DNA from: Acidobacteriota bacterium
GTDB taxonomy: Bacteria > Acidobacteriota > Terriglobia > Bryobacterales > Bryobacteraceae
NCBI GenBank assembly: GCA_003223115.1
Contig: QHXW01000058.1
Location: 1-64,000, forward strand
Reading direction: 5' to 3'
DNA: 64,000 nucleotides
Below the pieces are notes generated by a model. That model was not told where the DNA came from. It ran no database searches and worked only from the letters and a program-made list of their open reading frames with translations. Both the position numbers and the translations under genes were made by a program. Below, in pieces: positions 1 to 64,000 of this stretch. Each line of letters opens with the position of its first letter. Positions within the stretch are counted from its first letter, which is position 1.

Positions 1-2534
1 CGCGCGATGAGTGGCGCAATGGCGATTTATCATCGCTTCTGCTGCCGAACGTTCTGGGGACGGATATTCTGGGACGGCCGATTCATCAAGGTCAGATTTA
101 CGATCCCGACACAACGCACACAGTCGTCGTGAATGGTCAATCGTACGTGGTGCGCGACCCGTTTCCCAATAACCAGGTCCCCATCCGGAGTGACGTCGCC
201 AAGCGCATCCTGAGCTTCGTTCCCAAGGCCGGCATCAGCGGGCTAGACGCTAACAACCTTCTCGGCCCCACTGGAACGCCGCTACGCGACGAAGTCATCT
301 GGAGTCTAAAGATGGATCACGACTTCTCCGCGAAGAGCCATCTTTCGGGCTCGTTCAACTACATGTACACGCACAAGATCAATGGTGCGACGCCGTTCGG
401 GACGGCTGATTCGGCGCGTGATCAGACCATCACCTCCAAAATCGCGCGGATCAATCATGACTACACATTTGGGACAAGCGCGTTGAATCACTTCACTGTC
501 GGCTTTCTGCGCTATCAGAACCCGGATGGTGTTCCCGACCGCGGCTTCGATCCGGAAAAGGAACTGGGCCTGAAGGGTACTTTGCTCAAAGGCTGGTTCC
601 CGGCGGTCAATTACGGTCTTAGTGGCATCGGTACCAATCAGTTGAAGCATCTCTACCACACGGTGCCGACGGTGGTCGATTCTTTCTCGAAGGTAGTAGG
701 CTCGCACACCTTCAAATTCGGCGGCGAGTACCGCAAGGCCATGGCCAATTTTTTCGGCGGCAATGGAGCCTACGGCGGTCTTAACTTCGGCAGCGCGCAG
801 ACGGCTCTGCCGTATCTGTCGGGCGACTCGGGAATCTACAGTGTAGTCGGATCGCCCTTCGCCAGCTTTCTGCTGGGCCAGGTGGGCTCGGCTTATATGA
901 ACTCGCCGGTGCATATGTCCTACCGGTACGCCGACTATGCTTTCTATGCACAGGACGATTTCAAGATAACGCCTCGCCTGACCATCAACTACGGGTTGCG
1001 CTATGACCTGCACCGGCCTCTGACGGAGAAGTACGGTCGCATCTCTTCATTTGTCTCCGATCTGTCCAACCCTGGCGCCGGTGGCCGCGACGGTGCGCTG
1101 GGATTTCTTGGGTCAGGGACGGGCGCCGGCCACACCGGCCGGGATAGCTGGCTGGACACTGATGTGAAAGACTTCGGACCGAGAATCGGCGTCGCCTATA
1201 AAGCCAATGACAAGACAGTTCTACGCGGCGGATTCGGCGTCGTCTACGGCCGGTTAGAGGTGAATACCTTCGATCCCATTCAGTCGGTCGGTTCGGGAAG
1301 CGTGACCACGCAATATCCGCCCATCAACCCCGCCACCCAGGCGCAATTCAACCTGGATACGGGTTTCCCGCGCGTCGATGTTGTTCCGCCGGTGTTCGAT
1401 CCCACGCTGCTGAACAATCAATACATTCAGGAGTTCCGGCGTGAGAGCGGCAGGCTTCCGCAGATCTACAACTGGAACTTCACCATCCAGCGGCAGATCA
1501 CCAAGGACCTCACCATCGATGCCGCTTACGTGGGCAACCGCGGCACGCGGCTCATCACTGGTAATTTCGTAAACCCGAACCAGAATGACTTCGGCGTCCT
1601 GTCGCGCGGCAATCAGCTCCAACAGCAGATCAATAACGAGGCTGACGCACAGGCCTTGGGCGTGCCGTATCCGTATCCCGGGTTCCAGGGAACGGTGGCG
1701 CAGGCGCTTCGTCCATTTCCGCAATACGCAGGGATGGGCGATCCACAGGCCACTGTGGGCGAGAGCGATTACAATTCGCTGCAGGTGAAAGCCAATCAGC
1801 GCTTCTCTCGCGGGCTGGATTTCCTGGTGGCCTACACGCTTTCGAAGAACATCACAACCGTGGATGATGCCTTCGGTTGGGGTGGAGCCGGATCGACCGA
1901 CACCAAAAAACTGGCGCTCGAGCGCGGCTTGGCGACGGCTGGCAACGGCCCCGGAGATCGCACGCACAACCTGGTTGTAGCATTTGGCTACGAGCTTCCC
2001 TTCGGGCACCTGGTCACCAACCGGGCTGGCAAGGGTGTGGTGGGCGGATGGAAGATCGCCGGGATCCTGCAGTACGCTAGTGGCGGTGCTCTGGGCATGG
2101 GCTATCCGAACAATCTCGGCAATGTGATCTTCAATAACGGCGGCCGCTATGACGTTGTGGCAGGCCAGTCTCATGACGCCCACGTCGATAACGTCTGGCC
2201 CGGAGCGGGCTGGATCTTCAATCCGAACGCCTTCAAGGCACCCGATGCGTATACTGTAGGCAATGCGGCCCGCACCTACGACGATATCCGCGGATTTCCG
2301 TATCTGAACGAAGATCTCGCCCTCTCGAAACAGATTAACTTCACCGAGCGCAAACATCTGGAACTGCGCGTCGATGTATTGAACGCTTTGAACCGGAGCA
2401 TCTGGAATAATCCGGATACCTCGGTTACTGATCCTCAGATCATCCAGGGCGGCCGGGCGATCGGCTTCGGCTCGTTCTGGGGGCGCTCGAATGTCGAGAG
2501 GCAAATGCAACTTCAGATACGATTTGCGTTCTAA
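1..2534 (+). CDS. TonB-dependent receptor, Oar-like (5' end outside window)
   Basis: The reading frame is open from base 3 to the TAA at 2532-2534, so the start lies upstream of the window. The visible 843 residues form the beta-barrel half of a large acidobacterial outer-membrane receptor: alternating aromatic strands, the family phrases YGLRYD, DAAYVGNRG and DRTHNLV, and a C-terminal strand ending in phenylalanine (IRFAF). Such receptors bind large or scarce nutrients, often glycans, and import them with TonB energy; the N-terminal carboxypeptidase-like domain and plug would be in the missing part. The two TPR genes that follow are translationally coupled, which suggests a shared uptake or degradation task. 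The substrate cannot be read from the sequence. Confidence 0.9.
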   Translation, partial: RDEWRNGDLSSLLLPNVLGTDILGRPIHQGQIYDPDTTHTVVVNGQSYVVRDPFPNNQVPIRSDVAKRILSFVPKAGISGLDANNLLGPTGTPLRDEVIWSLKMDHDFSAKSHLSGSFNYMYTHKINGATPFGTADSARDQTITSKIARINHDYTFGTSALNHFTVGFLRYQNPDGVPDRGFDPEKELGLKGTLLKGWFPAVNYGLSGIGTNQLKHLYHTVPTVVDSFSKVVGSHTFKFGGEYRKAMANFFGGNGAYGGLNFGSAQTALPYLSGDSGIYSVVGSPFASFLLGQVGSAYMNSPVHMSYRYADYAFYAQDDFKITPRLTINYGLRYDLHRPLTEKYGRISSFVSDLSNPGAGGRDGALGFLGSGTGAGHTGRDSWLDTDVKDFGPRIGVAYKANDKTVLRGGFGVVYGRLEVNTFDPIQSVGSGSVTTQYPPINPATQAQFNLDTGFPRVDVVPPVFDPTLLNNQYIQEFRRESGRLPQIYNWNFTIQRQITKDLTIDAAYVGNRGTRLITGNFVNPNQNDFGVLSRGNQLQQQINNEADAQALGVPYPYPGFQGTVAQALRPFPQYAGMGDPQATVGESDYNSLQVKANQRFSRGLDFLVAYTLSKNITTVDDAFGWGGAGSTDTKKLALERGLATAGNGPGDRTHNLVVAFGYELPFGHLVTNRAGKGVVGGWKIAGILQYASGGALGMGYPNNLGNVIFNNGGRYDVVAGQSHDAHVDNVWPGAGWIFNPNAFKAPDAYTVGNAARTYDDIRGFPYLNEDLALSKQINFTERKHLELRVDVLNALNRSIWNNPDTSVTDPQIIQGGRAIGFGSFWGRSNVERQMQLQIRFAF

Positions 2535-3634
2535 TGGCTGTCAGAGCCGCCGTGCCCAATTGTCGTCGGGAAGTCCGGCGAGGCGGCCCATCGAGTCGCG
2601 GTTTTTGGCGAGCGACGTGTAAGGCGCTGGCGAAATCCGTTCTGGTTTGCGCCACGGCCCCCACGTTTTTGGCCGCTGTGCCCCCGGATATCCAGGCGCT
2701 ACTCGATCGGCACGATTACGCCGGAGCGGAACAAGCCTTGTACACCAGGCTCGAGGCTTCTCCTGAATGGGAGACCGGCCATCTGCTCCTCGCCCAGATT
2801 TACAACACCACCGGCCGCTACGAAATGGCGGAGCGTACTGGCCTTGCGGCATTGCGCCTTCGCGAGTCTCTGGACGCGCTCATGGCGCTGGCGGTGGCCG
2901 ATATGAACCTGCGGAAACTAAATGAGTCCGTCGGATGGCTGGAAAAGGCCGCGAAGCGACAGCCCAATGATCCGGAAATATACAGAGTGCTGGGGCTTGA
3001 TTATGCTTTGGGCGGGAACATGCAGGAGTCCGAGAAAGCGTTCCGGCGTGCTACCCAGCTTGCCCCTGAGAACGCCAAACTCGCCTATCTCGAGGGCCGC
3101 GCGCTGTACGAAATCGAGAAGTTTCCCGCGGCGCGGCAATCGCTCGAGCGTGCTGTTGACCGAAATCCATTATCCACCAAGAGCTGGACGGCGCTCGGAC
3201 AAGTGTACGATCGTATGGGCGATGCCGCGGGTGCCGAACGGCATTATAGAAAAGCGCTCGAAGTTTGCGGCTCGACGCAACGCGAATGCGCCTGGCCGCA
3301 GATGGAGCTGGGATTCCTGGCGAGCCGCCATTCAGGCGAAAAAGAAGCCGAGCAGTACTTCAGGCGCGCTGTCGACGCACGTCCAGACTGGGCCAAACCG
3401 CATTTCTACCTCGGCAAGATGCTCGCCGCCTCGGGCAATCTGGCCGCTGCGCTCGCCGAGTTGGAATCCGCCGCAAGGCTCGAGCCGGATCAATCGCAGC
3501 ATCACTATCAGCTCGCGCAAGTTTATCGGCGCCTGGGCAAAGTGAAACAATCGGAGCAGCACTTGGCGAGGTACCGTGAACTGGTGGAGACCGAGCGCAA
3601 CAAGGGAGCACTGTTTGAGCTGCACGAGCCCTAG
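2534..3634 (+). CDS. TPR repeat protein, probably exported
   Basis: The ATG overlaps the receptor stop in a TAATG, so translation is coupled. The 366 residues begin with a long basic stretch and a hydrophobic segment ending near LAA (about residues 30-45), which can serve as a signal peptide. At least six tetratricopeptide repeats follow from about residue 50 to 355; typical pieces are YRVLGLDYALGG, SWTALGQVYDRMGD and HYQLAQVYRRLGK. TPR arrays are protein-binding scaffolds and no catalytic domain is visible. Its place directly behind a TonB receptor suggests a periplasmic partner protein; this is inference from position only. Confidence 0.8.
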   Translation: MAVRAAVPNCRREVRRGGPSSRGFWRATCKALAKSVLVCATAPTFLAAVPPDIQALLDRHDYAGAEQALYTRLEASPEWETGHLLLAQIYNTTGRYEMAERTGLAALRLRESLDALMALAVADMNLRKLNESVGWLEKAAKRQPNDPEIYRVLGLDYALGGNMQESEKAFRRATQLAPENAKLAYLEGRALYEIEKFPAARQSLERAVDRNPLSTKSWTALGQVYDRMGDAAGAERHYRKALEVCGSTQRECAWPQMELGFLASRHSGEKEAEQYFRRAVDARPDWAKPHFYLGKMLAASGNLAAALAELESAARLEPDQSQHHYQLAQVYRRLGKVKQSEQHLARYRELVETERNKGALFELHEP

Positions 3635-5240
3635 GTGGCTCCATCGCGATATCGGCCTTTGCTGCGCAGTCGCGCTTGGCGCCGCAGGGGCTTTGGCGCA
3701 GAATCCTCCGCCGGACGTCCAAGCCAAAATCATTCCCCTGTTTCAGAGTGCGCGTCAGGCCGAGCAGCGCCAGGATTTCGACGCGGCGTCAAAGTTCTAC
3801 GACCAGATCCTAGCGCTCGATCCAAAAATCGCCGAGGTGTGGACCAATAAGGGCCTGGTGCTCCATCAACTGGATCGTCACGGCGAGGCGCTATCCGCCT
3901 TTGCCCGGGCCGTCGCGCTGAAACCGTCGCTGGTGACGCCGCAGTTGTTTCTCGGAATCGAATATCTCAAGGCGAACAAACCGGAACTGGCCGTTGCGCC
4001 ACTCGAGAAAGTGCTAATGCTCGAGCCCGGGCAGAAGCAGGCAGCCTACGAGTTGGCTGACGCTTACATACGCCTGGAGCGCTTTGAACCCGCGGTTCGA
4101 TTGTGCCGCAACCTCATTGAAAACAACCCTGTCATGGAGCAGGCCTGGTACCGGCTGGGCATAGCGTATTTGAATTGGAGCAAAGCGACGTCTCGGCAGT
4201 TGATCGATTCGCAGCCCCGCTCCGGGTGGGGAAGTCTGCTGCTGGCGGATTTTGAAGCGGTGGTAGGATTCACCGAGGATGCCGAGGCGAGCTATCGTGC
4301 TGCCATTGATATGTTGCCAGATGCGGTCGAGCCGCGAGTAGCTTTAGGGCGGTTCTACCTGGAGGTCGATCCGGTTCCGGAGAAACTGCCCCGCGCCCGT
4401 GAACAGTACGCCGGAGCCGGCGAACTGGCGCATGAGCCTCAACGCACGCAGATTGCAAGAATTTGCGACTCGCTGGCTCGTGGTGACGTCGCACAGGCCA
4501 GAACGATCGCCGCGGAGATCAAGTTCGAACAGGAACCCGCCATCGATGGGGCTCTCAACGCCGGCCGCCAGGCCGCCAACGACGCGCGCTCGCTTTACCG
4601 GCTCTCACTGGCGTTGCGCGAACTGGCCCGGGCGACCTTTGAGCAGACAGTCAGCCGTAATCCCGACTCATATCGAGCGCACCTGCTGTTGGCCGAACTG
4701 GCCAGTGATTCGCGCGATCAAGCGGCCGCTCGTGCCGAGTACCGCAAGGCCGCCGAACTCGCTCCCGCCGACCCGGAAGTGCAGTTGCTCTATATGCAAT
4801 GGTTAGTGGCTTCAGGGGACGCTAGCGGAGCTTTGAGCGTCACCCGCGAAGCCGTCGTCAAATTCCCGACACACCCCGGATTGGCGATCGAGCTTGGAAA
4901 ACTCTTGCTCAAATCCGGCGACGTGAAGGCTGCCGCATTGCAGTTCGAACGCTCACTCAAAGCCGATCCTACGCTGACCGAGGCCAGGGCTGGTCTCGCC
5001 GATTGTTATGCCGCCGCCGGTGAGATGGAAAAGGGCATCGCAGAAATGAGGCGTGCCCTTCCGGGCGATGCCGACGGATCGCTGCATTACCGGCTGGGCC
5101 GCTGGTATCAAAAACTCGGCCGCGAGGGTGACGCCCAACAAGCTTTCGCTGAAACGGCGAGATTAAAACAAGAAAAGCGCAAAAGCGAGCTGATGCGATT
5201 CACGCTCACACGCCAAGCTCCGCCCGGCGGGGACCGGTAA
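3615..5240 (+). CDS. TPR repeat protein with signal peptide
   Basis: The frame is open from a GTG at 3576, but I prefer the TTG at 3615. AGGGAG lies at 3603-3608, six bases before it, and translation from there gives a compact signal peptide (basic start, hydrophobic CCAVALGAAGALA, cleavage before QNPPP). With this start the gene overlaps its neighbour by 20 bases. The roughly 540-residue product is TPR throughout, for example VWTNKGLVLHQLDRHGEA and TEARAGLADCYAAAGEMEKG. It is the third gene of the receptor operon. No enzyme domain is seen, and its partner is unknown. Confidence 0.78.
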   Translation: MSCTSPRWLHRDIGLCCAVALGAAGALAQNPPPDVQAKIIPLFQSARQAEQRQDFDAASKFYDQILALDPKIAEVWTNKGLVLHQLDRHGEALSAFARAVALKPSLVTPQLFLGIEYLKANKPELAVAPLEKVLMLEPGQKQAAYELADAYIRLERFEPAVRLCRNLIENNPVMEQAWYRLGIAYLNWSKATSRQLIDSQPRSGWGSLLLADFEAVVGFTEDAEASYRAAIDMLPDAVEPRVALGRFYLEVDPVPEKLPRAREQYAGAGELAHEPQRTQIARICDSLARGDVAQARTIAAEIKFEQEPAIDGALNAGRQAANDARSLYRLSLALRELARATFEQTVSRNPDSYRAHLLLAELASDSRDQAAARAEYRKAAELAPADPEVQLLYMQWLVASGDASGALSVTREAVVKFPTHPGLAIELGKLLLKSGDVKAAALQFERSLKADPTLTEARAGLADCYAAAGEMEKGIAEMRRALPGDADGSLHYRLGRWYQKLGREGDAQQAFAETARLKQEKRKSELMRFTLTRQAPPGGDR

Positions 5241-5249
5241 TTTACCGGT
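5233..5249. repeat. Perfect palindrome between convergent genes
   Basis: ACCGGTAA, one base, then TTACCGGT form an inverted repeat over the stop codon of the TPR gene, facing the convergent glycosidase gene. There is no T tract, so it is at most a weak or Rho-assisted terminator, or a stabilising 3' hairpin. Confidence 0.3.
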
Positions 5250-5276
5250 GACGGCAGCGCTCCCGCGCAAGCCGCC

Positions 5277-7061
5277 TCAGCGTTCGACCCGAACGATATT
5301 GGAATAGGCGGAGCAGCCGGAGTCGTTGACCGCGCTCACCCGGTACGAGAGCGTCTGGCCCGTGGGGAAGTCAGCGTCCGCGTATTCTGAGCGGCTCACC
5401 GGCTGGGTGGAAAGTGAAGTCCAGGGGCCGTTGCCGGCGCGTCGTTCCAAGACCGAGCTCTTTGTATCACCGCCGTGTATGGCCCAACTCAGCACGATGG
5501 AATTCCCATCGGATCTGGCTATGAGGCCGCTCGGAGCCTCAGGCAGCACAGGCCAGTCGAAATAGCTTTCATCCGCAATAGCCAAAATGCTGTCCTTCAC
5601 AGGGAGTGATTCCAGGACATCCTCAGCCCCTTTCTTCCATTCGAGCGCCGAGATTTCTCCAGAGACCACGTCGATGAGCACCGGGTGGCGGATGCCGGTG
5701 TTGCGAACCGTCAAATTTGCTTGGAGGCGTGGGAAGGCGTTACCCGCGTTGCTGTGCGCGCCGAGCCAGTAAGCCACGATGGCCTTGCCTTTCGGTGACC
5801 GGAACCCATATCCGAAGAATGGAAATCCCGCGCGATTCCGCAACTCAGGAATTTGCGGCCGCTCGATCTTGATGCCGGGATCTGGCTTGGTGTCGGAGAA
5901 CAGTGCGTTCGTGTTCTCATAAGCCGCGTAAACGGGACGAGGCGTGAAGTCGTCCGGCAGATTACGTAAACCGTGGATGAAACCAAAATCGTCATATTCG
6001 TTACCGTCGGTTCCGGCAGCCAGCAGCCAGACGAACGTCCGTACGCCCGCAGCCCAGTTGTAGATCATTCCCCGCGGGACGTACTTCGCCTGAACCGACT
6101 CGTCTGAGCCGTCCCAGGCGGGAATGGAGTTGAACTCGTCATCCCAAAAAACGATGTCGGAGCGGATGCCCGAATAGTGCCGCACCAGTTCCCTGAGCTT
6201 GGAGGGTGATTCCTTCCCGTAGGCTCCGGTATCCATTGTTTCCGGATTCAAGTTACGCCCGTAACCCGGATACGTGTGATAAGCGAAAACGTCGATCCCG
6301 GAAGCGCACTGGCAAGCATCCAGTGAGCGGCGGGCGAAATCACTCGTCGGGTCCGCCAGACCTCCGTAGATCACTTTGGCCTGGGGGTCAGTTTCACGCA
6401 CGGCAGGAACAAACGCTCTCAGCAACCGGCCGTATTCCTCGGGGTTGCCCTTCGGATTCCAGTAGTCGATGTCCTGCTCATTCCACAATGCCCAATGGTG
6501 AATTCGACCGCGAAAGTGGTTCACGATCCAACGGACGTATCGCGTGAAGGCATCGATCTGCTCCGGAGTTTTAGGCGGCCAGAAAGCAGAGTACAAGCTG
6601 CGGTCCGCATTGTGAAAGGAACCCGGGGCTGGCGTAATGGAATCCGGCTTCACCCCGGACGGCGAGGTGTACATGGGATTCCCGTAGTGGAGCTGCACCT
6701 GGACCTGCACGCCATTATCAACAAGAGAATCCACGTAGTCTTCCAATTCCGGAAATACCTGATACACACCGCGCTTTTGTTCCACCCAGTCCCAACTCGT
6801 ATAGTCAGAGCTGTTCTCATACTGTCCGATCCGGATCCAACTCACGCCGGCATCGAACATCCTGGTCCACCACCAGCGGTCCCATGGCAGGTAAGGAACG
6901 CGAGGCAGATCTGAATTAATGCCGAATCCGTTGTGGACCTGTGACGAGCGCTTGGGAGGCACCCGGCTCGGAAAAGTGCGTTTTTCGGCAGCCGGCGACA
7001 ACCCCGCCGCGGCCAGCACGAATGCCAACCAGAACGTGGTACGACGAATTGAAGCGCACAT
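5277..7061 (-). CDS. Secreted glycoside hydrolase, GH39-like, with C-terminal FnIII domain
   Basis: The frame is open from 7127, but the ATG at 7061 has GAAGGAAAGG in front and starts a clean signal peptide (MCASIRRTTFWLAFVLAA, cleavage after AAA or SPAA). A TIM-barrel glycosidase domain covers about residues 45-420. The acid/base motif WNEQ (Glu about residue 195) and a second glutamate in FWDDEFNS (about 309, likely nucleophile) are spaced as in clan GH-A families such as GH39 and GH5. A fibronectin type III-like domain fills the last 90 residues (about 505-594), ending in YSNIVRVER. It should hydrolyse or transfer a glycan outside the cytoplasm; substrate unknown. It stands alone between convergent and divergent neighbours. 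Confidence 0.75.
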   Translation of the reverse strand: MCASIRRTTFWLAFVLAAAGLSPAAEKRTFPSRVPPKRSSQVHNGFGINSDLPRVPYLPWDRWWWTRMFDAGVSWIRIGQYENSSDYTSWDWVEQKRGVYQVFPELEDYVDSLVDNGVQVQVQLHYGNPMYTSPSGVKPDSITPAPGSFHNADRSLYSAFWPPKTPEQIDAFTRYVRWIVNHFRGRIHHWALWNEQDIDYWNPKGNPEEYGRLLRAFVPAVRETDPQAKVIYGGLADPTSDFARRSLDACQCASGIDVFAYHTYPGYGRNLNPETMDTGAYGKESPSKLRELVRHYSGIRSDIVFWDDEFNSIPAWDGSDESVQAKYVPRGMIYNWAAGVRTFVWLLAAGTDGNEYDDFGFIHGLRNLPDDFTPRPVYAAYENTNALFSDTKPDPGIKIERPQIPELRNRAGFPFFGYGFRSPKGKAIVAYWLGAHSNAGNAFPRLQANLTVRNTGIRHPVLIDVVSGEISALEWKKGAEDVLESLPVKDSILAIADESYFDWPVLPEAPSGLIARSDGNSIVLSWAIHGGDTKSSVLERRAGNGPWTSLSTQPVSRSEYADADFPTGQTLSYRVSAVNDSGCSAYSNIVRVER

Positions 7062-7380
7062 GATTTTGAACCTTTCCTTCGGTCGCAAGCCCAACACAGC
7101 CCGTATAATATCGCAGCACCGCATCACAGACGCGTGCCCTGCTTTTGAAGGACTCTCGCTGCCCGACTAACCATGGTCGAGCCAGACATCTTGAAAAAGT
7201 AGTCCCTCTCAGTCACGCGCGACCCACGAATGCTAACTTACGATATACCCCGCCGTTGTCTTTAAGGTTATAACTAACGACAAACATATCTCAAATCGAT
7301 TGACGCACTTAGAGAGCAGCCGTACAATCACCATAGACTAGTGAAGCTGGCGTCTCTGCAGCTCACAGCTTGGGAGCAGG
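7062..7380. other. 319-bp intergenic region with kinase promoter
   Basis: This divergent intergenic region holds the glycosidase leader and the promoter of the kinase pair. Apart from that promoter (7300-7328) I see no hairpin, repeat or short gene. The stretch 7240-7330 is clearly richer in A and T than its surroundings. Confidence 0.5.
7300..7328 (+). promoter_or_regulatory. Sigma-70-type promoter for the kinase pair
   Basis: TTGACG at 7300-7305 and TACAAT at 7323-7328 are separated by exactly 17 bases, close to the housekeeping consensus. The predicted transcript would start near 7335, about 45 bases before the ATG of the pseudokinase at 7381. This is the best promoter match I noticed in the window. 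No operator-like palindrome overlaps it. Confidence 0.6.
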
Positions 7381-8625
7381 ATGGGATTCGAAAGCGGAAA
7401 AACAGTTGCTGGTTATGAAGTTGTCGAAGTGATGGGCGGACAACAAATGGGTCTGGCCTACAAGGTCAGAAATGTCTTTGCCCAACGCTTTGAGATCTTG
7501 AAGATTCTCCCAAAAAGTGTTCAGGACGACGAAGAACAACTGGCGCGATTTCTGCGCGAGATTAAAGTTCACGCCCGCCTGGTTCATCCGAACATCGTGA
7601 CTTTCTATAACGCGCGGGAGATCGAGGGTCAACTCGTGATGACTACCGAGTTCGTCTCGGGGCCCACAGTTACCGAAAGACTGGAGCAGGGTCCGATGGC
7701 GTGGGCGGATGCCGTTACTTATGCGCGCCAGGCCCTGGCAGCTTTGCAATACGCTCATGCCGTTGGCGTGGTTCATCGGGGTCTCACACCGGGCAACCTG
7801 ACCATTACCCCTGGTGGCGTTGTGCGCCTGGGTGGCTTCGGTCTGGCCAAAGCCTTGTCGGATCCGCAATTGACGGCAATCGGCAGTGTCATTGGGTCGC
7901 TTCATTACATGGCGCCTGAGCAGGTGAGAGGAAATGGCGGCCTGGACGCCCGGTGCGACATATACTCGATGGGCGTGGTGCTCTATCAAATGCTGGTGGG
8001 CAGGGTTCCGTTCGATTCGAAAAGTCAGTTCGAAGTGATGCTGGCCCATGTGAGCACCATACCGAAGCGCCCCAGCGAAGTGAATCCGGCGGTGCCGGAA
8101 GAACTGGACGCAATCGTCCTCACCGCGCTGACAAAAGAACCTGTTGACAGATTTCAAACGGCGCAGGAGTTTAGCGAAGCGCTGGAGCATGCAAAGGTGA
8201 AGCTGCGGGGAGGCGCCTCTGTCGAGGTGGCGCAAGTTTCCGGCCAACACCACTCCATCTTGAATTCGACCGCGGCATCGGAATCTTATTCGGCTGCGGC
8301 AGTGTCTGTGGCCGTGGCGGATGAGAACACATTCACTCCCGGCCTGGAGGTCGTCGCGAAATCAAACGGTTTTGCTACAGAGCATCACACCAACGGTAGC
8401 GGAGCGGCCGTGGAAAACAACCATGAAGCAGCGCCTGTCATTTCCAACAACGGAGTGACTCCGGCGTCCGCCGACAGAGGCCCGGCTGAAGTTCAAATCG
8501 CAGGATCGCAGTCCGTCAAACCGTTCTCCAGCTGGGGGACGTCTCAGTTCTTAGCGGCGTGCGTCGTGATGTTTCTGATTGGGTCGGTCGCATTCTTTGC
8601 CATTTTGGCACTAATGCACCCGTGA
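7381..8625 (+). CDS. Membrane-anchored Ser/Thr pseudokinase
   Basis: The 414 residues carry a Hanks-type kinase fold (about residues 10-275) with a single C-terminal membrane helix (about 388-411) and almost no tail after it. Lys41 (ILKIL), the alpha-C Glu60 and Asn139 are kept. The catalytic Asp of HRD is glycine (VVHRGLTPGN, Gly134), the following Lys is Thr136, the DFG Asp is glycine (GGFG, Gly152), and the glycine-rich loop is degenerate (MGGQQMG). Without these aspartates phosphotransfer is very unlikely, so a regulatory or scaffold role is inferred. APEQ and the C-lobe are intact and the gene has no frame breaks, so it looks maintained rather than decaying. The active kinase follows after 15 bases. 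Confidence 0.88.
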   Translation: MGFESGKTVAGYEVVEVMGGQQMGLAYKVRNVFAQRFEILKILPKSVQDDEEQLARFLREIKVHARLVHPNIVTFYNAREIEGQLVMTTEFVSGPTVTERLEQGPMAWADAVTYARQALAALQYAHAVGVVHRGLTPGNLTITPGGVVRLGGFGLAKALSDPQLTAIGSVIGSLHYMAPEQVRGNGGLDARCDIYSMGVVLYQMLVGRVPFDSKSQFEVMLAHVSTIPKRPSEVNPAVPEELDAIVLTALTKEPVDRFQTAQEFSEALEHAKVKLRGGASVEVAQVSGQHHSILNSTAASESYSAAAVSVAVADENTFTPGLEVVAKSNGFATEHHTNGSGAAVENNHEAAPVISNNGVTPASADRGPAEVQIAGSQSVKPFSSWGTSQFLAACVVMFLIGSVAFFAILALMHP

Positions 8626-8640
8626 ATTTTTTGAGGATGC

Positions 8641-10266
8641 TTGAGTTCATCGTCTCAGTTGCGTAGATCCAGCTCACAGATCAGTCCACATCCACAGGTT
8701 CTCTCTGCCCCGTCAGCCCCGTCGCGAGCGCGCGAGCAATCAGTAAGCTTTGAAGTTGGAGACACAGTCGGCGTCTACACGATTACTGGACACCTGGGCA
8801 GCGGTGGAATGGGCGAAGTGTTCCAGGTTGAACACATCATCACCAAGCGCATCGAAGCCATGAAGGTGCTCGCCGCGGGGGCGACCAGTACGAGCGAACG
8901 CGGCCAACGCTTCTTGCGTGAGATCCAGCTTCAAGCCAGTTTAAGTCACCCGAATATCGCGGCGGTGCATAATGCATTCTGGACCAAGGATCGTCTGGTC
9001 ATGATTATGGAACTCATTGAGGGTAAGTCGCTGCGTCACCTGATCCAAGATACCAGGCTTTCCCTATCCGTGAGTATCGATTATGCTTCTCAGGCCCTGT
9101 TGGCTCTCGATTATGCACATGCGCACGGTATTGTTCATCGGGATATCTCTCCGGCGAACATGATCGTCACTGAAGATGGCACTCTGAAGCTGACCGATTT
9201 TGGTTTAGCGAAATCTCCGAATGATCTGCGGCTTACGCAAACCGGTACGCTTGTCGGTTCTTTGTATTACATTGCTCCCGAGCAGGTGAAAGGCAACTCC
9301 GCAGTTGACGGGCGCGCCGACATTTACTCGCTGGGAGCAGTGCTCTATGAGCTCGCGACTGGCGTAAAGCTCTTCAATTCCGAGAATCCGTTCACACTCA
9401 TGGTGGCTCATGTCGAGCAGGCGCCGGTAGAGCCATCCGAAGTTGACTCGACGGTGCCTTCATCTCTGAACGAGGTCCTTCTGAGATCCCTTGAAAAGGA
9501 TCCCGCCAGGCGTTTTCAGTCCGCGGAGATGTTCCGCTGTGCGCTGGAAGGAGTAAAGGACGGCTGCACGAGTTCGGGAAGATCCCGGGAAGCCAATAAC
9601 GCTGGAGTCCGCAAACGTATTCGTGTGCAGGAGCCCGTGCCATCGTTGGTTCAACAGCCCACACCTGCGGAGCCCGCCTCATCACGGCGGCCCGCCCTGA
9701 AACCCGCGCTTAACCTGTCCTCCGTGTGGCCGGCGGTCGTGTCGCTCCTCGCGCACTCGCGAACAATCCTGTGGTCTCCCACTGTGAAAGTGGCCGCTAT
9801 TCTGATTGCCGCTGCACTGCCATTAATCTGGAGGGATTCGTTCCTTGCGGTTCCAACCACTGCATGGCACTCGGTGAGTAACTTTACCCTTGACCCCATA
9901 AATGACACGGCGAGTCAAGACGCGGCCGATAATGCCTTTCAGGCGAATACAGGCGGGCCGGCGCTGAAACTTCACGCTGCTCCTGCGACTCCAGCAACAG
10001 ATGGGGCGCAGCCAAACCCTGGCGCAACCTCACCGCTCAAGCGCTCTGCAATGCCGCCAGCCATCACCACAGCGCCCGATAAACCGGGCGGATCTTCCCG
10101 CGCGGCGTCGGCCGTCAAAGCATCGGAAGTCGAATCAGACACCGATAACACCAGATCTCGCGGTCATTTCCGCCGCGCGCTAGGTAAAGTCGCCCGTTTT
10201 CCGTTGTGGCGCAAACACCCCGCGCCGTCTTCTGGGAACACCTCCAATACCAGCTCACAGCCGTAG
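8641..10266 (+). CDS. Ser/Thr protein kinase, PknB/Stk type, membrane-bound
   Basis: A TTG start at 8641 preceded by GAGG is the only plausible one, 15 bases after the pseudokinase stop. The kinase domain spans about residues 43-305 and has every key residue: glycine loop GSGGMGEV, Lys75 (AMKVL), Glu94, HRDISPAN with Asp168 and Asn173, DFG Asp186, and APEQ. An activation loop rich in Thr (LTQTGTLVGS) suits autophosphorylation. A proline- and serine-rich linker leads to one membrane helix near residues 375-395 and a low-complexity tail of about 145 residues that would lie outside the membrane. No PASTA or other sensor domain is recognisable. It is probably co-transcribed with the pseudokinase, its likely partner. 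Confidence 0.92.
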   Translation: MSSSSQLRRSSSQISPHPQVLSAPSAPSRAREQSVSFEVGDTVGVYTITGHLGSGGMGEVFQVEHIITKRIEAMKVLAAGATSTSERGQRFLREIQLQASLSHPNIAAVHNAFWTKDRLVMIMELIEGKSLRHLIQDTRLSLSVSIDYASQALLALDYAHAHGIVHRDISPANMIVTEDGTLKLTDFGLAKSPNDLRLTQTGTLVGSLYYIAPEQVKGNSAVDGRADIYSLGAVLYELATGVKLFNSENPFTLMVAHVEQAPVEPSEVDSTVPSSLNEVLLRSLEKDPARRFQSAEMFRCALEGVKDGCTSSGRSREANNAGVRKRIRVQEPVPSLVQQPTPAEPASSRRPALKPALNLSSVWPAVVSLLAHSRTILWSPTVKVAAILIAAALPLIWRDSFLAVPTTAWHSVSNFTLDPINDTASQDAADNAFQANTGGPALKLHAAPATPATDGAQPNPGATSPLKRSAMPPAITTAPDKPGGSSRAASAVKASEVESDTDNTRSRGHFRRALGKVARFPLWRKHPAPSSGNTSNTSSQP

Positions 10267-10369
10267 AACAACTCCTGACTATATCGCTAGTTGGTAAGTA
10301 AGTGTTGCCATAGGTTAATACATAATTCGCTGTTGGAGTTATCAACTAGTAATTAAGACGGATGAACCT

Positions 10370-10387
10370 TATAATGTTTCATAAGGA
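10370..10387 (+). promoter_or_regulatory. -10 box and ribosome binding site of the 10401 gene
   Basis: A perfect TATAAT lies at 10370-10375, but no good -35 box is found 16-18 bases upstream. AAGGAG at 10382-10387 precedes the ATG at 10401 by 13 bases, longer than usual. Together they suggest the gene has its own start of transcription and is not only read from the kinase operon. Confidence 0.35.
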
Positions 10388-10400
10388 GCCATTCGGCTAA

Positions 10401-11228
10401 ATGCGTTGTCTTTACTGCGGCGGCGGTGTTCCATGGCGGCCGCTTAAATGGCTGATAGACGATGATTTTTGTAGTAAATCGCATCGCAACTCCTATCATG
10501 AGCGTTTCCGCAAAGCCATTAGCAACTTAGCCGATTTGCAGATCCATCCGAATGATCCGCTAAAACGCGCTGAATTCTTGCTCCAGCTGCCGCAGTTGTT
10601 GAGTAACTCAACCGGCATCGACCCTATGTTGATCGGGCCATCGTTTGCGCCGTCCGAGATGTTCTTGTGTTCAGTGGGCGTGGCTCCGCTGGTGGTGCTT
10701 GCTGAGGCGCTGCCGGTCTTGGACCTCATCCAGCCTGCGGGGCCGGCATACCCTTCCCGGTATCGAGATGTCGCGCCGTCGCTCGTTTTTCAGACTCACG
10801 CTTTCAAACTGTCGGCGCCTGTAAACGGCACTTTCGCAGAACACCGGCTGAATGCGATCGGCTTTCAGGACCTCGCGGTGAACCCCGCTGCGGTCGGGCG
10901 CCCGATGGTTGCCTCTCCGTTCGCGTATTCCGGGTTCAGACCGCCTAGGCCTCTGCTACCGGCCGGGCTTGTGGTTGCTCTGGCTGAACGCCCGGAGCTG
11001 TTGCCGAAGCTGGCTCAGCCGATCTGGCGCGATTTTTCAGAACAGCAGTTTGCTCCGGTCGAACCCTCGGTGGCCCGCAATAAATCCGTCACTTCCGAAG
11101 TACTATTCCCAAGTTTCTATACGCAGGCACAGATTAACGGCTGGAAGCTGCGAATCACCTTTTTTGGCTATGAGGACCTTCGGCGCCCGGCGGATACAAC
11201 CAGCTCACCGTGCGCTGCGCTGGCCTAG
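10401..11228 (+). CDS. Hypothetical protein with N-terminal Cys/His motif
   Basis: I do not recognise the family. The 275-residue product begins with MRCLYCGGGVPW and continues to DDFCSKSHRNSYH, giving a C-x2-C pair, a third Cys and His residues within the first 32 residues. This resembles a small zinc-binding treble clef or ribbon. The remaining residues contain no clear membrane helix or repeat, are rich in Pro and Ala, and look moderately disordered between about 90 and 215. It lies 134 bases behind the Ser/Thr kinase in the same orientation with a -10-like box of its own. A link to the kinases (for example as a substrate) is possible but unsupported. Confidence 0.6.
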   Translation: MRCLYCGGGVPWRPLKWLIDDDFCSKSHRNSYHERFRKAISNLADLQIHPNDPLKRAEFLLQLPQLLSNSTGIDPMLIGPSFAPSEMFLCSVGVAPLVVLAEALPVLDLIQPAGPAYPSRYRDVAPSLVFQTHAFKLSAPVNGTFAEHRLNAIGFQDLAVNPAAVGRPMVASPFAYSGFRPPRPLLPAGLVVALAERPELLPKLAQPIWRDFSEQQFAPVEPSVARNKSVTSEVLFPSFYTQAQINGWKLRITFFGYEDLRRPADTTSSPCAALA

Positions 11229-11271
11229 CTGCCAGCGCAAAGCCTCAATTCAATCCTCCAAAACGGGCCAC

Positions 11272-14200
11272 TCAGAATTCATAACGCAGACTGAACTGGA
11301 ACACGCGGGGCCGTGTGAGCGTTTCTGAGTACTGCCCAAACTTAGCTTGGTCGGCTGCATCCAGGCTGGCGCTATTTACGTCAAAGCGCACCGTGTTGGT
11401 GATGTTGAAGCATTCAGCGCGAAACTGCAGCGTGTGCGGCTGATCCTTGACCGTGTACAAATGGAACCGTTTGCCGATACCGAGGTCTATGCCGAAGTAA
11501 CCATCGCCGCGAATTCCGTTGCGCTGGCCGGTTTCGCCCGCCGCCGTGAAGGTGTAGGCGTTGAATGCCGCTGCCGGATTGGCGAAAATATTGGCGCCGC
11601 CCGGCGTGCCAGGCTCTGCCGAAGGAGCGTTCTTGGTCGTCTGCGGGTGCGGGACGATGCCGGTTTGCGTGGCATAACTCTCAAACTCCCAATTGGTGGC
11701 CCAGCCTGCGCCATCGTTGACGCCGGCTGGAAAACCGCTGGTGTTGCGAAAGACTCCACTGATCTGCCAACCGCCCAGGAATGCGTCCACGAACCCGTTG
11801 GCGTTGGTCAGGAATTTCTTGCCGCGGCCGACAGGAAGCTCGAGCAGAGCCAGGGCGCTGAAGATGTGAGTCGTATCATAGTCCGACACCGCCTTATTCT
11901 GTCCCGGGAACCAGGCGTTGATGATCGGACCCGCGAAAACGCCATCGGCTTCCCGAGTAGACGCCAGGTCTGTGCTCTTCGACCAGGTGTAATTGAAGTC
12001 GAATTGATAGCCCTGGCTGAAGCGCTTGCGCACGGTCCATTGCATCGCGTGGTAGTTGCCGTGCCCGCGAGAGCGCAGCGAATACAGCGATGAGTATTGA
12101 CTGTTGAACATGGCGAAGGGGCCCAGAATACTGCAGGGAGAGCAAGGGTCTACATCGAGATTGTACAATGCCGTGGTGAAGTCTCCACCCGTATCCAGAT
12201 ACTGGCTATAGACTCCCTGCGAGGCGCTAAGTCCGTCCCCGGCTGCATCCGGCCACAGGTTCTCCCAGAACGGAATTGGTTTGATGTCTTCCACGGGCGT
12301 ATTGGCAAAAACATTTGTTGACAGGATTCTTGCGGCCTCGAAGTACGTCATGCCCGATTTGGGATCCTTGAGGTTGGTCGGCATGGCGATGTCATCCGAT
12401 ATCAGCGAGCGGCGGGACTGGCGTCCCACATAGGAGCCTTGTACGAAGAAACCGCCCCGGAACTCGCGCCCGATGCTGAAGTTCATGTTCATGGTGTAGG
12501 GCGCTTTCAGAGTGTCATCAATACCGTTGGTAATGGCCTGAACATCTGGATAGGTTTGCGGGAACCCGCCTGGAGGCGCAGCCGGCAGCCTGTCCAAAGG
12601 AACATGGAAAAAGTCAGTAAACCGCGGCACGGTCGCCGCATTAGCGTTCGCGGGGTTGTTGATGCTGGTGGAGAATCCCAGTGCGGTCGAATCGTATTGG
12701 CGAATCAGACCCTGACCGAACAGGTCGTAGAACATGCCCCAACCGGCGCGGATGGAGGTCTGGCCCGCACCGCCAAACAAGAACCTCGAAAGGCCGCTGC
12801 TGCCTTGCGGCGAATAGGCAATGGCGAGCCGGGGAGCCAAGTCTTTCTTGTGATAAGGATACAGGTCACGCCCGCTCGCCTTGCTTGCCAGATCGAAACT
12901 GATTTTCGGAGCGAGCGACTGCGGCTTGCCTTGTTGGGCCAGCCCGCCGCGTTGATTGAACCAATCTCCCAGAGGGACGTTCGGGCTGATCTGGAATCCG
13001 TTGGACTCATACACCGGGGGATTCAGCGAGTATCGCAATCCGGCCGTGATGGTCAGGCTGCGCGTCACCTTCCAGGAATCCTGCCCGTACATCTCGTACT
13101 CCTGGGCGGCAAAATTGCGCTTGACCAATGCGCCTTCATCCAGAGTGCCGCCCTGAAGATCGTAGTTCACCTGACGGTTCAGCAGCGGCAGCAGCCCGAG
13201 GATGTTGGAGAATTGCAGCTTATAGGCATTGGAGTTCTTCGCGTCCGGCACCAGAAACTGGCCTCCGGTCCCCGCCAGCCAGAAAGCGTTACCATACGCC
13301 CGGCTGAAGGAGTTTTGGTTCGTAGCGCGGTGGTTCGCGATCAGACGCACCACGCCCCCAAACGAGATGGTGTGCGCCCCTTTGGTCCAACTCACGTCAT
13401 CGCTAAGGCTGTGCACAGGAATGATGCGTACCAACCCCCGCGATTGCGAATACAAGCTGTCCATGGCGCGGAAGTAAGAAACCGGTACAGTTTGAACGCC
13501 CGTGGTCTGCGTCCCCTGCCGGGTGTAACCATAACGGAAGGTGTTGACCAGCGTAGGCAGTATCACCCCGGTGTAGCCAATCGCGTAGCCTTTGCTGTTC
13601 TGGAGAAATACGCTCGAAGCAGGCTGGCCGGGAAACTGTGGAATTCCGTTTTGATAGTTGTCATTCTGTAGATTGCCGCGCCAGAAAATCTGGTGCTTGG
13701 ATTCCCGATCGAGCGCGTAATCGAACTTGGCGATGTACGTGTTGAATCGCAGGGGCGTACTGGCGTTAAAACGAAATCCAGCGGTATTCAGGCCGTCCCC
13801 CACGGTGGTGTCATTGGGTTCCGGATATTGCTGGTAGTACTTCTGCGCATCCAGGTCGGGACCAATGTGCGCGGGGTCGATGTCCTTGATCTGGTCAGGC
13901 GTCAAAGTGCCGATGCTGCCGTCCTTCCGAATGTACTTGAACAGGCCATGGCGGAAGTCGTCGGTCGGTACTGTCCTTAAACCGCCGGCATCGCTGCGGT
14001 CTCGGCGTCCTTCAAAGTTAAAGAAATAAAACAGGCGGTTGGCCTTGATCGGTCCGCCCGCCGACGCACCGAAAACGTTGCGGTTGAGTCTTTCCTTGGG
14101 CACTCCCGAGGCATTGTTGAAGAAGCTGTTCGCACTCGTCTTGGTATTGCGCAGATACTCGTAAGCGCTCCCGTGTACCGTATTGGTGCCGCTCTTGGTG

Positions 14201-14925
14201 ACAAGTGTGACCTGTGCGCCGGACGTGCGCCCCAGGTCCGCGCCGGCATTTGTGGTGATGGTGCGGAATTCCTGGACCGAATCGAGCGTCACCCGCAGAA
14301 CGCTGCTGAAGGCGCTGCGGTCTTGCTGGTCGTTGACGTCTACGCCGTCGAGCGTAACGTTGGCCTGATCGGATTTTCCGCCGTTCACCGCGCCGCTGCG
14401 GTAATCGTTGAGAGTGCCGGGATTCGGTTCTCCCAGGAAGACGACGCCCGGCTGCAACGAAAGCAGGCCCACCACATTGCGTGCCTCGAATGGCAATTGC
14501 GTGATGACATTACCGCTGACAGCATTGCCGAGCGAGGCGTCGGTGGTGTTCACTTGCACGGCTTCCGCGGTCACAGAAATGACCTCGGAGATGGCGCCCA
14601 GCTTTTCAAACGCTATGTTGACGGTCGCCGGCGTGTTCACCAGTAACTCCACATTGCTGAGATCGACTCCCGCAAAACCAGTTGCAGTCGCCGAGATCTT
14701 GTACTTTCCGGGCTGGATCTGTGCGAACGAGTAACGGCCGCTCGAGTCAGACTTGTCCTGACGTTGCGACCCAGTAGCCATATTCGTCAGCGTGATCGTG
14801 GCGCCGGCCACTAAAGCGCCAGAGGGATCGGTTACTGTCCCACTCACTGAAGTCAGCGATTGCCCATGAAGGTTCAAGGCGCACAGAAGCAATACCAGGG
14901 CGAACGAGACTACACCCCGTTTCAT
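11272..14925 (-). CDS. TonB-dependent receptor with carboxypeptidase-like N-terminal domain
   Basis: The ATG at 14925 has AAGGGGGAG seven bases before it and is preferred to an in-frame GTG at 14931. The 1217 residues have the full acidobacterial Oar-like order: signal peptide ending LHGQ, carboxypeptidase regulatory-like beta-sandwich (about 25-105; VSGTVTDPSGALVAGATI), plug domain (about 120-240; LDGVDVND and an SGAQVTLVTKSGTN segment), then a long 22-strand-type barrel ending in FSLRYEF. It should bind and import a large ligand at the outer membrane; the ligand is unknown. It stands alone, facing the 10401 gene, with PQQ dehydrogenase and cytochrome genes upstream on the same strand. No frame break was seen. 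Confidence 0.93.
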   Translation of the reverse strand: MKRGVVSFALVLLLCALNLHGQSLTSVSGTVTDPSGALVAGATITLTNMATGSQRQDKSDSSGRYSFAQIQPGKYKISATATGFAGVDLSNVELLVNTPATVNIAFEKLGAISEVISVTAEAVQVNTTDASLGNAVSGNVITQLPFEARNVVGLLSLQPGVVFLGEPNPGTLNDYRSGAVNGGKSDQANVTLDGVDVNDQQDRSAFSSVLRVTLDSVQEFRTITTNAGADLGRTSGAQVTLVTKSGTNTVHGSAYEYLRNTKTSANSFFNNASGVPKERLNRNVFGASAGGPIKANRLFYFFNFEGRRDRSDAGGLRTVPTDDFRHGLFKYIRKDGSIGTLTPDQIKDIDPAHIGPDLDAQKYYQQYPEPNDTTVGDGLNTAGFRFNASTPLRFNTYIAKFDYALDRESKHQIFWRGNLQNDNYQNGIPQFPGQPASSVFLQNSKGYAIGYTGVILPTLVNTFRYGYTRQGTQTTGVQTVPVSYFRAMDSLYSQSRGLVRIIPVHSLSDDVSWTKGAHTISFGGVVRLIANHRATNQNSFSRAYGNAFWLAGTGGQFLVPDAKNSNAYKLQFSNILGLLPLLNRQVNYDLQGGTLDEGALVKRNFAAQEYEMYGQDSWKVTRSLTITAGLRYSLNPPVYESNGFQISPNVPLGDWFNQRGGLAQQGKPQSLAPKISFDLASKASGRDLYPYHKKDLAPRLAIAYSPQGSSGLSRFLFGGAGQTSIRAGWGMFYDLFGQGLIRQYDSTALGFSTSINNPANANAATVPRFTDFFHVPLDRLPAAPPGGFPQTYPDVQAITNGIDDTLKAPYTMNMNFSIGREFRGGFFVQGSYVGRQSRRSLISDDIAMPTNLKDPKSGMTYFEAARILSTNVFANTPVEDIKPIPFWENLWPDAAGDGLSASQGVYSQYLDTGGDFTTALYNLDVDPCSPCSILGPFAMFNSQYSSLYSLRSRGHGNYHAMQWTVRKRFSQGYQFDFNYTWSKSTDLASTREADGVFAGPIINAWFPGQNKAVSDYDTTHIFSALALLELPVGRGKKFLTNANGFVDAFLGGWQISGVFRNTSGFPAGVNDGAGWATNWEFESYATQTGIVPHPQTTKNAPSAEPGTPGGANIFANPAAAFNAYTFTAAGETGQRNGIRGDGYFGIDLGIGKRFHLYTVKDQPHTLQFRAECFNITNTVRFDVNSASLDAADQAKFGQYSETLTRPRVFQFSLRYEF

Positions 14926-15096
14926 ACACACACTCCCCCTTTTAGCAATTTTCAGAAAGAAGCCATCACCCTATCGGCGCAATAATACGCCACTGGCAAG
15001 CGGGGCGCAATCATTTTTTTCACCGAGCAAGCGTGTGGTTTTGTTAAGTTTACGGGATCTTAGCTTGGCTTAGTTAGGGGCACTGCTGCACGGGGA

Positions 15097-16683
15097 TTAT
15101 CGCGGATCCTCATCGACTCCGAAGACCAGTAGGGTACTCCCCGCTGCTATGGCAACATACTGCCTGCCTTCGCTCATGTAGGTCATGGGGTTGGCATAGA
15201 TAGCTCCGCCAATTTGAAAGCGCCATAAGAGTTTTCCGGTTTCGGCCTCGAGCGCGAAGAAATTGCCCTCCATATCACCGGAAAATACCAGCCCGCCTGC
15301 CGTCGACAGTATGCCCGACCATGGTGGAGACTGCAGCCGCAGTTCCCACTTCTTCGTACCGGTCAGCGCATCCAGCGCCCGAAGTGCGCCCCACGGTTCT
15401 TCGCCAGAAATGGAGCGGCGGCTGGCCCCTATAAATCGTTTGCCCGGCTCGTAAACGGCCTCTGTCACGTAGTAAATCGCGCCCTGCTCGCGAACGTTCT
15501 GGTAAAACAACCCCGTCTGTGGACTGTACGAAGGGCTGTACCAGTTCGCCGCGCCATCATCATCGGGATAGACCTTGGCTCCTCGGGCGCTCGGCGCTGT
15601 TGACGGATCGGGGATCGGCCGTCCCCGTACGTCCAGACCCCTGGCCCAGGTCTGTGTGGCGAACTGCGTTCCCTGCAAGAATTCGCCGGTTACCCGATCC
15701 AGTATGTAGTAGAAGGCGTTGCGGTTTGCCAGCAGCACTAACTGACGAGGCCGTCCCTTAAAATTCGTGTCTACTAATACCGGAATCTGGTTGGCATCGA
15801 TGTCGTTCACGTCGTGCGGAACGAACTGAAAGGACCATTTGAGCTTGCCCGTATCCGCATCCAAGGCAATCAGACAATCCGAATAGAGGTTGTCACCGGC
15901 GCGCGCATCCCCGATGAAGTCCGGCCCTGGATTGCCGGTCCCCCAATACAGCAGGTTCGTCGCGGGATCGTAAGAGCCTGTCAGCCAGGTCGTTGCTCCC
16001 CCGGTTTTCCAACTGTCGCCGGACCAGGATTGATGACCTGGCTCACCGGGCCCCGGCACAGTCCAAAAGCGCCATAAACGCTTGCCCGTTTGCGCGTCAT
16101 ACGCATCCAGAAACCCTCGGACTCCGAATTCTGCTCCGGCAATGCCGACGATGACTTTGTCCTTCACGGCAAGCGGCGCAAGCGTGATCGAGTGCCCAGT
16201 CTTGTAGTCGGCCACTGGGACGTCCCAGCGGACACGGCCGGTCTTCAGATCCAGCGCCACCAGGTGTGCATCGATCGTGCCGACGAACAACTGATCATCC
16301 AGAGCGGCGACGCCCCGGTTCACCTGCCCGCAACACAGCGGAACACCCGTCGGAACGGTCCGGCGGTAACTCCAGACGGGACGGCCTGTCCGCAGATCGA
16401 GCGCCGTGACATCGCTCGGCGGCTCGCTGATATACATCATGCCGTCGAACACCAAAGGCGAGGTCTCAAATTTATGGTGCGCGCGCACCTGGTACATCGA
16501 TGCCGTTTTCAATCGTCCGGCATTCGTGCGGTTGATCCGGTCAAGCGTTGAATAGCGCTGAGCCTGATATGTGCCTGAGTAAGTCAACCAACTGTCAGCT
16601 TCGGACCCGGCATTCAGAATTCTTTGATACGGCACCTGGCCGGACAGAGAGACAGCGGCACAACATGCAAGAAGGATTCTCAC
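15097..16683 (-). CDS. PQQ-dependent alcohol dehydrogenase, predicted lanthanide type
   Basis: The GTG start overlaps the stop of the upstream cytochrome gene by four bases (GTGA). A short signal peptide (MRILLACCAAVSLSGQ) precedes an eight-bladed quinoprotein propeller of about 510 residues. Diagnostic parts are the vicinal cysteines in LCCGQ, the metal-ligand segment GAEFGVRG, GTGNPGPD, repeated W-docking motifs (LDAQTGKRLWRF-like), and PHDVNDID. In the last motif the catalytic Asp is followed at +2 by another Asp (D-I-D). That +2 Asp marks lanthanide-dependent enzymes such as XoxF and PedH, whereas Ca-dependent MxaF has Ala and ExaA has Ser. It should oxidise an alcohol or aldehyde in the periplasm and pass electrons to the neighbouring cytochrome. 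The substrate is not evident. Confidence 0.88.
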   Translation of the reverse strand: MRILLACCAAVSLSGQVPYQRILNAGSEADSWLTYSGTYQAQRYSTLDRINRTNAGRLKTASMYQVRAHHKFETSPLVFDGMMYISEPPSDVTALDLRTGRPVWSYRRTVPTGVPLCCGQVNRGVAALDDQLFVGTIDAHLVALDLKTGRVRWDVPVADYKTGHSITLAPLAVKDKVIVGIAGAEFGVRGFLDAYDAQTGKRLWRFWTVPGPGEPGHQSWSGDSWKTGGATTWLTGSYDPATNLLYWGTGNPGPDFIGDARAGDNLYSDCLIALDADTGKLKWSFQFVPHDVNDIDANQIPVLVDTNFKGRPRQLVLLANRNAFYYILDRVTGEFLQGTQFATQTWARGLDVRGRPIPDPSTAPSARGAKVYPDDDGAANWYSPSYSPQTGLFYQNVREQGAIYYVTEAVYEPGKRFIGASRRSISGEEPWGALRALDALTGTKKWELRLQSPPWSGILSTAGGLVFSGDMEGNFFALEAETGKLLWRFQIGGAIYANPMTYMSEGRQYVAIAAGSTLLVFGVDEDPR

Positions 16684-17462
16684 AATCCACCTTGCTGCGA
16701 TGCCAGGAAGGCAACTACATCGTCCAGTTCTGCGCTGGTAAATGCCTCCCGGTAGCCCGGCATGGGCGAACGACCGGCGTCTCTGTGGAATTCGGCCAGT
16801 TCGCTCTTCCAGAACGAACGGAAAATATCCGAAAGGTCACGAATCTGAATGGAGAAGGCATCCTCGTTCAGGCGCACGCCGGTGATTTTTCTACCATTCG
16901 TCGTCATCAGGTGAACCTGAAGAAAACCGTCCGGGACAGCAGCCTCGGGATTCGTCAGCGCTTCGCGCAGATAGGCCGCGCTACGCCTCCCGCCCACTTC
17001 GGTAAGGTCGGGCCCCAGAGCGCCACCGCGCCCGGCAAGCGTGTGGCAGCGAGTGCATCCACCTTTGGTTCGGTACAATTCTTCGCCGCGGGCTGGATTT
17101 CCCGTAAGAGGCTGCTGCTCGACCAGCCCCAGGGTTCGGATAAATGCGACCATTTGCCAGATCTCGCTCGCGCTCAGCGGATTTCCCGGCATCTCCGTGC
17201 CGGGAATACCTTGGGCGATGAGATGGAATACGGCCAGGTCGTCAGCCGCGTGCAACAGCCGACGTCTGGCGAGCACGGCGCCCCGCCCCCCTTCGCCCCG
17301 CGTTCCGTGACAATACGCGCACTGAGATCCATAGATTCGCGCTCCAGCCGCGATGTCCTGAGGCGTGCTTTTGGGTTGGGGTGTGGCTTCAGTCGGATGT
17401 TGGGCGCGGCCGTCCTCAGCAATAGAGAGGACCGCCACCACGCACGCTGCCAGCCGCCTCAT
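16680..17462 (-). CDS. Di-heme cytochrome c
   Basis: The 260-residue product starts with a signal peptide (MRRLAACVVAVLSIAEDGRA) and has two heme c sites, CAYCH (about residue 53) and CTRCH (about 138), each in a class I cytochrome domain; a possible axial Met lies in PGTEMPG. Heme handling places it in the periplasm. Its gene overlaps that of the PQQ dehydrogenase by four bases and precedes it, so it is the natural electron acceptor. The last 90 residues (ITGVRLNEDAFSIQIRDLSD) resemble the module found after the c-type domain in many acidobacterial and planctomycete heme proteins. Confidence 0.88.
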   Translation of the reverse strand: MRRLAACVVAVLSIAEDGRAQHPTEATPQPKSTPQDIAAGARIYGSQCAYCHGTRGEGGRGAVLARRRLLHAADDLAVFHLIAQGIPGTEMPGNPLSASEIWQMVAFIRTLGLVEQQPLTGNPARGEELYRTKGGCTRCHTLAGRGGALGPDLTEVGGRRSAAYLREALTNPEAAVPDGFLQVHLMTTNGRKITGVRLNEDAFSIQIRDLSDIFRSFWKSELAEFHRDAGRSPMPGYREAFTSAELDDVVAFLASQQGGL

Positions 17463-17581
17463 TGGGACGGCAGTATAACATCATCATCAGTCAGAAATCA
17501 GTCAGACGAGGCACACCCCGGTAAAAGCGCCGGTGGCGCAGACATCAGACTGCCACAGATTTTCAGCAGCCTGCCGGGCTT

Positions 17582-17866
17582 TCAACCGCGTACCAGCCGG
17601 CGACCGTGTGCCCAGAGATCCGACGCGTCTTCGACCAGTTTGCGGCTCTCGTCGTAGATAATGCGGATCCGGTCGATCACATCTCTGCCCGAGTCCACCA
17701 AATCCTCCCGTTTCCGCACCACGGTCTCCGCTTTCTCCACGAGCCGGTTCTGCCAGCTATTCTTGCGTCTTCTGCTAGCCGCGTACGCGAGCGCGATGCC
17801 GGTGCCAATTGCCACACCAGAGATGATCCAACCGGTATTCTGACTGTTCTTATGCTGGTTAGCCAT
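17582..17866 (-). CDS. Small YtxH-like membrane protein
   Basis: The ATG at 17866, preceded by GAGGAA, is preferred over an open frame that reaches 17905. The 94 residues contain one membrane helix (about 12-30, WIISGVAIGTGIALAYAA) followed by RRRK and a highly charged amphipathic helix (about 40-80). This is the plan of YtxH-type or general-stress envelope proteins. Function is not known. It stands alone. Confidence 0.65.
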   Translation of the reverse strand: MANQHKNSQNTGWIISGVAIGTGIALAYAASRRRKNSWQNRLVEKAETVVRKREDLVDSGRDVIDRIRIIYDESRKLVEDASDLWAHGRRLVRG

Positions 17867-18070
17867 ATGTTCCTCTTTCCTTTCCTGTTGTGATAGCGAG
17901 TACATTTTTCGGACGCTCCGCCCACAAACTCGTCCTGTCGACCGGGCAGGCGCGTGTCGTCACGCCAAGCCCCACCCTACTATCATCTTATGGCGGATGC
18001 GGAATCAAGCCTCGGCTGATTGGTGAAGATCAGACCATTTTGAGTGTTTGAGGTATCCTGAAGGCTCTCT

Positions 18071-18670
18071 ATGTTACTGAAGATTTTGGCCCACCCCGTT
18101 TTCACAAACCTGAACTTCCACATGCCGATCATGGTGGATCTTCGCCACCCGCTGGTCCTGCTGACAGGCGAAAACGGCTGTGGAAAATCCACGTTGCTTC
18201 ATTCGATTTACTATGCGATCCGTGGTGAGGCCATCGACGGCTACATTTACAAGCTCGAGGGCGAAGCCGTCGAACCGGGCCGTGTGTTTCTTTTCGACGC
18301 CGAGCAGCACAATCCCCGCGCGCACCTGGAATTCTTCGACAACCAACCCGAAATGAAAGAATTCATCCGCATGGCCAGTCACGGTCAGGTGATGCTCTCC
18401 ATGTTCCGCGAAACGTTTCCGAGTTTTCCCGACGGTACTGTCTTGCTCCTGGACGAGCCGGAGATGGCGTTGTCAGTCTCGAATCAGCGGCGTATTTTGA
18501 AAATGCTCTTGGAGCTGGTCGATCAGAAAAATTTCCGCATTATCGCCGCCACGCATTCACCGGTGTTGATCGACGCCAAAGAGACGTACGTGATCGATAT
18601 GGACCGGCATATCAACCGCAACGTGGTTGCCGCGGATTTCGGCGTGGAAGGCCAAAGCACCATCCAGTAA
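18071..18670 (+). CDS. Stand-alone AAA/ABC-type ATPase (AAA_21-like)
   Basis: The 199-residue product has a compact ATPase core with Walker A GENGCGKST (about residue 34), a signature-like ASHGQ (about 100), Walker B VLLLDEPE (about 120) and an H-loop ATHSP (about 161). It lacks the coiled coil of SMC or RecF proteins and any membrane domain. Proteins of this size and order are annotated as predicted ATPases related to the OLD/ABC group; a cellular role is not established. The acyl-CoA dehydrogenase gene follows after 75 bases on the same strand. Confidence 0.75.
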   Translation: MLLKILAHPVFTNLNFHMPIMVDLRHPLVLLTGENGCGKSTLLHSIYYAIRGEAIDGYIYKLEGEAVEPGRVFLFDAEQHNPRAHLEFFDNQPEMKEFIRMASHGQVMLSMFRETFPSFPDGTVLLLDEPEMALSVSNQRRILKMLLELVDQKNFRIIAATHSPVLIDAKETYVIDMDRHINRNVVAADFGVEGQSTIQ

Positions 18671-18745
18671 TCCAGCTTTCGCGCTCTTTCCCGCATCGCC
18701 GCGATAATCGCTGGCGACCTGCCCGTGATATCGTTCAGGTGTCCT

Positions 18746-19954
18746 ATGCTGTTCGAATACTCCGATCGTGTCCGCGAGCTCGATTCGAAGCTCCAGGCGT
18801 TCATGGATGAGCACATCTATCCGAATGAAAAGCTGCACGCGGAGCAACTTCGCTCGAATGATCGCTGGCACCCCACACCCATTCTCGAAGCACTGAAACC
18901 TAAAGCCCGGGCGGCCGGTTTGTGGAATCTGTTCCTGCCGGACAGCGAGGAAGGAGCCGGGCTCTCGAACTTCGAATATGCGCCGCTGTGCGAAATCATG
19001 GGCCGTTCTTCAATAGCCCCCGAGGTATTCAATTGTTCGGCGCCCGATACCGGCAACATGGAAGTTCTGGCGCGTTACGGGACCGCGGAGCAGAAACAGC
19101 GCTGGTTGAAACCGCTACTGGCGGGTGAAATTCGGTCGTGCTTCTGCATGACGGAGCCGGATGTGGCTTCCTCCGATGCAACCAATATTCGTGCCAGCAT
19201 CGTGCGCCAGGGCGGCGATTACGTCCTCAATGGCCGCAAGTGGTGGTCTTCGGGCGCCGGCGATCCGCGCTGTAAAATCGCCATTTTCATGGGCAAGACC
19301 GACCCCTCGGCTCCACGCCATCAACAGCAGTCCATGATTCTTGTTCCGCTCGACGCACCGGGCGTCACCATCCGCCGCATGCTGCCCGTCTTCGGCTATG
19401 ATGACGCGCCGCACGGGCATGGCGAAGTTGTTTTCGAGAATGTCCGCGTGCCTGCATCGAACATTCTGCTGGGTGAAGGGCGCGGGTTCGAAATTGCTCA
19501 GGGCCGGCTCGGGCCGGGGCGCATTCATCATTGCATGCGCTTGATCGGGGTCGCAGAGCGCTCACTCGAAGCCATGTGCCGGCGCGTGGAATCGCGGGTC
19601 GCGTTCGGCCGCAAACTGGCGGAGTTCGGTACCGTGCGTGCCGATATCGCGCAATCCCGCATCGAAATCGAGCAGGCGCGGTTGCTGACGCTGAACGCCG
19701 CCTGGATGATGGACAAACTCGGCAACAAAGGCGCGCGTGCTGAGATTGCCATGATCAAGGTTGTCGCCCCCAATATGGCGCTGCGTGTGATCGATCGTGC
19801 CATTCAGGCCCACGGCGGAGCGGGCGTGTCGGATGATTTTGGCCTGGCATCTGCGTGGGCCAACAGCCGCACACTGCGCCTGGCCGATGGACCGGACGAA
19901 GTACATCTGGAAAGCATCGCCAAGCTGGAGCTCAAGAAGTATGCCGGAGACTAA
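18746..19954 (+). CDS. Acyl-CoA dehydrogenase
   Basis: The ATG at 18746 gives the usual start of this family; an in-frame GTG at 18725 is less likely. The 402 residues follow the acyl-CoA dehydrogenase fold: alpha-helical N-domain with [23 protein letters not shown]/substrate motifs [15 protein letters not shown] and KWWSSGAGD, and a C-terminal helical domain with [12 protein letters not shown] and [14 protein letters not shown]. It matches the long-chain, ACAD10/11-like or fadE-like branch. It oxidises acyl-CoA to enoyl-CoA with FAD in the cytoplasm. The damaged MDR oxidoreductase begins 14 bases before its stop. Confidence 0.93.
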
Positions 19955-20963
19955 TCGACAAATCACCCTGGCAGCGCGGCCCGCGGGACTCACTCCCTAA
20001 AGAATCGGATTTCAAATTGTTTGAATCGCCCCTGCCTGCTCCTCGTGTCGGCGAAATCCTGGTTCGCCTGCTATATGTTTCGGTCGACCCTTACATGCGC
20101 GGCCGGAAGAATGATGTCAAATCGTATGCGCCGCCGGTCGGCATCGGTGAGGTGATGGGCGCAGGCGGCGTGGGCGTGGTGATGGTTTCGCAGCACCCGC
20201 AAATTCAAGCCCGGTGACATCGTCAACGCGTTCTTCGGCTGGCAGGAATATGCCGTTTCAGACGGCAACGGCGTGCGCAAGGTGGACCCAAACCTGGCGC
20301 CCATCTCCACTTCTCTCGACGTGCTTGGCATTCCCGGTTTGACCGCCTACTTCGGGCTGCTTGAAATTGGCCAACCTCGCCCGGGCGAACCAGTGGTGGT
20401 CTCGGGCGCCGCCGGAGCAGTAGGCTCGATCGTGGGCCAGGTCGCCAAACTGCAGGGCTGCCGCGTAGTGGGAATCGCCGGCTCCGATCAGAAAGTGGAT
20501 TGGATTACTCGAGAGCTTGGCTTCGATGCCGCGTTCAATTACAAAACTACGCCGGATTTGATTTGGACGTCAGGCTGGCCGAGCTTTGCCCCAAAGGCGT
20601 TGACGTCTATTTCGATAACGTCGGCGGCCCGATCACCGACGCCGTCTTCAAGTCCATCAACGTGAGAGCGCGCATCGTGGTCTGCGGCCAGATCTCGCAA
20701 TACAACGCCGACAAACCGCCAACGGGCCCGCGCCTGCTCGGGCACTTGATTGTCAAACAAGCCAAAGCCGAGGGATTTCTGGTATTTCAATACAGCTCGC
20801 GGTACGGCGAAGGGTTGAAACTCCTCGCGAATGGCTCCGTGCAGGCAAGCTCAAGTACCGCGAGCAAGTGATCGACGGCATCGAAAACGCTCCGCGCGCC
20901 TTCATCGGCATGCTGCAAGGCGAGAACATCGGAAAGCAGTTGGTGCGCGTAGCCCAGCAATGA
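19941..20963 (+). pseudogene. MDR-family NADP oxidoreductase (CurA-like), four frame breaks
   Basis: Joining three reading frames recovers a full-length zinc-independent medium-chain reductase: start [19 protein letters not shown], then KESDFKLFESPLPAPRVG, YVSVDPYMRG, the nucleotide fold SGAAGAVGSIVGQVAKL, VDVYFDNVGG and the tail GKLKYREQVIDGIENAP. Breaks lie near 19998, 20205, 20553 and 20845, and their net effect is zero. The first is repaired by removing one C from CCC, the third by adding one T to TTT, the fourth by one A in AA; the second fits one C too many. Nothing else is damaged, so sequencing error is at least as likely as true pseudogenisation. If intact, it reduces enone or quinone-like substrates with NADPH. 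Confidence 0.8.
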
Positions 20964-21026
20964 ACCAGTTTAGCTATAGCTAAGGATTGATTGACGTGTC
21001 GTCTTTGCGTTGAACTGCCGGGCGGC

Positions 21027-21503
21027 TCAGTTCAGCCGCGCCGCAAACTGCCGCGCCAGCGGGTCCGCCTCTTTCTCGGGCAACCCAGCGAAGCCTGCAA
21101 GGAAAGCGCCTTTCTGGAAAATGTAGACGGGTTTCGCGCCGTCCGTGCCGAAGTAGCCGCCCATGTGAGGCAGGTATTTCGCATCGCGTAAATGATTTTT
21201 GAAATCGAAGAGTAGCAGCGCTGCCGCTTCTGCGTTGCCCGAACGCAGCAGGAACTGCTCCCAGCTCTTTCCCTTCCGGCGGTACTCGGCAACGTTTCCG
21301 CCCGGGAGGAAATCTTTATTGAGCAGCTTGTCGTTCACCAGTTGAATGCTCACCTGGTCAGCCAGCGGGAAGCGCCGGCTCTCGTCGATGGGCTTGGCCT
21401 TCGCCACGGGCGCGGGTTGCGGCGCCTCCTGCGGTGGCGGCGAAGAACTGCCGCATGCGGTCAACATCACCAGCGCCGCAGCCACCAGGCAACCGGATTT
21501 CAT
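21027..21503 (-). CDS. Predicted lipoprotein of unknown function
   Basis: The 158-residue product begins MKSGCLVAAALVMLTACGSS, a lipoprotein signal with lipobox LTAC and acylated Cys17, followed by a Pro/Ala-rich spacer to residue 37. The mature part, about 120 residues, has no motif I recognise; it contains MGGYFGTDGAKPVYIFQKG and ends in QFAARLN. Its ATG overlaps the oligopeptidase stop by four bases (ATGA), so the two are co-translated. It probably sits on the periplasmic side of a membrane. Confidence 0.7.
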   Translation of the reverse strand: MKSGCLVAAALVMLTACGSSSPPPQEAPQPAPVAKAKPIDESRRFPLADQVSIQLVNDKLLNKDFLPGGNVAEYRRKGKSWEQFLLRSGNAEAAALLLFDFKNHLRDAKYLPHMGGYFGTDGAKPVYIFQKGAFLAGFAGLPEKEADPLARQFAARLN

Positions 21504-23560
21504 GCCCGGTTCACAGTGAGCAGACCCGACCTTTCGAGCAGCGCGTTCATATCCGGGTCGCGGCCCATAAAGCGGCGATACAGTTCGGCCGGATCTTCGC
21601 TGTCTCCTTTGGAGAGAATTTTCTCGCGAAATTCCAGGCCAATGTCGCGGCTGAAAATGCCGTGCTCGCGGAAACGCGTGAAGGCGTCGGCGTCCAGCAC
21701 TTCAGCCCATTTGTAGGAATAGTAACCGGCGCCATAGCCCACCGGATTCGCGAACAGGTGCGTAAACGACGCGATCATGCCGTGGTCGCTTGGAAAGGGG
21801 GCGGGCGCAAACTCCTGCAGAACCTTGCGTGAATAATCCATGACGTCGCCGTGCTGTGCCGGCGAATAATCGATGTGCAACGCCAGATCCACGTAGCCAA
21901 ACCCGAGCTGCCGCATCTGCCCATTCGCGCTTCGAAAGTTTCGCGCGCGGTTCATTTTCTGGAACAGTTCTTCAGGAATCGGCGCCCCGGTCTAGTAGTG
22001 GCGCGCAAACAGGTCCAGCGCCTCCCGCTCCCAGGACCAGTTCTCCATGATCTGCGACGGCAGTTCGACGAAATCCCAGGCGACGCTCGTCCCCGCCAGA
22101 CTCCTCAATTCCACGCGGCTCAAACAATGGTGCAGCAGATGGCCGAATTCGTGAAAGATGGTCTGGACTTCGCGATGCGTGAGTAACGCCGGCTCACCGC
22201 CAATCGGCGGAGTGAGGTTGCCGCACATCAGAGCCAGGTGAGGAAGAAATCCGCCGTCCCCCGGCACCCCCGTAATGAATGCATCCATCCAGGCGCCGCC
22301 GCGCTTGGCCTCGCGTGGGTACCAGTCCGCGTAAAAAGCGCCCAGCAGGGTTCCGTCCTGATCGTAGATCCCGTAATACTTCACGTCCGGATGCCACACC
22401 GGAACACCGGACTCCTCGACCACTCGAATCCCGTATAACCTCCAGACCGTTTCAAACATCCCTTGGATCACGCGCTCCACCGGGAAATAGGGCCGCAGGG
22501 CCTCTTCGTCAAAATCGTAGAGCGCCGCTCGTTGTTTTTCCGCGTAATATCCGATGTCCCAGGCTGCCAGTTCTGGCGCACCGGCACCTTCCAGAGTTCG
22601 CCGGAAAGCCGTGAGCTCCTGGTTCTCCTCCCGAAATCGTGCCTCGGTCTTTACTTTGAGCTCCGCCAGGAACTTCTCCGCCCGCTCGCCCGAATGCGCC
22701 ATACGGTCCTCGATCACCAGGTCAGCAAAATTTTGGAAACGCAGCAGTTTCGCCTTTTCGCGCCGCAACTCCAAAATCCGGCCCAGCAAAGCGCGGTTGT
22801 CGAATTCGCCCGAAGTGGCCCGCGTCGTGTACGCCCGATACACATACTCCCGGACCCACGCATCAGCCAGATAGGTCAGGAGCGCGGTATAGCTCGGCCC
22901 CTGCAACGTGAAGCGCCAGCCTGCTACTCCCTTTGCCTCGGCGCTGGCGCGAGCGGCGGCGATGGCCGTGGGCGGCAAACCGGCGAGCTTGGATTCATCG
23001 GCAATCACCAGCTCGAATGCATTGGTTGAATCCAGAACGTTCTCGCCGAATTTTGTCGTGAGCTTGCTCAGCTCGACGTCGATCTGCTCCAGGCGCGCTT
23101 TGCCGGCGGCATCGAGTTCCGCGCCGTGACGCCGGAAGCTGTCGATGGTTTTCGTGAGAAAGCGTTTTCGCGTGCCCGCCAGTTTCTGCGCCTCTTCGGT
23201 CGAGGCATATTGCTGCACCGCTTTCCACAATCCTTCGTCCAGCGGAATGCAGGAATAGAATGCGCTGACTTCGGGCTGCACCGCGTTATGCGCCGCGCGC
23301 AACTCCGGATAGGTGGCCACCGATTCCAGGTGTTTCACCACCGACATCGCATAATCCGGCTGTTCGGTCATCTCATCGAGCGCCTGCATCGTGTTTTGAA
23401 ACGTTCGCGGCCGCGCCTCCGCCGCAATGGCATTCATCCGCTCTCGCGACTCGGCTAATAACTTCTTCATCGCTGGCTCCACATGTTCGGCGCGAATGCG
23501 ATCGAACGGAATGCGGAAGTTGACTTCGAGAAGTGGATTGGGCTCGGTGTTCGTGGGCAT
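21500..23560 (-). pseudogene. M3 oligopeptidase (PrlC/OpdA-like) interrupted by an in-frame amber codon
   Basis: The coding sequence runs in one frame from the ATG at 23560 to the stop at 21500, except for a TAG at 21992-21994. Before it lie 522 residues including the zinc site FHEFGHLLHH (about 495) of M3 metallopeptidases; after it come 151 codons with the conserved tail (GYGAGYYSYKWAEVLDADAF). The stop sits in RHY-stop-TGAPIPEE, where relatives usually have Glu, so a single G-to-T change from GAG is enough. Without the tail the enzyme lacks part of its active-site cleft. It would degrade short peptides in the cytoplasm, including cleaved signal peptides. Read error, true nonsense mutation and readthrough all remain possible. 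Confidence 0.82.
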
Positions 23561-23650
23561 CAGTTTTGTCGGAAAACACGGGCTGAACCGCCCGCGTTAA
23601 TTACCAGAATACAGAATTCCTCGTGCCCGATGAAAATAAAGCCGGCGCCC

Positions 23651-24169
23651 TTAACTTCGACTATGTCCGTCCAAGCGGTGGTAATCGCTGCCGAAGTAAA
23701 CCAGGGGCCGGCCTTCGCGGTGCTCGGCGTGTAAGACTTCCGCGATTAAGATTGCGTGGTCGCCTGCGTCCACCATCTTGTGCTGCCCGCACTCGAAGTG
23801 GGCCAGCACGCGCGGAATGAGCGGTACCCCAGTTTGGCCCGCATGCCACTCGATGCCGATGAAGCGATTCTGCCCGCGTCGCGCAAATAAAACCGAGAGC
23901 TCTCGCTGGTCCTCGTTCAGCACATTGATCCCCAGATGGCTGGCGCGGCGGAAGTACTCAAGGACCGTCGCCCGGTGATCCACGCACACCAGAACCAGCG
24001 GCGGATCGAGCGAAACGGACGTGAAGGAGCTCGCTGTCATGCCATGCGGGGTGCCTTTAGCGTCGAGTACAGTGACCACCGTCACTCCTGTGACAAATCT
24101 GGCGCAAGTACGGCAAAAGTGGCTTTTATCTATACTTGCGCGGCGCATCGGCTGCGCTTTGCTTGACAT
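23651..24169 (-). CDS. Flavin reductase-like FMN-binding protein
   Basis: The product has 172 residues counted from the ATG at 24169; a second ATG at 24148 is possible and neither has a strong ribosome site. The split-barrel flavin reductase fold is clear: FVTGVTVVTVLDAKGTPHGMTASSF-type N-terminus, SLDPPLVLVCVD, FGINVL-like LGINVLNEDQ, and a late VLAHFECG and H-A-I-L-I-AEV segment with PLVYFGSDY near the end. Such proteins reduce FMN with NAD(P)H or act as the reductase part of two-component monooxygenases. No monooxygenase gene is nearby. The HU gene diverges from it. Confidence 0.82.
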   Translation of the reverse strand: MSSKAQPMRRASIDKSHFCRTCARFVTGVTVVTVLDAKGTPHGMTASSFTSVSLDPPLVLVCVDHRATVLEYFRRASHLGINVLNEDQRELSVLFARRGQNRFIGIEWHAGQTGVPLIPRVLAHFECGQHKMVDAGDHAILIAEVLHAEHREGRPLVYFGSDYHRLDGHSRS

Positions 24170-24220
24170 GGCCGTAAGCCTAATCTTATCATGATGTTGA
24201 CCTTCGCGAGGGAGGGCGTC

Positions 24221-24490
24221 TTGATCAAGCTCGATATTATCAATGAGGTAGTCAACAGAACCGGCATCACTAAGACCAAGGCCGAGATGGCCGTCGAAAC
24301 CGTTTTCGAGACCATGAAGAAGGCGCTGGAACACGGCGACCGAATCGAATTGCGCGGTTTCGGCGTGTTCAATGTCAAACCTCGGAAAACCGGTATTGGC
24401 CGGAACCCTCGAACTGGCGCCGAGGTTTCCATTCCGCCCGGCAAGGCGGTCCGATTTAAGCCCGGCAAGGAGCTGCAGAGTCTGCAGTAA
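24221..24490 (+). CDS. HU/IHF-family DNA-binding protein
   Basis: A TTG at 24221 preceded by GAGGGAGGG gives an 89-residue protein, the usual HU/IHF length; an ATG at 24191 would add ten atypical residues. The sequence shows the dimerising helices (KTKAEMAVETVFETMKKAL), the hinge ELRGFGVFNV and the DNA-binding arm GRNPRTGAEVSIPPGKAVRFKPGKEL. The arm is of the IHF/HU type with the intercalating proline of the RNP segment. It bends and compacts DNA as a dimer. Confidence 0.93.
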   Translation: MIKLDIINEVVNRTGITKTKAEMAVETVFETMKKALEHGDRIELRGFGVFNVKPRKTGIGRNPRTGAEVSIPPGKAVRFKPGKELQSLQ

Positions 24491-24511
24491 AGCTTTCGTA
24501 ACGTAGGCACT

Positions 24512-25486
24512 GTGTCCCCGCAGGATTTTTCGCCCGCATTCTACCCTTCTGCCGCAACCAACGGCGTTGAAGCGCGCCTTGTTGCGCCGGCGCGCCGGCG
24601 TCCGCGCTATTGGCTTCACGGGCTGATGTTCGCGCTGACGCTCGTGAGCACCACCATCGTGGGCGCGCGCATGCAGTACAACTTCGCGCACAACTTGCCG
24701 TTCTTCGATTTCGAGCGGGATCTGGCCGCATTTGGAATGTGGTGGAAGCAACCTTCAGTGCTGCTCCAGGGCCTGCCGTTCTCACTCACGCTGCTGACTA
24801 TTTTGCTGGCCCACGAATTCGGGCATTACCTGGCCTGTGTGTATTACCGCGTTGACGCCAGTCTCCCGTATTTTCTACCGGCCCCGACTTTCACCGGCAC
24901 TCTCGGCGCATTCATTCGCATCCGTTCGCCCATTTACAGCAAACGCGTCTTGTTCGATGTCGGTGTGGCGGGACCCATCGCCGGTTTCGTTTTTCTGCTT
25001 CCGGCGCTGGCCATCGGTCTGGCATTTTCGAAAATCATTCCTGGCATCGGCCATCAGGGCGCATTTACTTTCGGAACCCCGGCGCTGCTTTGGCTGCTCG
25101 AACGTGCCATATTCCCCAGTATTGGGACCGCCGACATTTACCTGCATCCGGTGGCGCGGGCCGCATGGATCGGCATCCTGGCCACGGCGCTGAACCTGCT
25201 TCCCATCGGCCAGCTCGATGGCGGTCATATTCTTTACTCCATTGCCGGCGACAGGCACAAAGCGCTTTCCCGTACGTTCGCCGCGATGCTGGTGCCCATC
25301 GGCATCTTCTTCTGGCAGGGATGGTTGGTCTGGGCTCTGCTCTTGCTTCTGTTCGGCATGCGCCACCCCGCCATATACGACCCTGCCGAAATTGGTTGGG
25401 GCCGCCGGAAACTGGCCTGGATCTCTCTGGTCATTTTCCTGCTATGCTTCACCTTGTCGCCCATCGCCTACACCGGCGGCTTCTGA
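24512..25486 (+). CDS. Site-2 protease family (M50) membrane protease
   Basis: The GTG start lies 21 bases after the HU stop. The 324 residues contain about seven membrane helices. The zinc motif HEFGH is at about residue 107 and the second ligand motif NLLPIGQLDGGH at about 230, the signature of site-2 proteases. No PDZ or CBS domain is present. Such enzymes cut transmembrane segments, often releasing anti-sigma factors, but no target gene is next to it. It leads a run of envelope genes on the same strand. Confidence 0.88.
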   Translation: MSPQDFSPAFYPSAATNGVEARLVAPARRRPRYWLHGLMFALTLVSTTIVGARMQYNFAHNLPFFDFERDLAAFGMWWKQPSVLLQGLPFSLTLLTILLAHEFGHYLACVYYRVDASLPYFLPAPTFTGTLGAFIRIRSPIYSKRVLFDVGVAGPIAGFVFLLPALAIGLAFSKIIPGIGHQGAFTFGTPALLWLLERAIFPSIGTADIYLHPVARAAWIGILATALNLLPIGQLDGGHILYSIAGDRHKALSRTFAAMLVPIGIFFWQGWLVWALLLLLFGMRHPAIYDPAEIGWGRRKLAWISLVIFLLCFTLSPIAYTGGF

Positions 25487-25495
25487 TCCCGGCGA

Positions 25496-26236
25496 ATGAA
25501 GATCACCGCCACGATCATCACACTCAATGAGGAGCGTCACATCGCGCGCTCCATCGAAAGCCTGCGCTGTTGCGATGAAATACTGGTTGTGGACTCGGGC
25601 TCCGTCGATCGCACCACAGAGCTAGCCTCCAAACTCGGCGCGCGGGTGGTCGAGAGCCCGTGGCCCGGCTACGCCGCGCAAAAAAATTTCGCCGCCGAGC
25701 AGGCGCGGCACGATTGGATCCTGTCTATCGATGCCGATGAAGCCTTGAGCGAGTCACTCGAAGGTGAAATCTGGAATTTGAAAAAAAAGGGCCCGGGCTA
25801 CGACGCCTACACCATGCCGCGCCTGGCGCAATATCTGGGCCGCTGGATCCTACACTGTGGCTGGTACCCCGACCGCAAAGTGCGGCTTTATCACCGCGCC
25901 AAGGCGAACTGGACTGGAAACTTCGTGCATGAGAACGTGGAGGTGAACGGCCGCGTCGGCCATCTGGAATCGAATCTGCTGCACTTCACGTGCGATTCGC
26001 TTTCCGAGCACCTGAAGACCATGGACCGCTACACCACGCTCGCGGCCGAAGAGCTGGTCTCGCGGAAGCAGAAGATTCTTTTGCGCAACATGATTCTGGA
26101 TCCTGCCTGGACCTTCGCCAAGACTTATATCATTCAACGCGGCTTTCAGGACGGCCTCGAAGGGCTCACCATCGCCTACATGGCTGCGCTCTACACGTTT
26201 CTCAAGTACGCCAAAGCGCGGAACATGAGCGGATGA
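25496..26236 (+). CDS. Glycosyltransferase family 2 (KdtX/WaaE-like)
   Basis: The 246 residues begin with the GT-A fold pattern ITATIITLNEERHIARSIESL, continue with ILVVDSGSVDRT and the metal-binding SIDADEALS, and include AAQKNFAAEQA, FVHENVEV and a C-terminal membrane-associating segment. This is the pattern of lipopolysaccharide-core beta-1,4-glucosyltransferases of the KdtX/WaaE group. It probably adds a sugar to a lipid-linked acceptor at the inner membrane. It starts nine bases after the protease stop. Confidence 0.85.
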   Translation: MKITATIITLNEERHIARSIESLRCCDEILVVDSGSVDRTTELASKLGARVVESPWPGYAAQKNFAAEQARHDWILSIDADEALSESLEGEIWNLKKKGPGYDAYTMPRLAQYLGRWILHCGWYPDRKVRLYHRAKANWTGNFVHENVEVNGRVGHLESNLLHFTCDSLSEHLKTMDRYTTLAAEELVSRKQKILLRNMILDPAWTFAKTYIIQRGFQDGLEGLTIAYMAALYTFLKYAKARNMSG

Positions 26237-26309
26237 ACGTTTGCCCCGGAGCGGCGAAAAGCGCAGCCCAGTCAGGCATACGGCGCCTCGGCGCTGAAGA
26301 ATTTTCGAC

Positions 26310-27205
26310 ATGCGGATTCTCCACCTCGACGCCGGTCATGAGATGCGCGGAGGCCAATGGCAGGTGCTGCGATTGATGGAAGGCCTGCACGACGCGGGAC
26401 AGGAAAATATCCTGCTGGCGCGCTCCCGATCGCCGCTTTTCGAAGAAGCCCGCGCGCGCCGTCTGGATGCACGCCCATTGAGTTTTTGTTCGGTTGTGAA
26501 TTGCGTCCGGACCGCCGATGTAGTCCATGCCCACGATGCTCGCTCTCACACGCTGGCTGCGTTGGCTGCGGCCGGACCTCTGGTGGTCTCGCGGCGCGTG
26601 GCCTTTCCCATCGGCCGGAACCTGCTTTCCCGCCTGAAATATGACCGCGCCGCACACTACATCGCTATCTCGCATTTTGTGAAAAACGAAATGATCACGG
26701 CCGGAATCGATCCCTGGCGCATTACAGTGGTGTATGACGGTGTGCCGCTCAACCCATCTCAATCAGCGCAAGGAGGCAGCGAGATCGTCACTCCGAAAAC
26801 CAACGATCCAAAGAAAGGCACGGTGCTCGTCCATCAAGCCGCGGAATTGGCCCGCGTGGACCTGATATTTTCAGAAAATCTGGAGCGTGATCTTGGTCGG
26901 GCCGCCATGTTCGTCTACATTACGCATTCGGAAGGATTGGGCTCTGCGGTTCTCATGGCGATGGCCGCGGGCGTTCCGGTGATCGCAAGCAATGCCGGCG
27001 GGTTGCCCGAAATTGTCGAGCACGAGCGCACCGGCCTGTTGGTCGAAAACACACCGGAGGCCGTCGCGCAGGCAATTCTGCGTCTCAAGCAGGATCCCTC
27101 GTGGGCCGGCTCACTTGCACGGAACGCTCGACTTAAAGTCGAGGAGAAATTCTCGGCCGGTGAGATGGTGGCAGGCACCCTCGCGGTTTACCGGACGCTG
27201 TGCTG

Positions 27206-27206
<1 letters not shown>
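26310..27206 (+). CDS. Glycosyltransferase family 4, short form
   Basis: The 298-residue product shows an N-terminal Rossmann half (ILHLDAGHEMRGGQWQVLRL, VVHAHDARSHTLAALAA) and the donor-site half (YITHSEGLGSAVLMAMAAGVPVIASNAGGLPEIV with its E-x7-E). It is shorter than the usual 360-400 residues because the C-terminal domain begins late (TPKTNDPKKGTVLVHQAAELA), but there is no frame break and I consider it a compact family member. It transfers a sugar from a nucleotide donor, probably for cell-surface glycan. The stop overlaps the next start in TGATG. Confidence 0.8.
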
Positions 27207-28036
<830 letters not shown>

Positions 28037-28097
28037 GGAATCTGGCGTGGGTGGAAACGAACCCCAGGTCGCAGCCCGCCCGACCACGGGATGAACC

Positions 28098-29684
28098 TCA
28101 GCAGCTGCAACTCTCTGCTTTAGGTGACATCGGCTTGTGCGCTTTGTCCAGCAGCTCGCGGACCGCGCGTGAAAGCATCGATGGCGTGAAGGGCTTCTGC
28201 AGGAAAGTATTCTCGTAGCCCAAAGCTGCGGTCTGCACAATCGCGCTTTCGGTGTAGCCTGAAATAAAAAGAATCTGAGTATGAGGCCGCACTGTTTTCA
28301 TTCGCTCGGCCAGTTGCCTGCCGCTCATCTGAGGCATCACCATATCGGTGATCAGCAATTCAATCGGGCTGTCAAAACGCTCCGCGATGCTCAGCGCTTC
28401 GGGACCGCTGGCCGCCACCAGCAGCCGGTATCCTTGTTTCTCGAGCGTATCGCGAACCAGCCTGCGCACGGCCTCGTCATCTTCGACAACCATGACGGTT
28501 TCTGAACCGGGGGCCGCCTCCTCGCGTGGAGTGTCAGTATCCGCGGCCGGAAGTGAGGCGCTGGCGGCTGGAAAATAAGCCTTCACGCAAGTGCCGTGAC
28601 CCGGCTCGCTGTCCACCATGATTTCGCCGGCGCTCTGCTTCATGATGCCGTAAACTGTCGAAAGCCCGAGTCCCGTTCCATGCCCCTGCGCTTTTGTGGT
28701 GAAGAACGGCTCGAACAGGCGCGAGCGTGTCTGTTCGTCCATACCGGTGCCTGTGTCGCTTACCGCCAACATGACGTACCGGCCCGGTTTCAAAGTGGTG
28801 TGAGGACCGGGATACGGTTCGCTGAACTCCATGTTTTGAGTTTCGATAGTCAAAGTGCCGCCGGCGGGCATGGCGTCGCGCGAGTTCACCGCCAGGTTGA
28901 TGATCACCTGTTCCACCTGGCTCCGGTCGGCATGGATCCTCGCCAGTTCCGGTGCGGCAATGAGGCGTAGCTCGATGTGCTCGCCGATTAACCGTTTCAG
29001 CATGACGGCGGCGCCCGCTACCACCACGTTGAGGTCCAGCACCTTGGGCCGCACCACTTGGCGCCTGCTGAACGTGAGCAACTGGCGCGTCAGTTCGGCG
29101 GCGCGTTCCCCGGCCTTCATGATCTGCTCGACCGAGCTGCGGTTCTCGTCGCTCTCGGAAAGGCTGCTGAGCAGCATCTGGCTGTATCCGTTGATGATGG
29201 TGAGCAGATTATTGAAATCGTGCGCGATGCCGCCCGCCAGCATTCCGACGGCCTCCATCTTCTGCGCTTGACGGAGGTGCTCTTCGAGCTGCTTGCGGTG
29301 TGTACAATCCTGCGGAACCACCAGGGCAGCCTTCTTGCGGGCGTAGCGGATGTGGTGAACCAGCATGTCCACTTCCACGGCTTTCCCGCTTTTCATCAGG
29401 TGGCGGACGTCGCAGATTCCAGACCCTTCGGACCGTTCTCCTTGAAGGGATTCCTGGACCTTCTCCCGATCCTCGGCGGGCACCAGATCCGTGAGCCGCA
29501 ACTTGAGAAATTCATCGCGGTTGTACCCGTACTTTTGAACTGCGGCGCGGTTGACTTCCAGGAACTCGAGCGTGCCGGCATTCACCACCAGCATCGGCTC
29601 GGGGCTTTCATCGAACAGAAGCTGGGTGGAAGTTCTGCTTTCCTCTGGTTGTTTGTACTCGGATTGTTGTTTAGCTCCAATCAT
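28098..29684 (-). CDS. Hybrid histidine kinase: PAS, HisKA, HATPase, receiver
   Basis: The open frame extends to 29915, but the part beyond 29684 overlaps the upstream regulator gene; the ATG at 29684 with AGAGG before it is the sensible start, giving 528 residues. Domain order: PAS (about 20-140; LLFDESPEPMLVVNAGTLEFLEVN), HisKA with phospho-His in GGIAHDFNNLL (about 170), HATPase_c with NLAVNSRDAM, DTGTGM and GTGLGLSTVYGI, and a C-terminal receiver (about 405-515) with phospho-acceptor Asp in LLITDMVMPQMSG. There is no membrane helix, so it senses a cytoplasmic signal. It lies 19 bases after the HD-GYP regulator and is probably its partner. Confidence 0.9.
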   Translation of the reverse strand: MIGAKQQSEYKQPEESRTSTQLLFDESPEPMLVVNAGTLEFLEVNRAAVQKYGYNRDEFLKLRLTDLVPAEDREKVQESLQGERSEGSGICDVRHLMKSGKAVEVDMLVHHIRYARKKAALVVPQDCTHRKQLEEHLRQAQKMEAVGMLAGGIAHDFNNLLTIINGYSQMLLSSLSESDENRSSVEQIMKAGERAAELTRQLLTFSRRQVVRPKVLDLNVVVAGAAVMLKRLIGEHIELRLIAAPELARIHADRSQVEQVIINLAVNSRDAMPAGGTLTIETQNMEFSEPYPGPHTTLKPGRYVMLAVSDTGTGMDEQTRSRLFEPFFTTKAQGHGTGLGLSTVYGIMKQSAGEIMVDSEPGHGTCVKAYFPAASASLPAADTDTPREEAAPGSETVMVVEDDEAVRRLVRDTLEKQGYRLLVAASGPEALSIAERFDSPIELLITDMVMPQMSGRQLAERMKTVRPHTQILFISGYTESAIVQTAALGYENTFLQKPFTPSMLSRAVRELLDKAHKPMSPKAESCSC

Positions 29685-29703
29685 TTCACTGCCTCTACCG
29701 GAA

Positions 29704-30780
29704 TCAGTTCGCGCGTTCCGCGCTCCAGGCCTCGAGCGTAGCGCGGCGGATGTGGTCCCAAACTTCGGGTGAAACACGGAGAAAGGAGTCCACCACGCGT
29801 GAGTCGAACTGCGTTCCGGAGTTCCGGATAATTTCCCACCGGGCTTCTTCGTAGAACCTTCCCTGCCGATAGGGCCGGTCCGAAGTGATCGCGTCCAGTG
29901 AATCAGCCACGGCAAAGATTCTCGCTCCCAGTGGAATTTCTTCCCCTTTCAAGTTTCGCGGATAGCCCTGGCCGTCAAAGCGCTCGTGATGGGCCAGCGC
30001 GATCTCTGATGCGGACTTCAGCGACTCAACGCTGTTTAGAATCCAATGGCCGATTTCAGGATGTCTGCGCATTTCCACCCATTCCTCAACGGTGAGGTTT
30101 CCCGGCTTGAGCAGAATCGTATCCGAGATGCCGATTTTTCCGACGTCGTGCAGCATGGCGCCCTTGCGCATCGCCTCCATCGCGCCGCTGCTCACGTCCA
30201 TGATTTCGGCCAGGTGCACTGTATATTCGCTCACCCGCTTCGAGTGTGCCAGCGTCTGATGTTCGCGCGCGTCAAGCGCAGCCACAAGCGCTTCCAGAGT
30301 TTCCTCCGAAGCTTCCTTGAGACTTCTCAGCGTGTCACGCAACGCGACGCTTCGCTCTTCAATGGTCTTCTCCAGGTCCCGGAGGTAGCATGCCTGCCGG
30401 CGACTCTCGCCGTGTTTTTCCAGAGCCCGGCGGACGCTTGCTTCCACGTTTTCGAGACGAAAAGGTTTCAGAATATAGTCCAGCGCACCCGTCTTCATCG
30501 CATTCACGGCCTGTGAAACATCTTCACAACCGGTAAGCATGACTACTCCGACTCCACTGTGCCGCCGGCGGATCTCCGACAGCAGATCCATACCGTTGAT
30601 GCCGGGCATCCGCACGTCAGAAAGGACCAGATCAAAGTCCTCCCCGGACAGCAAAACTAGGGCTTCCTCCCCCGAAGCGGCTCCATGTATCTCAAACCCG
30701 CGGGATTGCAAATAATCGTGTAGCAGCGCCCGAACGGGCCCTTCATCCTCGACGACGAGAACCCTGATTTGTTCTGACAT
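29704..30780 (-). CDS. Response regulator with HD-GYP phosphodiesterase domain
   Basis: The ATG at 30780 has GAGG three bases upstream; an ATG four codons earlier is also possible. The N-terminal receiver (about residues 1-120) has the acceptor Asp in LVLSDVRMPGING. A coiled-coil linker (about 125-165) leads to the HD-GYP domain, with MLHDVGKIGI, HPEIGHWIL and HHERFDGQGYPRNLKGEEIP intact. It should hydrolyse cyclic di-GMP when phosphorylated, probably by the hybrid kinase encoded next. Confidence 0.9.
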   Translation of the reverse strand: MSEQIRVLVVEDEGPVRALLHDYLQSRGFEIHGAASGEEALVLLSGEDFDLVLSDVRMPGINGMDLLSEIRRRHSGVGVVMLTGCEDVSQAVNAMKTGALDYILKPFRLENVEASVRRALEKHGESRRQACYLRDLEKTIEERSVALRDTLRSLKEASEETLEALVAALDAREHQTLAHSKRVSEYTVHLAEIMDVSSGAMEAMRKGAMLHDVGKIGISDTILLKPGNLTVEEWVEMRRHPEIGHWILNSVESLKSASEIALAHHERFDGQGYPRNLKGEEIPLGARIFAVADSLDAITSDRPYRQGRFYEEARWEIIRNSGTQFDSRVVDSFLRVSPEVWDHIRRATLEAWSAERAN

Positions 30781-30863
30781 TGTCCTCGCCATTTGGGGTC
30801 AAAAAGACAGCTATTATTTCGACCTCTCGGGGAAGGCGTCCGTTTCAAATTAGCATAGGGAAC

Positions 30864-31823
30864 TCAGCCCGTAAGTCGTTTTTCTGATTGGAGTTGTGCT
30901 AAATCGCTCAGAGTCTTACTAAGTGCCGTGGGAAGCGGGGTTTGCGGAATGCCGGGGATGTGATTTCGTAGTTCGGAACCGTCCATTCTGTAGGCCACCG
31001 GCACCTGGGGTCCATTGGCCGTAATCAGCTTGGCTGCGCCGGGCCACAAAGCATCCAGTTGCTTGATGAAGTCCTCAATGGTGATGACGGTGCCTTCCAG
31101 GTTAAACACATGCGCGCCTTCCAGTGGTGAAAGCGCGCAACGCACGAAAGTTTCAGCTACGTCTTCCACGTACTGTAAATCCATGTGGCCGGTAAGTCGC
31201 ATCTGGAACGGTTGCCCCAAGACCAGGGATTTCATGGCGAGCGTTGGGTCTGCCGTGAGCCCCGCGTCCCGGCCCACGCCGAACACGGTCCAAGGTCGCA
31301 GACCGATGCTCGAGATTCCATTCGCCAGATAAAAGGCTCGTGCGTTGCCCTCGTTCGCCTGCTTGAAGACTCCGTAATGTGTCGACGGCTTGAGAGGATC
31401 TGATTCAGTCAACTTGCCGCTTCCGTATGCCTCCTCCGGCCCCCAAACCGCCGAAGAGCTGGCGTAGACTACGCGTACCGGGCGGCCGGCGTCGCGCGCC
31501 GCCTCAAACACGTTCAGCGTTCCAATGATGTTTACCATCGCGCCTTCCACCGGATGGGCCTGGCAGAAAGGCATCAGTTGTGCCGCCAGGTGCACGATGT
31601 GCGTGATCTGCTCGTCTTTGACCAGCGCCTTGACCCGCGCTGTATCTTCAATCCTGCCGGCCCGGACGGCAACCCGTGCCATCTGCTCGCTGGGGGCGAT
31701 CAACGAGAGGCGCCGCAGCTCCGGGTCCAGATCGTAACTCAGAACGTCCAAGCCGCGATCCAGCAGAGCTTTTACTGTCCACGCGCCGATACATCCCTGC
31801 GCGCCGGTCACCAGAATTCGCAT
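30864..31823 (-). CDS. NAD-dependent epimerase/dehydratase (extended SDR)
   Basis: The 319-residue protein starts MRILVTGAQGCIGAW, an NAD-binding Rossmann motif (G-x2-G-x2-G), and has ASSSAVWG for the catalytic Ser and YGVFK for Tyr and Lys. Substrate loops include PWTVFGVGRDAG. It belongs to the extended SDR group acting on sugar nucleotides or related polyols. The divergent enolase-superfamily gene suggests a shared carbohydrate pathway; the reaction is not determined. Confidence 0.85.
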   Translation of the reverse strand: MRILVTGAQGCIGAWTVKALLDRGLDVLSYDLDPELRRLSLIAPSEQMARVAVRAGRIEDTARVKALVKDEQITHIVHLAAQLMPFCQAHPVEGAMVNIIGTLNVFEAARDAGRPVRVVYASSSAVWGPEEAYGSGKLTESDPLKPSTHYGVFKQANEGNARAFYLANGISSIGLRPWTVFGVGRDAGLTADPTLAMKSLVLGQPFQMRLTGHMDLQYVEDVAETFVRCALSPLEGAHVFNLEGTVITIEDFIKQLDALWPGAAKLITANGPQVPVAYRMDGSELRNHIPGIPQTPLPTALSKTLSDLAQLQSEKRLTG

Positions 31824-31909
31824 TTAACTTCTCTCCTTCAAACTTTTTCCAAACACCGGGACGCCGAGCCGCTGAGAACGGTGCGCCTGCGTGTTAAAAG
31901 TTAAAGCTT

Positions 31910-33160
31910 ATGAAGATTACGCATGTTAGCACGGCGGTGCTGGAGTCGAACTTCGACTGGACCCTGGTGAAGGTCGAGACCGATGAGAGGATCACCGGTT
32001 TCGGCGAAGCGTTCCTGGGGCCCGGGTTGACCGGGGTCATTCGCGACTTCGCGGCCATCCTGGTGGGCGAAGATCCGGCCTCTATCGATCGCCTGCTGCG
32101 GCGCATGCGTAGCAGTTGTGTCCATGCTTCGCCTGGGCTCACGTTTCACGCCATCACCGGAGTGGAATCGGCGCTGCTCGACGTCATCGGCAAGAAATTC
32201 AAGATGCCGCTCTGGCAGATTCTGGGCGGCAAGTATCGCGATCATGTGCGGATCTATGCCGATTGCCATGCCGGCGAAGCACTCGAAAGTATCACGCCGT
32301 TGTTAGTGCCACGCACGCCCGAGTGGATGCGCAAGTCCGGGAAAGAGCGTGGGCGCCAAAGCGTGGTCAGCCTGAAACATCACGGGTGGGACGCATCGGG
32401 CCAGGACCATCTCACGCCTGAATCGTACGGCCGCCGCGCCAAAGAAATGGCCGCGCGCGGATTCAAGATTTTGAAATTTGACGTCGATGTTCCCACTCCC
32501 TACGAAACGGATGAGTACAACCGCGACCTGAGCCGGCCCGAAATCGAACACATGGCCTCACTTGTTGGCGCAACGCGCGACGCCGTGGGTAACGAGATTG
32601 GTCTGGCGATCGATTGTCATTGGAACTACGGCGTGCAGTCGGCCATCGAGTTGGCGCGCGCCGTCGAGAAATACAAGTTAACATGGCTCGAGGACCCGGT
32701 GCCACCGGAGAATATTCGCGCACTCGGCGTCGTGCAGCGCAATACGCGTACCACGCTGGCGGTTGGAGAGAACCATTATTTCCGGCTCGATTTTGAGCGT
32801 CTCATCATCGAAGCCGGGCTGCGCGTGCTTGCGCCGGATGTGCGGAAGGTGGGTCTGTGGGAGGGCCGTAAGCTGGGCGATTTGGCCGACATGCATTACG
32901 TCAATCTCACATTCCACAACATCAGCAGCCCGCTCGGGACTATGGCGGGTGTACACCTTTCGGCGGCCGTACCAAATCTCATCGCGCTCGAATGGCACGC
33001 CTCAAGCGTCCCCTTTTTCGATCAACTGGTAAAGAATGCCGACGGCCCCATGATCCGCGACGGCAAAATCGCCGTGCCAAATCGGCCGGGTCTGGGAATC
33101 GAGCCGGATCTGGATGTCGCGTACAAATACCGGAAGCCCGGAGAAAAATTCTTCGAATAA
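31910..33160 (+). CDS. Enolase-superfamily sugar acid dehydratase (MR/MLE family)
   Basis: The 416 residues show the capping domain (VETDERITGFGEAF), the (beta/alpha)7-beta barrel, and the metal ligands Asp in AIDCHWNY, Glu in WLEDPVPPEN and Glu in VGENHY, with a His in FHNISSP. The Asp-Cys-His arrangement on the third strand resembles gluconate, galactonate or mannonate dehydratases. It removes water from an aldonic acid using Mg. Its stop codon at 33158-33160 is exactly where the antisense permease remnant ends. It diverges from the SDR gene. Confidence 0.87.
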   Translation: MKITHVSTAVLESNFDWTLVKVETDERITGFGEAFLGPGLTGVIRDFAAILVGEDPASIDRLLRRMRSSCVHASPGLTFHAITGVESALLDVIGKKFKMPLWQILGGKYRDHVRIYADCHAGEALESITPLLVPRTPEWMRKSGKERGRQSVVSLKHHGWDASGQDHLTPESYGRRAKEMAARGFKILKFDVDVPTPYETDEYNRDLSRPEIEHMASLVGATRDAVGNEIGLAIDCHWNYGVQSAIELARAVEKYKLTWLEDPVPPENIRALGVVQRNTRTTLAVGENHYFRLDFERLIIEAGLRVLAPDVRKVGLWEGRKLGDLADMHYVNLTFHNISSPLGTMAGVHLSAAVPNLIALEWHASSVPFFDQLVKNADGPMIRDGKIAVPNRPGLGIEPDLDVAYKYRKPGEKFFE

Positions 33161-34403
33161 CTGCCGAACAGAATCCCCGTGAGCAGGGATACTGCGGCGG
33201 TGAAGCCGAAGATCCACCAGTCGGGATGCACGTCGAGGGGTACCGAGGCAAATCGCCGGTGGAGATCATGCGAACCAGCGCCACGCTGCCCCGCCACGCC
33301 ATCGGTACTGCCAGGATGCCGCCGATCGAGGCAAGTAGGATGCTCTCCGTGAGAAGCTGCCGCACCACGCGCCCTCGCGGCTCCCAGCGCCAGCCTGACT
33401 GCGATCTCACGGCGCCGGTTGGAAGCGCGAGCCAGCAGCAGGTTAGCCACGTTGGCACACGCCACCAGAAACACGATGCCCGCCACACTCATCAGCAGCT
33501 TCAACGGAAATGCGTAGGTGTCCTGCATGCCGCTCATGGCGCCGCGTGCGCCGGTTCGGAGCACCAGGTGACTTTCGCGGACGAAGCGCTGCATATTCTC
33601 GCTGCCGCGGAGCTCGGAAACCCAGAGCTGCTCCGCCAGCAACTGCCGATGAATGACATCGAGCTCGGCCTGCGCCCGTAGGGCGGAGACGCCGGGGCGA
33701 AGCCGTCCAGCAATCAGCATCCAGCTCGTGAAAGCAGCCGTCCAGCGTTTGCTGTCGGGCTTCAGGCGATCCAGAGCATGGAGCGGAACCCAAACGTCCG
33801 GGCCGCTTCCAACTGCAATCCCCGAGAACTCCGAAAGAGTGATGCCGATTACCGTGAACGGAATCTGGTTGATGGTAATTGCGCCACCGACGATAGAGGG
33901 GTCGGAACCGAAGCGATTACGCCAGTAACGATCGCTGAGGATCGCTACCGAGGCATCCGCCCGGTCTTCACCCGCCGAGAAGAACGGGCCGTACTGCGGC
34001 GTGACTCCGAGTACAGAGAAGAAATTGTCGGTGTAGGCATCGCCCTGCGCGAGGCCGCACGTCCCACGTAACGCCACGTTCACGCGCCCGATCCCCGTGC
34101 CGCTGAAGATGCCGGAGAGCGTCTTCGACCGCGCGCGGAAGCGTTCGAGCTCCGGATAGCCGAACCAACTTTCCCGCCCCAAAGGGGAGCCGTGTAGGTG
34201 AACTGCACGAGCTGCTGTGGGTCGCTCACCGGCAGCAGGCGTAATACCACAGCATTCAACAGGCTGAAGATCGCGGTGTTCGCGCCAATGCCAAGTGCCA
34301 CCGACAGCACCGCTGTGAATATGAAACCCGGCGACTTCGTCAACATCCGGAAGCCGTAGCCCAGGTCTTTTGCAAGTTCCTCGAGCAGATTGACTCTACG
34401 CAT
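33161..34403 (-). pseudogene. ADOP-type permease remnant, 3' half missing
   Basis: From the ATG at 34403 the coding sequence gives the start of an acidobacterial duplicated orphan permease: first helix [26 protein letters not shown], then (after a frame change near 34185) the MacB-like periplasmic domain and a second helix VAGIVFLVACANVANLLLARASNRR. Two more frame changes near 33370 and 33260 are needed to reach FGFTAAVSLLTGILFGS. Similarity stops at 33161, the base next to the stop of the convergent dehydratase gene, and the second FtsX half is absent. Intact members are about 800 residues and act as MacB/FtsX-like membrane components without their own ATPase. This copy cannot be functional. 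Confidence 0.8.
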
Positions 34404-34533
34404 ATGCCGGCACTGCTCCTTCGTGGGGTCCACCAGTCGGACTTGACGGCGTGCCACCCCACACTACTTCCTCATAGCATACCGTTGCTCCTGACGGAAA
34501 ATTTTCATGACTTGCCGGCTGAAGGAACACAAC

Positions 34534-37085
34534 TTACTCATCCCTCAGAGCTGTCATCGGGTCGATCTGCGTGGCCCGAACCGCCGGGATCAGGCACGCC
34601 AGGGTTCCCACGGCGACCGGCAAAATAGAGACGCCCGCAATGGTGAGTGGATCGCTTGGGTGCACCTCAAACAGCAGGCTGCTCAGCACTCGTCCTAACC
34701 CCAGCGCCGCGCCGATCCCCACAGCTAATCCCAGCACCACAGGCGTCAATCCCTGCCGCAGCACCATGCGATGCAAATCCCAGGACCGCGCTCCCAAGGG
34801 CATGCGGATTCCGATCTCATTGGTGCGCCGTGCCATGGAGTACGACACCACACCGTAGATTCCCAGGCTGGCCAACAGCAATGCCGCGGCGCCAAAAACC
34901 ACCACCAGCAGCATCTGAAAACGCTGTTGCGCCGCGCCTTTCGCAATCAACGGATCCATAGTTCGAATTTGCGGAATCGCGATACTCGAATCCAGCTTCC
35001 AGATCGCAGACCGGATTGCGCCGCCCGTGGAGCCTGGATTCACGTTGGTCCGGACCAGGAGCGAAACCGTAAAACGCTGGCGATCCCAATACGGGTAGTA
35101 CACAGTCGGCACCGGGCCCTGCTTCAAGCTGGTTCCCACGTCAGAGACAACTCCAATCATTTCGTAAACCTGATCGTCGCCCCGCACGAATCGCTTACTC
35201 ATTGGACTCTGGTGCCTCCACAAGCGCCCGGCCGCCATTTCTGAAAACAGGGCCACGTTTCTGGTGCGGTCGCGCTCCTCGAAGGCACGGCCGTTGCGCA
35301 GTGGAATTCCGGCGGTCTGGAAGTAACTCGGGCCGATGAAGCGCACGTTCACGGTGGGGCGCTCGAGCATCGGCCGGCGGTCGCCTTCGAGCGAGACTAC
35401 GTCAACCCAGGTCCCGCCCTGGAGAGGCAGCGCACACCCGGCAAGTTGCTCGTTGAGGCCAGCAACCCCTGGAAAAAGTGGCTACGTTGCTGGGATTCGC
35501 CGTAGTGGTCGGCCGGCAAACTCAGTTCGACCGTGCTCGTGGTTGAACCCTTTGTTCACTCTCATCAGGCGGACGAAGCTGGTCATCAACAAGCCCGCCA
35601 CAATCTGCAGAACGGCGCTCAATCCCACCTCGAATCCAACCAGAAAGATCGCGGACATCGGTCCCATCGGTTGCTTCGGTAGATGTGCGGCCGCCGGCAC
35701 GAAGCGCGTGTTGCGGATCAGCCGATGTGAACCGCCAGGCCGGTAGAATGCCGAACAGCAGACCAGTCGCCGCGGAAACGAGAGATGCGAATAGCAGGAC
35801 GCGGCCGTCCAGGTGAACTTCATTCAGGCGCGGCAGATCCACGGGCGCGCTCTTGACCAGCAGATTCAGGGCCCACAGCGCGAACACCAGGCCTAGCACC
35901 TAGCGCACCGCCCAGCCAGGCCCGTAGAGCGCTCGCCGTGAGCGCCTGCCTCACCAGGCGGGCGCGGCTTGCTCCCAGCAATCCGTATAGCCGACTCGCG
36001 CACGCGTGCCGTGCTTCTTGCCAGGGAAAGATTCGCCAGATTGACCGAGACAATGAGCAGCACCGCGCCTACGGCGGCTAACAGCACCAGCAGACCCTCG
36101 GCGTACAGCCCGACCATCTGTTCCTGTAAAGGCAGCAGCGCCCGCACGCAGTTCCATCTTTTCGGGCAGGGTCTTGGCGATAGCTGCCTGCACCACGTTC
36201 AATTCGCCAGAGCCTGACCCTGGCTCACGCCCGCTTTAACCCTGGCGATGACGGTGTAGTTGAACTCACTGAGGTTCGAGACATCTTTGAGGTTCAGCCC
36301 CAGCGGCTTGAAAATCTCCGTGCGCGGGCCGAGCGCGAACAAGTGCCCCAGGTGATCGCCTGAAGGAAAGCGGAAATCCGGCGGAAGAATGCCGGCCACG
36401 ACGTGTGCCGCGCCATCGAGTGTGATGGTCTTGCCTACCAGCGCTGGGTCGGCGTTGAAGTGCCGTCGCCATAGCGATTCAGTGATGACCACCACCTGGT
36501 TGCGGCTGGGCTGGTCTTCTTCTTCCATAAACCCGCCACCCAGTCGCGGCTGCACACCAAGCACCTCGAACAAGTTGGCCGACGCGCACACCACGTCAAC
36601 GCGCTCCGGCTCTCCCGCTCCCGTTAGTCCCTTTATCATGGAATCGATGTTTTTTCTGGCAAGATATTTTTCGATAGTGCCGTGTGGCCCTTTATCCATG
36701 CGGGTTTGGTGGCCATTCCAAAAGAATCGGACTTGTATACCCTTTTTTGGTTCCGGCTACGCCGGGTTAGGTTGAGAGTCCGGGAGTCCAGTGCCGCCAT
36801 GCGCTCGAACGAACCGCAGTGCTTTCGCCACTCGGTGAAATGCAGCGCATTGTCGGGCAGCATCGGATAAAGTTGCGCTTATCCTGGAAGGACTTCGGCG
36901 ACGACATAGAGTCGTCCCGGCTCGCGATACTCGAGCGGCTTGAGGAGCACGCTGTTGACGATCGAAAAAATGGCGGTGTTGGCGCCGATACCGAGACCGA
37001 GCGTCAGTACCGCAATGGCCGCGAAACCGCGATCGCACGTCAGGGTCCTGATGGCGTACCGTATGTCACTTGACAAGCTGTTCAA
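34534..37085 (-). pseudogene. ADOP-type permease with insertion, stop and multiple frameshifts
   Basis: The gene starts at 37085 ([20 protein letters not shown] helix) and its last part, from about 35400 to 34534, is an undamaged C-terminal FtsX half ending AVRATQIDPMTALRDE. In between there is an in-frame TAA (LPG-stop-AQLYPMLPDN, near 36893), a 138-bp insertion at 36628-36765, and at least six frame changes (near 36205, 36150, 35990, 35900, 35670 and 35470). The pieces otherwise align without loss as one duplicated orphan permease of about 800 residues. The upstream start has no strong ribosome site. True decay is clear because of the insertion; some small indels may still be read errors. 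Confidence 0.85.
36623..36770. mobile_element. 138-bp insertion flanked by 5-bp direct repeats in the permease gene
   Basis: GTTAG occurs at 36623-36627 and again at 36766-36770, bracketing 138 bases that have no counterpart in the permease family. Deleting the insert and one GTTAG (143 bases) joins NLT to GAGEPERVDVV and returns to the correct frame. The insert is less GC-rich than its surroundings, has no matching terminal inverted repeats, and ends in a small hairpin (CCGGC-TAC-GCCGG). It encodes no protein. It looks like a small non-autonomous element with target duplication. Confidence 0.55.
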
Positions 37086-37439
37086 CGTTTTTCTCCTGCT
37101 TAGACGATGCCGGGATTACGAAGTCGCGCGGCAATAAGTTCATAGGCTCGGAGGCGGATAAGAGGGGCGAAATTTGCCGATTTCGGGCGCACCTACGTGC
37201 GCAATAACGCTAACTGTGCTGATTTCATGGCGTTAACGCCGGTGAGCAAGCTTTTCCTCGAAGCCATTCGACCCCCGAGTCTCGCCATACAACTAACAAA
37301 ACAAGCAGCTTAATTCATTCGCGTAGTACCACGACTGGGGCTTGGACTATACTCGGGAGCACGCCACGAAAACGACGATAACGCTCGTTTTGCAATCCAT
37401 GCTGCGGAAATTCTGTAACCGATAGGAAGGCGAGAGGAT
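37086..37439. other. 354-bp intergenic region before the radical SAM gene
   Basis: No gene or strong hairpin is seen. TATACT at 37348-37353 could be a -10 box but has no good -35 partner. Just before the start, AGGAAGGCGAGAGG (about 37423-37436) is a strong ribosome binding region for the gene at 37440. Confidence 0.35.
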
Positions 37440-39572
37440 ATGCACAAACCGATCAAGTACGCCGAGAAAGCGTTGACCTATGCCGCGGGCGCGGCTTGGC
37501 TCGTTTTCGATAAGCTGAATCAGATCCGCCAAAATCCCTCCTTCACTCCGAAATGGTCAGACAAGCCGTTATTGAAGTCGTATCAGAAGACCAAACCGCC
37601 GCTGGGCTGGCCGCGTGAAACCGATTCGCTGTGCCCCCGCTGCATTCCCGAGATCCGCCAAGAGATTCTCGAAGGCAAGCGTGACTACAAGATTCTGGTC
37701 AACGAGCGGCCCGGCGAAATCAAAGCCAAAGTCATCGAGCGCGCTGGCAAAATCCTGATGGTGAAGGATTGCCCAATCCACGGACACTTTGAAGATGTAA
37801 TGGCCATGGACACCGCGTTTTTCAAGCATCTGGAAGATGTTTTCCCAGGCCGTGACATCCGCGCCCACAGTGATGAGAAGCTCCACAATCACGGCTCGAG
37901 CACGATCAAGCACGGGCGCGGATCAGTTTTGACCATCGATCTCACCAACCGCTGCAACATGATGTGCGATCCGTGTTTTATGGACGCTAATCAGGTTGGA
38001 TTTGTGCATGAGCTGAGTTGGGAAGAGATCAAGACCATGCTCGACAATGCCATTTCAATTAAGCCGAAGCGGCAGATGTCGGTACAGTTCTCTGGCGGCG
38101 AGCCTACGATCTCGCCGCATTTCATGGATGCCGTGAGTTATTCCCGCAAGGTGGGCTATAACAGCGTGCAGGCAGCCACCAACGGCATCGAATTCGCGAA
38201 GAGTTTCGAATTTGCCAAGGCCGCTGCGGACGCGGGCCTGCGCTACGCCTATCTGCAGTTCGACGGCATTGGCAACGCGGCCAACGCCCACCGCAAAGTT
38301 GGCAACCTGTTCGACGTCAAGCTGCGGGCGATCGAGAATCTGCACAAGGCGGGAGTCGAAATTGTTCCAGTCACCACCATTCTGAACGGCATCAACAACG
38401 AGCAGGTAGGCCGCATCATCGAGTTCGCGCTCGATAATCCGAAGAGAATTTCGTTCTGCTCCTTCCAGCCGGTTTCGTTCACAGGCCGCGATGAGGCCAT
38501 TACCGACGAGCGCAGACACGCCCAGCGCTACACGCTGTCGCATTTGGCGCACGACGTAAGAAGCCAGACCGGTATAGGCGAGCCCGCCCGCGACTGGTTC
38601 CCCATTTCGTTCATGAGCACGTTCTCGGATTGGGCCGATCTGGTGCACGGTCCGCAGCACGAATGGGGACAGTTGAGCTGCGGGTGTCATCCCAATTGCG
38701 GTGTGGGCCTGGCGGTGATGATCGACAAGGAGACTAAAGAGCGCGCCGCAGTCACTTCCTTTCTCAATGCCGAACAACTGGCCAAGGACGTGGCACGGGT
38801 CAATGATGCCGCGCGCGGCAAGTTCCTTTCTGTACTGGGCGTAGCGCTTTCACTGTTGCGCAATTACAACCCCTACAATTCGCCCACGCATTTTCGTCTG
38901 GCAGACCTGCTGAAAAAATTCGATAAATGCTTTGGCGCCACGGGTCACAACTACGGCAAAGTTTCGGGTGATCGCACTTACGACGACATCCAGAAGCGCC
39001 GCGCCGACCGCTGGAATTTCTTGTTCGTCGCTGGCATGTGGTTCCAGGACCTGTTCAATTACGATTTCCGCCGCACCGAGCAGTGCATCATCCCCTACGC
39101 CACGCAAGAGGGTGAAATTTCCTTCTGCGCCTACAATACAGGCGTGGGCTGGCGGAATATCGTCGAGAAAATGCACATGACCGCTACGCTCACCAAGTGG
39201 TATGACGAGCGCGGCCGGCATGAGATCTTTGCGGGCGGCAAAGAGGTGCCGCTCAACTCAGTGGAGCACTCGTTGGTCCTAGATGCGGAGGCGGTGGCCG
39301 CGGGCGCTCAGACCGATCTGGATAAATTGGGCATTGCTAAAAACGCTCGTGAGGAGAAAATCCGCGCGCGCAACGAAAAATTGCGGCAGCAGGCTCAGAA
39401 TGACGAGCGCATGATGAAGCTGTACCGCGAGGTGGTGCTCAAAGAGAAAGTAGACGATGCCGGGTTCGTGCCACTGGACGGAATCGTCGGTCTGAAGCCC
39501 GCGACACCCACCAAACCGGCTGAAACCCGCGCGGTAGAAACGCGCGAGGAGGTCGGGTCGTTCGGCGATTAA
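37440..39572 (+). CDS. Radical SAM enzyme, MJ0619/Tes-like (possible membrane-spanning lipid synthase)
   Basis: The 710-residue protein has a rubredoxin-like N-terminal metal site (LCPRC at 64-68, DCPIHG at 110-115) and the radical SAM cluster motif RCNMMCDPC (Cys172, 176, 179). The barrel contains QFSGGEPT, AATNGIEFA, LQFDG, GINNEQVGRI and FQPVSFTGR, phrases I associate with the MJ0619/Tes group, whose characterised member couples lipid tails into archaeal tetraethers. The second cysteine motif usual in archaeal Tes between the zinc site and the SAM cluster (CPYDCGLC type) is missing; instead a SCGCHPNC motif appears near residue 415. The C-terminal 120 residues are charged and helical. Acidobacteria make iso-diabolic acid and branched tetraether lipids, so such a role is plausible here. 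Confidence 0.8.
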   Translation: MHKPIKYAEKALTYAAGAAWLVFDKLNQIRQNPSFTPKWSDKPLLKSYQKTKPPLGWPRETDSLCPRCIPEIRQEILEGKRDYKILVNERPGEIKAKVIERAGKILMVKDCPIHGHFEDVMAMDTAFFKHLEDVFPGRDIRAHSDEKLHNHGSSTIKHGRGSVLTIDLTNRCNMMCDPCFMDANQVGFVHELSWEEIKTMLDNAISIKPKRQMSVQFSGGEPTISPHFMDAVSYSRKVGYNSVQAATNGIEFAKSFEFAKAAADAGLRYAYLQFDGIGNAANAHRKVGNLFDVKLRAIENLHKAGVEIVPVTTILNGINNEQVGRIIEFALDNPKRISFCSFQPVSFTGRDEAITDERRHAQRYTLSHLAHDVRSQTGIGEPARDWFPISFMSTFSDWADLVHGPQHEWGQLSCGCHPNCGVGLAVMIDKETKERAAVTSFLNAEQLAKDVARVNDAARGKFLSVLGVALSLLRNYNPYNSPTHFRLADLLKKFDKCFGATGHNYGKVSGDRTYDDIQKRRADRWNFLFVAGMWFQDLFNYDFRRTEQCIIPYATQEGEISFCAYNTGVGWRNIVEKMHMTATLTKWYDERGRHEIFAGGKEVPLNSVEHSLVLDAEAVAAGAQTDLDKLGIAKNAREEKIRARNEKLRQQAQNDERMMKLYREVVLKEKVDDAGFVPLDGIVGLKPATPTKPAETRAVETREEVGSFGD

Positions 39573-39619
39573 TGGAACAAACAGGCCGTCCTGCCTGAGG
39601 ATTGGTTCGGGAAAAATCG

Positions 39620-39652
39620 GCCGCCGGAAAAATTCCGGCGGCGTTTCTTTTT
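39620..39652 (+). terminator. Rho-independent terminator after the radical SAM gene
   Basis: A perfect 10-bp stem GCCGCCGGAA/TTCCGGCGGC (39620-39629 with 39633-39642) has a three-base loop AAA and is followed by GTTTCTTTTT. It lies 48 bases behind the radical SAM stop and separates that gene from the next one. It is the clearest intrinsic terminator in the window. Confidence 0.85.
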
Positions 39653-39740
39653 GCGCGCAGCCTCGGCTGGCTAAACGGCTCAAAGGCAGCAAATTCTTAC
39701 GCCTCAATGACGCCGAACGCTGTGAGAGGATTTGAACGCC

Positions 39741-41867
39741 ATGCGAGCGCCTGGCAGGCGGACATTGGCCGCGCCAGCCAGTTCCACCGTAAAAATGGCA
39801 GTCGACGAGTTGTGGGAATTGACACCGTCTGGCGCTGGGCTTAGCCGGCTAAAGAACGCGGTCTGGATCGTCTGGTTAACCGCGGCAGCATCGGCCACCT
39901 TCCCGCTATTTCTGTGGCACGTCCAATATTTCCAACGCCCGGGAACGAAATTCTTAACGCTGCTGCTGATCGCGATCTGCGGCTTGGCTGCGTGGTTTCC
40001 GCTCTACCACCGGCTCCGCCAGCGTGGCCTGTGGCGATACGAACTAGCGGTACTCGCGGGCTTGCCGCTTTTAGCCGGATTGATCTACGAGACACGCGGA
40101 ACTCTGACAACGCTGTGGCTGTTCATCTCGGCCTGCGCGCTGGGGCGTTGGGTTCTCGAGCGCGCTGGCTTGAAGACCTCAAATGGGTTGGAAGAAATCG
40201 TTCTGCCGGCGGGCATTGGGCTGGGACTATTGGCATGCGCGCTGTTCGCTCTGGGTCTTACGGGCGCGTTATACCCCTTGGCCTTTGCATTGCTCCTTAC
40301 CGCGATCTGCCTGATTTTCTTTCGCTGCATTCCGCCTTTGTGGACGGCCATCGGGTCTCTTTACCGCCAGTGGGGCGTCACGGAAGAATTTCGGAGTGGG
40401 CTCGGAACAGTGCTTATAGTTTTCGCAGTGGTGTTCGCCGCGTGCGGTGTCATGGTCATACTTGCGCCGAGCGTGGCGTATGACGTTTTGCGTTATCACC
40501 TGGCCGAGGTCAAGGCCTACAGCGCGCAACATGCCCTTCGCCCGCTGCCTCTCCTCGATGCCAGTTACCGTCCGCAAAACACCGAATTATGGATGACTCT
40601 GGCCTATGCGCTGGGCGGCCAGCCGGCGGCGCAAATGGTCTCGCCGGTCTTTTTCGCTCTCACGCTATTGATGCTGTTCGCGATCGCGCTGCGCACCGGC
40701 GCCGGGACCCTCGGCAGTCTCGCAGGCGCAGTGTTTGCGGGAACCATTCCGTTTCTGCACTGGACCGGCAGTGTCGCCAAGAATGATGTCGTGCTGGCTT
40801 TTTTTCTGCTCGCGCCGCTCTACGCCTATTTGCGATGGCGGGAGACTGGAAATTTTGTCTGGATCCGGCTGGGCGTTTTCTTTCTGGCGATCGCCGCAGG
40901 CATAAAAGAAATCGCCGTGTTCGCCGTGCCGCCATCCGCCGTCTTCTTTGCGCTGGCAGCTTGGAGGCAGCCCCGCCGTTTGCGAGCGTTCGGATCGCTG
41001 GCACTGATCTTTGCCGTGTTCGGTCTGTTCTGGTACGTCTGGGACTTCTCTCTGACCGGCAATCCCGTCTATCCCTGGAGACTCGCGGCAGCCGTCTCAC
41101 CTCACCGTAGGTTGGAATGGGGCGCGGCGACTTTGCGCTACCTGCAACTTCCGTGGCGGATGCATTTCAGCGGGCAACGTTTTTTTGAATCGCTGCTGCC
41201 CAATCCGCTGGGTATCTTCTTTGTATTGTTCGCCCCGGTATGGCTGATGGTTCGCCGGCGCACGGGCGCGATCACTCTGGAACGTACGTGCCTGCTCTTT
41301 ACAGCAGCTTATGTGGCCTACTGGGCGACAATGCTTGCCACACTGCGCTTCGGCATTACACCCATCGTGATCCTCGCGGTGTTTACGGGGGCCAGGTTGG
41401 CGGCGCTCTATCAAAACTCGCCGGCCTGGACGAACCGCGTGTTTCTGGGTGCCTGCGTCTACTGTCTCTGGTTCGCGTTACTGGCGGCGGCGATTGTGGA
41501 GATCAATGCACCGCAATTTCAGTTATTCGCAGGAACGATCGACAAGGCTGGTTATCTGTGCCAGGCGCTGGGCACGTACCCGTCACTGGAATACCTGAAG
41601 ACGCAAGTGGCTCCCGGCGACCGCGTGTTGGGCGTCGAGAATTGCTCCGCGGCCTATGCTCCCGATCCGGCGGCGTTCGACTGTTTCTGGCCACCAGCAT
41701 GGCCAATAAATCGGGCGGAATTGGAAGCGCGCCTGCGGAAACCCCAGTTCCGTTTCCTGATCCTGCCGACCGGGCAGGTGGACGCCGGTACGCCCAAGGG
41801 CTTGGATGACGCTGCGCTACTCTACCGGGACGCGGCGTTTTGTGTGTATCGCTTGGCGGCTAAGTAA
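39741..41867 (+). CDS. Multi-pass membrane protein, GT-C glycosyltransferase-like
   Basis: The ATG at 39741 with AGAGGA ten bases upstream is preferred to a TTG at 39732. The 708 residues hold about 14 membrane helices between residues 35 and 570, followed by a soluble C-terminal part. An acidic loop after an early helix (APSVAYDVLRYHLAEVKAY, about 240) is typical for the catalytic loop of dolichyl- or undecaprenyl-phosphate-sugar-dependent GT-C enzymes. It could move a sugar from a lipid carrier to a surface acceptor. No partner gene is next to it, and the terminator isolates it from the radical SAM gene. Confidence 0.7.
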   Translation: MRAPGRRTLAAPASSTVKMAVDELWELTPSGAGLSRLKNAVWIVWLTAAASATFPLFLWHVQYFQRPGTKFLTLLLIAICGLAAWFPLYHRLRQRGLWRYELAVLAGLPLLAGLIYETRGTLTTLWLFISACALGRWVLERAGLKTSNGLEEIVLPAGIGLGLLACALFALGLTGALYPLAFALLLTAICLIFFRCIPPLWTAIGSLYRQWGVTEEFRSGLGTVLIVFAVVFAACGVMVILAPSVAYDVLRYHLAEVKAYSAQHALRPLPLLDASYRPQNTELWMTLAYALGGQPAAQMVSPVFFALTLLMLFAIALRTGAGTLGSLAGAVFAGTIPFLHWTGSVAKNDVVLAFFLLAPLYAYLRWRETGNFVWIRLGVFFLAIAAGIKEIAVFAVPPSAVFFALAAWRQPRRLRAFGSLALIFAVFGLFWYVWDFSLTGNPVYPWRLAAAVSPHRRLEWGAATLRYLQLPWRMHFSGQRFFESLLPNPLGIFFVLFAPVWLMVRRRTGAITLERTCLLFTAAYVAYWATMLATLRFGITPIVILAVFTGARLAALYQNSPAWTNRVFLGACVYCLWFALLAAAIVEINAPQFQLFAGTIDKAGYLCQALGTYPSLEYLKTQVAPGDRVLGVENCSAAYAPDPAAFDCFWPPAWPINRAELEARLRKPQFRFLILPTGQVDAGTPKGLDDAALLYRDAAFCVYRLAAK

Positions 41868-41996
41868 AGTAGGAGAGTCACAATAGAGGCTAGGCTAGGG
41901 AAAAATGCCGGTTATCGAGTGGACATTATTTCGGATAGCCATTATTCGGCGCGCTAGTTTCACAGACCCTTTCCGCAGGCATCTGGGGACCGGTAG

Positions 41997-42368
41997 ACCG
42001 TTACAGAGCTTCAAAAGAGAGCCGACATCGTCGCTGCTGCAACAGTGCTGAGCGCGAGCACCGACAGCACTCATGCTGTCAGCGCCCGGCTTCATGTCGT
42101 CAAGATTATTCAGGGGCAGATGGCTGGCCTGTTCATGACGGTGCAGTTAGCGCCCTCTCGACAGATGTCGAGTTCTGGTGCCGCCTCAACAATTGCAGGT
42201 ACGGCAGGTGCCACTGGAGTACGGTTTATACAGCAGGATCAGGGTGGAGCCTATCGTGTCCTGCCGACTGCTGAGGTTGGCTACAGCTGGGAGGATGCAT
42301 TCATCCCTGTAACCAGGGCCACTCTGGATGCCATGAAGGGCGATGCTGCACAGCAGCTGCTTACGTAG
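41997..42368 (+). pseudogene. N-terminally truncated small protein of unknown family
   Basis: The frame is open from the codon after a TAG at 41994 to the TAG at 42366. The protein-like part is LQKRADIVAAATVLSASTD and then ARLHVVKIIQGQMAGLFMTVQL, which needs a start and probably a signal peptide upstream, but none is found. A GTG at 42045 is inside the coherent sequence. The stop overlaps the next start (TAGTG), so the two genes once formed an operon. Family not recognised. The 129 bases before it (41868-41996) hold nothing I can name. Confidence 0.4.
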
Positions 42369-43086
42369 TGAACTGGTACCAATCGATTACGGATCCATCT
42401 CCAATTGACGATCAACGACTACTCGTCAATCTTGATAGGGGTAACTCCCAGGACACACTACGGCTAGCGCGCGAGCTGATTGCTTCGCCACTCCCAAACA
42501 ATCATGTGATTGGGCTTACCGCCGCGATTCGTCTCGGATCCGACTCTGCGATCGCGACTTTAGCACGAGAACTGCCGGCCTTGCGGGCGCACTCAAAATT
42601 TCACCGCATAACGGAAGCACTGCACACATATTACCAACCGCATGGAGATTCTTCCATCGGCGTACTTCAGCAACTTGTTTTCCTACATTCTGACGCGCCC
42701 GGCATCGACGCCGCGGCTGGATCTGCATTACAGAAGATCGGATCAAAGGCTGTTTGTTACCTGCCATGGCCGAGTTGCTTGATAGCCGGGATCCTCAGGC
42801 CCAACTACGCGCAGCATGGGTCTTTGGATACTTTACGCTTTTCGTCGATGCCGACGGCAACATCGGCCACGAGATAGGCCCCTGGGCCTCAGAGGTGACT
42901 CGACGGCACATGCCCCGGGCGGATTCCTTCGTCGAGGAACTCCTGTACCCCAACCTCGATCACACCGCAGGAATATTCTACGTTCTGGAAATCGTGGTGG
43001 TCGGCACATCGATCAGATCTCGGTTTCGCAGCTCCATGAGAGATGCGGGTAAGAGTTATGAGGCAAGCCTCTGCCGCAAATGTTGA
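42368..43086 (+). pseudogene. HEAT-repeat-like protein, frameshifted
   Basis: The GTG start is coupled to the preceding stop. The first frame runs ARELIASPLPNNHVIGLTAAIRLG and onward to KIGSKAVCYLP near 42763; adding one C to CC continues in the next frame as MAELLDSRDPQAQLRAAWVFGY. The pieces look like two or three HEAT-type helical pairs. The end after about 42960 is less convincing, and the gene seems to run into the remnant of an opposite gene at 43087. A single missing base may be the only real defect in its first two thirds. Confidence 0.5.
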
Positions 43087-43137
43087 TGATGCGACGAGTC
43101 CCCCGAGGATGACGCGGGCCCGGTTGATCTTTCCCAT
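43087..43137 (-). pseudogene. 5' remnant of a small membrane protein gene
   Basis: AAGGAG lies six bases before an ATG at 43137, which opens MGKINRARVILGGLVAS, the usual start of a small acidobacterial membrane protein family of unknown function. After about 17 codons the sequence no longer resembles the family (no helix follows). The body of the gene appears to be deleted at a junction with the HEAT-like gene. The family assignment rests on a short stretch and is tentative. Confidence 0.3.
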
Positions 43138-43249
43138 GGCTTGCTCCTTCGTATGGAATTTGGTTGATTGTACCGCCAGCCCAGGTTGAGGGAAGCCGCG
43201 GACCGACCTGCCTTTTGGAGTTTGTGTTGGAGTGGCGCGGTTCGGAGCG

Positions 43250-43708
43250 TTATTGCTTGTCGTAGACGAAGACGTTGTGCACCTTCTCGCCCTTTGGGTT
43301 GGTGCCGGTGAGCGTCAGCGTCATCACTTTGCCGTCTTGAGAGACCACACGCCGGGCATTACTCACTACCTTGCCGGATTTCTTCAAGGTGCCTTCGGCA
43401 GTGTGGTCGTTGATCCGCTTTATCGTGATCGAGTCGTACAAATCCGATCCAGTGACCGGATACTCTTTGCCATCGTACTTAGCGGTGTACTCGAACGACG
43501 TTGTCTTTCCTTCCGCATCTACGCTCTCGCCCGTGCGCTTGATGCCGTCGGCAGTTTCCTCATAGGTGATCGTCCCGCTCTTCGGCGGTGGACCGGGAGC
43601 GTACTTGGATTTAGCCGCATTGAGCTTCCATGTTCCGATTGCGAGATCGGCTGCAACCAGAGTTGCGGCAAGCCCCAAGAGAGCGAACGCGAGTTTTGCG
43701 TATCGCAT
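43250..43708 (-). CDS. Small secreted protein of unknown function
   Basis: The frame is open to 43870, but AAAGGAGGG seven bases before the ATG at 43708 fixes the start. The 152 residues begin with a signal peptide (MRYAKLAFALLGLAATLVAA) and continue LAIGTWKLNAAKSKYAPGPPPKSGTI-like, a beta-rich fold that is frequent in acidobacterial genomes and resembles lipocalin-like or extracellular beta-barrel proteins. The tail is alternating strands ending VHNVFVYDKQ. Function unknown; no partner gene. Confidence 0.75.
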   Translation of the reverse strand: MRYAKLAFALLGLAATLVAADLAIGTWKLNAAKSKYAPGPPPKSGTITYEETADGIKRTGESVDAEGKTTSFEYTAKYDGKEYPVTGSDLYDSITIKRINDHTAEGTLKKSGKVVSNARRVVSQDGKVMTLTLTGTNPKGEKVHNVFVYDKQ

Positions 43709-43976
43709 AAGTGTCCCTCCTTTCTGGTGGATTATACCGCGTGGGGGGCAATTTGCCCGCGCGGATTCAAGCGCCGCAGAGAGACTCAAAAAGTGGTGGA
43801 GAGGGGGGATTCGACGCGTGGATCCAGTGATCGCTCTGCGCTGCGAATGAGTCGGCCGCATCGCAATCACAACCTACAAAGATTAGGACAATAATATAGT
43901 TGACAAAATCCAGCTTGAGCGTTTCATAGCCCATGCGAAAGCGCGAGGTGTATAATCCTGGAGGAGTTAGGCTATC

Positions 43977-44451
43977 GTGAAAAGCTAACCACGCCGCTGC
44001 ATTCTTTGTTATGTGCGCCCCTGTGCTTGTCATGGCCAAAGGGCCGACGCTCAAGATCACAATCAAAGGCTCGGATTTGGCTTCGCCTGTTGAGATTACG
44101 GAGAAGGGGATTCTCGAAAAATTCAACGTATGGATAGGTGCGGGCGTTAGAATCAACGGCATCCGCGAGGCCAAGGGTTTTATTGTTGACTGGGAAAAGG
44201 GGCCGGTTGCCGAGCCACGAACGACATTGCGCCGATCCGAAGGTTCATTTGATGTAATGCACCAGGGGCCCAGTAGCTATGTAGTCTCCTATGCCTATGA
44301 CCCGGTAACGGGAACAGAGTTTACGCATCCAATACATTCCTGATCTTTCGAGGGGGTAGAGGGGAACTGGTTTTCCGCAACCGAAACGTGGGCAGACATA
44401 GCAAAGCCTCTGATTGAGCGAGCTAGAGCAGGGGGCCAACCTTCCCGGTAG
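43977..44451 (+). pseudogene. Small exported protein, three single-base frame breaks
   Basis: Read with three corrections, this is one protein. Removing one A from AAAA at 43979-43983 gives GTG start and signal peptide MKANHAAAFFVMCAPVLVMA; the body GPTLKITIKGSDLASPVEIT follows. Adding one G to GGG near 44310 gives TGNRVYASNTFLIFRG; removing one G from GGGGG near 44355 gives VEGNWFSATETWADIAKPLI and the stop at 44449. Every defect is one base in a homopolymer, so sequencing error is the simplest explanation. The family is a beta-rich secreted protein known from acidobacteria by sequence only. Confidence 0.6.
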
Positions 44452-44610
44452 TCAGCCTTCGCCCGCTTCGTCCGCGCCTGCGCTAGGCTCCACCTCGCTT
44501 CTGCCTTCAGCACGTCTTCTTTTGAAAACGGTGAACATCTTGCGGACGGCGCTATCAAACCTCTCAGCCTCGGGACCAAGTCTCCGTCCCAATCGTCCGC
44601 CCGCAGTCAC
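44452..44610 (-). pseudogene. Possible small basic protein, frameshifted
   Basis: From a GTG at 44610 the frame reads RRLGPEAERFDSAVRKMFTV; one T fewer in TTTT near 44527 then gives SKEDVLKAEARWSLAQARTKRAKAD. Small proteins with this kind of charged tail are common in acidobacteria next to toxin-like genes. The end in the corrected frame is not clear because it continues across the neighbouring gene. Low confidence. Confidence 0.3.
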
Positions 44611-45135
44611 AACCCAAGAAAATTTCGAGCGCCTGAATTTCCTGTGCGTTGCCTCTGCGCAAGCCTTCCACGGAATTCTCCCTCTGCTATTCATCGAATT
44701 GATGCTCCGTTGCCCAAAAAGAGAAACGGCCCCGTATCCGGAACCCAGATTTCTAATTTGCAAAACAAATCCGGCATGAGCGCAAGGAGCTCACCCCCCG
44801 AAGATGAAAATGTGTGCAACTCCTCCGCTGTTGCCAGGGAACCCAATTCTTCCTCAAGCTCAAGAAACAAAAGCACATCCATCAGCTGTCACTATCTATT
44901 TTCGGAAGAAGCCAAATCCCAATTCCGAATAGTCCGCCGTCCGGCCGTGGTCGTGGTTCTGATGCTGACTGGCGTGCTGGCTTGTGCGCCATCCCGGCGC
45001 GCCGCGCGGTTCAGTGCTACACACACGCACAGGCAGGGATGCCTATTCTACCGGCCCCTCCCGAGTTTGCGAAAAGATTGTACATTGTTACTCGCGGACA
45101 AGTGGCATGAATTTACTGTGAAAGGAAACATCAAC
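44611..45135. other. 525-bp region without a convincing gene
   Basis: One plus-strand frame is open through this stretch into the PIG-L gene, but its composition is rich in Ser, Pro and Arg and it shows no motif. I see no hairpin or repeat. AAAGGAAA near 45121 is the ribosome site of the next gene. Confidence 0.5.
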
Positions 45136-46089
45136 ATGAAATTGCGAAGGAGATTTCCGGCTTTGGCATTGCTGGTGGCCGGCGGTCTGGGCGTAGTAGT
45201 CGGGACAGTGATCAGCGAACGGCATCCACAGGTCGCGTTCGCCAAAGCGGCTGCGCCGATGCAGGCTCCGAATGACGGCAAGTTGCGGATCATCATTTTC
45301 GGCGCGCACCCGGATGATGCGGAATATCGCGGCGCAGGTGTGGCTATGAAATGGGCCAAAATGGGGCACCACGTCAAGCTGGTTTCGGCAACCAACGGCG
45401 ATATCGGTCACTGGCAGATGGCGGGAGGGCCGCTGGCACAGCGCAGAAATAAAGAAGTGATGGAGGTAGGGCGGCGGCTGGGCGTCACGACCGAAGTGGT
45501 GGACATACATGACGGCGAGATCATGCCCACGCTCGAGAACCGGCGCATCATCACGCGGCTGATTCGAGAATGGAATGCGGACATCGTGATCGCCAACCGG
45601 CCCAACGACTATCATCCCGATCACCGCTATACATCGATTCTGGTGCAGGACTCGGCGTACATGGTTACGGTGCCGTTCTTCTGTCCCGACGTGCCGTTCC
45701 TCAAGAAAAATCCAGTGTTCCTCTATGCGTCGGACGGGTTCCAACGTCCGAATCCGTTTCGCGCGGATGTCGCCGTGGCCATTGACGACGTGATGGAGCC
45801 TACGCTCGACGCCCTGCTTGTGATGGAATCACAAATCCACGAAGGAGGCGCCAACGGCTACACCGGGCTCTATCCGGAAGATGAAGCCGGGAAGCAGCGG
45901 CGCCGCGACGAGGTTCGCCGGGATCTCGCTAAACGCTATGCCGGACATGCCGACAATTACCGTGATGCCCTGGTGAAATTCTACGGTGAGCAGCAGGGAC
46001 GGAAAGTGAAATACGCGCAGGCTTTCGAGGTGTGCGAGTATGGACGGCAACCCTCGCGGGACGAGCTGAAGCAGATGTTCCCATTCTGA
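45136..46089 (+). CDS. PIG-L family deacetylase, membrane-anchored or exported
   Basis: The ATG at 45136 with AAAGGAAA eight bases before it starts an N-terminal hydrophobic segment (FPALALLVAGGLGVVVGTVI). The 317-residue product has the zinc motif GAHPDDAEYRG (about residue 60) and the third ligand in HPDHR (about 160), as in LmbE/PIG-L N-deacetylases. It removes an acyl group from an N-acetyl or similar amide; candidates are GlcNAc-type sugars, but the substrate is open. It converges on the repeat-protein gene, with 15 bases between the stops. Confidence 0.88.
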   Translation: MKLRRRFPALALLVAGGLGVVVGTVISERHPQVAFAKAAAPMQAPNDGKLRIIIFGAHPDDAEYRGAGVAMKWAKMGHHVKLVSATNGDIGHWQMAGGPLAQRRNKEVMEVGRRLGVTTEVVDIHDGEIMPTLENRRIITRLIREWNADIVIANRPNDYHPDHRYTSILVQDSAYMVTVPFFCPDVPFLKKNPVFLYASDGFQRPNPFRADVAVAIDDVMEPTLDALLVMESQIHEGGANGYTGLYPEDEAGKQRRRDEVRRDLAKRYAGHADNYRDALVKFYGEQQGRKVKYAQAFEVCEYGRQPSRDELKQMFPF

Positions 46090-46104
46090 GGTGGTGAGCG
46101 GCCG

Positions 46105-47175
46105 TTAATCCCCGATGCCGTGTATTCTCAAATTCACCATCTGGTCGATGGACAGGTTCTTCACGCCTCGCCCTTGCAGCCGTTGAATGTAGTCAGGGGT
46201 GACGCCGTGAATGCGCATGGTCACCAACTGATCGATGCTCGGATGTGCATATCCCAGAGCCTCGACCTTCTTGATGAAATCGGTCGTAACGCCATGGATC
46301 CGCATAGTCACCAGTTCGTCGATTGGAACCGAGCCGTATCCCAGGGTCTTCAGCTCGCGGATGAAATCAGTTGCTACACCGTGGATCCGCATGGTCACCA
46401 GCTCGTCGATTGGGACCAAGCCGTATCCCAGGGTCTTCAGCTCACGGATGAAATCAGTTGCCACGCCGTGGATCCGCATGGTCACCAGCTCGTCGATTGG
46501 CACGGAGTTGTAGCCGAGAGACTTCAGCTCGCGTATGAAGTCCGTTGCTGCGCCATGGATCCGCATGGTGACGAGTTGGTCGGGTTTCAGGCTGGTGTAG
46601 CCGAGCGCCTGAAGTTCCTTGATGTATTCGATGGTCACGTTGTGAATTCGCATGGTGATCAGAGCGTCCGACGACGCAGGGTCAAGCTTCAGCGCGCGGA
46701 GATCGCGGACATAAGCGAGGCTGACGTCATGCGCCGCCATGGAGAACAGCGTCTCCGGATTGAGCCCGTTGTATCCGAGCCGGTGCATTTCCCCGACAAA
46801 ATCCGGACTGGACGAGAAGGAAAAGGTTCCCGACCCTTTGCCGCCCTGGAAATAGCCCTCGCAAGCCAGCGTGCCGGCATCACGGACAATCTCAAAGCGC
46901 ACGCGGGAGCCTTCCGCCGATTCCATTTGTGCGCCACTCAACCCCTTGAGACTGGAGGCGGGGAATCCGGACGAATTCGTGGAGCTACCCGATTTTCCAA
47001 AACTTCGGTGTAGCGTGAGCAGGACCTGGCCGGGAACGTCGATGCGGTCAATGATCCACTGGCCGCTGATGGGCGCCGCCTGCTCCGCACTCAAGGCCCA
47101 TAGCAATCCTCCCGCAATGGAAACTGCAGAAATCATTTTGATGCGATTCATCATGGCGCGCCTCACGACGGTCAT
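46105..47175 (-). CDS. Secreted protein made of eight 29-residue IHGV repeats
   Basis: The ATG at 47175 overlaps the BlaR1 stop (ATGA); an internal ATG at 47151 would give a tighter signal peptide (MNRIKMISAVSIAGGLLWA). Residues 30-120 form a beta-rich part (ISGQWIIDRIDV, GSGTFSF). From about 122 to the end there are eight repeats of 29 residues of the form DFIRELKTLGY-x4-IDELVTMRIHGV. The same repeat forms the C-terminal third of BlaR1 encoded just upstream. Each unit should be a helical hairpin stacking into a solenoid. The shared repeat and coupling suggest that the two proteins contact each other outside the cytoplasm. Function unknown. Confidence 0.8.
   Translation of the reverse strand: MTVVRRAMMNRIKMISAVSIAGGLLWALSAEQAAPISGQWIIDRIDVPGQVLLTLHRSFGKSGSSTNSSGFPASSLKGLSGAQMESAEGSRVRFEIVRDAGTLACEGYFQGGKGSGTFSFSSSPDFVGEMHRLGYNGLNPETLFSMAAHDVSLAYVRDLRALKLDPASSDALITMRIHNVTIEYIKELQALGYTSLKPDQLVTMRIHGAATDFIRELKSLGYNSVPIDELVTMRIHGVATDFIRELKTLGYGLVPIDELVTMRIHGVATDFIRELKTLGYGSVPIDELVTMRIHGVTTDFIKKVEALGYAHPSIDQLVTMRIHGVTPDYIQRLQGRGVKNLSIDQMVNLRIHGIGD
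46301..46561. repeat. Three near-identical 87-bp tandem repeats inside the coding sequence
   Basis: Units start at 46301, 46388 and 46475, with a fourth more divergent copy from 46562. The period of 87 bases equals the 29-residue protein repeat. The units differ at only a few positions, including synonymous ones, so they have been duplicated or homogenised recently. Confidence 0.85.
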
Positions 47176-49247
47176 TTCGTCTCGTCTGAAGACAGGATGT
47201 CGTACTGCTTCAACTTGATGATCTGCTCCATGGTCAAGTTGGTGTATCCGTGTTTCTGAACCGCCTTCACGAATGCCGGCGTGACGTCGTAATTCCGTGC
47301 GGCCACGGCCTCATCGAGCGTCAGCTTGGTGAAGCCTAAATCTTTGAGGCCTTGCAGGAACTCGGGAGACACATCGTGAATCTGCAGTTCCACCACCCGG
47401 TCGGCAGAGAGCGGCCCGAATCCGAGTTTCTGGATTTCAGCCACTTTGGCAGGATCTACGCCGTGAATTTGAAACGCGGTGGCCTGCTCGACATCAAGCC
47501 CGCTGAAACCCATTTTCTTGAGCTCCTCGATATACTCCGGGGTCACGCCGTGGATTTGCAACTGGATCAATTGATCGGCAGTCACCTTGCCGAAAATTTT
47601 CTGGATTTCAGCCACTTTGGCAGGATCTACGCCGTGAATTTGAAACGCGGTGGCCTGGTCGACGTCGAGCCCGCTGAAACCGAGGTTCTTGAGCTGCTCG
47701 ACAAACTCGGGAGTCACGCCGTGGATCTGCAACTGGATCAACTGATCGGCAGTCACCTTGCCGAAAATTTTCTGGAACTGTTTGACGCGTTCCGGCTCGA
47801 CGCCGTGAATCCTGAATGCCACAAGCCGGTCGAGCGAAAGCCCGGTGAAGCCGGAGCTCTTCAACTCGTTCATATATTCCGGCGTGACGCCGTGGATCTG
47901 GAGCTTCACCAGTTCATCGACTGCCGGATGTCCCAAGCCCGCTGCTTCGATTTTCCGCACGAATTCCGGAGTCACCCCATGGATCTTCAACTGGACGAGC
48001 TGATCCACAGTCAAGTTCTTGTAGCCGGCTGACTGCGTGGCGCCGATGAAATCCTTAGTCTCCGCGTCCGCGGATGGAGCGGCCGAAGGGCTCGGCGCCG
48101 GTATCTGCGCGTCCGACGAAGCCCCTGCGCTTCCTGACGGTGCTGGTTCGGCCTGCGAGGTGGTTGGAGCTGCTTGCGCGAATTGGAGGCCCGCAAACAT
48201 TGGTGGTTTGCCGTGAGCCAGCGAGATCTGGCTGGCGGCCCACAACGTGCCGACACTCAGCACGATGACAGCAGCCACCCACAGGGACGGGGCGGTACGC
48301 GCATGTTGGCGAACCCCGACCAGGCGGCGTATGCGGTCGATGAGCGATCCACCATTAGCGGCCAGGGCCAATTGTGGCTCGGAGCATCGAAGTTGCTCCA
48401 GTTCGGTAAGGGCGCGCGCGTAAGTGAGGGCGTTCCCACAGGAGGCCACAGCCACGTCGTCACAGCAGTTCTCCCGCTCCAGACGCATGGTCCTTCCCAC
48501 CCACCAAACCGCTGGATGATAAAACAATAGCGTCTCGACGGCCGTCTGCAACAAATTCAGCAAGTAATCATGGCGCCGAATATGCGCCAGCTCATGCGCC
48601 AGCAGCGCCTCCATCATTTCCGGAGTGAGGTTGGTCAGCGCACTCGCCGGCAACAGGATTACCGGGCGGAGCCAGCCGATTACCGTGGGCACCGCCGCCA
48701 GGCGAGACTCACACAAAATCAGACATCGGCTGATTTCGAGGCGCCGTGCCAGGCTCATCAACCGCTCCTGCCAGATTGACCCAGTCGGGGAAGTGCTCTG
48801 ACGCTTGAGTCTCTGGGCACACATCCAGCCACCCGCGGTGCGCAGTGACAAGAGAGCCACGCCCGCGAACCACACCGAGACCAACCACGCCAGGTGCGCA
48901 TCCACCCATACCTCGATCTGGACGATGACGGCGCGATCCGGGATCGCGCGTTCTACGGAATGGCCGGTAACAAAAGCGGGCAGAGATGCGAGGATTTCGC
49001 GAGCATCGCCGGGAGCCGGCCGGGCACTGGAGTCGAGCCACAGAAATGTGCCGACGCCCGCAACCAGCATCAGCAGCATGGCCGTGCACGCGGCTGCATA
49101 ACGCAGGTTGGCGCGTGCTCTGCGCAGGCACAAATTGGCGAATCCAAGTAGCAGCGCGATGAGAGCGCCCTGCCACAAGAAATGGAGTAAAGCCCAACCC
49201 AGGGCCACCGTGAAGGGCTGCTGGAATAGTAACGTTAGCCAGTTCAT
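47172..49247 (-). CDS. BlaR1-like M56 membrane peptidase with C-terminal IHGV repeats
   Basis: The 691 residues start with four membrane helices (about 10-140 and one near 310-330) around the zinc-protease motif LLAHELAHIRRHDY (His218, Glu219, His222), the M56 signature. In BlaR1 and MecR1 this protease is activated from the outside and triggers loss of the BlaI repressor. The usual beta-lactam-binding domain is absent. Instead, after a Pro/Ala/Ser linker (about 345-400), ten repeats of 28-29 residues (P-E-F-V-x2-L-x2-LGF-x3-D-x-DQ-x5-IHGV) run to the end and should lie in the periplasm. The gene overlaps blaI (ATGA) and the repeat-protein gene (ATGA). The ligand of the repeats is unknown. 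Confidence 0.88.
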   Translation of the reverse strand: MNWLTLLFQQPFTVALGWALLHFLWQGALIALLLGFANLCLRRARANLRYAAACTAMLLMLVAGVGTFLWLDSSARPAPGDAREILASLPAFVTGHSVERAIPDRAVIVQIEVWVDAHLAWLVSVWFAGVALLSLRTAGGWMCAQRLKRQSTSPTGSIWQERLMSLARRLEISRCLILCESRLAAVPTVIGWLRPVILLPASALTNLTPEMMEALLAHELAHIRRHDYLLNLLQTAVETLLFYHPAVWWVGRTMRLERENCCDDVAVASCGNALTYARALTELEQLRCSEPQLALAANGGSLIDRIRRLVGVRQHARTAPSLWVAAVIVLSVGTLWAASQISLAHGKPPMFAGLQFAQAAPTTSQAEPAPSGSAGASSDAQIPAPSPSAAPSADAETKDFIGATQSAGYKNLTVDQLVQLKIHGVTPEFVRKIEAAGLGHPAVDELVKLQIHGVTPEYMNELKSSGFTGLSLDRLVAFRIHGVEPERVKQFQKIFGKVTADQLIQLQIHGVTPEFVEQLKNLGFSGLDVDQATAFQIHGVDPAKVAEIQKIFGKVTADQLIQLQIHGVTPEYIEELKKMGFSGLDVEQATAFQIHGVDPAKVAEIQKLGFGPLSADRVVELQIHDVSPEFLQGLKDLGFTKLTLDEAVAARNYDVTPAFVKAVQKHGYTNLTMEQIIKLKQYDILSSDETK
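47430..47775. repeat. 171-bp tandem duplication inside the BlaR1-like gene
   Basis: A block of 171 bases (57 codons, two protein repeats) occurs twice in succession; for example CCGTGAATTTGAAACGCGG is at 47461 and 47632. The copies are nearly identical, again showing recent duplication in this repeat region. Confidence 0.8.
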
Positions 49248-49633
49248 TGTTCACCTCGCTCAAAAGCGTCCAGCAACTGCCGGATGTCAGCCAGTTCCTG
49301 TGGAGATGTTTTCTTGCTGGCGAGCGCCTGCATGACAAGCTGCGCGGCGGAATCGTCGAATGCGCGGCGCAGCAGGTCTCTCACCATCTGCTGCTGTGTC
49401 TCCTGCTGCGGAACCCTGGCGCGATATACGTGCGCGCGCTGGTTCTCATCACGGCGCACCAGACTTTTGTCCGTCATGATCTGCATGAGCTTTAAGACGG
49501 TGGTGTAGCCCATTGGTTTGTTCTTGATCAGCGCATCGTGCACTTCGCGCACGGTGGAAGGGCCGCGCTGCCACAAGACGCAAAGAATTTCGAGTTCAGA
49601 ATCAGTAGGGCGCGGGTGGCTGAATTTGACCAT
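49244..49633 (-). CDS. BlaI/MecI/CopY-family repressor
   Basis: The 129-residue product has the winged-helix domain of this family (PTDSELEILCVLWQRG, STVREVHDAL and GYTTVLKLMQIMTDKSLV) followed by a short C-terminal dimerisation region with a possible cleavage site. It should bind as a dimer to inverted repeats upstream of its own gene and be removed when the neighbouring M56 protease is activated. Three such palindromes lie directly in front of it. It is the first gene of the three-gene operon. Confidence 0.92.
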   Translation of the reverse strand: MVKFSHPRPTDSELEILCVLWQRGPSTVREVHDALIKNKPMGYTTVLKLMQIMTDKSLVRRDENQRAHVYRARVPQQETQQQMVRDLLRRAFDDSAAQLVMQALASKKTSPQELADIRQLLDAFERGEQ

Positions 49634-49647
49634 CGCACCACAGCATA

Positions 49648-49694
49648 TACGAAGGTCTTCGTAATGTCAACGAAGATCTTCGTAGGAATTCGTA
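49648..49694. promoter_or_regulatory. Array of BlaI-type operators
   Basis: TACGAAGGTCTTCGTA (49648-49663) and ACGAAGATCTTCGT (49670-49683, perfect) are inverted repeats with centres 21 bases apart. A weaker third site TAGGAATTCGTA (49683-49694) follows 12 bases on. They lie 15 to 61 bases upstream of the repressor start and also upstream of the divergent cytochrome gene. The spacing of two helical turns fits side-by-side binding of repressor dimers. The common half-site is TACGAA. Confidence 0.75.
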
Positions 49695-49757
49695 GGAGCT
49701 TCAGGCCACGCGGCCGTCCCGAACGCCGTTTGCGTCATCCCCGGGCCGGGCATACGG

Positions 49758-51557
49758 GTGTGCGATAGAATCGCGGCTGTGGAAGTTGTGGGCAAATTTT
49801 GCGCGCGGCTGCTGATCTGTCTCATCGCGGCGAGCTGTCAGTTTGCGGCTGAAGCGCCGCGCAATGCAGCACCCGGAGTCCGCTACGTAGGCTCCAAAGT
49901 TTGTGCAGGCTGCCACCGCGGCATTTACGACGAGTATATGCGGACGCCCATGGGACGGTCGCTGACCCCGTTGCCTGGCAAGGTGGAACCCCAACACGCG
50001 TCAATACGGCCTGTCCGCATAGCAAGCGCAACACCGAACCGTTTCTACGAAGTGGAGAGCGGCGAGAGCGGCCTTTACCAAAGCGACGTTGTGGTGGACG
50101 CGCAGGGCAAGGAGATCTACCGCAAGAAATACAAACTCGAATACGTGCTTGGCTCGGGGCTGAACGGTTCTGGTTATTTGGTGAAACGCGGCAGTTATCT
50201 TTGCGAAGCGCCCCTGTCGTATTACACGCAACACCGCGGTTGGGGCCTCTCGCCGGGTTACGAGCACGACGATTCCGGCTTCACGCGCCCCATCCAGGCA
50301 GGCTGCATTTTCTGCCACAGCGGCCGGCCGCAGCCAGTTTCGAACCGGCCGGGATTATTTCAATCGCGGCCTTTCCAGGAGGAAGCCATTGGATGCGAGA
50401 ATTGCCACGGCCCCGGAGAGCTGCATGTCTTCGAGCGCGGCAAGGGCGCTGCGACCTCAAAAGACACCGTTGCGGCTTCAAAAGATGGCGACCCGCTGAT
50501 TGTGAATCCTGCACGTCTGCCGGCAAGGCTGGCCGAAGACATTTGCATGAACTGCCATCAGGGCGGCGACGGGCGTGCTTTGATGCCGGGCAAGAATTAC
50601 GCCGACTTCCGGCCGGGTACGGCGCTGGCGGAGACATATGGCCTTTTCAAGGTGCCGGTAAAACCGGAGACATCGCCGGAATCGGACACACTCGAGCATC
50701 ATTTCGCTATGAAATTCAGCAAGTGCTTCATGGCCAGCGGCGGGAAACTCAGTTGCATGTCGTGCCACGATCCTCACAAACTGCCGCGCGACAACCAGAA
50801 GACCGCCTACTACCGCGAAAAATGTCTGGCGTGCCATCGCGACCAGGACTGCACGATCACGCTCGCCGTGCGTCTCGAGCGCAACCAGGACGATTGCGCT
50901 GGGTGCCACATGATGAAGCGCGATCTGACCACGTTCTCGCATTCGGCCCTCACCAATCACCGCATCATCCGCAAACCGGGTGAGCCGTATCCCGAGAGCG
51001 CGTACCAACTCACAACGGCAGACTTGCCGGATCTGGTTTATGTGAACCGTCCAGAAGGCGCTGTCCCACGGGTGCCGGCCGTCACGCTGCTGAGCGTGTA
51101 CGAAAGTCTGGCGCCGGCGGATCTGCATTACCGCGAACGCTTTCTTGGGCTGCTGCTGCATTTGCTGAATGAAGGAAAAATCAGCGACCCGTCGGTGCTC
51201 GAAACTCTGGCACATGAGGCCCAGCGCGAGGCCACTCCGGAAGGCGACTCGATTGCAACGCGTTATTTCGCAAAAGCAATTCAGGCCGGACCCGCCGACT
51301 GGACGGCGTTCGTCGGTCTCGGTGACATGCTGTTGCGGGCGGGCCGGGCGCGGGAAGCCGGGGAAGTGCTCGAAAAGGGGATCGCCGAGTTTCCTTTTCA
51401 GCCTGGTTGCTACCGGTTGCTGCTGGATGCCTACACGGCTCTCCACCAACAGACTCGATTTGACGAAACCGCGCGGAAATATCTGGATCTGTTTCCCGCT
51501 GACGGCAGCGTGCGTGCGCGCCAACAAAGTGGACTCACTCGGCCGCCTGCGCCTTGA
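49758..51557 (+). CDS. Seven-heme cytochrome c with C-terminal TPR-like region
   Basis: The longest start is GTG 49758; a GTG at 49779 would give a more typical signal peptide (VGKFCARLLICLIAAS). Seven CxxCH sites are present: CAGCH, CIFCH, CENCH, CMNCH, CMSCH, CLACH and CAGCH. They occupy about residues 48-390 and the layout is that of acidobacterial cytochrome c552/c554-like proteins. The C-terminal 170 residues are helical and include two or three TPR-like units (TAFVGLGDMLLRAGRAREAGEVLEKG). It should act as a periplasmic electron carrier or reductase; the substrate is unknown. It faces away from the BlaI operon and shares its operator region. Confidence 0.85.
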   Translation: MCDRIAAVEVVGKFCARLLICLIAASCQFAAEAPRNAAPGVRYVGSKVCAGCHRGIYDEYMRTPMGRSLTPLPGKVEPQHASIRPVRIASATPNRFYEVESGESGLYQSDVVVDAQGKEIYRKKYKLEYVLGSGLNGSGYLVKRGSYLCEAPLSYYTQHRGWGLSPGYEHDDSGFTRPIQAGCIFCHSGRPQPVSNRPGLFQSRPFQEEAIGCENCHGPGELHVFERGKGAATSKDTVAASKDGDPLIVNPARLPARLAEDICMNCHQGGDGRALMPGKNYADFRPGTALAETYGLFKVPVKPETSPESDTLEHHFAMKFSKCFMASGGKLSCMSCHDPHKLPRDNQKTAYYREKCLACHRDQDCTITLAVRLERNQDDCAGCHMMKRDLTTFSHSALTNHRIIRKPGEPYPESAYQLTTADLPDLVYVNRPEGAVPRVPAVTLLSVYESLAPADLHYRERFLGLLLHLLNEGKISDPSVLETLAHEAQREATPEGDSIATRYFAKAIQAGPADWTAFVGLGDMLLRAGRAREAGEVLEKGIAEFPFQPGCYRLLLDAYTALHQQTRFDETARKYLDLFPADGSVRARQQSGLTRPPAP

Positions 51558-52692
51558 GCTTCTCCATAATTTCCCGATGTAGTTTTTCGATTGCCGGGCT
51601 GGGGTGCGCGTGCCCCTCCAATTGTTGCGCGATCGCCTGTTCATGATCCGCATCCGCGGTGCGGCCCAATTGTCTATAGGCACCCGCCAGCGCTCGATGG
51701 ACATCGGCCAGGTTTGGATTCCCACGAACTGCGTCTTCGAGCGCATTGGCGGCTTCAAGAGCATGACCCTGAGCCAGATGCAAAAGAGCGATTTCAACGC
51801 CCGCCAGAGGGTCATGGGGGCGGAATTCCCGCGCTTTGGAGAGCAGCGGCGCGGCTTGGTCGAGCCGGCCTCGCGCTCGCAGCATCATACCCAGATTGAG
51901 GTTCGCTTCGTAATTGGCCGGATCGCGCTCCAATTCCCGGCGGAATGCATTTTTCGCACCCTCGGCATCTCCGGATTTCAGCAGTGCAAGTCCGTAAGCG
52001 GCAAACACGCCGGGCAACTCCGCATTCAGTGCCGTTGCACGCGCCAGTGTTTTAGCTGCTTCCGCAAATTGCCCGCCCATCTGCTGGGCTGTCCCGATCA
52101 ATAACTCCGTCTCAGCGGATTCTCCACCGCGGAGCAGCCTCTCAATCAGCGTCTGGCCCTCGGCGATCTCATTGTCGCGAATTAGCGCCGTGCCTAAAAG
52201 ATAAGTGATGGCGCGATTGTCAGACCCGGCCACTGGCCTGAGCAGATCGATTACTTTCTTGTTCTCGCCCAAGCGCAGGTAACAGTCCGAAAGCAGGAGC
52301 AGGATCTGCTCGTTGCCGGGCGAGCTCTGGTACAGTCCGGACAACTCTTGGATGGCTTCCGGAAGCTGATCGGATTTGTAATAAGCCAACGCGAGGTTGA
52401 TCCGGATGCGCGGATCCCCGCCAGAGGGCTTGAGAGCATGCCGGTACTGGGTGATCGCCTCTCTATAGCGTCCCATGTGCGCGAGCGCCGCGCCCAGATT
52501 CGACAAAGCGTCGATGCGATCAGGCTCGAGCTCGAGACACGCCTGGTATTCGGCAATCGCACCTTGGAAATCACCGCCCTGGTGGAGTTGGACGGCGCGA
52601 GCGAAATGCCGGCCGGCTTCGGTTTGCTGGGCAGCAATGCCGGGACAGAAAACGCATAAGGCGGCCGCGAAAAGCGCCACCATCCGAAACAT
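51535..52692 (-). CDS. TPR repeat protein with signal peptide
   Basis: The frame is open to 52746, which would overlap the esterase; the ATG at 52692 avoids that and begins a signal peptide (MFRMVALFAAALCVFCPGIAAQ). The 385 residues carry about nine TPR units, such as DALSNLGAALAHMGRYREA and ANLNLGMMLRARGRLDQA. Its 3' end overlaps the convergent cytochrome gene by 23 bases, which is unusual but both reading frames are well supported. Partner unknown. Confidence 0.8.
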   Translation of the reverse strand: MFRMVALFAAALCVFCPGIAAQQTEAGRHFARAVQLHQGGDFQGAIAEYQACLELEPDRIDALSNLGAALAHMGRYREAITQYRHALKPSGGDPRIRINLALAYYKSDQLPEAIQELSGLYQSSPGNEQILLLLSDCYLRLGENKKVIDLLRPVAGSDNRAITYLLGTALIRDNEIAEGQTLIERLLRGGESAETELLIGTAQQMGGQFAEAAKTLARATALNAELPGVFAAYGLALLKSGDAEGAKNAFRRELERDPANYEANLNLGMMLRARGRLDQAAPLLSKAREFRPHDPLAGVEIALLHLAQGHALEAANALEDAVRGNPNLADVHRALAGAYRQLGRTADADHEQAIAQQLEGHAHPSPAIEKLHREIMEKLKAQAAE

Positions 52693-52709
52693 GGTGGGAA
52701 TAGCGGCCC

Positions 52710-53585
52710 TTACTTCAGTACGCGGTGCTTGCGCAGAAAGGGCCAAATGTTGCGCTCGTAGATCTCGTCCACGGTGGCCTTGGGGAATCCATGCTCACCC
52801 TGAGGCACGCTCACCAGTTCCGCGTCACCACCATCGTCGCGCAGAGCTTTTACCAGCCGAACGCCATGCTCGTAGGGCACGGTCGGGTCGGCGTCGCCAT
52901 GAATCGTCAGGATAGGCGGCAGGCCTTTGCGGACATACGTCATAGGCGAAACGCGCGACGCCATTTCCAAACGGCCCTGCTGCTCCGGAAGCCAAGTCAC
53001 GGCGTATTCCTTCATGTGGGGACCGCCCAACTGGTCCGCGACGTCGGTGATGCCGTAAAAATTCACCACTGCGGCGACCTTGGCGGGTGGGCCGAGTTTC
53101 GCCGATTTCGGAGTCATTCCGACCATGAGCGACAGGTGGCCGCCCGCGGAGCCGCCAGTCACCACGATGCGCTTGGTATCGACATTGTACTTCTTGGCGT
53201 GGTCCTCAAACCAATTCGCAGCGTTCAGCACATCCGTAACGGCGGCCGGCGCAGTGGCGGCTTTCGCCAGACGGTACTCCACATTGCAGACCACGAAACC
53301 TTTTTCGACATACCGCAGGCAGTACGATTCAACCTGCTGCTCTTTAGTGCCGTTCACCCAGCCGCCGCCGTGGATCACGATCACTCCGGGCCGCTTCTCT
53401 TTCGAGGCGACCTTGGGCTGAAGAATGTCGAGCACGGTTTCCGGGTAATGGTCATAGGCAATGTTGGACTCAATCGAGACTGAATCGGGAATGGCCGGCG
53501 CCTGGCTGCTGGCCTGAGGAAGCGCAGCCGATCCAAAAAGTGCGGCCAGTGCCGCCGTGAGAACACCCGCAAGAAGCTTAGTCAT
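52710..53585 (-). CDS. Secreted alpha/beta hydrolase (esterase, BD-FAE-like)
   Basis: The 291 residues start with a signal peptide (MTKLLAGVLTAALAALFGSA). The oxyanion motif is HGGGW, the nucleophile Ser lies in TGGSAGGH, the Asp in HGDADPTVP and the His in GEHGF, so the triad is complete. It resembles carboxylesterases and feruloyl or acetylxylan esterases of the BD-FAE group. It probably de-esterifies plant-derived compounds in the periplasm. The TPR gene follows on the same strand after 17 bases. Confidence 0.87.
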   Translation of the reverse strand: MTKLLAGVLTAALAALFGSAALPQASSQAPAIPDSVSIESNIAYDHYPETVLDILQPKVASKEKRPGVIVIHGGGWVNGTKEQQVESYCLRYVEKGFVVCNVEYRLAKAATAPAAVTDVLNAANWFEDHAKKYNVDTKRIVVTGGSAGGHLSLMVGMTPKSAKLGPPAKVAAVVNFYGITDVADQLGGPHMKEYAVTWLPEQQGRLEMASRVSPMTYVRKGLPPILTIHGDADPTVPYEHGVRLVKALRDDGGDAELVSVPQGEHGFPKATVDEIYERNIWPFLRKHRVLK

Positions 53586-53611
53586 TCTGGACAGTATAGT
53601 AGAAGAACAAC

Positions 53612-54307
53612 ATGAGGCTCATTCAAAATTTGCTGGCGCTCCTGGCATGGGCGCCGCTTCTGACGGCTGACAGACCCGGAGTGATCATCAGCCACCGCGC
53701 TCCGGCGGATTTCCCGCTCACCGCCGATCCGGATGCTACCGAATGGAAAGGCGTGGGCGGTATCTTCATGGAACGCGGCCCAAAAGACGAACTGGTGCCG
53801 GGGCATCGCACCGAGGTGCGCTCCCGCTGGACGAAAGACAACGTTTATTTCCTGTTTACCTGCCCTTACCAGCAGTTGCATCTGCATCCGCAACCTACCA
53901 AGACAAGCGAAACCAACAAGCTGTGGGACTGGGACGTGGCTGAGGTCTTCGTCGGCTGGGATTTCAACCACATCGGGCGGTATAAGGAATTCGAAATGTC
54001 GCCGCAGGGCGAGTGGGTGGACCTGGATATCGATCGTGACCATATGGATAATCCAAACGCCTGGCGCTGGAACTCGGGATTCGAGGTGAAGGCCCGCATT
54101 GACCCGTCCCGTAAGATCTGGTACGGCGAAATGCGCATTCCGATCAAGAGCATCGACACGCGCCCGCCCGCGCCCGGCCGCGAGATGCGCATCAACTTTT
54201 ATCGCTGCCAGGGACGGGACCCCGCGCGAAAATACGTCGCCTGGCAACCGACAAACGACGATAGCTTCCACGTGCCGGAAGCCTTCGGGAAGATGAAACT
54301 CGAATAG
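53612..54307 (+). CDS. Exported carbohydrate-binding family 9-like protein
   Basis: A signal peptide (MRLIQNLLALLAWAPLLTA) is followed by a CBM9/DOMON-like beta-sandwich: ATEWKGVGGI, TEVRSRWTKDNVYFLFTC, LWDWDVAEVFVGWDF and YGEMRIPIKSI. The 231 residues contain little else. It is probably a sugar- or heme-binding accessory protein outside the cytoplasm. It opens a tightly packed operon, with the next start two bases after its stop. Confidence 0.8.
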   Translation: MRLIQNLLALLAWAPLLTADRPGVIISHRAPADFPLTADPDATEWKGVGGIFMERGPKDELVPGHRTEVRSRWTKDNVYFLFTCPYQQLHLHPQPTKTSETNKLWDWDVAEVFVGWDFNHIGRYKEFEMSPQGEWVDLDIDRDHMDNPNAWRWNSGFEVKARIDPSRKIWYGEMRIPIKSIDTRPPAPGREMRINFYRCQGRDPARKYVAWQPTNDDSFHVPEAFGKMKLE

Positions 54308-54309
54308 GA

Positions 54310-55683
54310 ATGGCGCAACAAACGGCCAAATTGCTGCGGATCTCGCAGGTGGGATTGCGCGGCATCGTAGGCACCGGGATGACGGCGGCGCACGTGCTGG
54401 ACTTCGCGTCCGCGTTCGGGACTTTTCTCGAGCCGGGTAAGGGCGTGATCGTGGGCCGCGATCCGCGCTCGAGCGGCATCATGATTCGCGAAGGGGTAGT
54501 TGCAGCGCTCATGGCGTGCGGCAGGAATGTCATCGATTTGGGCATCGCGCCTACTCCTGTGATCCAGCACACCATCCGGCGGATGGACGCGGCCGGAGGC
54601 ATCTCCATCGGGGCCAGCCACAACGCGGCCGAGTGGAACGCCCTGAAATTTTTCGGCCGCAACGCCACCTATCTTTCTACCGCCGAAGCCAATGAGCTGC
54701 TGGACATCTACCATCTGAAAAAGTTCAGTTTCGTTGAATGGGACCGACTGGGCGAGCTGCGCGGCGAAGATGGGGCGCTCGATTCCTATTTGGACGAGTT
54801 GGCCTCGGTTTTCGATTTCGACGCACTCAAGCGGTTCCGGGTGGTGGTGGATTGCTGCAACGGCACGTCCTCGCTGATTTTGCGGCGCATGAACGAGCGC
54901 TTCGGTTTCGGTTTCACTCTGATCAACGAAAAAATGCAGGGCGTGGCCTTTGCGCACGAGCCGGCTACAAACAAAGACATGGTGGCGTTGCAGCTTGCGC
55001 CGCTGATGAAGCCGCTGAACGCTGATGCAGGTTTTCTGTTCGACGCCGATTCCGATCGCGTGGCCTTCGCCACCGAAGACGGCACGGCGGTTTCTGAAGA
55101 GATGGTGCTGCCGATGCTTGCGGATTATTTGCTGCCGCGAAGACTGGGCAAACTGGTCATCACCAATGTGTCGAGCACGGCGCTGGTGGACGAAGTGGCC
55201 TCGCGCCACGGCGGGCAGGTGGTGCGAGTGGCGGTGGGCCGGCAGGCGACCATCGACGCGCTGTCGAGTTACCGTCCTGAACAGATCGCTCTCGCAGGAG
55301 AGGGTACGGGCGCTATCATGATGCCCCAGTTCCGCTTCGTCTATGACGGTATCGCATCCATGCTGGCGTTACTCTCGATGATGCGCGAACGCGGAGAAAA
55401 ACTGTCGGCCATCGTGAACTCATATCCGAAATACTCGATCCTCAAAGGCCAGGTGCCGCTGGTGACGCAGCGCATCCCGGCGCTGTTTACGCTGCTGCGC
55501 TCGCATTATCGCGACGGGCGCGCCAACGTGCTTGATGGGTTGCGCGTGGATTGGCCCGACCGCTGGTTCCACGTCCGCGTGAGCCAGACCGAGCCTCTGG
55601 TTCGCATCATTTGCGAGCAGCGTGGAGATCCGCCGCGCGACCTGTTCGACGCGCTGATGGAGCGGGTGAGGAGTTTTGCGTAA
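54310..55683 (+). CDS. Phosphohexomutase (GlmM/PMM family), first paralogue
   Basis: The 457 residues show all four family sites: phospho-Ser loop GASHNAAEWNALKF (Ser in about 99-103), metal loop DADSDRVAF, sugar loop GEGTGAIMMP and phosphate site RVSQTEP. The serine loop lacks the usual Pro (ASHNP) and the metal loop differs from the DGDGDR consensus, so substrate preference may be altered. It interconverts 1- and 6-phosphates of glucosamine, mannose or glucose. A close paralogue follows with no spacer. Confidence 0.87.
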   Translation: MAQQTAKLLRISQVGLRGIVGTGMTAAHVLDFASAFGTFLEPGKGVIVGRDPRSSGIMIREGVVAALMACGRNVIDLGIAPTPVIQHTIRRMDAAGGISIGASHNAAEWNALKFFGRNATYLSTAEANELLDIYHLKKFSFVEWDRLGELRGEDGALDSYLDELASVFDFDALKRFRVVVDCCNGTSSLILRRMNERFGFGFTLINEKMQGVAFAHEPATNKDMVALQLAPLMKPLNADAGFLFDADSDRVAFATEDGTAVSEEMVLPMLADYLLPRRLGKLVITNVSSTALVDEVASRHGGQVVRVAVGRQATIDALSSYRPEQIALAGEGTGAIMMPQFRFVYDGIASMLALLSMMRERGEKLSAIVNSYPKYSILKGQVPLVTQRIPALFTLLRSHYRDGRANVLDGLRVDWPDRWFHVRVSQTEPLVRIICEQRGDPPRDLFDALMERVRSFA

Positions 55684-57045
55684 ATGCCCAAGCGCGAACA
55701 CCTGTTGAAAATCGGCGTATCGGGCATCCGCGGCGTGGTAGGCGAGTTCCTGACGCCCGCGCTTGCCTGTTCGTTCGCGCAGGCCTTCGGAACGTATGTT
55801 CGAGGCGGGCGCGTAGTGCTGGGCCGTGATACACGCAAGAGCGGCGAAATGCTCACGCACGCGGTGGCCAGCGGCTTGCTGGCAGCGGGATGCGAAGTTG
55901 TGGAGGTGGGCATTTTGCCGACACCCACGATTCAGATTTACGTTGCTGCCACGCACGCGCAAGGCGGCATCGCTATTACCGCCTCGCACAATCCGCCGGA
56001 GTACAACGCGCTGAAACTGTTCAACGCTCAGGGCCTGTTTTTTAACAATTATGAGCGCGCCGAGCTGCTGGATCTGTATCATCAAAGCGACTTCCGGCAA
56101 GCCACGAATGAAGAAATGAGGCGCGTAGTCACGGATTATGCCTCGGCGCCGAAGCTGCATGTCGACCGCATTCTCAAGCACGTGAATCTCGAACGCATCC
56201 GCGTGCGGCGGTTCCGGGTGGCGCTCGATGCGGTGAACGGCGCGGGCGCGATGATCACGCCAGGTTTCCTGCGTGACGTGCTGGGCTGCGAGCTGCAAGC
56301 CATTGCGGTCGATCCGCGCAAACCCTTTCCACGGGAAGCCGAACCGCGTCCGGAAGTACTGGGCGAAATCGCGGAGTTAGTGCGCCATTGTCACCGCGAA
56401 ATCGGCTTCGCGCAGGATCCTGACGGCGACCGCTTGGCTGTGATTGATGAAAACGGAAACGTGCTCGATAACGACGACGTGCTGGCGCTGGCGGTGGATG
56501 TCGCACTCGGCCGCTTACCTGGCGATGTGGTGGTGAATCTGACCACGTCGGCAGTGGTGGATGATGTGGCCCGGGCGCACAAGCGTCGCGTGTACCGCAC
56601 ACCGGTGGGCGAAGCCAATGTGGTCGAAATGATGCAGGCCACTAACGCTGCCATTGGCGGCGAAGGGTCAAATGGAGGCATTATCTTTCCCGCCGTGCAC
56701 CTCTGCCGTGATAGCTACACCGGCATGGCGTTTCTGCTGGATCGTATGGCCGAAACCGGCGAGACGATTTCCTCGCTGGCGGCACGCCTGCCGAAGTATC
56801 ACCGCAGGTTCGGCAAAGTGGCGTACGAGCACGGACGCCTGGGCCCGCTGATGCAAAGTCTGGAAACGCGCTTCCCGGCCGCGGAGCTCGACCGCTCGGA
56901 CGGTCTCAAATTGCTGCTGCCGCAAGGCTGGATTCATGTGCGCGCCTCGAATACCGAGCCGCTGCTGAGGGTGGCGGCGGAAGCCAAGAGTGCGCAGGAA
57001 GCCGATCATCTGTTAAAAGAAGTGCTGCGACTGTTCGGAGCATAG
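55684..57045 (+). CDS. Phosphohexomutase (GlmM/PMM family), second paralogue
   Basis: The ATG follows directly on the TAA of the first paralogue. The 453 residues hold the classic motifs TASHNPPEYNALK, DPDGDRLAV, GEGSNGGIIF and RASNTEP, so this is the more conventional of the pair and a likely GlmM-type phosphoglucosamine mutase, which feeds peptidoglycan and lipopolysaccharide synthesis. The two copies are well diverged, so the duplication is old. Confidence 0.88.
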   Translation: MPKREHLLKIGVSGIRGVVGEFLTPALACSFAQAFGTYVRGGRVVLGRDTRKSGEMLTHAVASGLLAAGCEVVEVGILPTPTIQIYVAATHAQGGIAITASHNPPEYNALKLFNAQGLFFNNYERAELLDLYHQSDFRQATNEEMRRVVTDYASAPKLHVDRILKHVNLERIRVRRFRVALDAVNGAGAMITPGFLRDVLGCELQAIAVDPRKPFPREAEPRPEVLGEIAELVRHCHREIGFAQDPDGDRLAVIDENGNVLDNDDVLALAVDVALGRLPGDVVVNLTTSAVVDDVARAHKRRVYRTPVGEANVVEMMQATNAAIGGEGSNGGIIFPAVHLCRDSYTGMAFLLDRMAETGETISSLAARLPKYHRRFGKVAYEHGRLGPLMQSLETRFPAAELDRSDGLKLLLPQGWIHVRASNTEPLLRVAAEAKSAQEADHLLKEVLRLFGA

Positions 57046-57066
57046 CGCTTCGGACGGCACCCCGTC

Positions 57067-58005
57067 ATGCTGCCTTCACCCGCTCAAGTTTGTGAAGCCA
57101 GGAGGATCATCGCCGGCTCGGCCATTCGCACTCCACTGGTGCGGCTGAACGCGGCTGATCCGGTCGCCGAAATCTATCTAAAGCTGGAGAACCTCCAGCC
57201 CCATCGGATCATTCAAGATTCGTGGCGCGCGAAACGCGATGGACGTATGCCGCGCGAAACTTTCGCGCGCGGCGTGCTCACGGCCTCGGCCGGCAACATG
57301 GCTCAGGGAGTGGCCTGGTGCGCGCGGGAATTCGGCATCCCTTGTACAGTGGTGGCGCCCGAAACCAAGATCAAAGCCGTCGAGCGGCCGGGAGGCCGCG
57401 TCCTCAAAGTGCCGTTCGACGAATGGTGGCGTACTTTCGAACAACGCTCCTATCCGGGCGTCGATGCGGCTTTCATCCACGCGTTTGACGACCTGGAAGT
57501 CATGGCCGGCAATGGCACGATCGGCCTCGCGATTCTGGAGGATCAGCCGGAGGTGGACGCCGTGATTATTCCCTGGGGCAGCGGCGAGCTCACCTGCGGC
57601 ATCGCCAGTGTGCTGCGCGCGCTGCTGAAAATCTACGTCGCCGAGGTAGCGACCGCCGCTCCACTGGCTCCCTCGCTCGCCGCCGGATCACCCAAAGGCA
57701 TCACCTATCAGCCCTCGTTCGTGGACGGCATCGGCGGCAAGAGCGTTTTTCCGCAAATGTTGGAGCGCGCGCGGGGGCTGATCGACGGATCACTGGTCGC
57801 TGAGCTCGACGAGGTGGCGGATGCCGTACGCCTGCTTGCCGAGCGTAACCGTGTGGTGGCCGAAGGCGCCGGCGCGTGTCCGGCCGCCCGCGCGCTCAAA
57901 AGAGGCGCCGGCGTTGGAAAGATTGTGTGCGTGGTCTCCGGCGGCAATATCGACCTGAGCACGCTCTGCGCTATCCTCACAAATCCGCCGTCCACTTCCA
58001 GGTAA
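57067..58005 (+). CDS. PLP-dependent threonine/serine dehydratase-like enzyme with local double frameshift
   Basis: The 312-residue frame shows [27 protein letters not shown] and VSGGNID of fold-type II PLP lyases. The PLP-lysine region reads wrongly as [15 protein letters not shown]; in the neighbouring frame the same bases encode [14 protein letters not shown], the true lysine motif. One C too many in CCCC near 57199 and one base missing near 57244 would explain this. Corrected, the enzyme is a normal dehydratase that deaminates threonine or serine, or a racemase of that family. It lies inside an operon of otherwise intact genes. Confidence 0.82.
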
Positions 58006-58049
58006 CCGTTTCGCTTTTCCAGAGTCACGCCTGCGATAATATTCTCGCT

Positions 58050-59981
58050 ATGGCCGAGGAACGCACGTACCCACCTAGTCCGGAGTTTGTGAAGCACGCT
58101 CATGTGAAGGGCATGGAGGGCTATCGCGCCCTTTACAAACGCGCCGAGGAGCATCCCGGCGAGTTCTGGAGCGAGCTCGCGGACAAGGAGTTGTTCTGGT
58201 TCGAGAAGTGGTCCAAGCCATTCGAGTGGAATCCGCCTTTCGTCAAGTGGTTTGTCGGCGGCAAGACCAATGTGTCCTACAACTGCATTGACCGCCATCT
58301 CACTACTGCGCGCAAGAATAAAGTCGCGATTCTGTGGGAAGGCGAACCGGGCGACCAGCGCATGATCAGCTACCAGGAGCTTCACCGGCTGGTCTCGCGT
58401 TTTGCCAATGTACTGAAATCTCGCGGCCTCAAAGCGGGCGACCGCGCCATCATCTATATGCCCATGATTCCGGAGCTGCCCGTAGCAATGCTGGCTTGCA
58501 CGCGGCTGGGAATCATCCATAGCGTCGTGTTCGGCGGATTTTCAGCCGAAGCTCTGAAAGCGCGCATACAGGATCTGGAAGCGCAAGTGGTGATCACGGC
58601 GGACGGTGGCTGGCGTCGCGGCAAAGAGGTGCGGCTGAAGCCGGCCGTGGATGACGCGCTGGCGGATTGTCCTACGGTGCTCGACGTGATCGTATACCGG
58701 CGCACCGGCGGAGCCGTCGAGATGAAACCGGGACGCGACCGGTGGTGGCACGATCTGGACGAAAAGACCGCTGAAACCTGCGACGCGGAGCCCATGGATT
58801 CCGAGGCGCCGCTCTACGTGCTCTATACTTCCGGCACCACCGGAAAACCCAAGGGCATCGTACATAGCTCGGGCGGTTACCTGCTGCAGGCCCACATGAC
58901 CATGAAGTGGGTGTTCGATCTGCACGAAGAAGACACCTATTGGTGTACGGCCGATATCGGCTGGGTCACCGGCCACAGCTACATTGTTTATGGCCCTCTC
59001 TCGGTCGGCGCGACGACGGTGATGTACGAGGGCGCTCCCGACTGCCCGCAACCTGACCGCTTTTGGCGGCTCATCGAGAAATATCGCGTCAGTATCTTCT
59101 ACACCTCGCCCACTGCGATTCGCGCCTTCGTACGCCAGGGCGATCAGTGGCCCAACGCGCACGATCTGTCGAGCCTGCGCCTGCTCGGCTCGGTCGGCGA
59201 ACCCATCAATCCCGCGGCGTGGGAGTGGTACCACAAAACCATCGGCAAAGAACGCTGCCCTATTGTCGACACGTGGTGGCAGACCGAGACCGGCGCGATC
59301 ATGATCTCGCCCCTGCCGGGCGCGGTTCCCACGAAACCGGGCTCAGCTACGCTGCCGCTGCCCGGCGTTCTGCCGGATGTGGTGGATTTGAATGGCAAGC
59401 CGGTCGAGCTGAATCACGAAGGGTTTCTGATCATCCGCCGCCCGTGGCCCAGCATGCTGCGGACCATCTGGCGGGATCCCAAGCGCTACGAAGAACAGTA
59501 CTGGAAGCGAATTCCAGGTAACTATCTCACAGGCGACGCCGCGCGCTGCGATAGCGATGGCTACTTCTGTATTCTGGGCCGCGTGGATGACGTGATGAAC
59601 GTCAGTGGCCACCGGCTGAGCACCATGGAGCTGGAATCGGCGCTGGTGCGACATCCCGCGGTGGCCGAAGCGGCGGTGGTTGGCAAGCCGCACGAGATCA
59701 CGGGGCAATCCGTGGCCTGCTTTGTGACGCTGAAGCAGGGCAACTGGGACCACGAGCAGCTCGCGCAGGATTTGCGGCAGTGGGTGGCGCACGAGATCGG
59801 CGCCTTCGCCAAACCCGAGCAGATACGATTCACCGACGCGCTGCCCAAGACGCGCAGCGGTAAGATCATGCGGCGCCTGCTGCGTGAGATCGTCACGTCA
59901 AACACCGTGGCCGGCGACGTGACTACGCTGGAGGATCTGTCGGTTGTAACACGGTTGGCGGCGCAGACCGAAGAGGAGTGA
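58050..59981 (+). CDS. acs: Acetyl-CoA synthetase (AMP-forming)
   Basis: The open frame extends back to 57876 within the preceding gene, but the ATG at 58050 gives the standard start; no strong ribosome site is seen. The 643 residues match the usual length. Motifs are [15 protein letters not shown] (P-loop), the DTWWQTETG region, [15 protein letters not shown] and [12 protein letters not shown] with the catalytic, acetylatable Lys. It activates acetate to acetyl-CoA using ATP. It ends the operon that began with the CBM9-like gene. Confidence 0.93.
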
Positions 59982-60114
59982 GGCCTTGGGTGAATCAGAC
60001 GTCCATCAGTTGCAGGTCCTGATCGCGGTACCCGGGTCCGTCATAAATTCATAGCGTGCCACGCAGTTCCGGCGACTTTCTTTTGCAAACCGCATGGCTC
60101 GATTTGCACGTTAG

Positions 60115-60560
60115 TTAGACTATTGCCTGGTCGGTTAACGATGAGTCGGGGGCGACAACACATAAGCCGATCGAGATCGTGGTCTTTTCGGCGATGCCAA
60201 TATAGGAGAGGCCTTCCACGTTCTACGTAGATCCTGAATAGTGTTCTCGGCACCACGGCCATTGGGGTATTAATCCCCACCGAACCTATACCCGTAGTCG
60301 CGCGCAAATGTAAAGCTCTCCATAGCTCGCATGAACAGGGGTAAAACATCGCGGTCGACAGCTACGTGCCCATATTTCGTATTGAGCTTCCTAAAATCAT
60401 CGATGTCGATATAGGCAATCGCCAGTGAAATACCGCGAGATTCACAGGCGTCTCGGTAGTAGCGTCTTCGAGTGTCAGGAAGTCGGACAGGCGAAGCTTT
60501 CTCAACGGTCCTCAAACCGCCCACTCTTGTCGCAGGATTGAGTCGAAATGGCTCAACTCA
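60115..60560 (-). pseudogene. Degraded GGDEF diguanylate cyclase fragment
   Basis: The first part reads AIAYIDIDDFRKLNTKYGH and YGYRFGGD, the substrate half of a GGDEF domain. TAA follows GGD where GAA (Glu) is expected. After it the frame gives PNGRGAENTIQDLR and, with one more shift, GIAEKTTISIGLCVVAPD, the conserved end of the domain, so the remainder is still present but unreadable. A few residues of the strand after GGDE are missing. No start codon with a ribosome site is left. It once made cyclic di-GMP. Confidence 0.65.
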
Positions 60561-60701
60561 TCTAGCTAGTTGTAGTTTGGTTAGCTCAATGTCCATTTGG
60601 CACCACTGTTAACAACACGCGCCGATGCCCGCCGTTCTCTTTGTGATTCCACACCGCCGCGATGTCTTGCGTCGCAGCAACGCGGTGAACAAGGTCGACA
60701 T

Positions 60702-61097
60702 TCAGTCCGCACGCCTCCTTCGGGCAGTCGGCCGAATCAGCACCTCCGCCGGGATGCCAAAACGTTTGTGCAGCCGGCGAATCATGGCCAGCGAAAGGCC
60801 ACGGTCACCTCTCAACACCTCATACACCCTGGTGCGATTTCCTATGACGCCAATCAACGCACGTTGATCAAGTCCCTGCTGTTCCAGCCGGAAGCGGACT
60901 CTGGACTGCGCGCGAATGGCGTCAATCGGGTTGGGTGGATCGATGGGGTAGTGGGCGCGCTCATCAGCGTCCACCAGAGCAACGAGCACCTCCAAACGAT
61001 CGCCTTTCGGTGTTCCCTCCGGTGCCCCCCAGAGCTCCTCGATCTCGTGCAGGGCGCGATTGTGGTCTTTAGTGTTTCTGATAGGCCTGATCTCCAT
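60702..61097 (-). CDS. higA: HigA-type antitoxin, HTH Xre family
   Basis: The 131-residue product is intact: an N-terminal toxin-binding half (ALHEIEELWGAPEGTPKGDRLEVLVALV and AHYPIDPPNPIDAIRA) and a C-terminal helix-turn-helix (LIGVIGNRTRVYEVLRGDRGLSLAMIRRLHKRFGIPAEVLI). This order is usual for HigA antitoxins of the HigB-upstream type. The start overlaps the tail of the damaged toxin gene by 29 bases. It may still repress its own locus. Confidence 0.85.
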   Translation of the reverse strand: MEIRPIRNTKDHNRALHEIEELWGAPEGTPKGDRLEVLVALVDADERAHYPIDPPNPIDAIRAQSRVRFRLEQQGLDQRALIGVIGNRTRVYEVLRGDRGLSLAMIRRLHKRFGIPAEVLIRPTARRRRAD

Positions 61098-61364
61098 AGC
61101 GCACCTTCCTTACGTCGATCTCATCGTATTCGGCATGCGAGCCCAGACACTTGATGAACACGGTTCTCCGCCTGTAGTCAATCGCAGTTACCGTGCGGTA
61201 AGCATTGGCTTTGATGTTGAATTGAACACCATCCGCTCTCTGTCACGATGCTCGCCGCAGCGTAATTTTTCTTGACCTCTGCCGGAGTCCGCCAATCCCC
61301 CCGGTCAGCTTCGTGGAACCACGCATCGAGAGCCGCCTTGACTGCCAATGGTTGCTTCGTTCAT
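61069..61364 (-). pseudogene. higB: HigB-type toxin, frameshifted
   Basis: The fragments KAALDAWFHEADRGDWRTPAE, then VKKNYAAASIV, and in another frame NIKANAYRTVTAIDYRRRT and LGSHAEYDEIDVRKV together make a HigB/RelE-like mRNA interferase. The frame breaks at about 61217-61228, where TTCAA is duplicated in tandem and nearby bases are altered, and the N-terminal start is not convincing. The toxin cannot be made as read. It precedes the intact antitoxin gene. Confidence 0.7.
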
Positions 61365-61575
61365 AGCTCGTTCCCATTCTGGGTACAACGTCGGCGGCGC
61401 TGTAGACGTCGCCCATTCCCGCCCGGCATTCCAGAGTCAATGTTATCCTTCCGCGCCGCGTGGATTCGCGATTCGCATCGGCAGCCACACGAGGCGCCAC
61501 GCTCAATACGTCAGGAAAGAACCCGATTTATTTCGCCACCAAAAACGTCCAAGCTTGTTTGAAACGTGCCACAGT

Positions 61576-61938
61576 ATGAGCCTCTTTGGATCGTTGTTCG
61601 GCCATCGTATTGAACCGCTGCACCTTGCCCCGGAAGACCAGGTCTCGCCGCACACGGAAACCCGCTGTTGCGACCGGCTTCCCGCCGGCTGCCGCATCTC
61701 CCTGGTCTGGCAGGAAAGTAGTGGCAGCAGCCACTCTGCCCGAGCGCGCGTGGTGGACATGAACGGAACGGGCGCGCTTATCAAGTGCAACGTGGCGATT
61801 GCTCCCGGGTCTTACGTTTACATTCAGGCCAGGGAACTTTCGTTGATGGGCAGCGCCTATGTACGCCACTGCACCTCAGATTTCCTCTCCTATAGGATTG
61901 GCTTGCAGTTCACCGGCCCTCTGATGGTTCGCTTCTGA
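61576..61938 (+). CDS. Small PilZ-domain protein
   Basis: From the ATG at 61576 (the frame is open from 61348, but the added part has no motif) there are 120 residues. RCCDR (RxxxR) at about 31-35 and DMNGTG at about 62 are the cyclic di-GMP-binding motifs of PilZ domains, followed by the barrel strands SYVYIQAREL and YRIGLQF. It probably binds cyclic di-GMP and acts on a partner. The HD-GYP enzyme at 29.7 kb and the dead GGDEF gene at 60.3 kb are the other parts of this signalling system in the window. Confidence 0.7.
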   Translation: MSLFGSLFGHRIEPLHLAPEDQVSPHTETRCCDRLPAGCRISLVWQESSGSSHSARARVVDMNGTGALIKCNVAIAPGSYVYIQARELSLMGSAYVRHCTSDFLSYRIGLQFTGPLMVRF

Positions 61939-61996
61939 GGGAACCAGGGCGGGCATCGGCGGGATGATTCCGCCTGCGGCCCGCCGGAAACCCGCT

Positions 61997-63286
61997 TTAC
62001 TTTCTCGCTCTGACCGCGTGGCCTATGGTCCCGTCCCAACGAGGATCACCCTGAGCGTTGTAATGCGCGCCGAGTTTATCCCAATCTTCGCGGGTGATGC
62101 CGTTCAGGTCGTAGACCACTTTGCCGTCGCGTACGGTCAACTCGCAGAGGAGTTTCTGATTGCCGTGCATGCGCGCTCCGTCGATATCCACAAAACCGAA
62201 ATTCCCGTTCAACACCCGGAGCACGGCGACATCAGCGGACCCGCCGACGGATAAATTGCCCAGCTCCTCGTGTTTGATCTCGCGAGCCGGGTTCCAGGTG
62301 GAGCGTCCGATCACATCATCAAGCGCCAGGCCCATGTTCAGGAACTTGGACATGACGTTCAGCATGTCCTTCATGCCGGCGTTCATGCTGCTGATGTGCA
62401 GGTCGGTCGAGATGGAATTCGGCAGGAAGCCTTGACGCACTGCGGGCGCCGCCTGTCGAAACAAGAAGCTTCCGCCGCCGTGGCCCACGTCGAAAATGAT
62501 TCCCCGCTTCTGGGCTTCGAACAGGTAAGGCATCAGCTTGCCCTCGTCGTCCAACATCGGCACTGCGCCCAGATACGTATGAGTGTAAATATCGCCGGGA
62601 CGAAGTTTCTTGAGCACTAGGTCCGGGAAGGGGCGTTCCGGCCGAAAATCTCCAAAGTCCACCATGACGGGAATGTTGGCGATGGTTCCAGCCTCAACCG
62701 CGCGCTCCACAGATGTCCAGTCCGGGCCTTTGTAATGAGCGGTCTTGACGCCCACCACAGTCTCGCGATACCGTTGGGCCTGCTCGGCAGTCGCTTTCGC
62801 GTCCATATCACCCACATTCTGCTCGACGGTTAATTCGCCGCCCATACCATGGCCCACGATGTTAAGGAATGCCAGCACGCGGGTGCGCGAGCGGTCGATG
62901 ACGCGATCTTTGAAATCCGGGAAATTGCGCCAGCCCGAGCTGCCGGCGTCCGCGACTGTCGTCACTCCCGCGCGAAGTGTGAAGCCGTCCGGATAAACGC
63001 TGTTATCACCTGAATACGCTCCGCGCTGGCCCGTGCCCGCGTAGACGTGTGTGTGAATGTCCACCAGGCCGGGCGTGACGTAAAGGCCGGAGACATCCAC
63101 GGTCTTCAACGCTTTGGCCGGATCGATCTGATCCGCAACCTCGACGATACGTCCGTTCTGAATGGCCACATCACGCACCGCGCTGAGATGATTTTTCGCA
63201 TCGACGACATGGCCACCCTTCAGGAGCAGATCGTATTGCTGAGCCGCGGCGGCCGAGACAATAAGAAAAAACACAAGAAATTTCAT
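61997..63286 (-). CDS. Secreted amidohydrolase/deacetylase family metallohydrolase
   Basis: A short signal peptide (MKFLVFFLIVSAAAAQ) precedes 410 residues of an amidohydrolase TIM barrel. Metal and catalytic groups visible are VDIHTHV (HxH), the lysine in VGVKTAHYKG that is carbamylated in relatives, HTYLGAVP, GHGGGS and STDLHISS. It groups with the amidohydrolase/deacetylase proteins related to dihydroorotase and N-acetyl-amino acid deacetylases. The substrate is unknown, but the export signal places it in the periplasm. Confidence 0.87.
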   Translation of the reverse strand: MKFLVFFLIVSAAAAQQYDLLLKGGHVVDAKNHLSAVRDVAIQNGRIVEVADQIDPAKALKTVDVSGLYVTPGLVDIHTHVYAGTGQRGAYSGDNSVYPDGFTLRAGVTTVADAGSSGWRNFPDFKDRVIDRSRTRVLAFLNIVGHGMGGELTVEQNVGDMDAKATAEQAQRYRETVVGVKTAHYKGPDWTSVERAVEAGTIANIPVMVDFGDFRPERPFPDLVLKKLRPGDIYTHTYLGAVPMLDDEGKLMPYLFEAQKRGIIFDVGHGGGSFLFRQAAPAVRQGFLPNSISTDLHISSMNAGMKDMLNVMSKFLNMGLALDDVIGRSTWNPAREIKHEELGNLSVGGSADVAVLRVLNGNFGFVDIDGARMHGNQKLLCELTVRDGKVVYDLNGITREDWDKLGAHYNAQGDPRWDGTIGHAVRARK

Positions 63287-63419
63287 GAAGACATTCTACA
63301 GGCTGCTGGCGGGAGGGAGGGAGCGGAGGTCTACGTCAACTGGCCGGGAATGGGAAGCCAGGGACGGGTGTGAGGCCCAAAGACTAACCCCAGGGCGGAA
63401 CCGGGCGGCCCGTCTCGGG

Positions 63420-64000
63420 TTACACGCCCATCCTGTCCACTAACGCGCAGAATCGAGCGTGATTGTGCACACTGTCGAAGACGGGCGAAACGTTGAGATG
63501 CACCATGCGCGGATCACGTTCTTCGGCGGCTTTTTCCAGCAATTCGAAGACGCGATTGTCATCGAATCCCAGATACGCGCGCGCCAGAAGATAGGGTGAA
63601 ATGTAATAGCCTTTGGAACACTGCTCCAGTTGCGCACGGAGCCGCGCGCCATCGGATTCACGCCCGGCCAGATTGTAGGCGTGTGCCAATAGCGCCAGTG
63701 GAACCGGAGAGCCACCTGAAAGCTGGCGCGCTTTTTCAAACGTGGCAATAGCATCCTCATACATTTCCAGATGCAGATACGAACGCGCCGCGCTCAACAG
63801 AGCGCGCACAAAAACCGGATCCAGTTCTAGAACCCGTTGGTAATGGCCGAGAGCACGCTCGTGATCGCGCATCAGGTCGTACACCGTACCCTGGCAAGTG
63901 GTGATAATCAGCGACAGAGGATCCAGGTGATGCGCATGCGACAGTTCCGCCAGCGCCTCGTCCAGCCGGCCCCGGGCGGCCAGGTAATCGTAGCCGAACC
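63420..64000 (-). CDS. TPR repeat protein (5' end outside window)
   Basis: The frame is open from the stop at 63420 to the window edge, giving 192 residues, so the start lies beyond 64000. The visible part has four to five TPR units (LDEALAELSHAHHLDPLSL, ALGHYQRVLELDPVFVRALL) and ends in a segment with VHLNVSPVFDSVHNHARFCALVDRMGV, typical of the C-terminus of acidobacterial TPR proteins that follow a winged-helix (CadC-like) or protein kinase domain. The upstream domain is not seen. The 133 bases between it and the amidohydrolase gene show nothing notable. Confidence 0.75.
   Translation of the reverse strand, partial: FGYDYLAARGRLDEALAELSHAHHLDPLSLIITTCQGTVYDLMRDHERALGHYQRVLELDPVFVRALLSAARSYLHLEMYEDAIATFEKARQLSGGSPVPLALLAHAYNLAGRESDGARLRAQLEQCSKGYYISPYLLARAYLGFDDNRVFELLEKAAEERDPRMVHLNVSPVFDSVHNHARFCALVDRMGV

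Follow-up and report, generated by a model that had tools for sequence, protein, structure and literature searches.

A gene in the window (the whole 64,000-nucleotide stretch of DNA analysed here) encodes, judged by its homology, an acidobacterial relative of the archaeal tetraether synthase Tes/GDGT-MAS, and is a good candidate for a maker of acidobacterial membrane-spanning lipids. Its product belongs to a group of bacterial Tes-like proteins, clade A, that has lost the ligands of the N-terminal auxiliary [4Fe-4S] cluster. By analogy with the archaeal enzyme MJ0619, clade A probably joins iso-branched acyl or alkyl tails terminally without this cluster, giving membrane-spanning lipids of the iso-diabolic acid type. 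Iso-diabolic acid is the lipid behind the brGDGT paleothermometers. Its synthase in Acidobacteria is undemonstrated in the available parts of the literature covered, and clade A is a concrete candidate for it, widespread in the producing groups. In the main texts of that literature, as far as accessible, we recognised neither a Tes subgroup devoid of the N-terminal cluster nor a named acidobacterial iso-diabolic acid synthase. New here are the separation of clade A from the other bacterial Tes-like proteins (B), the derived cluster loss in the widespread clade A, the finding that archaea lost the cluster independently, and the distribution data.

Among the NCBIfam models, Tes (NF045702) scored best with 309.8 bits over residues 61-580, outscoring the second model, the TrsS radical SAM (seleno)protein (NF045646, 207.1 bits), to which homology also extends across the full length. 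The scores stayed below the curated cut-off of 450 for Tes and the cut-off of 490 for TrsS, and the shortfall from 450 counts against the reading as a tail-coupling enzyme; the one B protein scored, L089, reached 565 bits, above the Tes cut-off, unlike the window protein. Pfam returned Radical_SAM (70.5 bits) and an N-terminal zinc ribbon, Zn_ribbon_HMPTM. Among solved structures, 7TOL and 7TOM (MJ0619, GDGT-MAS) were far in front, 7TOL matching residues 94-578 with an E-value of 1.5e-58. An AlphaFold model computed from an alignment of 65 Tes-like relatives (mean pLDDT 76.8, pTM 0.77) superposed on 7TOM with Z 47.0 and an rmsd of 2.7 Å over 477 residues, the next entry after 7TOM/7TOL being MoaA at Z 20.1; Foldseek gave E 1.3e-36 for the predicted model. 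Since the model alignment consisted of Tes relatives, this match confirms compatibility of fold, not function, and since the window protein was the sole clade-A sequence in it, the model is poor towards both termini. The radical SAM CX3CX2C motif (C172, C176, C179) and the partial TIM barrel of Tes/GDGT-MAS are both present. The window protein resembles MJ0619 in fold, rubredoxin-type site, radical SAM cluster, the C-terminal auxiliary cluster ligands with their labile Met, and the SAM-contact residues F180 and Q343; it differs, at 30% identity, in lacking the N-terminal auxiliary ligands, in additional N- and C-terminal segments, and in an additional CxC before the first C-terminal cluster ligand.

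Two trees were built, a quick one of 75 proteins and a careful one of 46 proteins rooted on MJ0619, L059 and L060. In the careful tree, clade A and its paralogue A2 formed one branch (support 100/100) nested inside bacterial Tes (100/100), in agreement with the 75-protein tree, and this branch fell in one supported set (100/100) with the full-cluster acidobacterial proteins L044, L045, L157 and L163. Because A and A2 are nested inside full-cluster bacterial Tes, the loss of the N-terminal cluster is derived; the two would have descended from a full-cluster bacterial Tes. A2, about 50% identical to the window protein (49-51% in the alignment, against 54-88% for clade A), lies within the same supported clade and has the same cluster loss and CxCHPxC motif, but forms a separate branch; in the class of G173, many genomes carry it beside A. 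How A, A2 and the L077/L078 lineage branch relative to one another is not firmly resolved, so A minus A2 is not established as a clade. The nearest relatives in the tree are the Tes-like proteins B of Acidobacteria and other bacteria (for example L107, L122 and L163), with 32-37% identity and the same domain order; the 20 sampled acidobacterial B proteins keep all cluster cysteines, whereas clade A is without the N-terminal ones. Homology, tree and predicted fold bear out the preliminary description, which had proposed a Tes/MJ0619-like radical SAM protein of a distinct subgroup: the protein sits inside the bacterial Tes clade, and the contrary outcome named there, a place among radical SAM proteins of established non-lipid function, did not arise.

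The accessible text of Lloyd et al. (2022, PMC9433317) describes four metal sites in MJ0619. Besides the radical SAM cluster these are a rubredoxin-type iron bound by C9, C12, C33 and H36, an N-terminal auxiliary cluster whose ligands are C73, C77, C80 and one His, and a C-terminal auxiliary cluster, with the labile Met439, that adjoins both lipid-binding sites; Q268 binds 5'-deoxyadenosine, and what the other metallocofactors of GDGT-MAS do is called unclear. We use native numbers (PDB chain numbering is native plus 20, as deduced from the cysteine positions), and C338, C455 and C470 of MJ0619 were assigned as C-terminal cluster ligands by alignment, Met439 being the ligand named in the accessible part of PMC9433317. 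The alignment held the window protein, MJ0619 and 95 relatives, namely 63 A, the divergent A copy L061, five A2, 20 B and six others (C); window copies (L001, L062), second gene copies (L100, L103 and two L035 frames) and the A2 fragment L043 were left out of the ligand counts.

Of the four metal sites of MJ0619, clade A has kept the ligands of three (Table 1). C65, C68 and C111 of the rubredoxin-type site occur in 63/63 A sequences and H114 in at least 97% of the 70 A and A2 rows; at the C-terminal cluster, C420 and C549 occur in 63/63 and C563 in 62/63, with one gap. Residues invariant across 66 aligned Tes-like proteins are likewise kept in clade A. The N-terminal cluster cysteines, those of the CPYDCGLC-type motif, are absent from the window protein, from all 63 A sequences, L061 and all five A2, and present in 20/20 acidobacterial B and 6/6 others. 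At the three cysteine columns the window protein has a gap, H151 and S154. H149 and H151 stand in the place of CxxxCxxC in 70/70 A and A2 rows and S154 in 69/70, and residues 151-180 around the lost cluster are highly conserved (mean identity 0.91 to the window protein). We rejected low pLDDT as evidence for the loss: residues 141-160 have a mean of 45-54, but the same loop in the control L163, where the cysteines are present, is also low (64-65).

The first-ligand region of the C-terminal cluster is marked by H417, which aligns with MJ0619 H335, and by C420, which aligns with C338. SCGCHPNC thus belongs to the ordinary C-terminal cluster region and differs only by the additional C414 and C416, C414 being found in 63/63 A versus 5/20 B and C416 in 62/63 A versus 13/20 B. 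The preliminary description had correctly noted the missing CPYDCGLC-type motif, the N-terminal metal site (of rubredoxin/zinc type, C65xxC68 and C111xxH114) and the motifs QFSGGEPT, LQFDG and FQPVSFTGR, all found as quoted, but its view of SCGCHPNC as a different motif does not hold; of the different cluster set it envisaged, the missing N-terminal auxiliary ligands stand, while the C-terminal ligands proved conserved. The predicted N-terminal helix (residues 3-30) makes a membrane contact possible.

Table 1. Features of the clade-A gene and its product in the window.
Feature	Position	Strand	Basis or remark
Purine-rich ribosome-binding stretch AGGAAGGCGAGAGG	37424..37437	+	read from sequence, no score
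Clade-A Tes-family radical SAM protein, 710 aa	37440..39572	+	ORF, homology, alignment, tree
N-terminal helix, residues 3-30, moderately amphipathic	37446..37529	+	predicted, low pLDDT about 46-63
C65xxC68, rubredoxin/zinc-type site, first half	37632..37643	+	Pfam, alignment
C111xxH114, rubredoxin/zinc-type site, second half (MJ0619 C33xxH36)	37770..37781	+	alignment
Residues 140-160, place of lost N-terminal auxiliary cluster	37857..37919	+	alignment; low model confidence
Radical SAM cluster motif C172xxxC176xxC179	37953..37976	+	alignment
QFSGGEPT, residues 216-223	38085..38108	+	translation
LQFDG, residues 272-276	38253..38267	+	translation
FQPVSFTGR, residues 342-350	38463..38489	+	alignment; Q343 = MJ0619 Q268
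C414-G-C416-H-P-N-C420	38679..38699	+	C420 aligns with MJ0619 C338; C414, C416 extra
M533, counterpart of labile ligand Met439	39036..39038	+	alignment; at least 97% of 70 A and A2 rows
C549, C-terminal cluster ligand (MJ0619 C455)	39084..39086	+	alignment
C563, C-terminal cluster ligand (MJ0619 C470)	39126..39128	+	alignment
Clade-A C-terminal extension, residues 600-710, poorly conserved	39237..39569	+	alignment, model
Intrinsic terminator, 10-pair stem then GTTTCTTTTT	39620..39652	+	pattern scan, folding

In several relatives the clade-A frame is split near residue 178, and we considered and rejected the idea that the radical SAM motif is the site of an insertion or a programmed frameshift. 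Among seven stretches examined, three (L196, L197, L198) have N at the split, two (L199, L200) can be read without a break as far as the following motif, and in the last two (L194, L195) no motif was matched; we take the splits as assembly gaps within a very conserved stretch.

All three N-terminal cluster cysteines occur in 71 of the 80 named Tes-like loci listed. The remaining nine comprise a damaged frame (L129) and eight archaeal loci, six titled Methanomassiliicoccales, Methanomassiliicoccaceae or Methanomethylophilaceae, one Euryarchaeota (L160) and one Thermoplasmatales (L180), in which cysteine-free sequence replaces the cluster stretch. A tree built minus the N-terminal cluster columns with seven of the eight (L180 was omitted for length) required two independent losses, and the archaeal proteins lacking the cluster nested inside ordinary archaeal Tes. 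This second, independent loss supports dispensability of the N-terminal cluster. The Methanomassiliicoccus protein L135 keeps the cysteines, and Methanomassiliicoccus luminyensis is given as a species with tetraethers in the accessible part of PMC10673518; a report on the lipids of the archaeal lineage that lacks the cluster was not found in the literature covered. Clade A and the archaeal branch amount to two natural deletions of one GDGT-MAS metallocofactor, so that its role is directly testable.

If the chemistry follows that of MJ0619, the SAM cluster (C172, C176, C179) would generate a 5'-deoxyadenosyl radical, which would abstract a hydrogen from the methyl group at the end of one tail. 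The carbon left there would stay bound to a sulfur of the C-terminal [4Fe-4S] cluster (C420, C549, C563 and the labile M533) until a second radical couples to that carbon. The N-terminal auxiliary cluster, lost in clade A, would be dispensable for this coupling. The stem of A and A2 is long, however (1.18 changes per column in the 46-protein tree), which also fits a change of function, and many residues conserved in A and A2 are rare in B, among them H149, H151, H190, H284, D351-E352, C414, W534 and W571. Together with the lost cluster, these would suit a new radical chemistry such as tail methylation or desaturation; we hold this to be quite improbable, as clade A retains the Tes-wide invariant residues and every ligand of the C-terminal cluster, the labile Met among them, and the archaeal proteins with the same loss nest inside ordinary archaeal Tes. 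A bolder form of the coupling reading, which we regard as conceivable but rather doubtful, makes clade A the general acidobacterial iso-diabolic acid synthase, a re-engineered Tes in which a conserved HxHG segment, perhaps binding another metal or making a protein contact, replaces the N-terminal cluster and the CxC alters the fourth ligand of the C-terminal cluster, permitting ester-lipid coupling in aerobic soil bacteria. If this were true, then, with the archaeal loss, sp3-sp3 coupling of tails would need the SAM and C-terminal clusters alone, perhaps along with the rubredoxin-type site.

With the window protein as query, matches were found in 163/297 genomes of a phylum sample at E <= 1e-30, a count that pools A, A2 and B with a small number of other proteins. 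The window's family (Bryobacterales) had a match in 164/170 genomes at E <= 1e-40; in 155 of the 170 the best E was 1e-100 or lower, and nine had weaker matches only, two of which (G448, G485) could hold A fragments, so that clade A is present in 155-157/170. A or A2 occurred in 102/104 genomes of the class of G173, which we take to be that of Chloracidobacterium thermophilum (subdivision 4), and in 91/126 of the class of G175, presumably that of Luteitalea pratensis (subdivision 6), our pairing of subdivisions with classes being itself an assumption. The 35/126 genomes of the latter class without a match at E <= 1e-60 speak against clade A as the maker of iso-diabolic-acid-type lipids. The same query, successful in these two classes, matched 0/63 genomes in the class of G086, probably Holophagae (subdivision 8). 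In the phylum sample, all 33 genomes listed of family f8, which is probably Acidobacteriaceae (subdivision 1), matched, and no f8 genome was among the 20 listed of the 134 non-matching genomes. Outside named Acidobacteria, no clade-A protein appeared in a small selected set of 20 Tes-bearing genomes, 19 titled as other groups and one merely as 'bacterium' (L146), the best score being 296 bits; in viral contigs seven stretches fitted a pattern and encoded no relative.

Iso-diabolic acid is reported from subdivisions 1, 3, 4 and 6 in a survey of seven, in the available part of PMC13274423, and the clade-A distribution parallels this occurrence at class level only, some class names being inferred. 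The Bacillota membrane-spanning lipid synthase Mss, which by description in the accessible text has iso-diabolic acid as its product and shares the catalytic architecture of Tes (PMC13274423), might instead make the acidobacterial compound and leave clade A another lipid role. The available parts of PMC13274423 and PMC11868695 do describe Mss as the fatty-acid-coupling enzyme of bacteria, and the latter gives matches in 11/97 acidobacterial Black Sea MAGs; Tes matches, at 17/97 in the same MAGs (PMC11868695), are no rarer, and in the soil-type families examined clade A occurs much more widely, so we give an Mss origin little credit.

Acidobacterial Tes homologues are already candidates for brGDGT synthesis (PMC8941075), and membrane-spanning lipid synthesis by bacterial homologues is described as not experimentally confirmed (PMC11868695), in the accessible portions of both. 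Edaphobacter aggregans, a producer of iso-diabolic acid and brGDGTs in the available part of PMC13274423, has one Tes homologue with 32% identity to the archaeal Tes MA_1486, and Solibacter and Koribacter have homologues at 40-42%, according to the accessible text of Zeng et al. (2022, PMC8941075). In our comparison, seven A and A2 sequences were 30-33% identical to MJ0619 and B proteins 37-45%. On identity alone, the Edaphobacter homologue fits clade A and those of Solibacter and Koribacter may be read as B.

Clade A might, alternatively, couple tails only once they are ether-linked, making brGDGTs from iso-C15 diethers, with another enzyme producing the iso-diabolic acid esters. In the accessible text of PMC10087280, Solibacter usitatus makes iso-C15 mono- and diethers, brGDGTs and brGTGTs, has no detectable iso-diabolic acid despite two Tes homologues, and is proposed to condense diethers by one or both of them; this also counts against our preferred reading. 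A Candidatus Solibacter MAG encodes both B and A (82% over residues 1-544, where the contig ends), so the presence of A alone does not predict free iso-diabolic acid. If clade A makes it in Solibacter, the product must be consumed, or A must act on ethers. The window's genome also has one BcrAD/BadFG-DUF2229 fusion (contig C115), which belongs to a broad type with PlsA/Ger-like ether-lipid enzymes among its members, but this match is non-specific, TIGR00241 scoring below its cut-off and no specific model being reached. Further against the ether reading, clade A is in every f8 genome listed, and in Occallatibacter bavaricus, of the order of f8, iso-diabolic acid is the main fatty acid (49.2%) in the accessible part of PMC12935467; brGDGTs are detected in few acidobacterial species in that of PMC13274423. 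We consider restriction to ether-linked tails unlikely and terminal joining of iso-branched tails the better account.

B is patchy in the window's family (35/170 genomes) and commoner without A (9/15) than with A (26/155; Fisher p 0.0005, kinship ignored). When the two doubtful genomes were moved, the conservative comparison was 7/13 versus 28/157 (p 0.006), and a smaller, overlapping sample gave 4/6 versus 7/31 (p 0.051). In the window's genome, a B query at E <= 1e-60 matched solely the clade-A protein itself and no B copy. In three genomes, G312 (L081, L204), G431 and G423, A immediately precedes B and both genes share a strand, the last pair being taken from coordinates with its B frame overlapped by an antisense ORF. 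Within the family this arrangement holds for 2/24 genomes with both genes placed on contigs, two further genomes with both genes being unlisted, and the adjacency suggests related roles. G312 belongs to a family other than the window's.

The reading frame (710 aa) was confirmed, as was the preliminary description's single-gene unit: the window shares no neighbour with four other loci of the gene (15-17 kb each), so the clade-A gene is solitary in the window. A conserved operon was rejected, with A-B as the sole recurring pair. A purine-rich stretch, read from the sequence, does precede the start codon, where a strong ribosome site had been claimed. The gene's own terminator is supported by folding, with a z of -3.07 and an equally good structure in 1/200 shuffles, while the pattern scan by itself (five matches versus a mean of 4.0 in shuffles) is hardly above chance.

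The clade-A gene, encoding a Tes-family radical SAM protein that lacks the cysteines of the N-terminal auxiliary cluster, is followed directly by a co-directional gene of group B, the acidobacterial Tes-like proteins retaining all cluster cysteines, in three genomes from two families (see table). Alongside clade A, many genomes from the G173 class, which we take to be Chloracidobacterium, carry a second copy, A2, with about 50% identity to it.

Loci of clade-A-related genes and of a candidate ether-lipid gene
Feature	Locus	Coordinates	Remark
A-then-B pair	L203	2986-7119	both genes same strand
A-then-B pair	L081	1821-6001	both genes same strand
A-then-B pair	G423:C84	55682-59577	both genes same strand
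A2	L042, L079, L080, L098, L099		
BcrAD/BadFG-DUF2229 activase fusion	L201 (G000:C115)	35796-36485	window's genome

Among the matches listed, all three cysteines of the N-terminal auxiliary cluster were also absent from eight archaeal Tes-like proteins (L151, L152, L156, L160, L162, L169, L180 and L181), six of them titled Methanomassiliicoccales or its families. The tree, in which seven of these eight loci were tested, indicates that the archaeal loss is a separate event from that in clade A. Some Acidobacteria hold another Tes/TrsS-related family (L085, L086, L087 and L092); the two members scored, L085 and L092, reached 278-318 bits against the Tes and TrsS models, below both cut-offs.

In some metagenome assemblies (L196, L197 and L198), clade A carries assembly gaps (N) inside its conserved radical SAM stretch, which may be mistaken for frameshifts.

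Analysis of the neighbouring genes revealed that the downstream ORF (39732-41867, + strand, 711 residues) has no Pfam match at E ≤ 1e-5. Upstream, at 34537-36699 on the minus strand, a pair of short reading frames with matches to MacB_PCD or FtsX domains sits amid several broken frames; this stretch looks like decayed MacB-type permease genes. Elsewhere in the window's genome, the activase fusion is a possible ether-lipid enzyme of the PlsA/Ger type.
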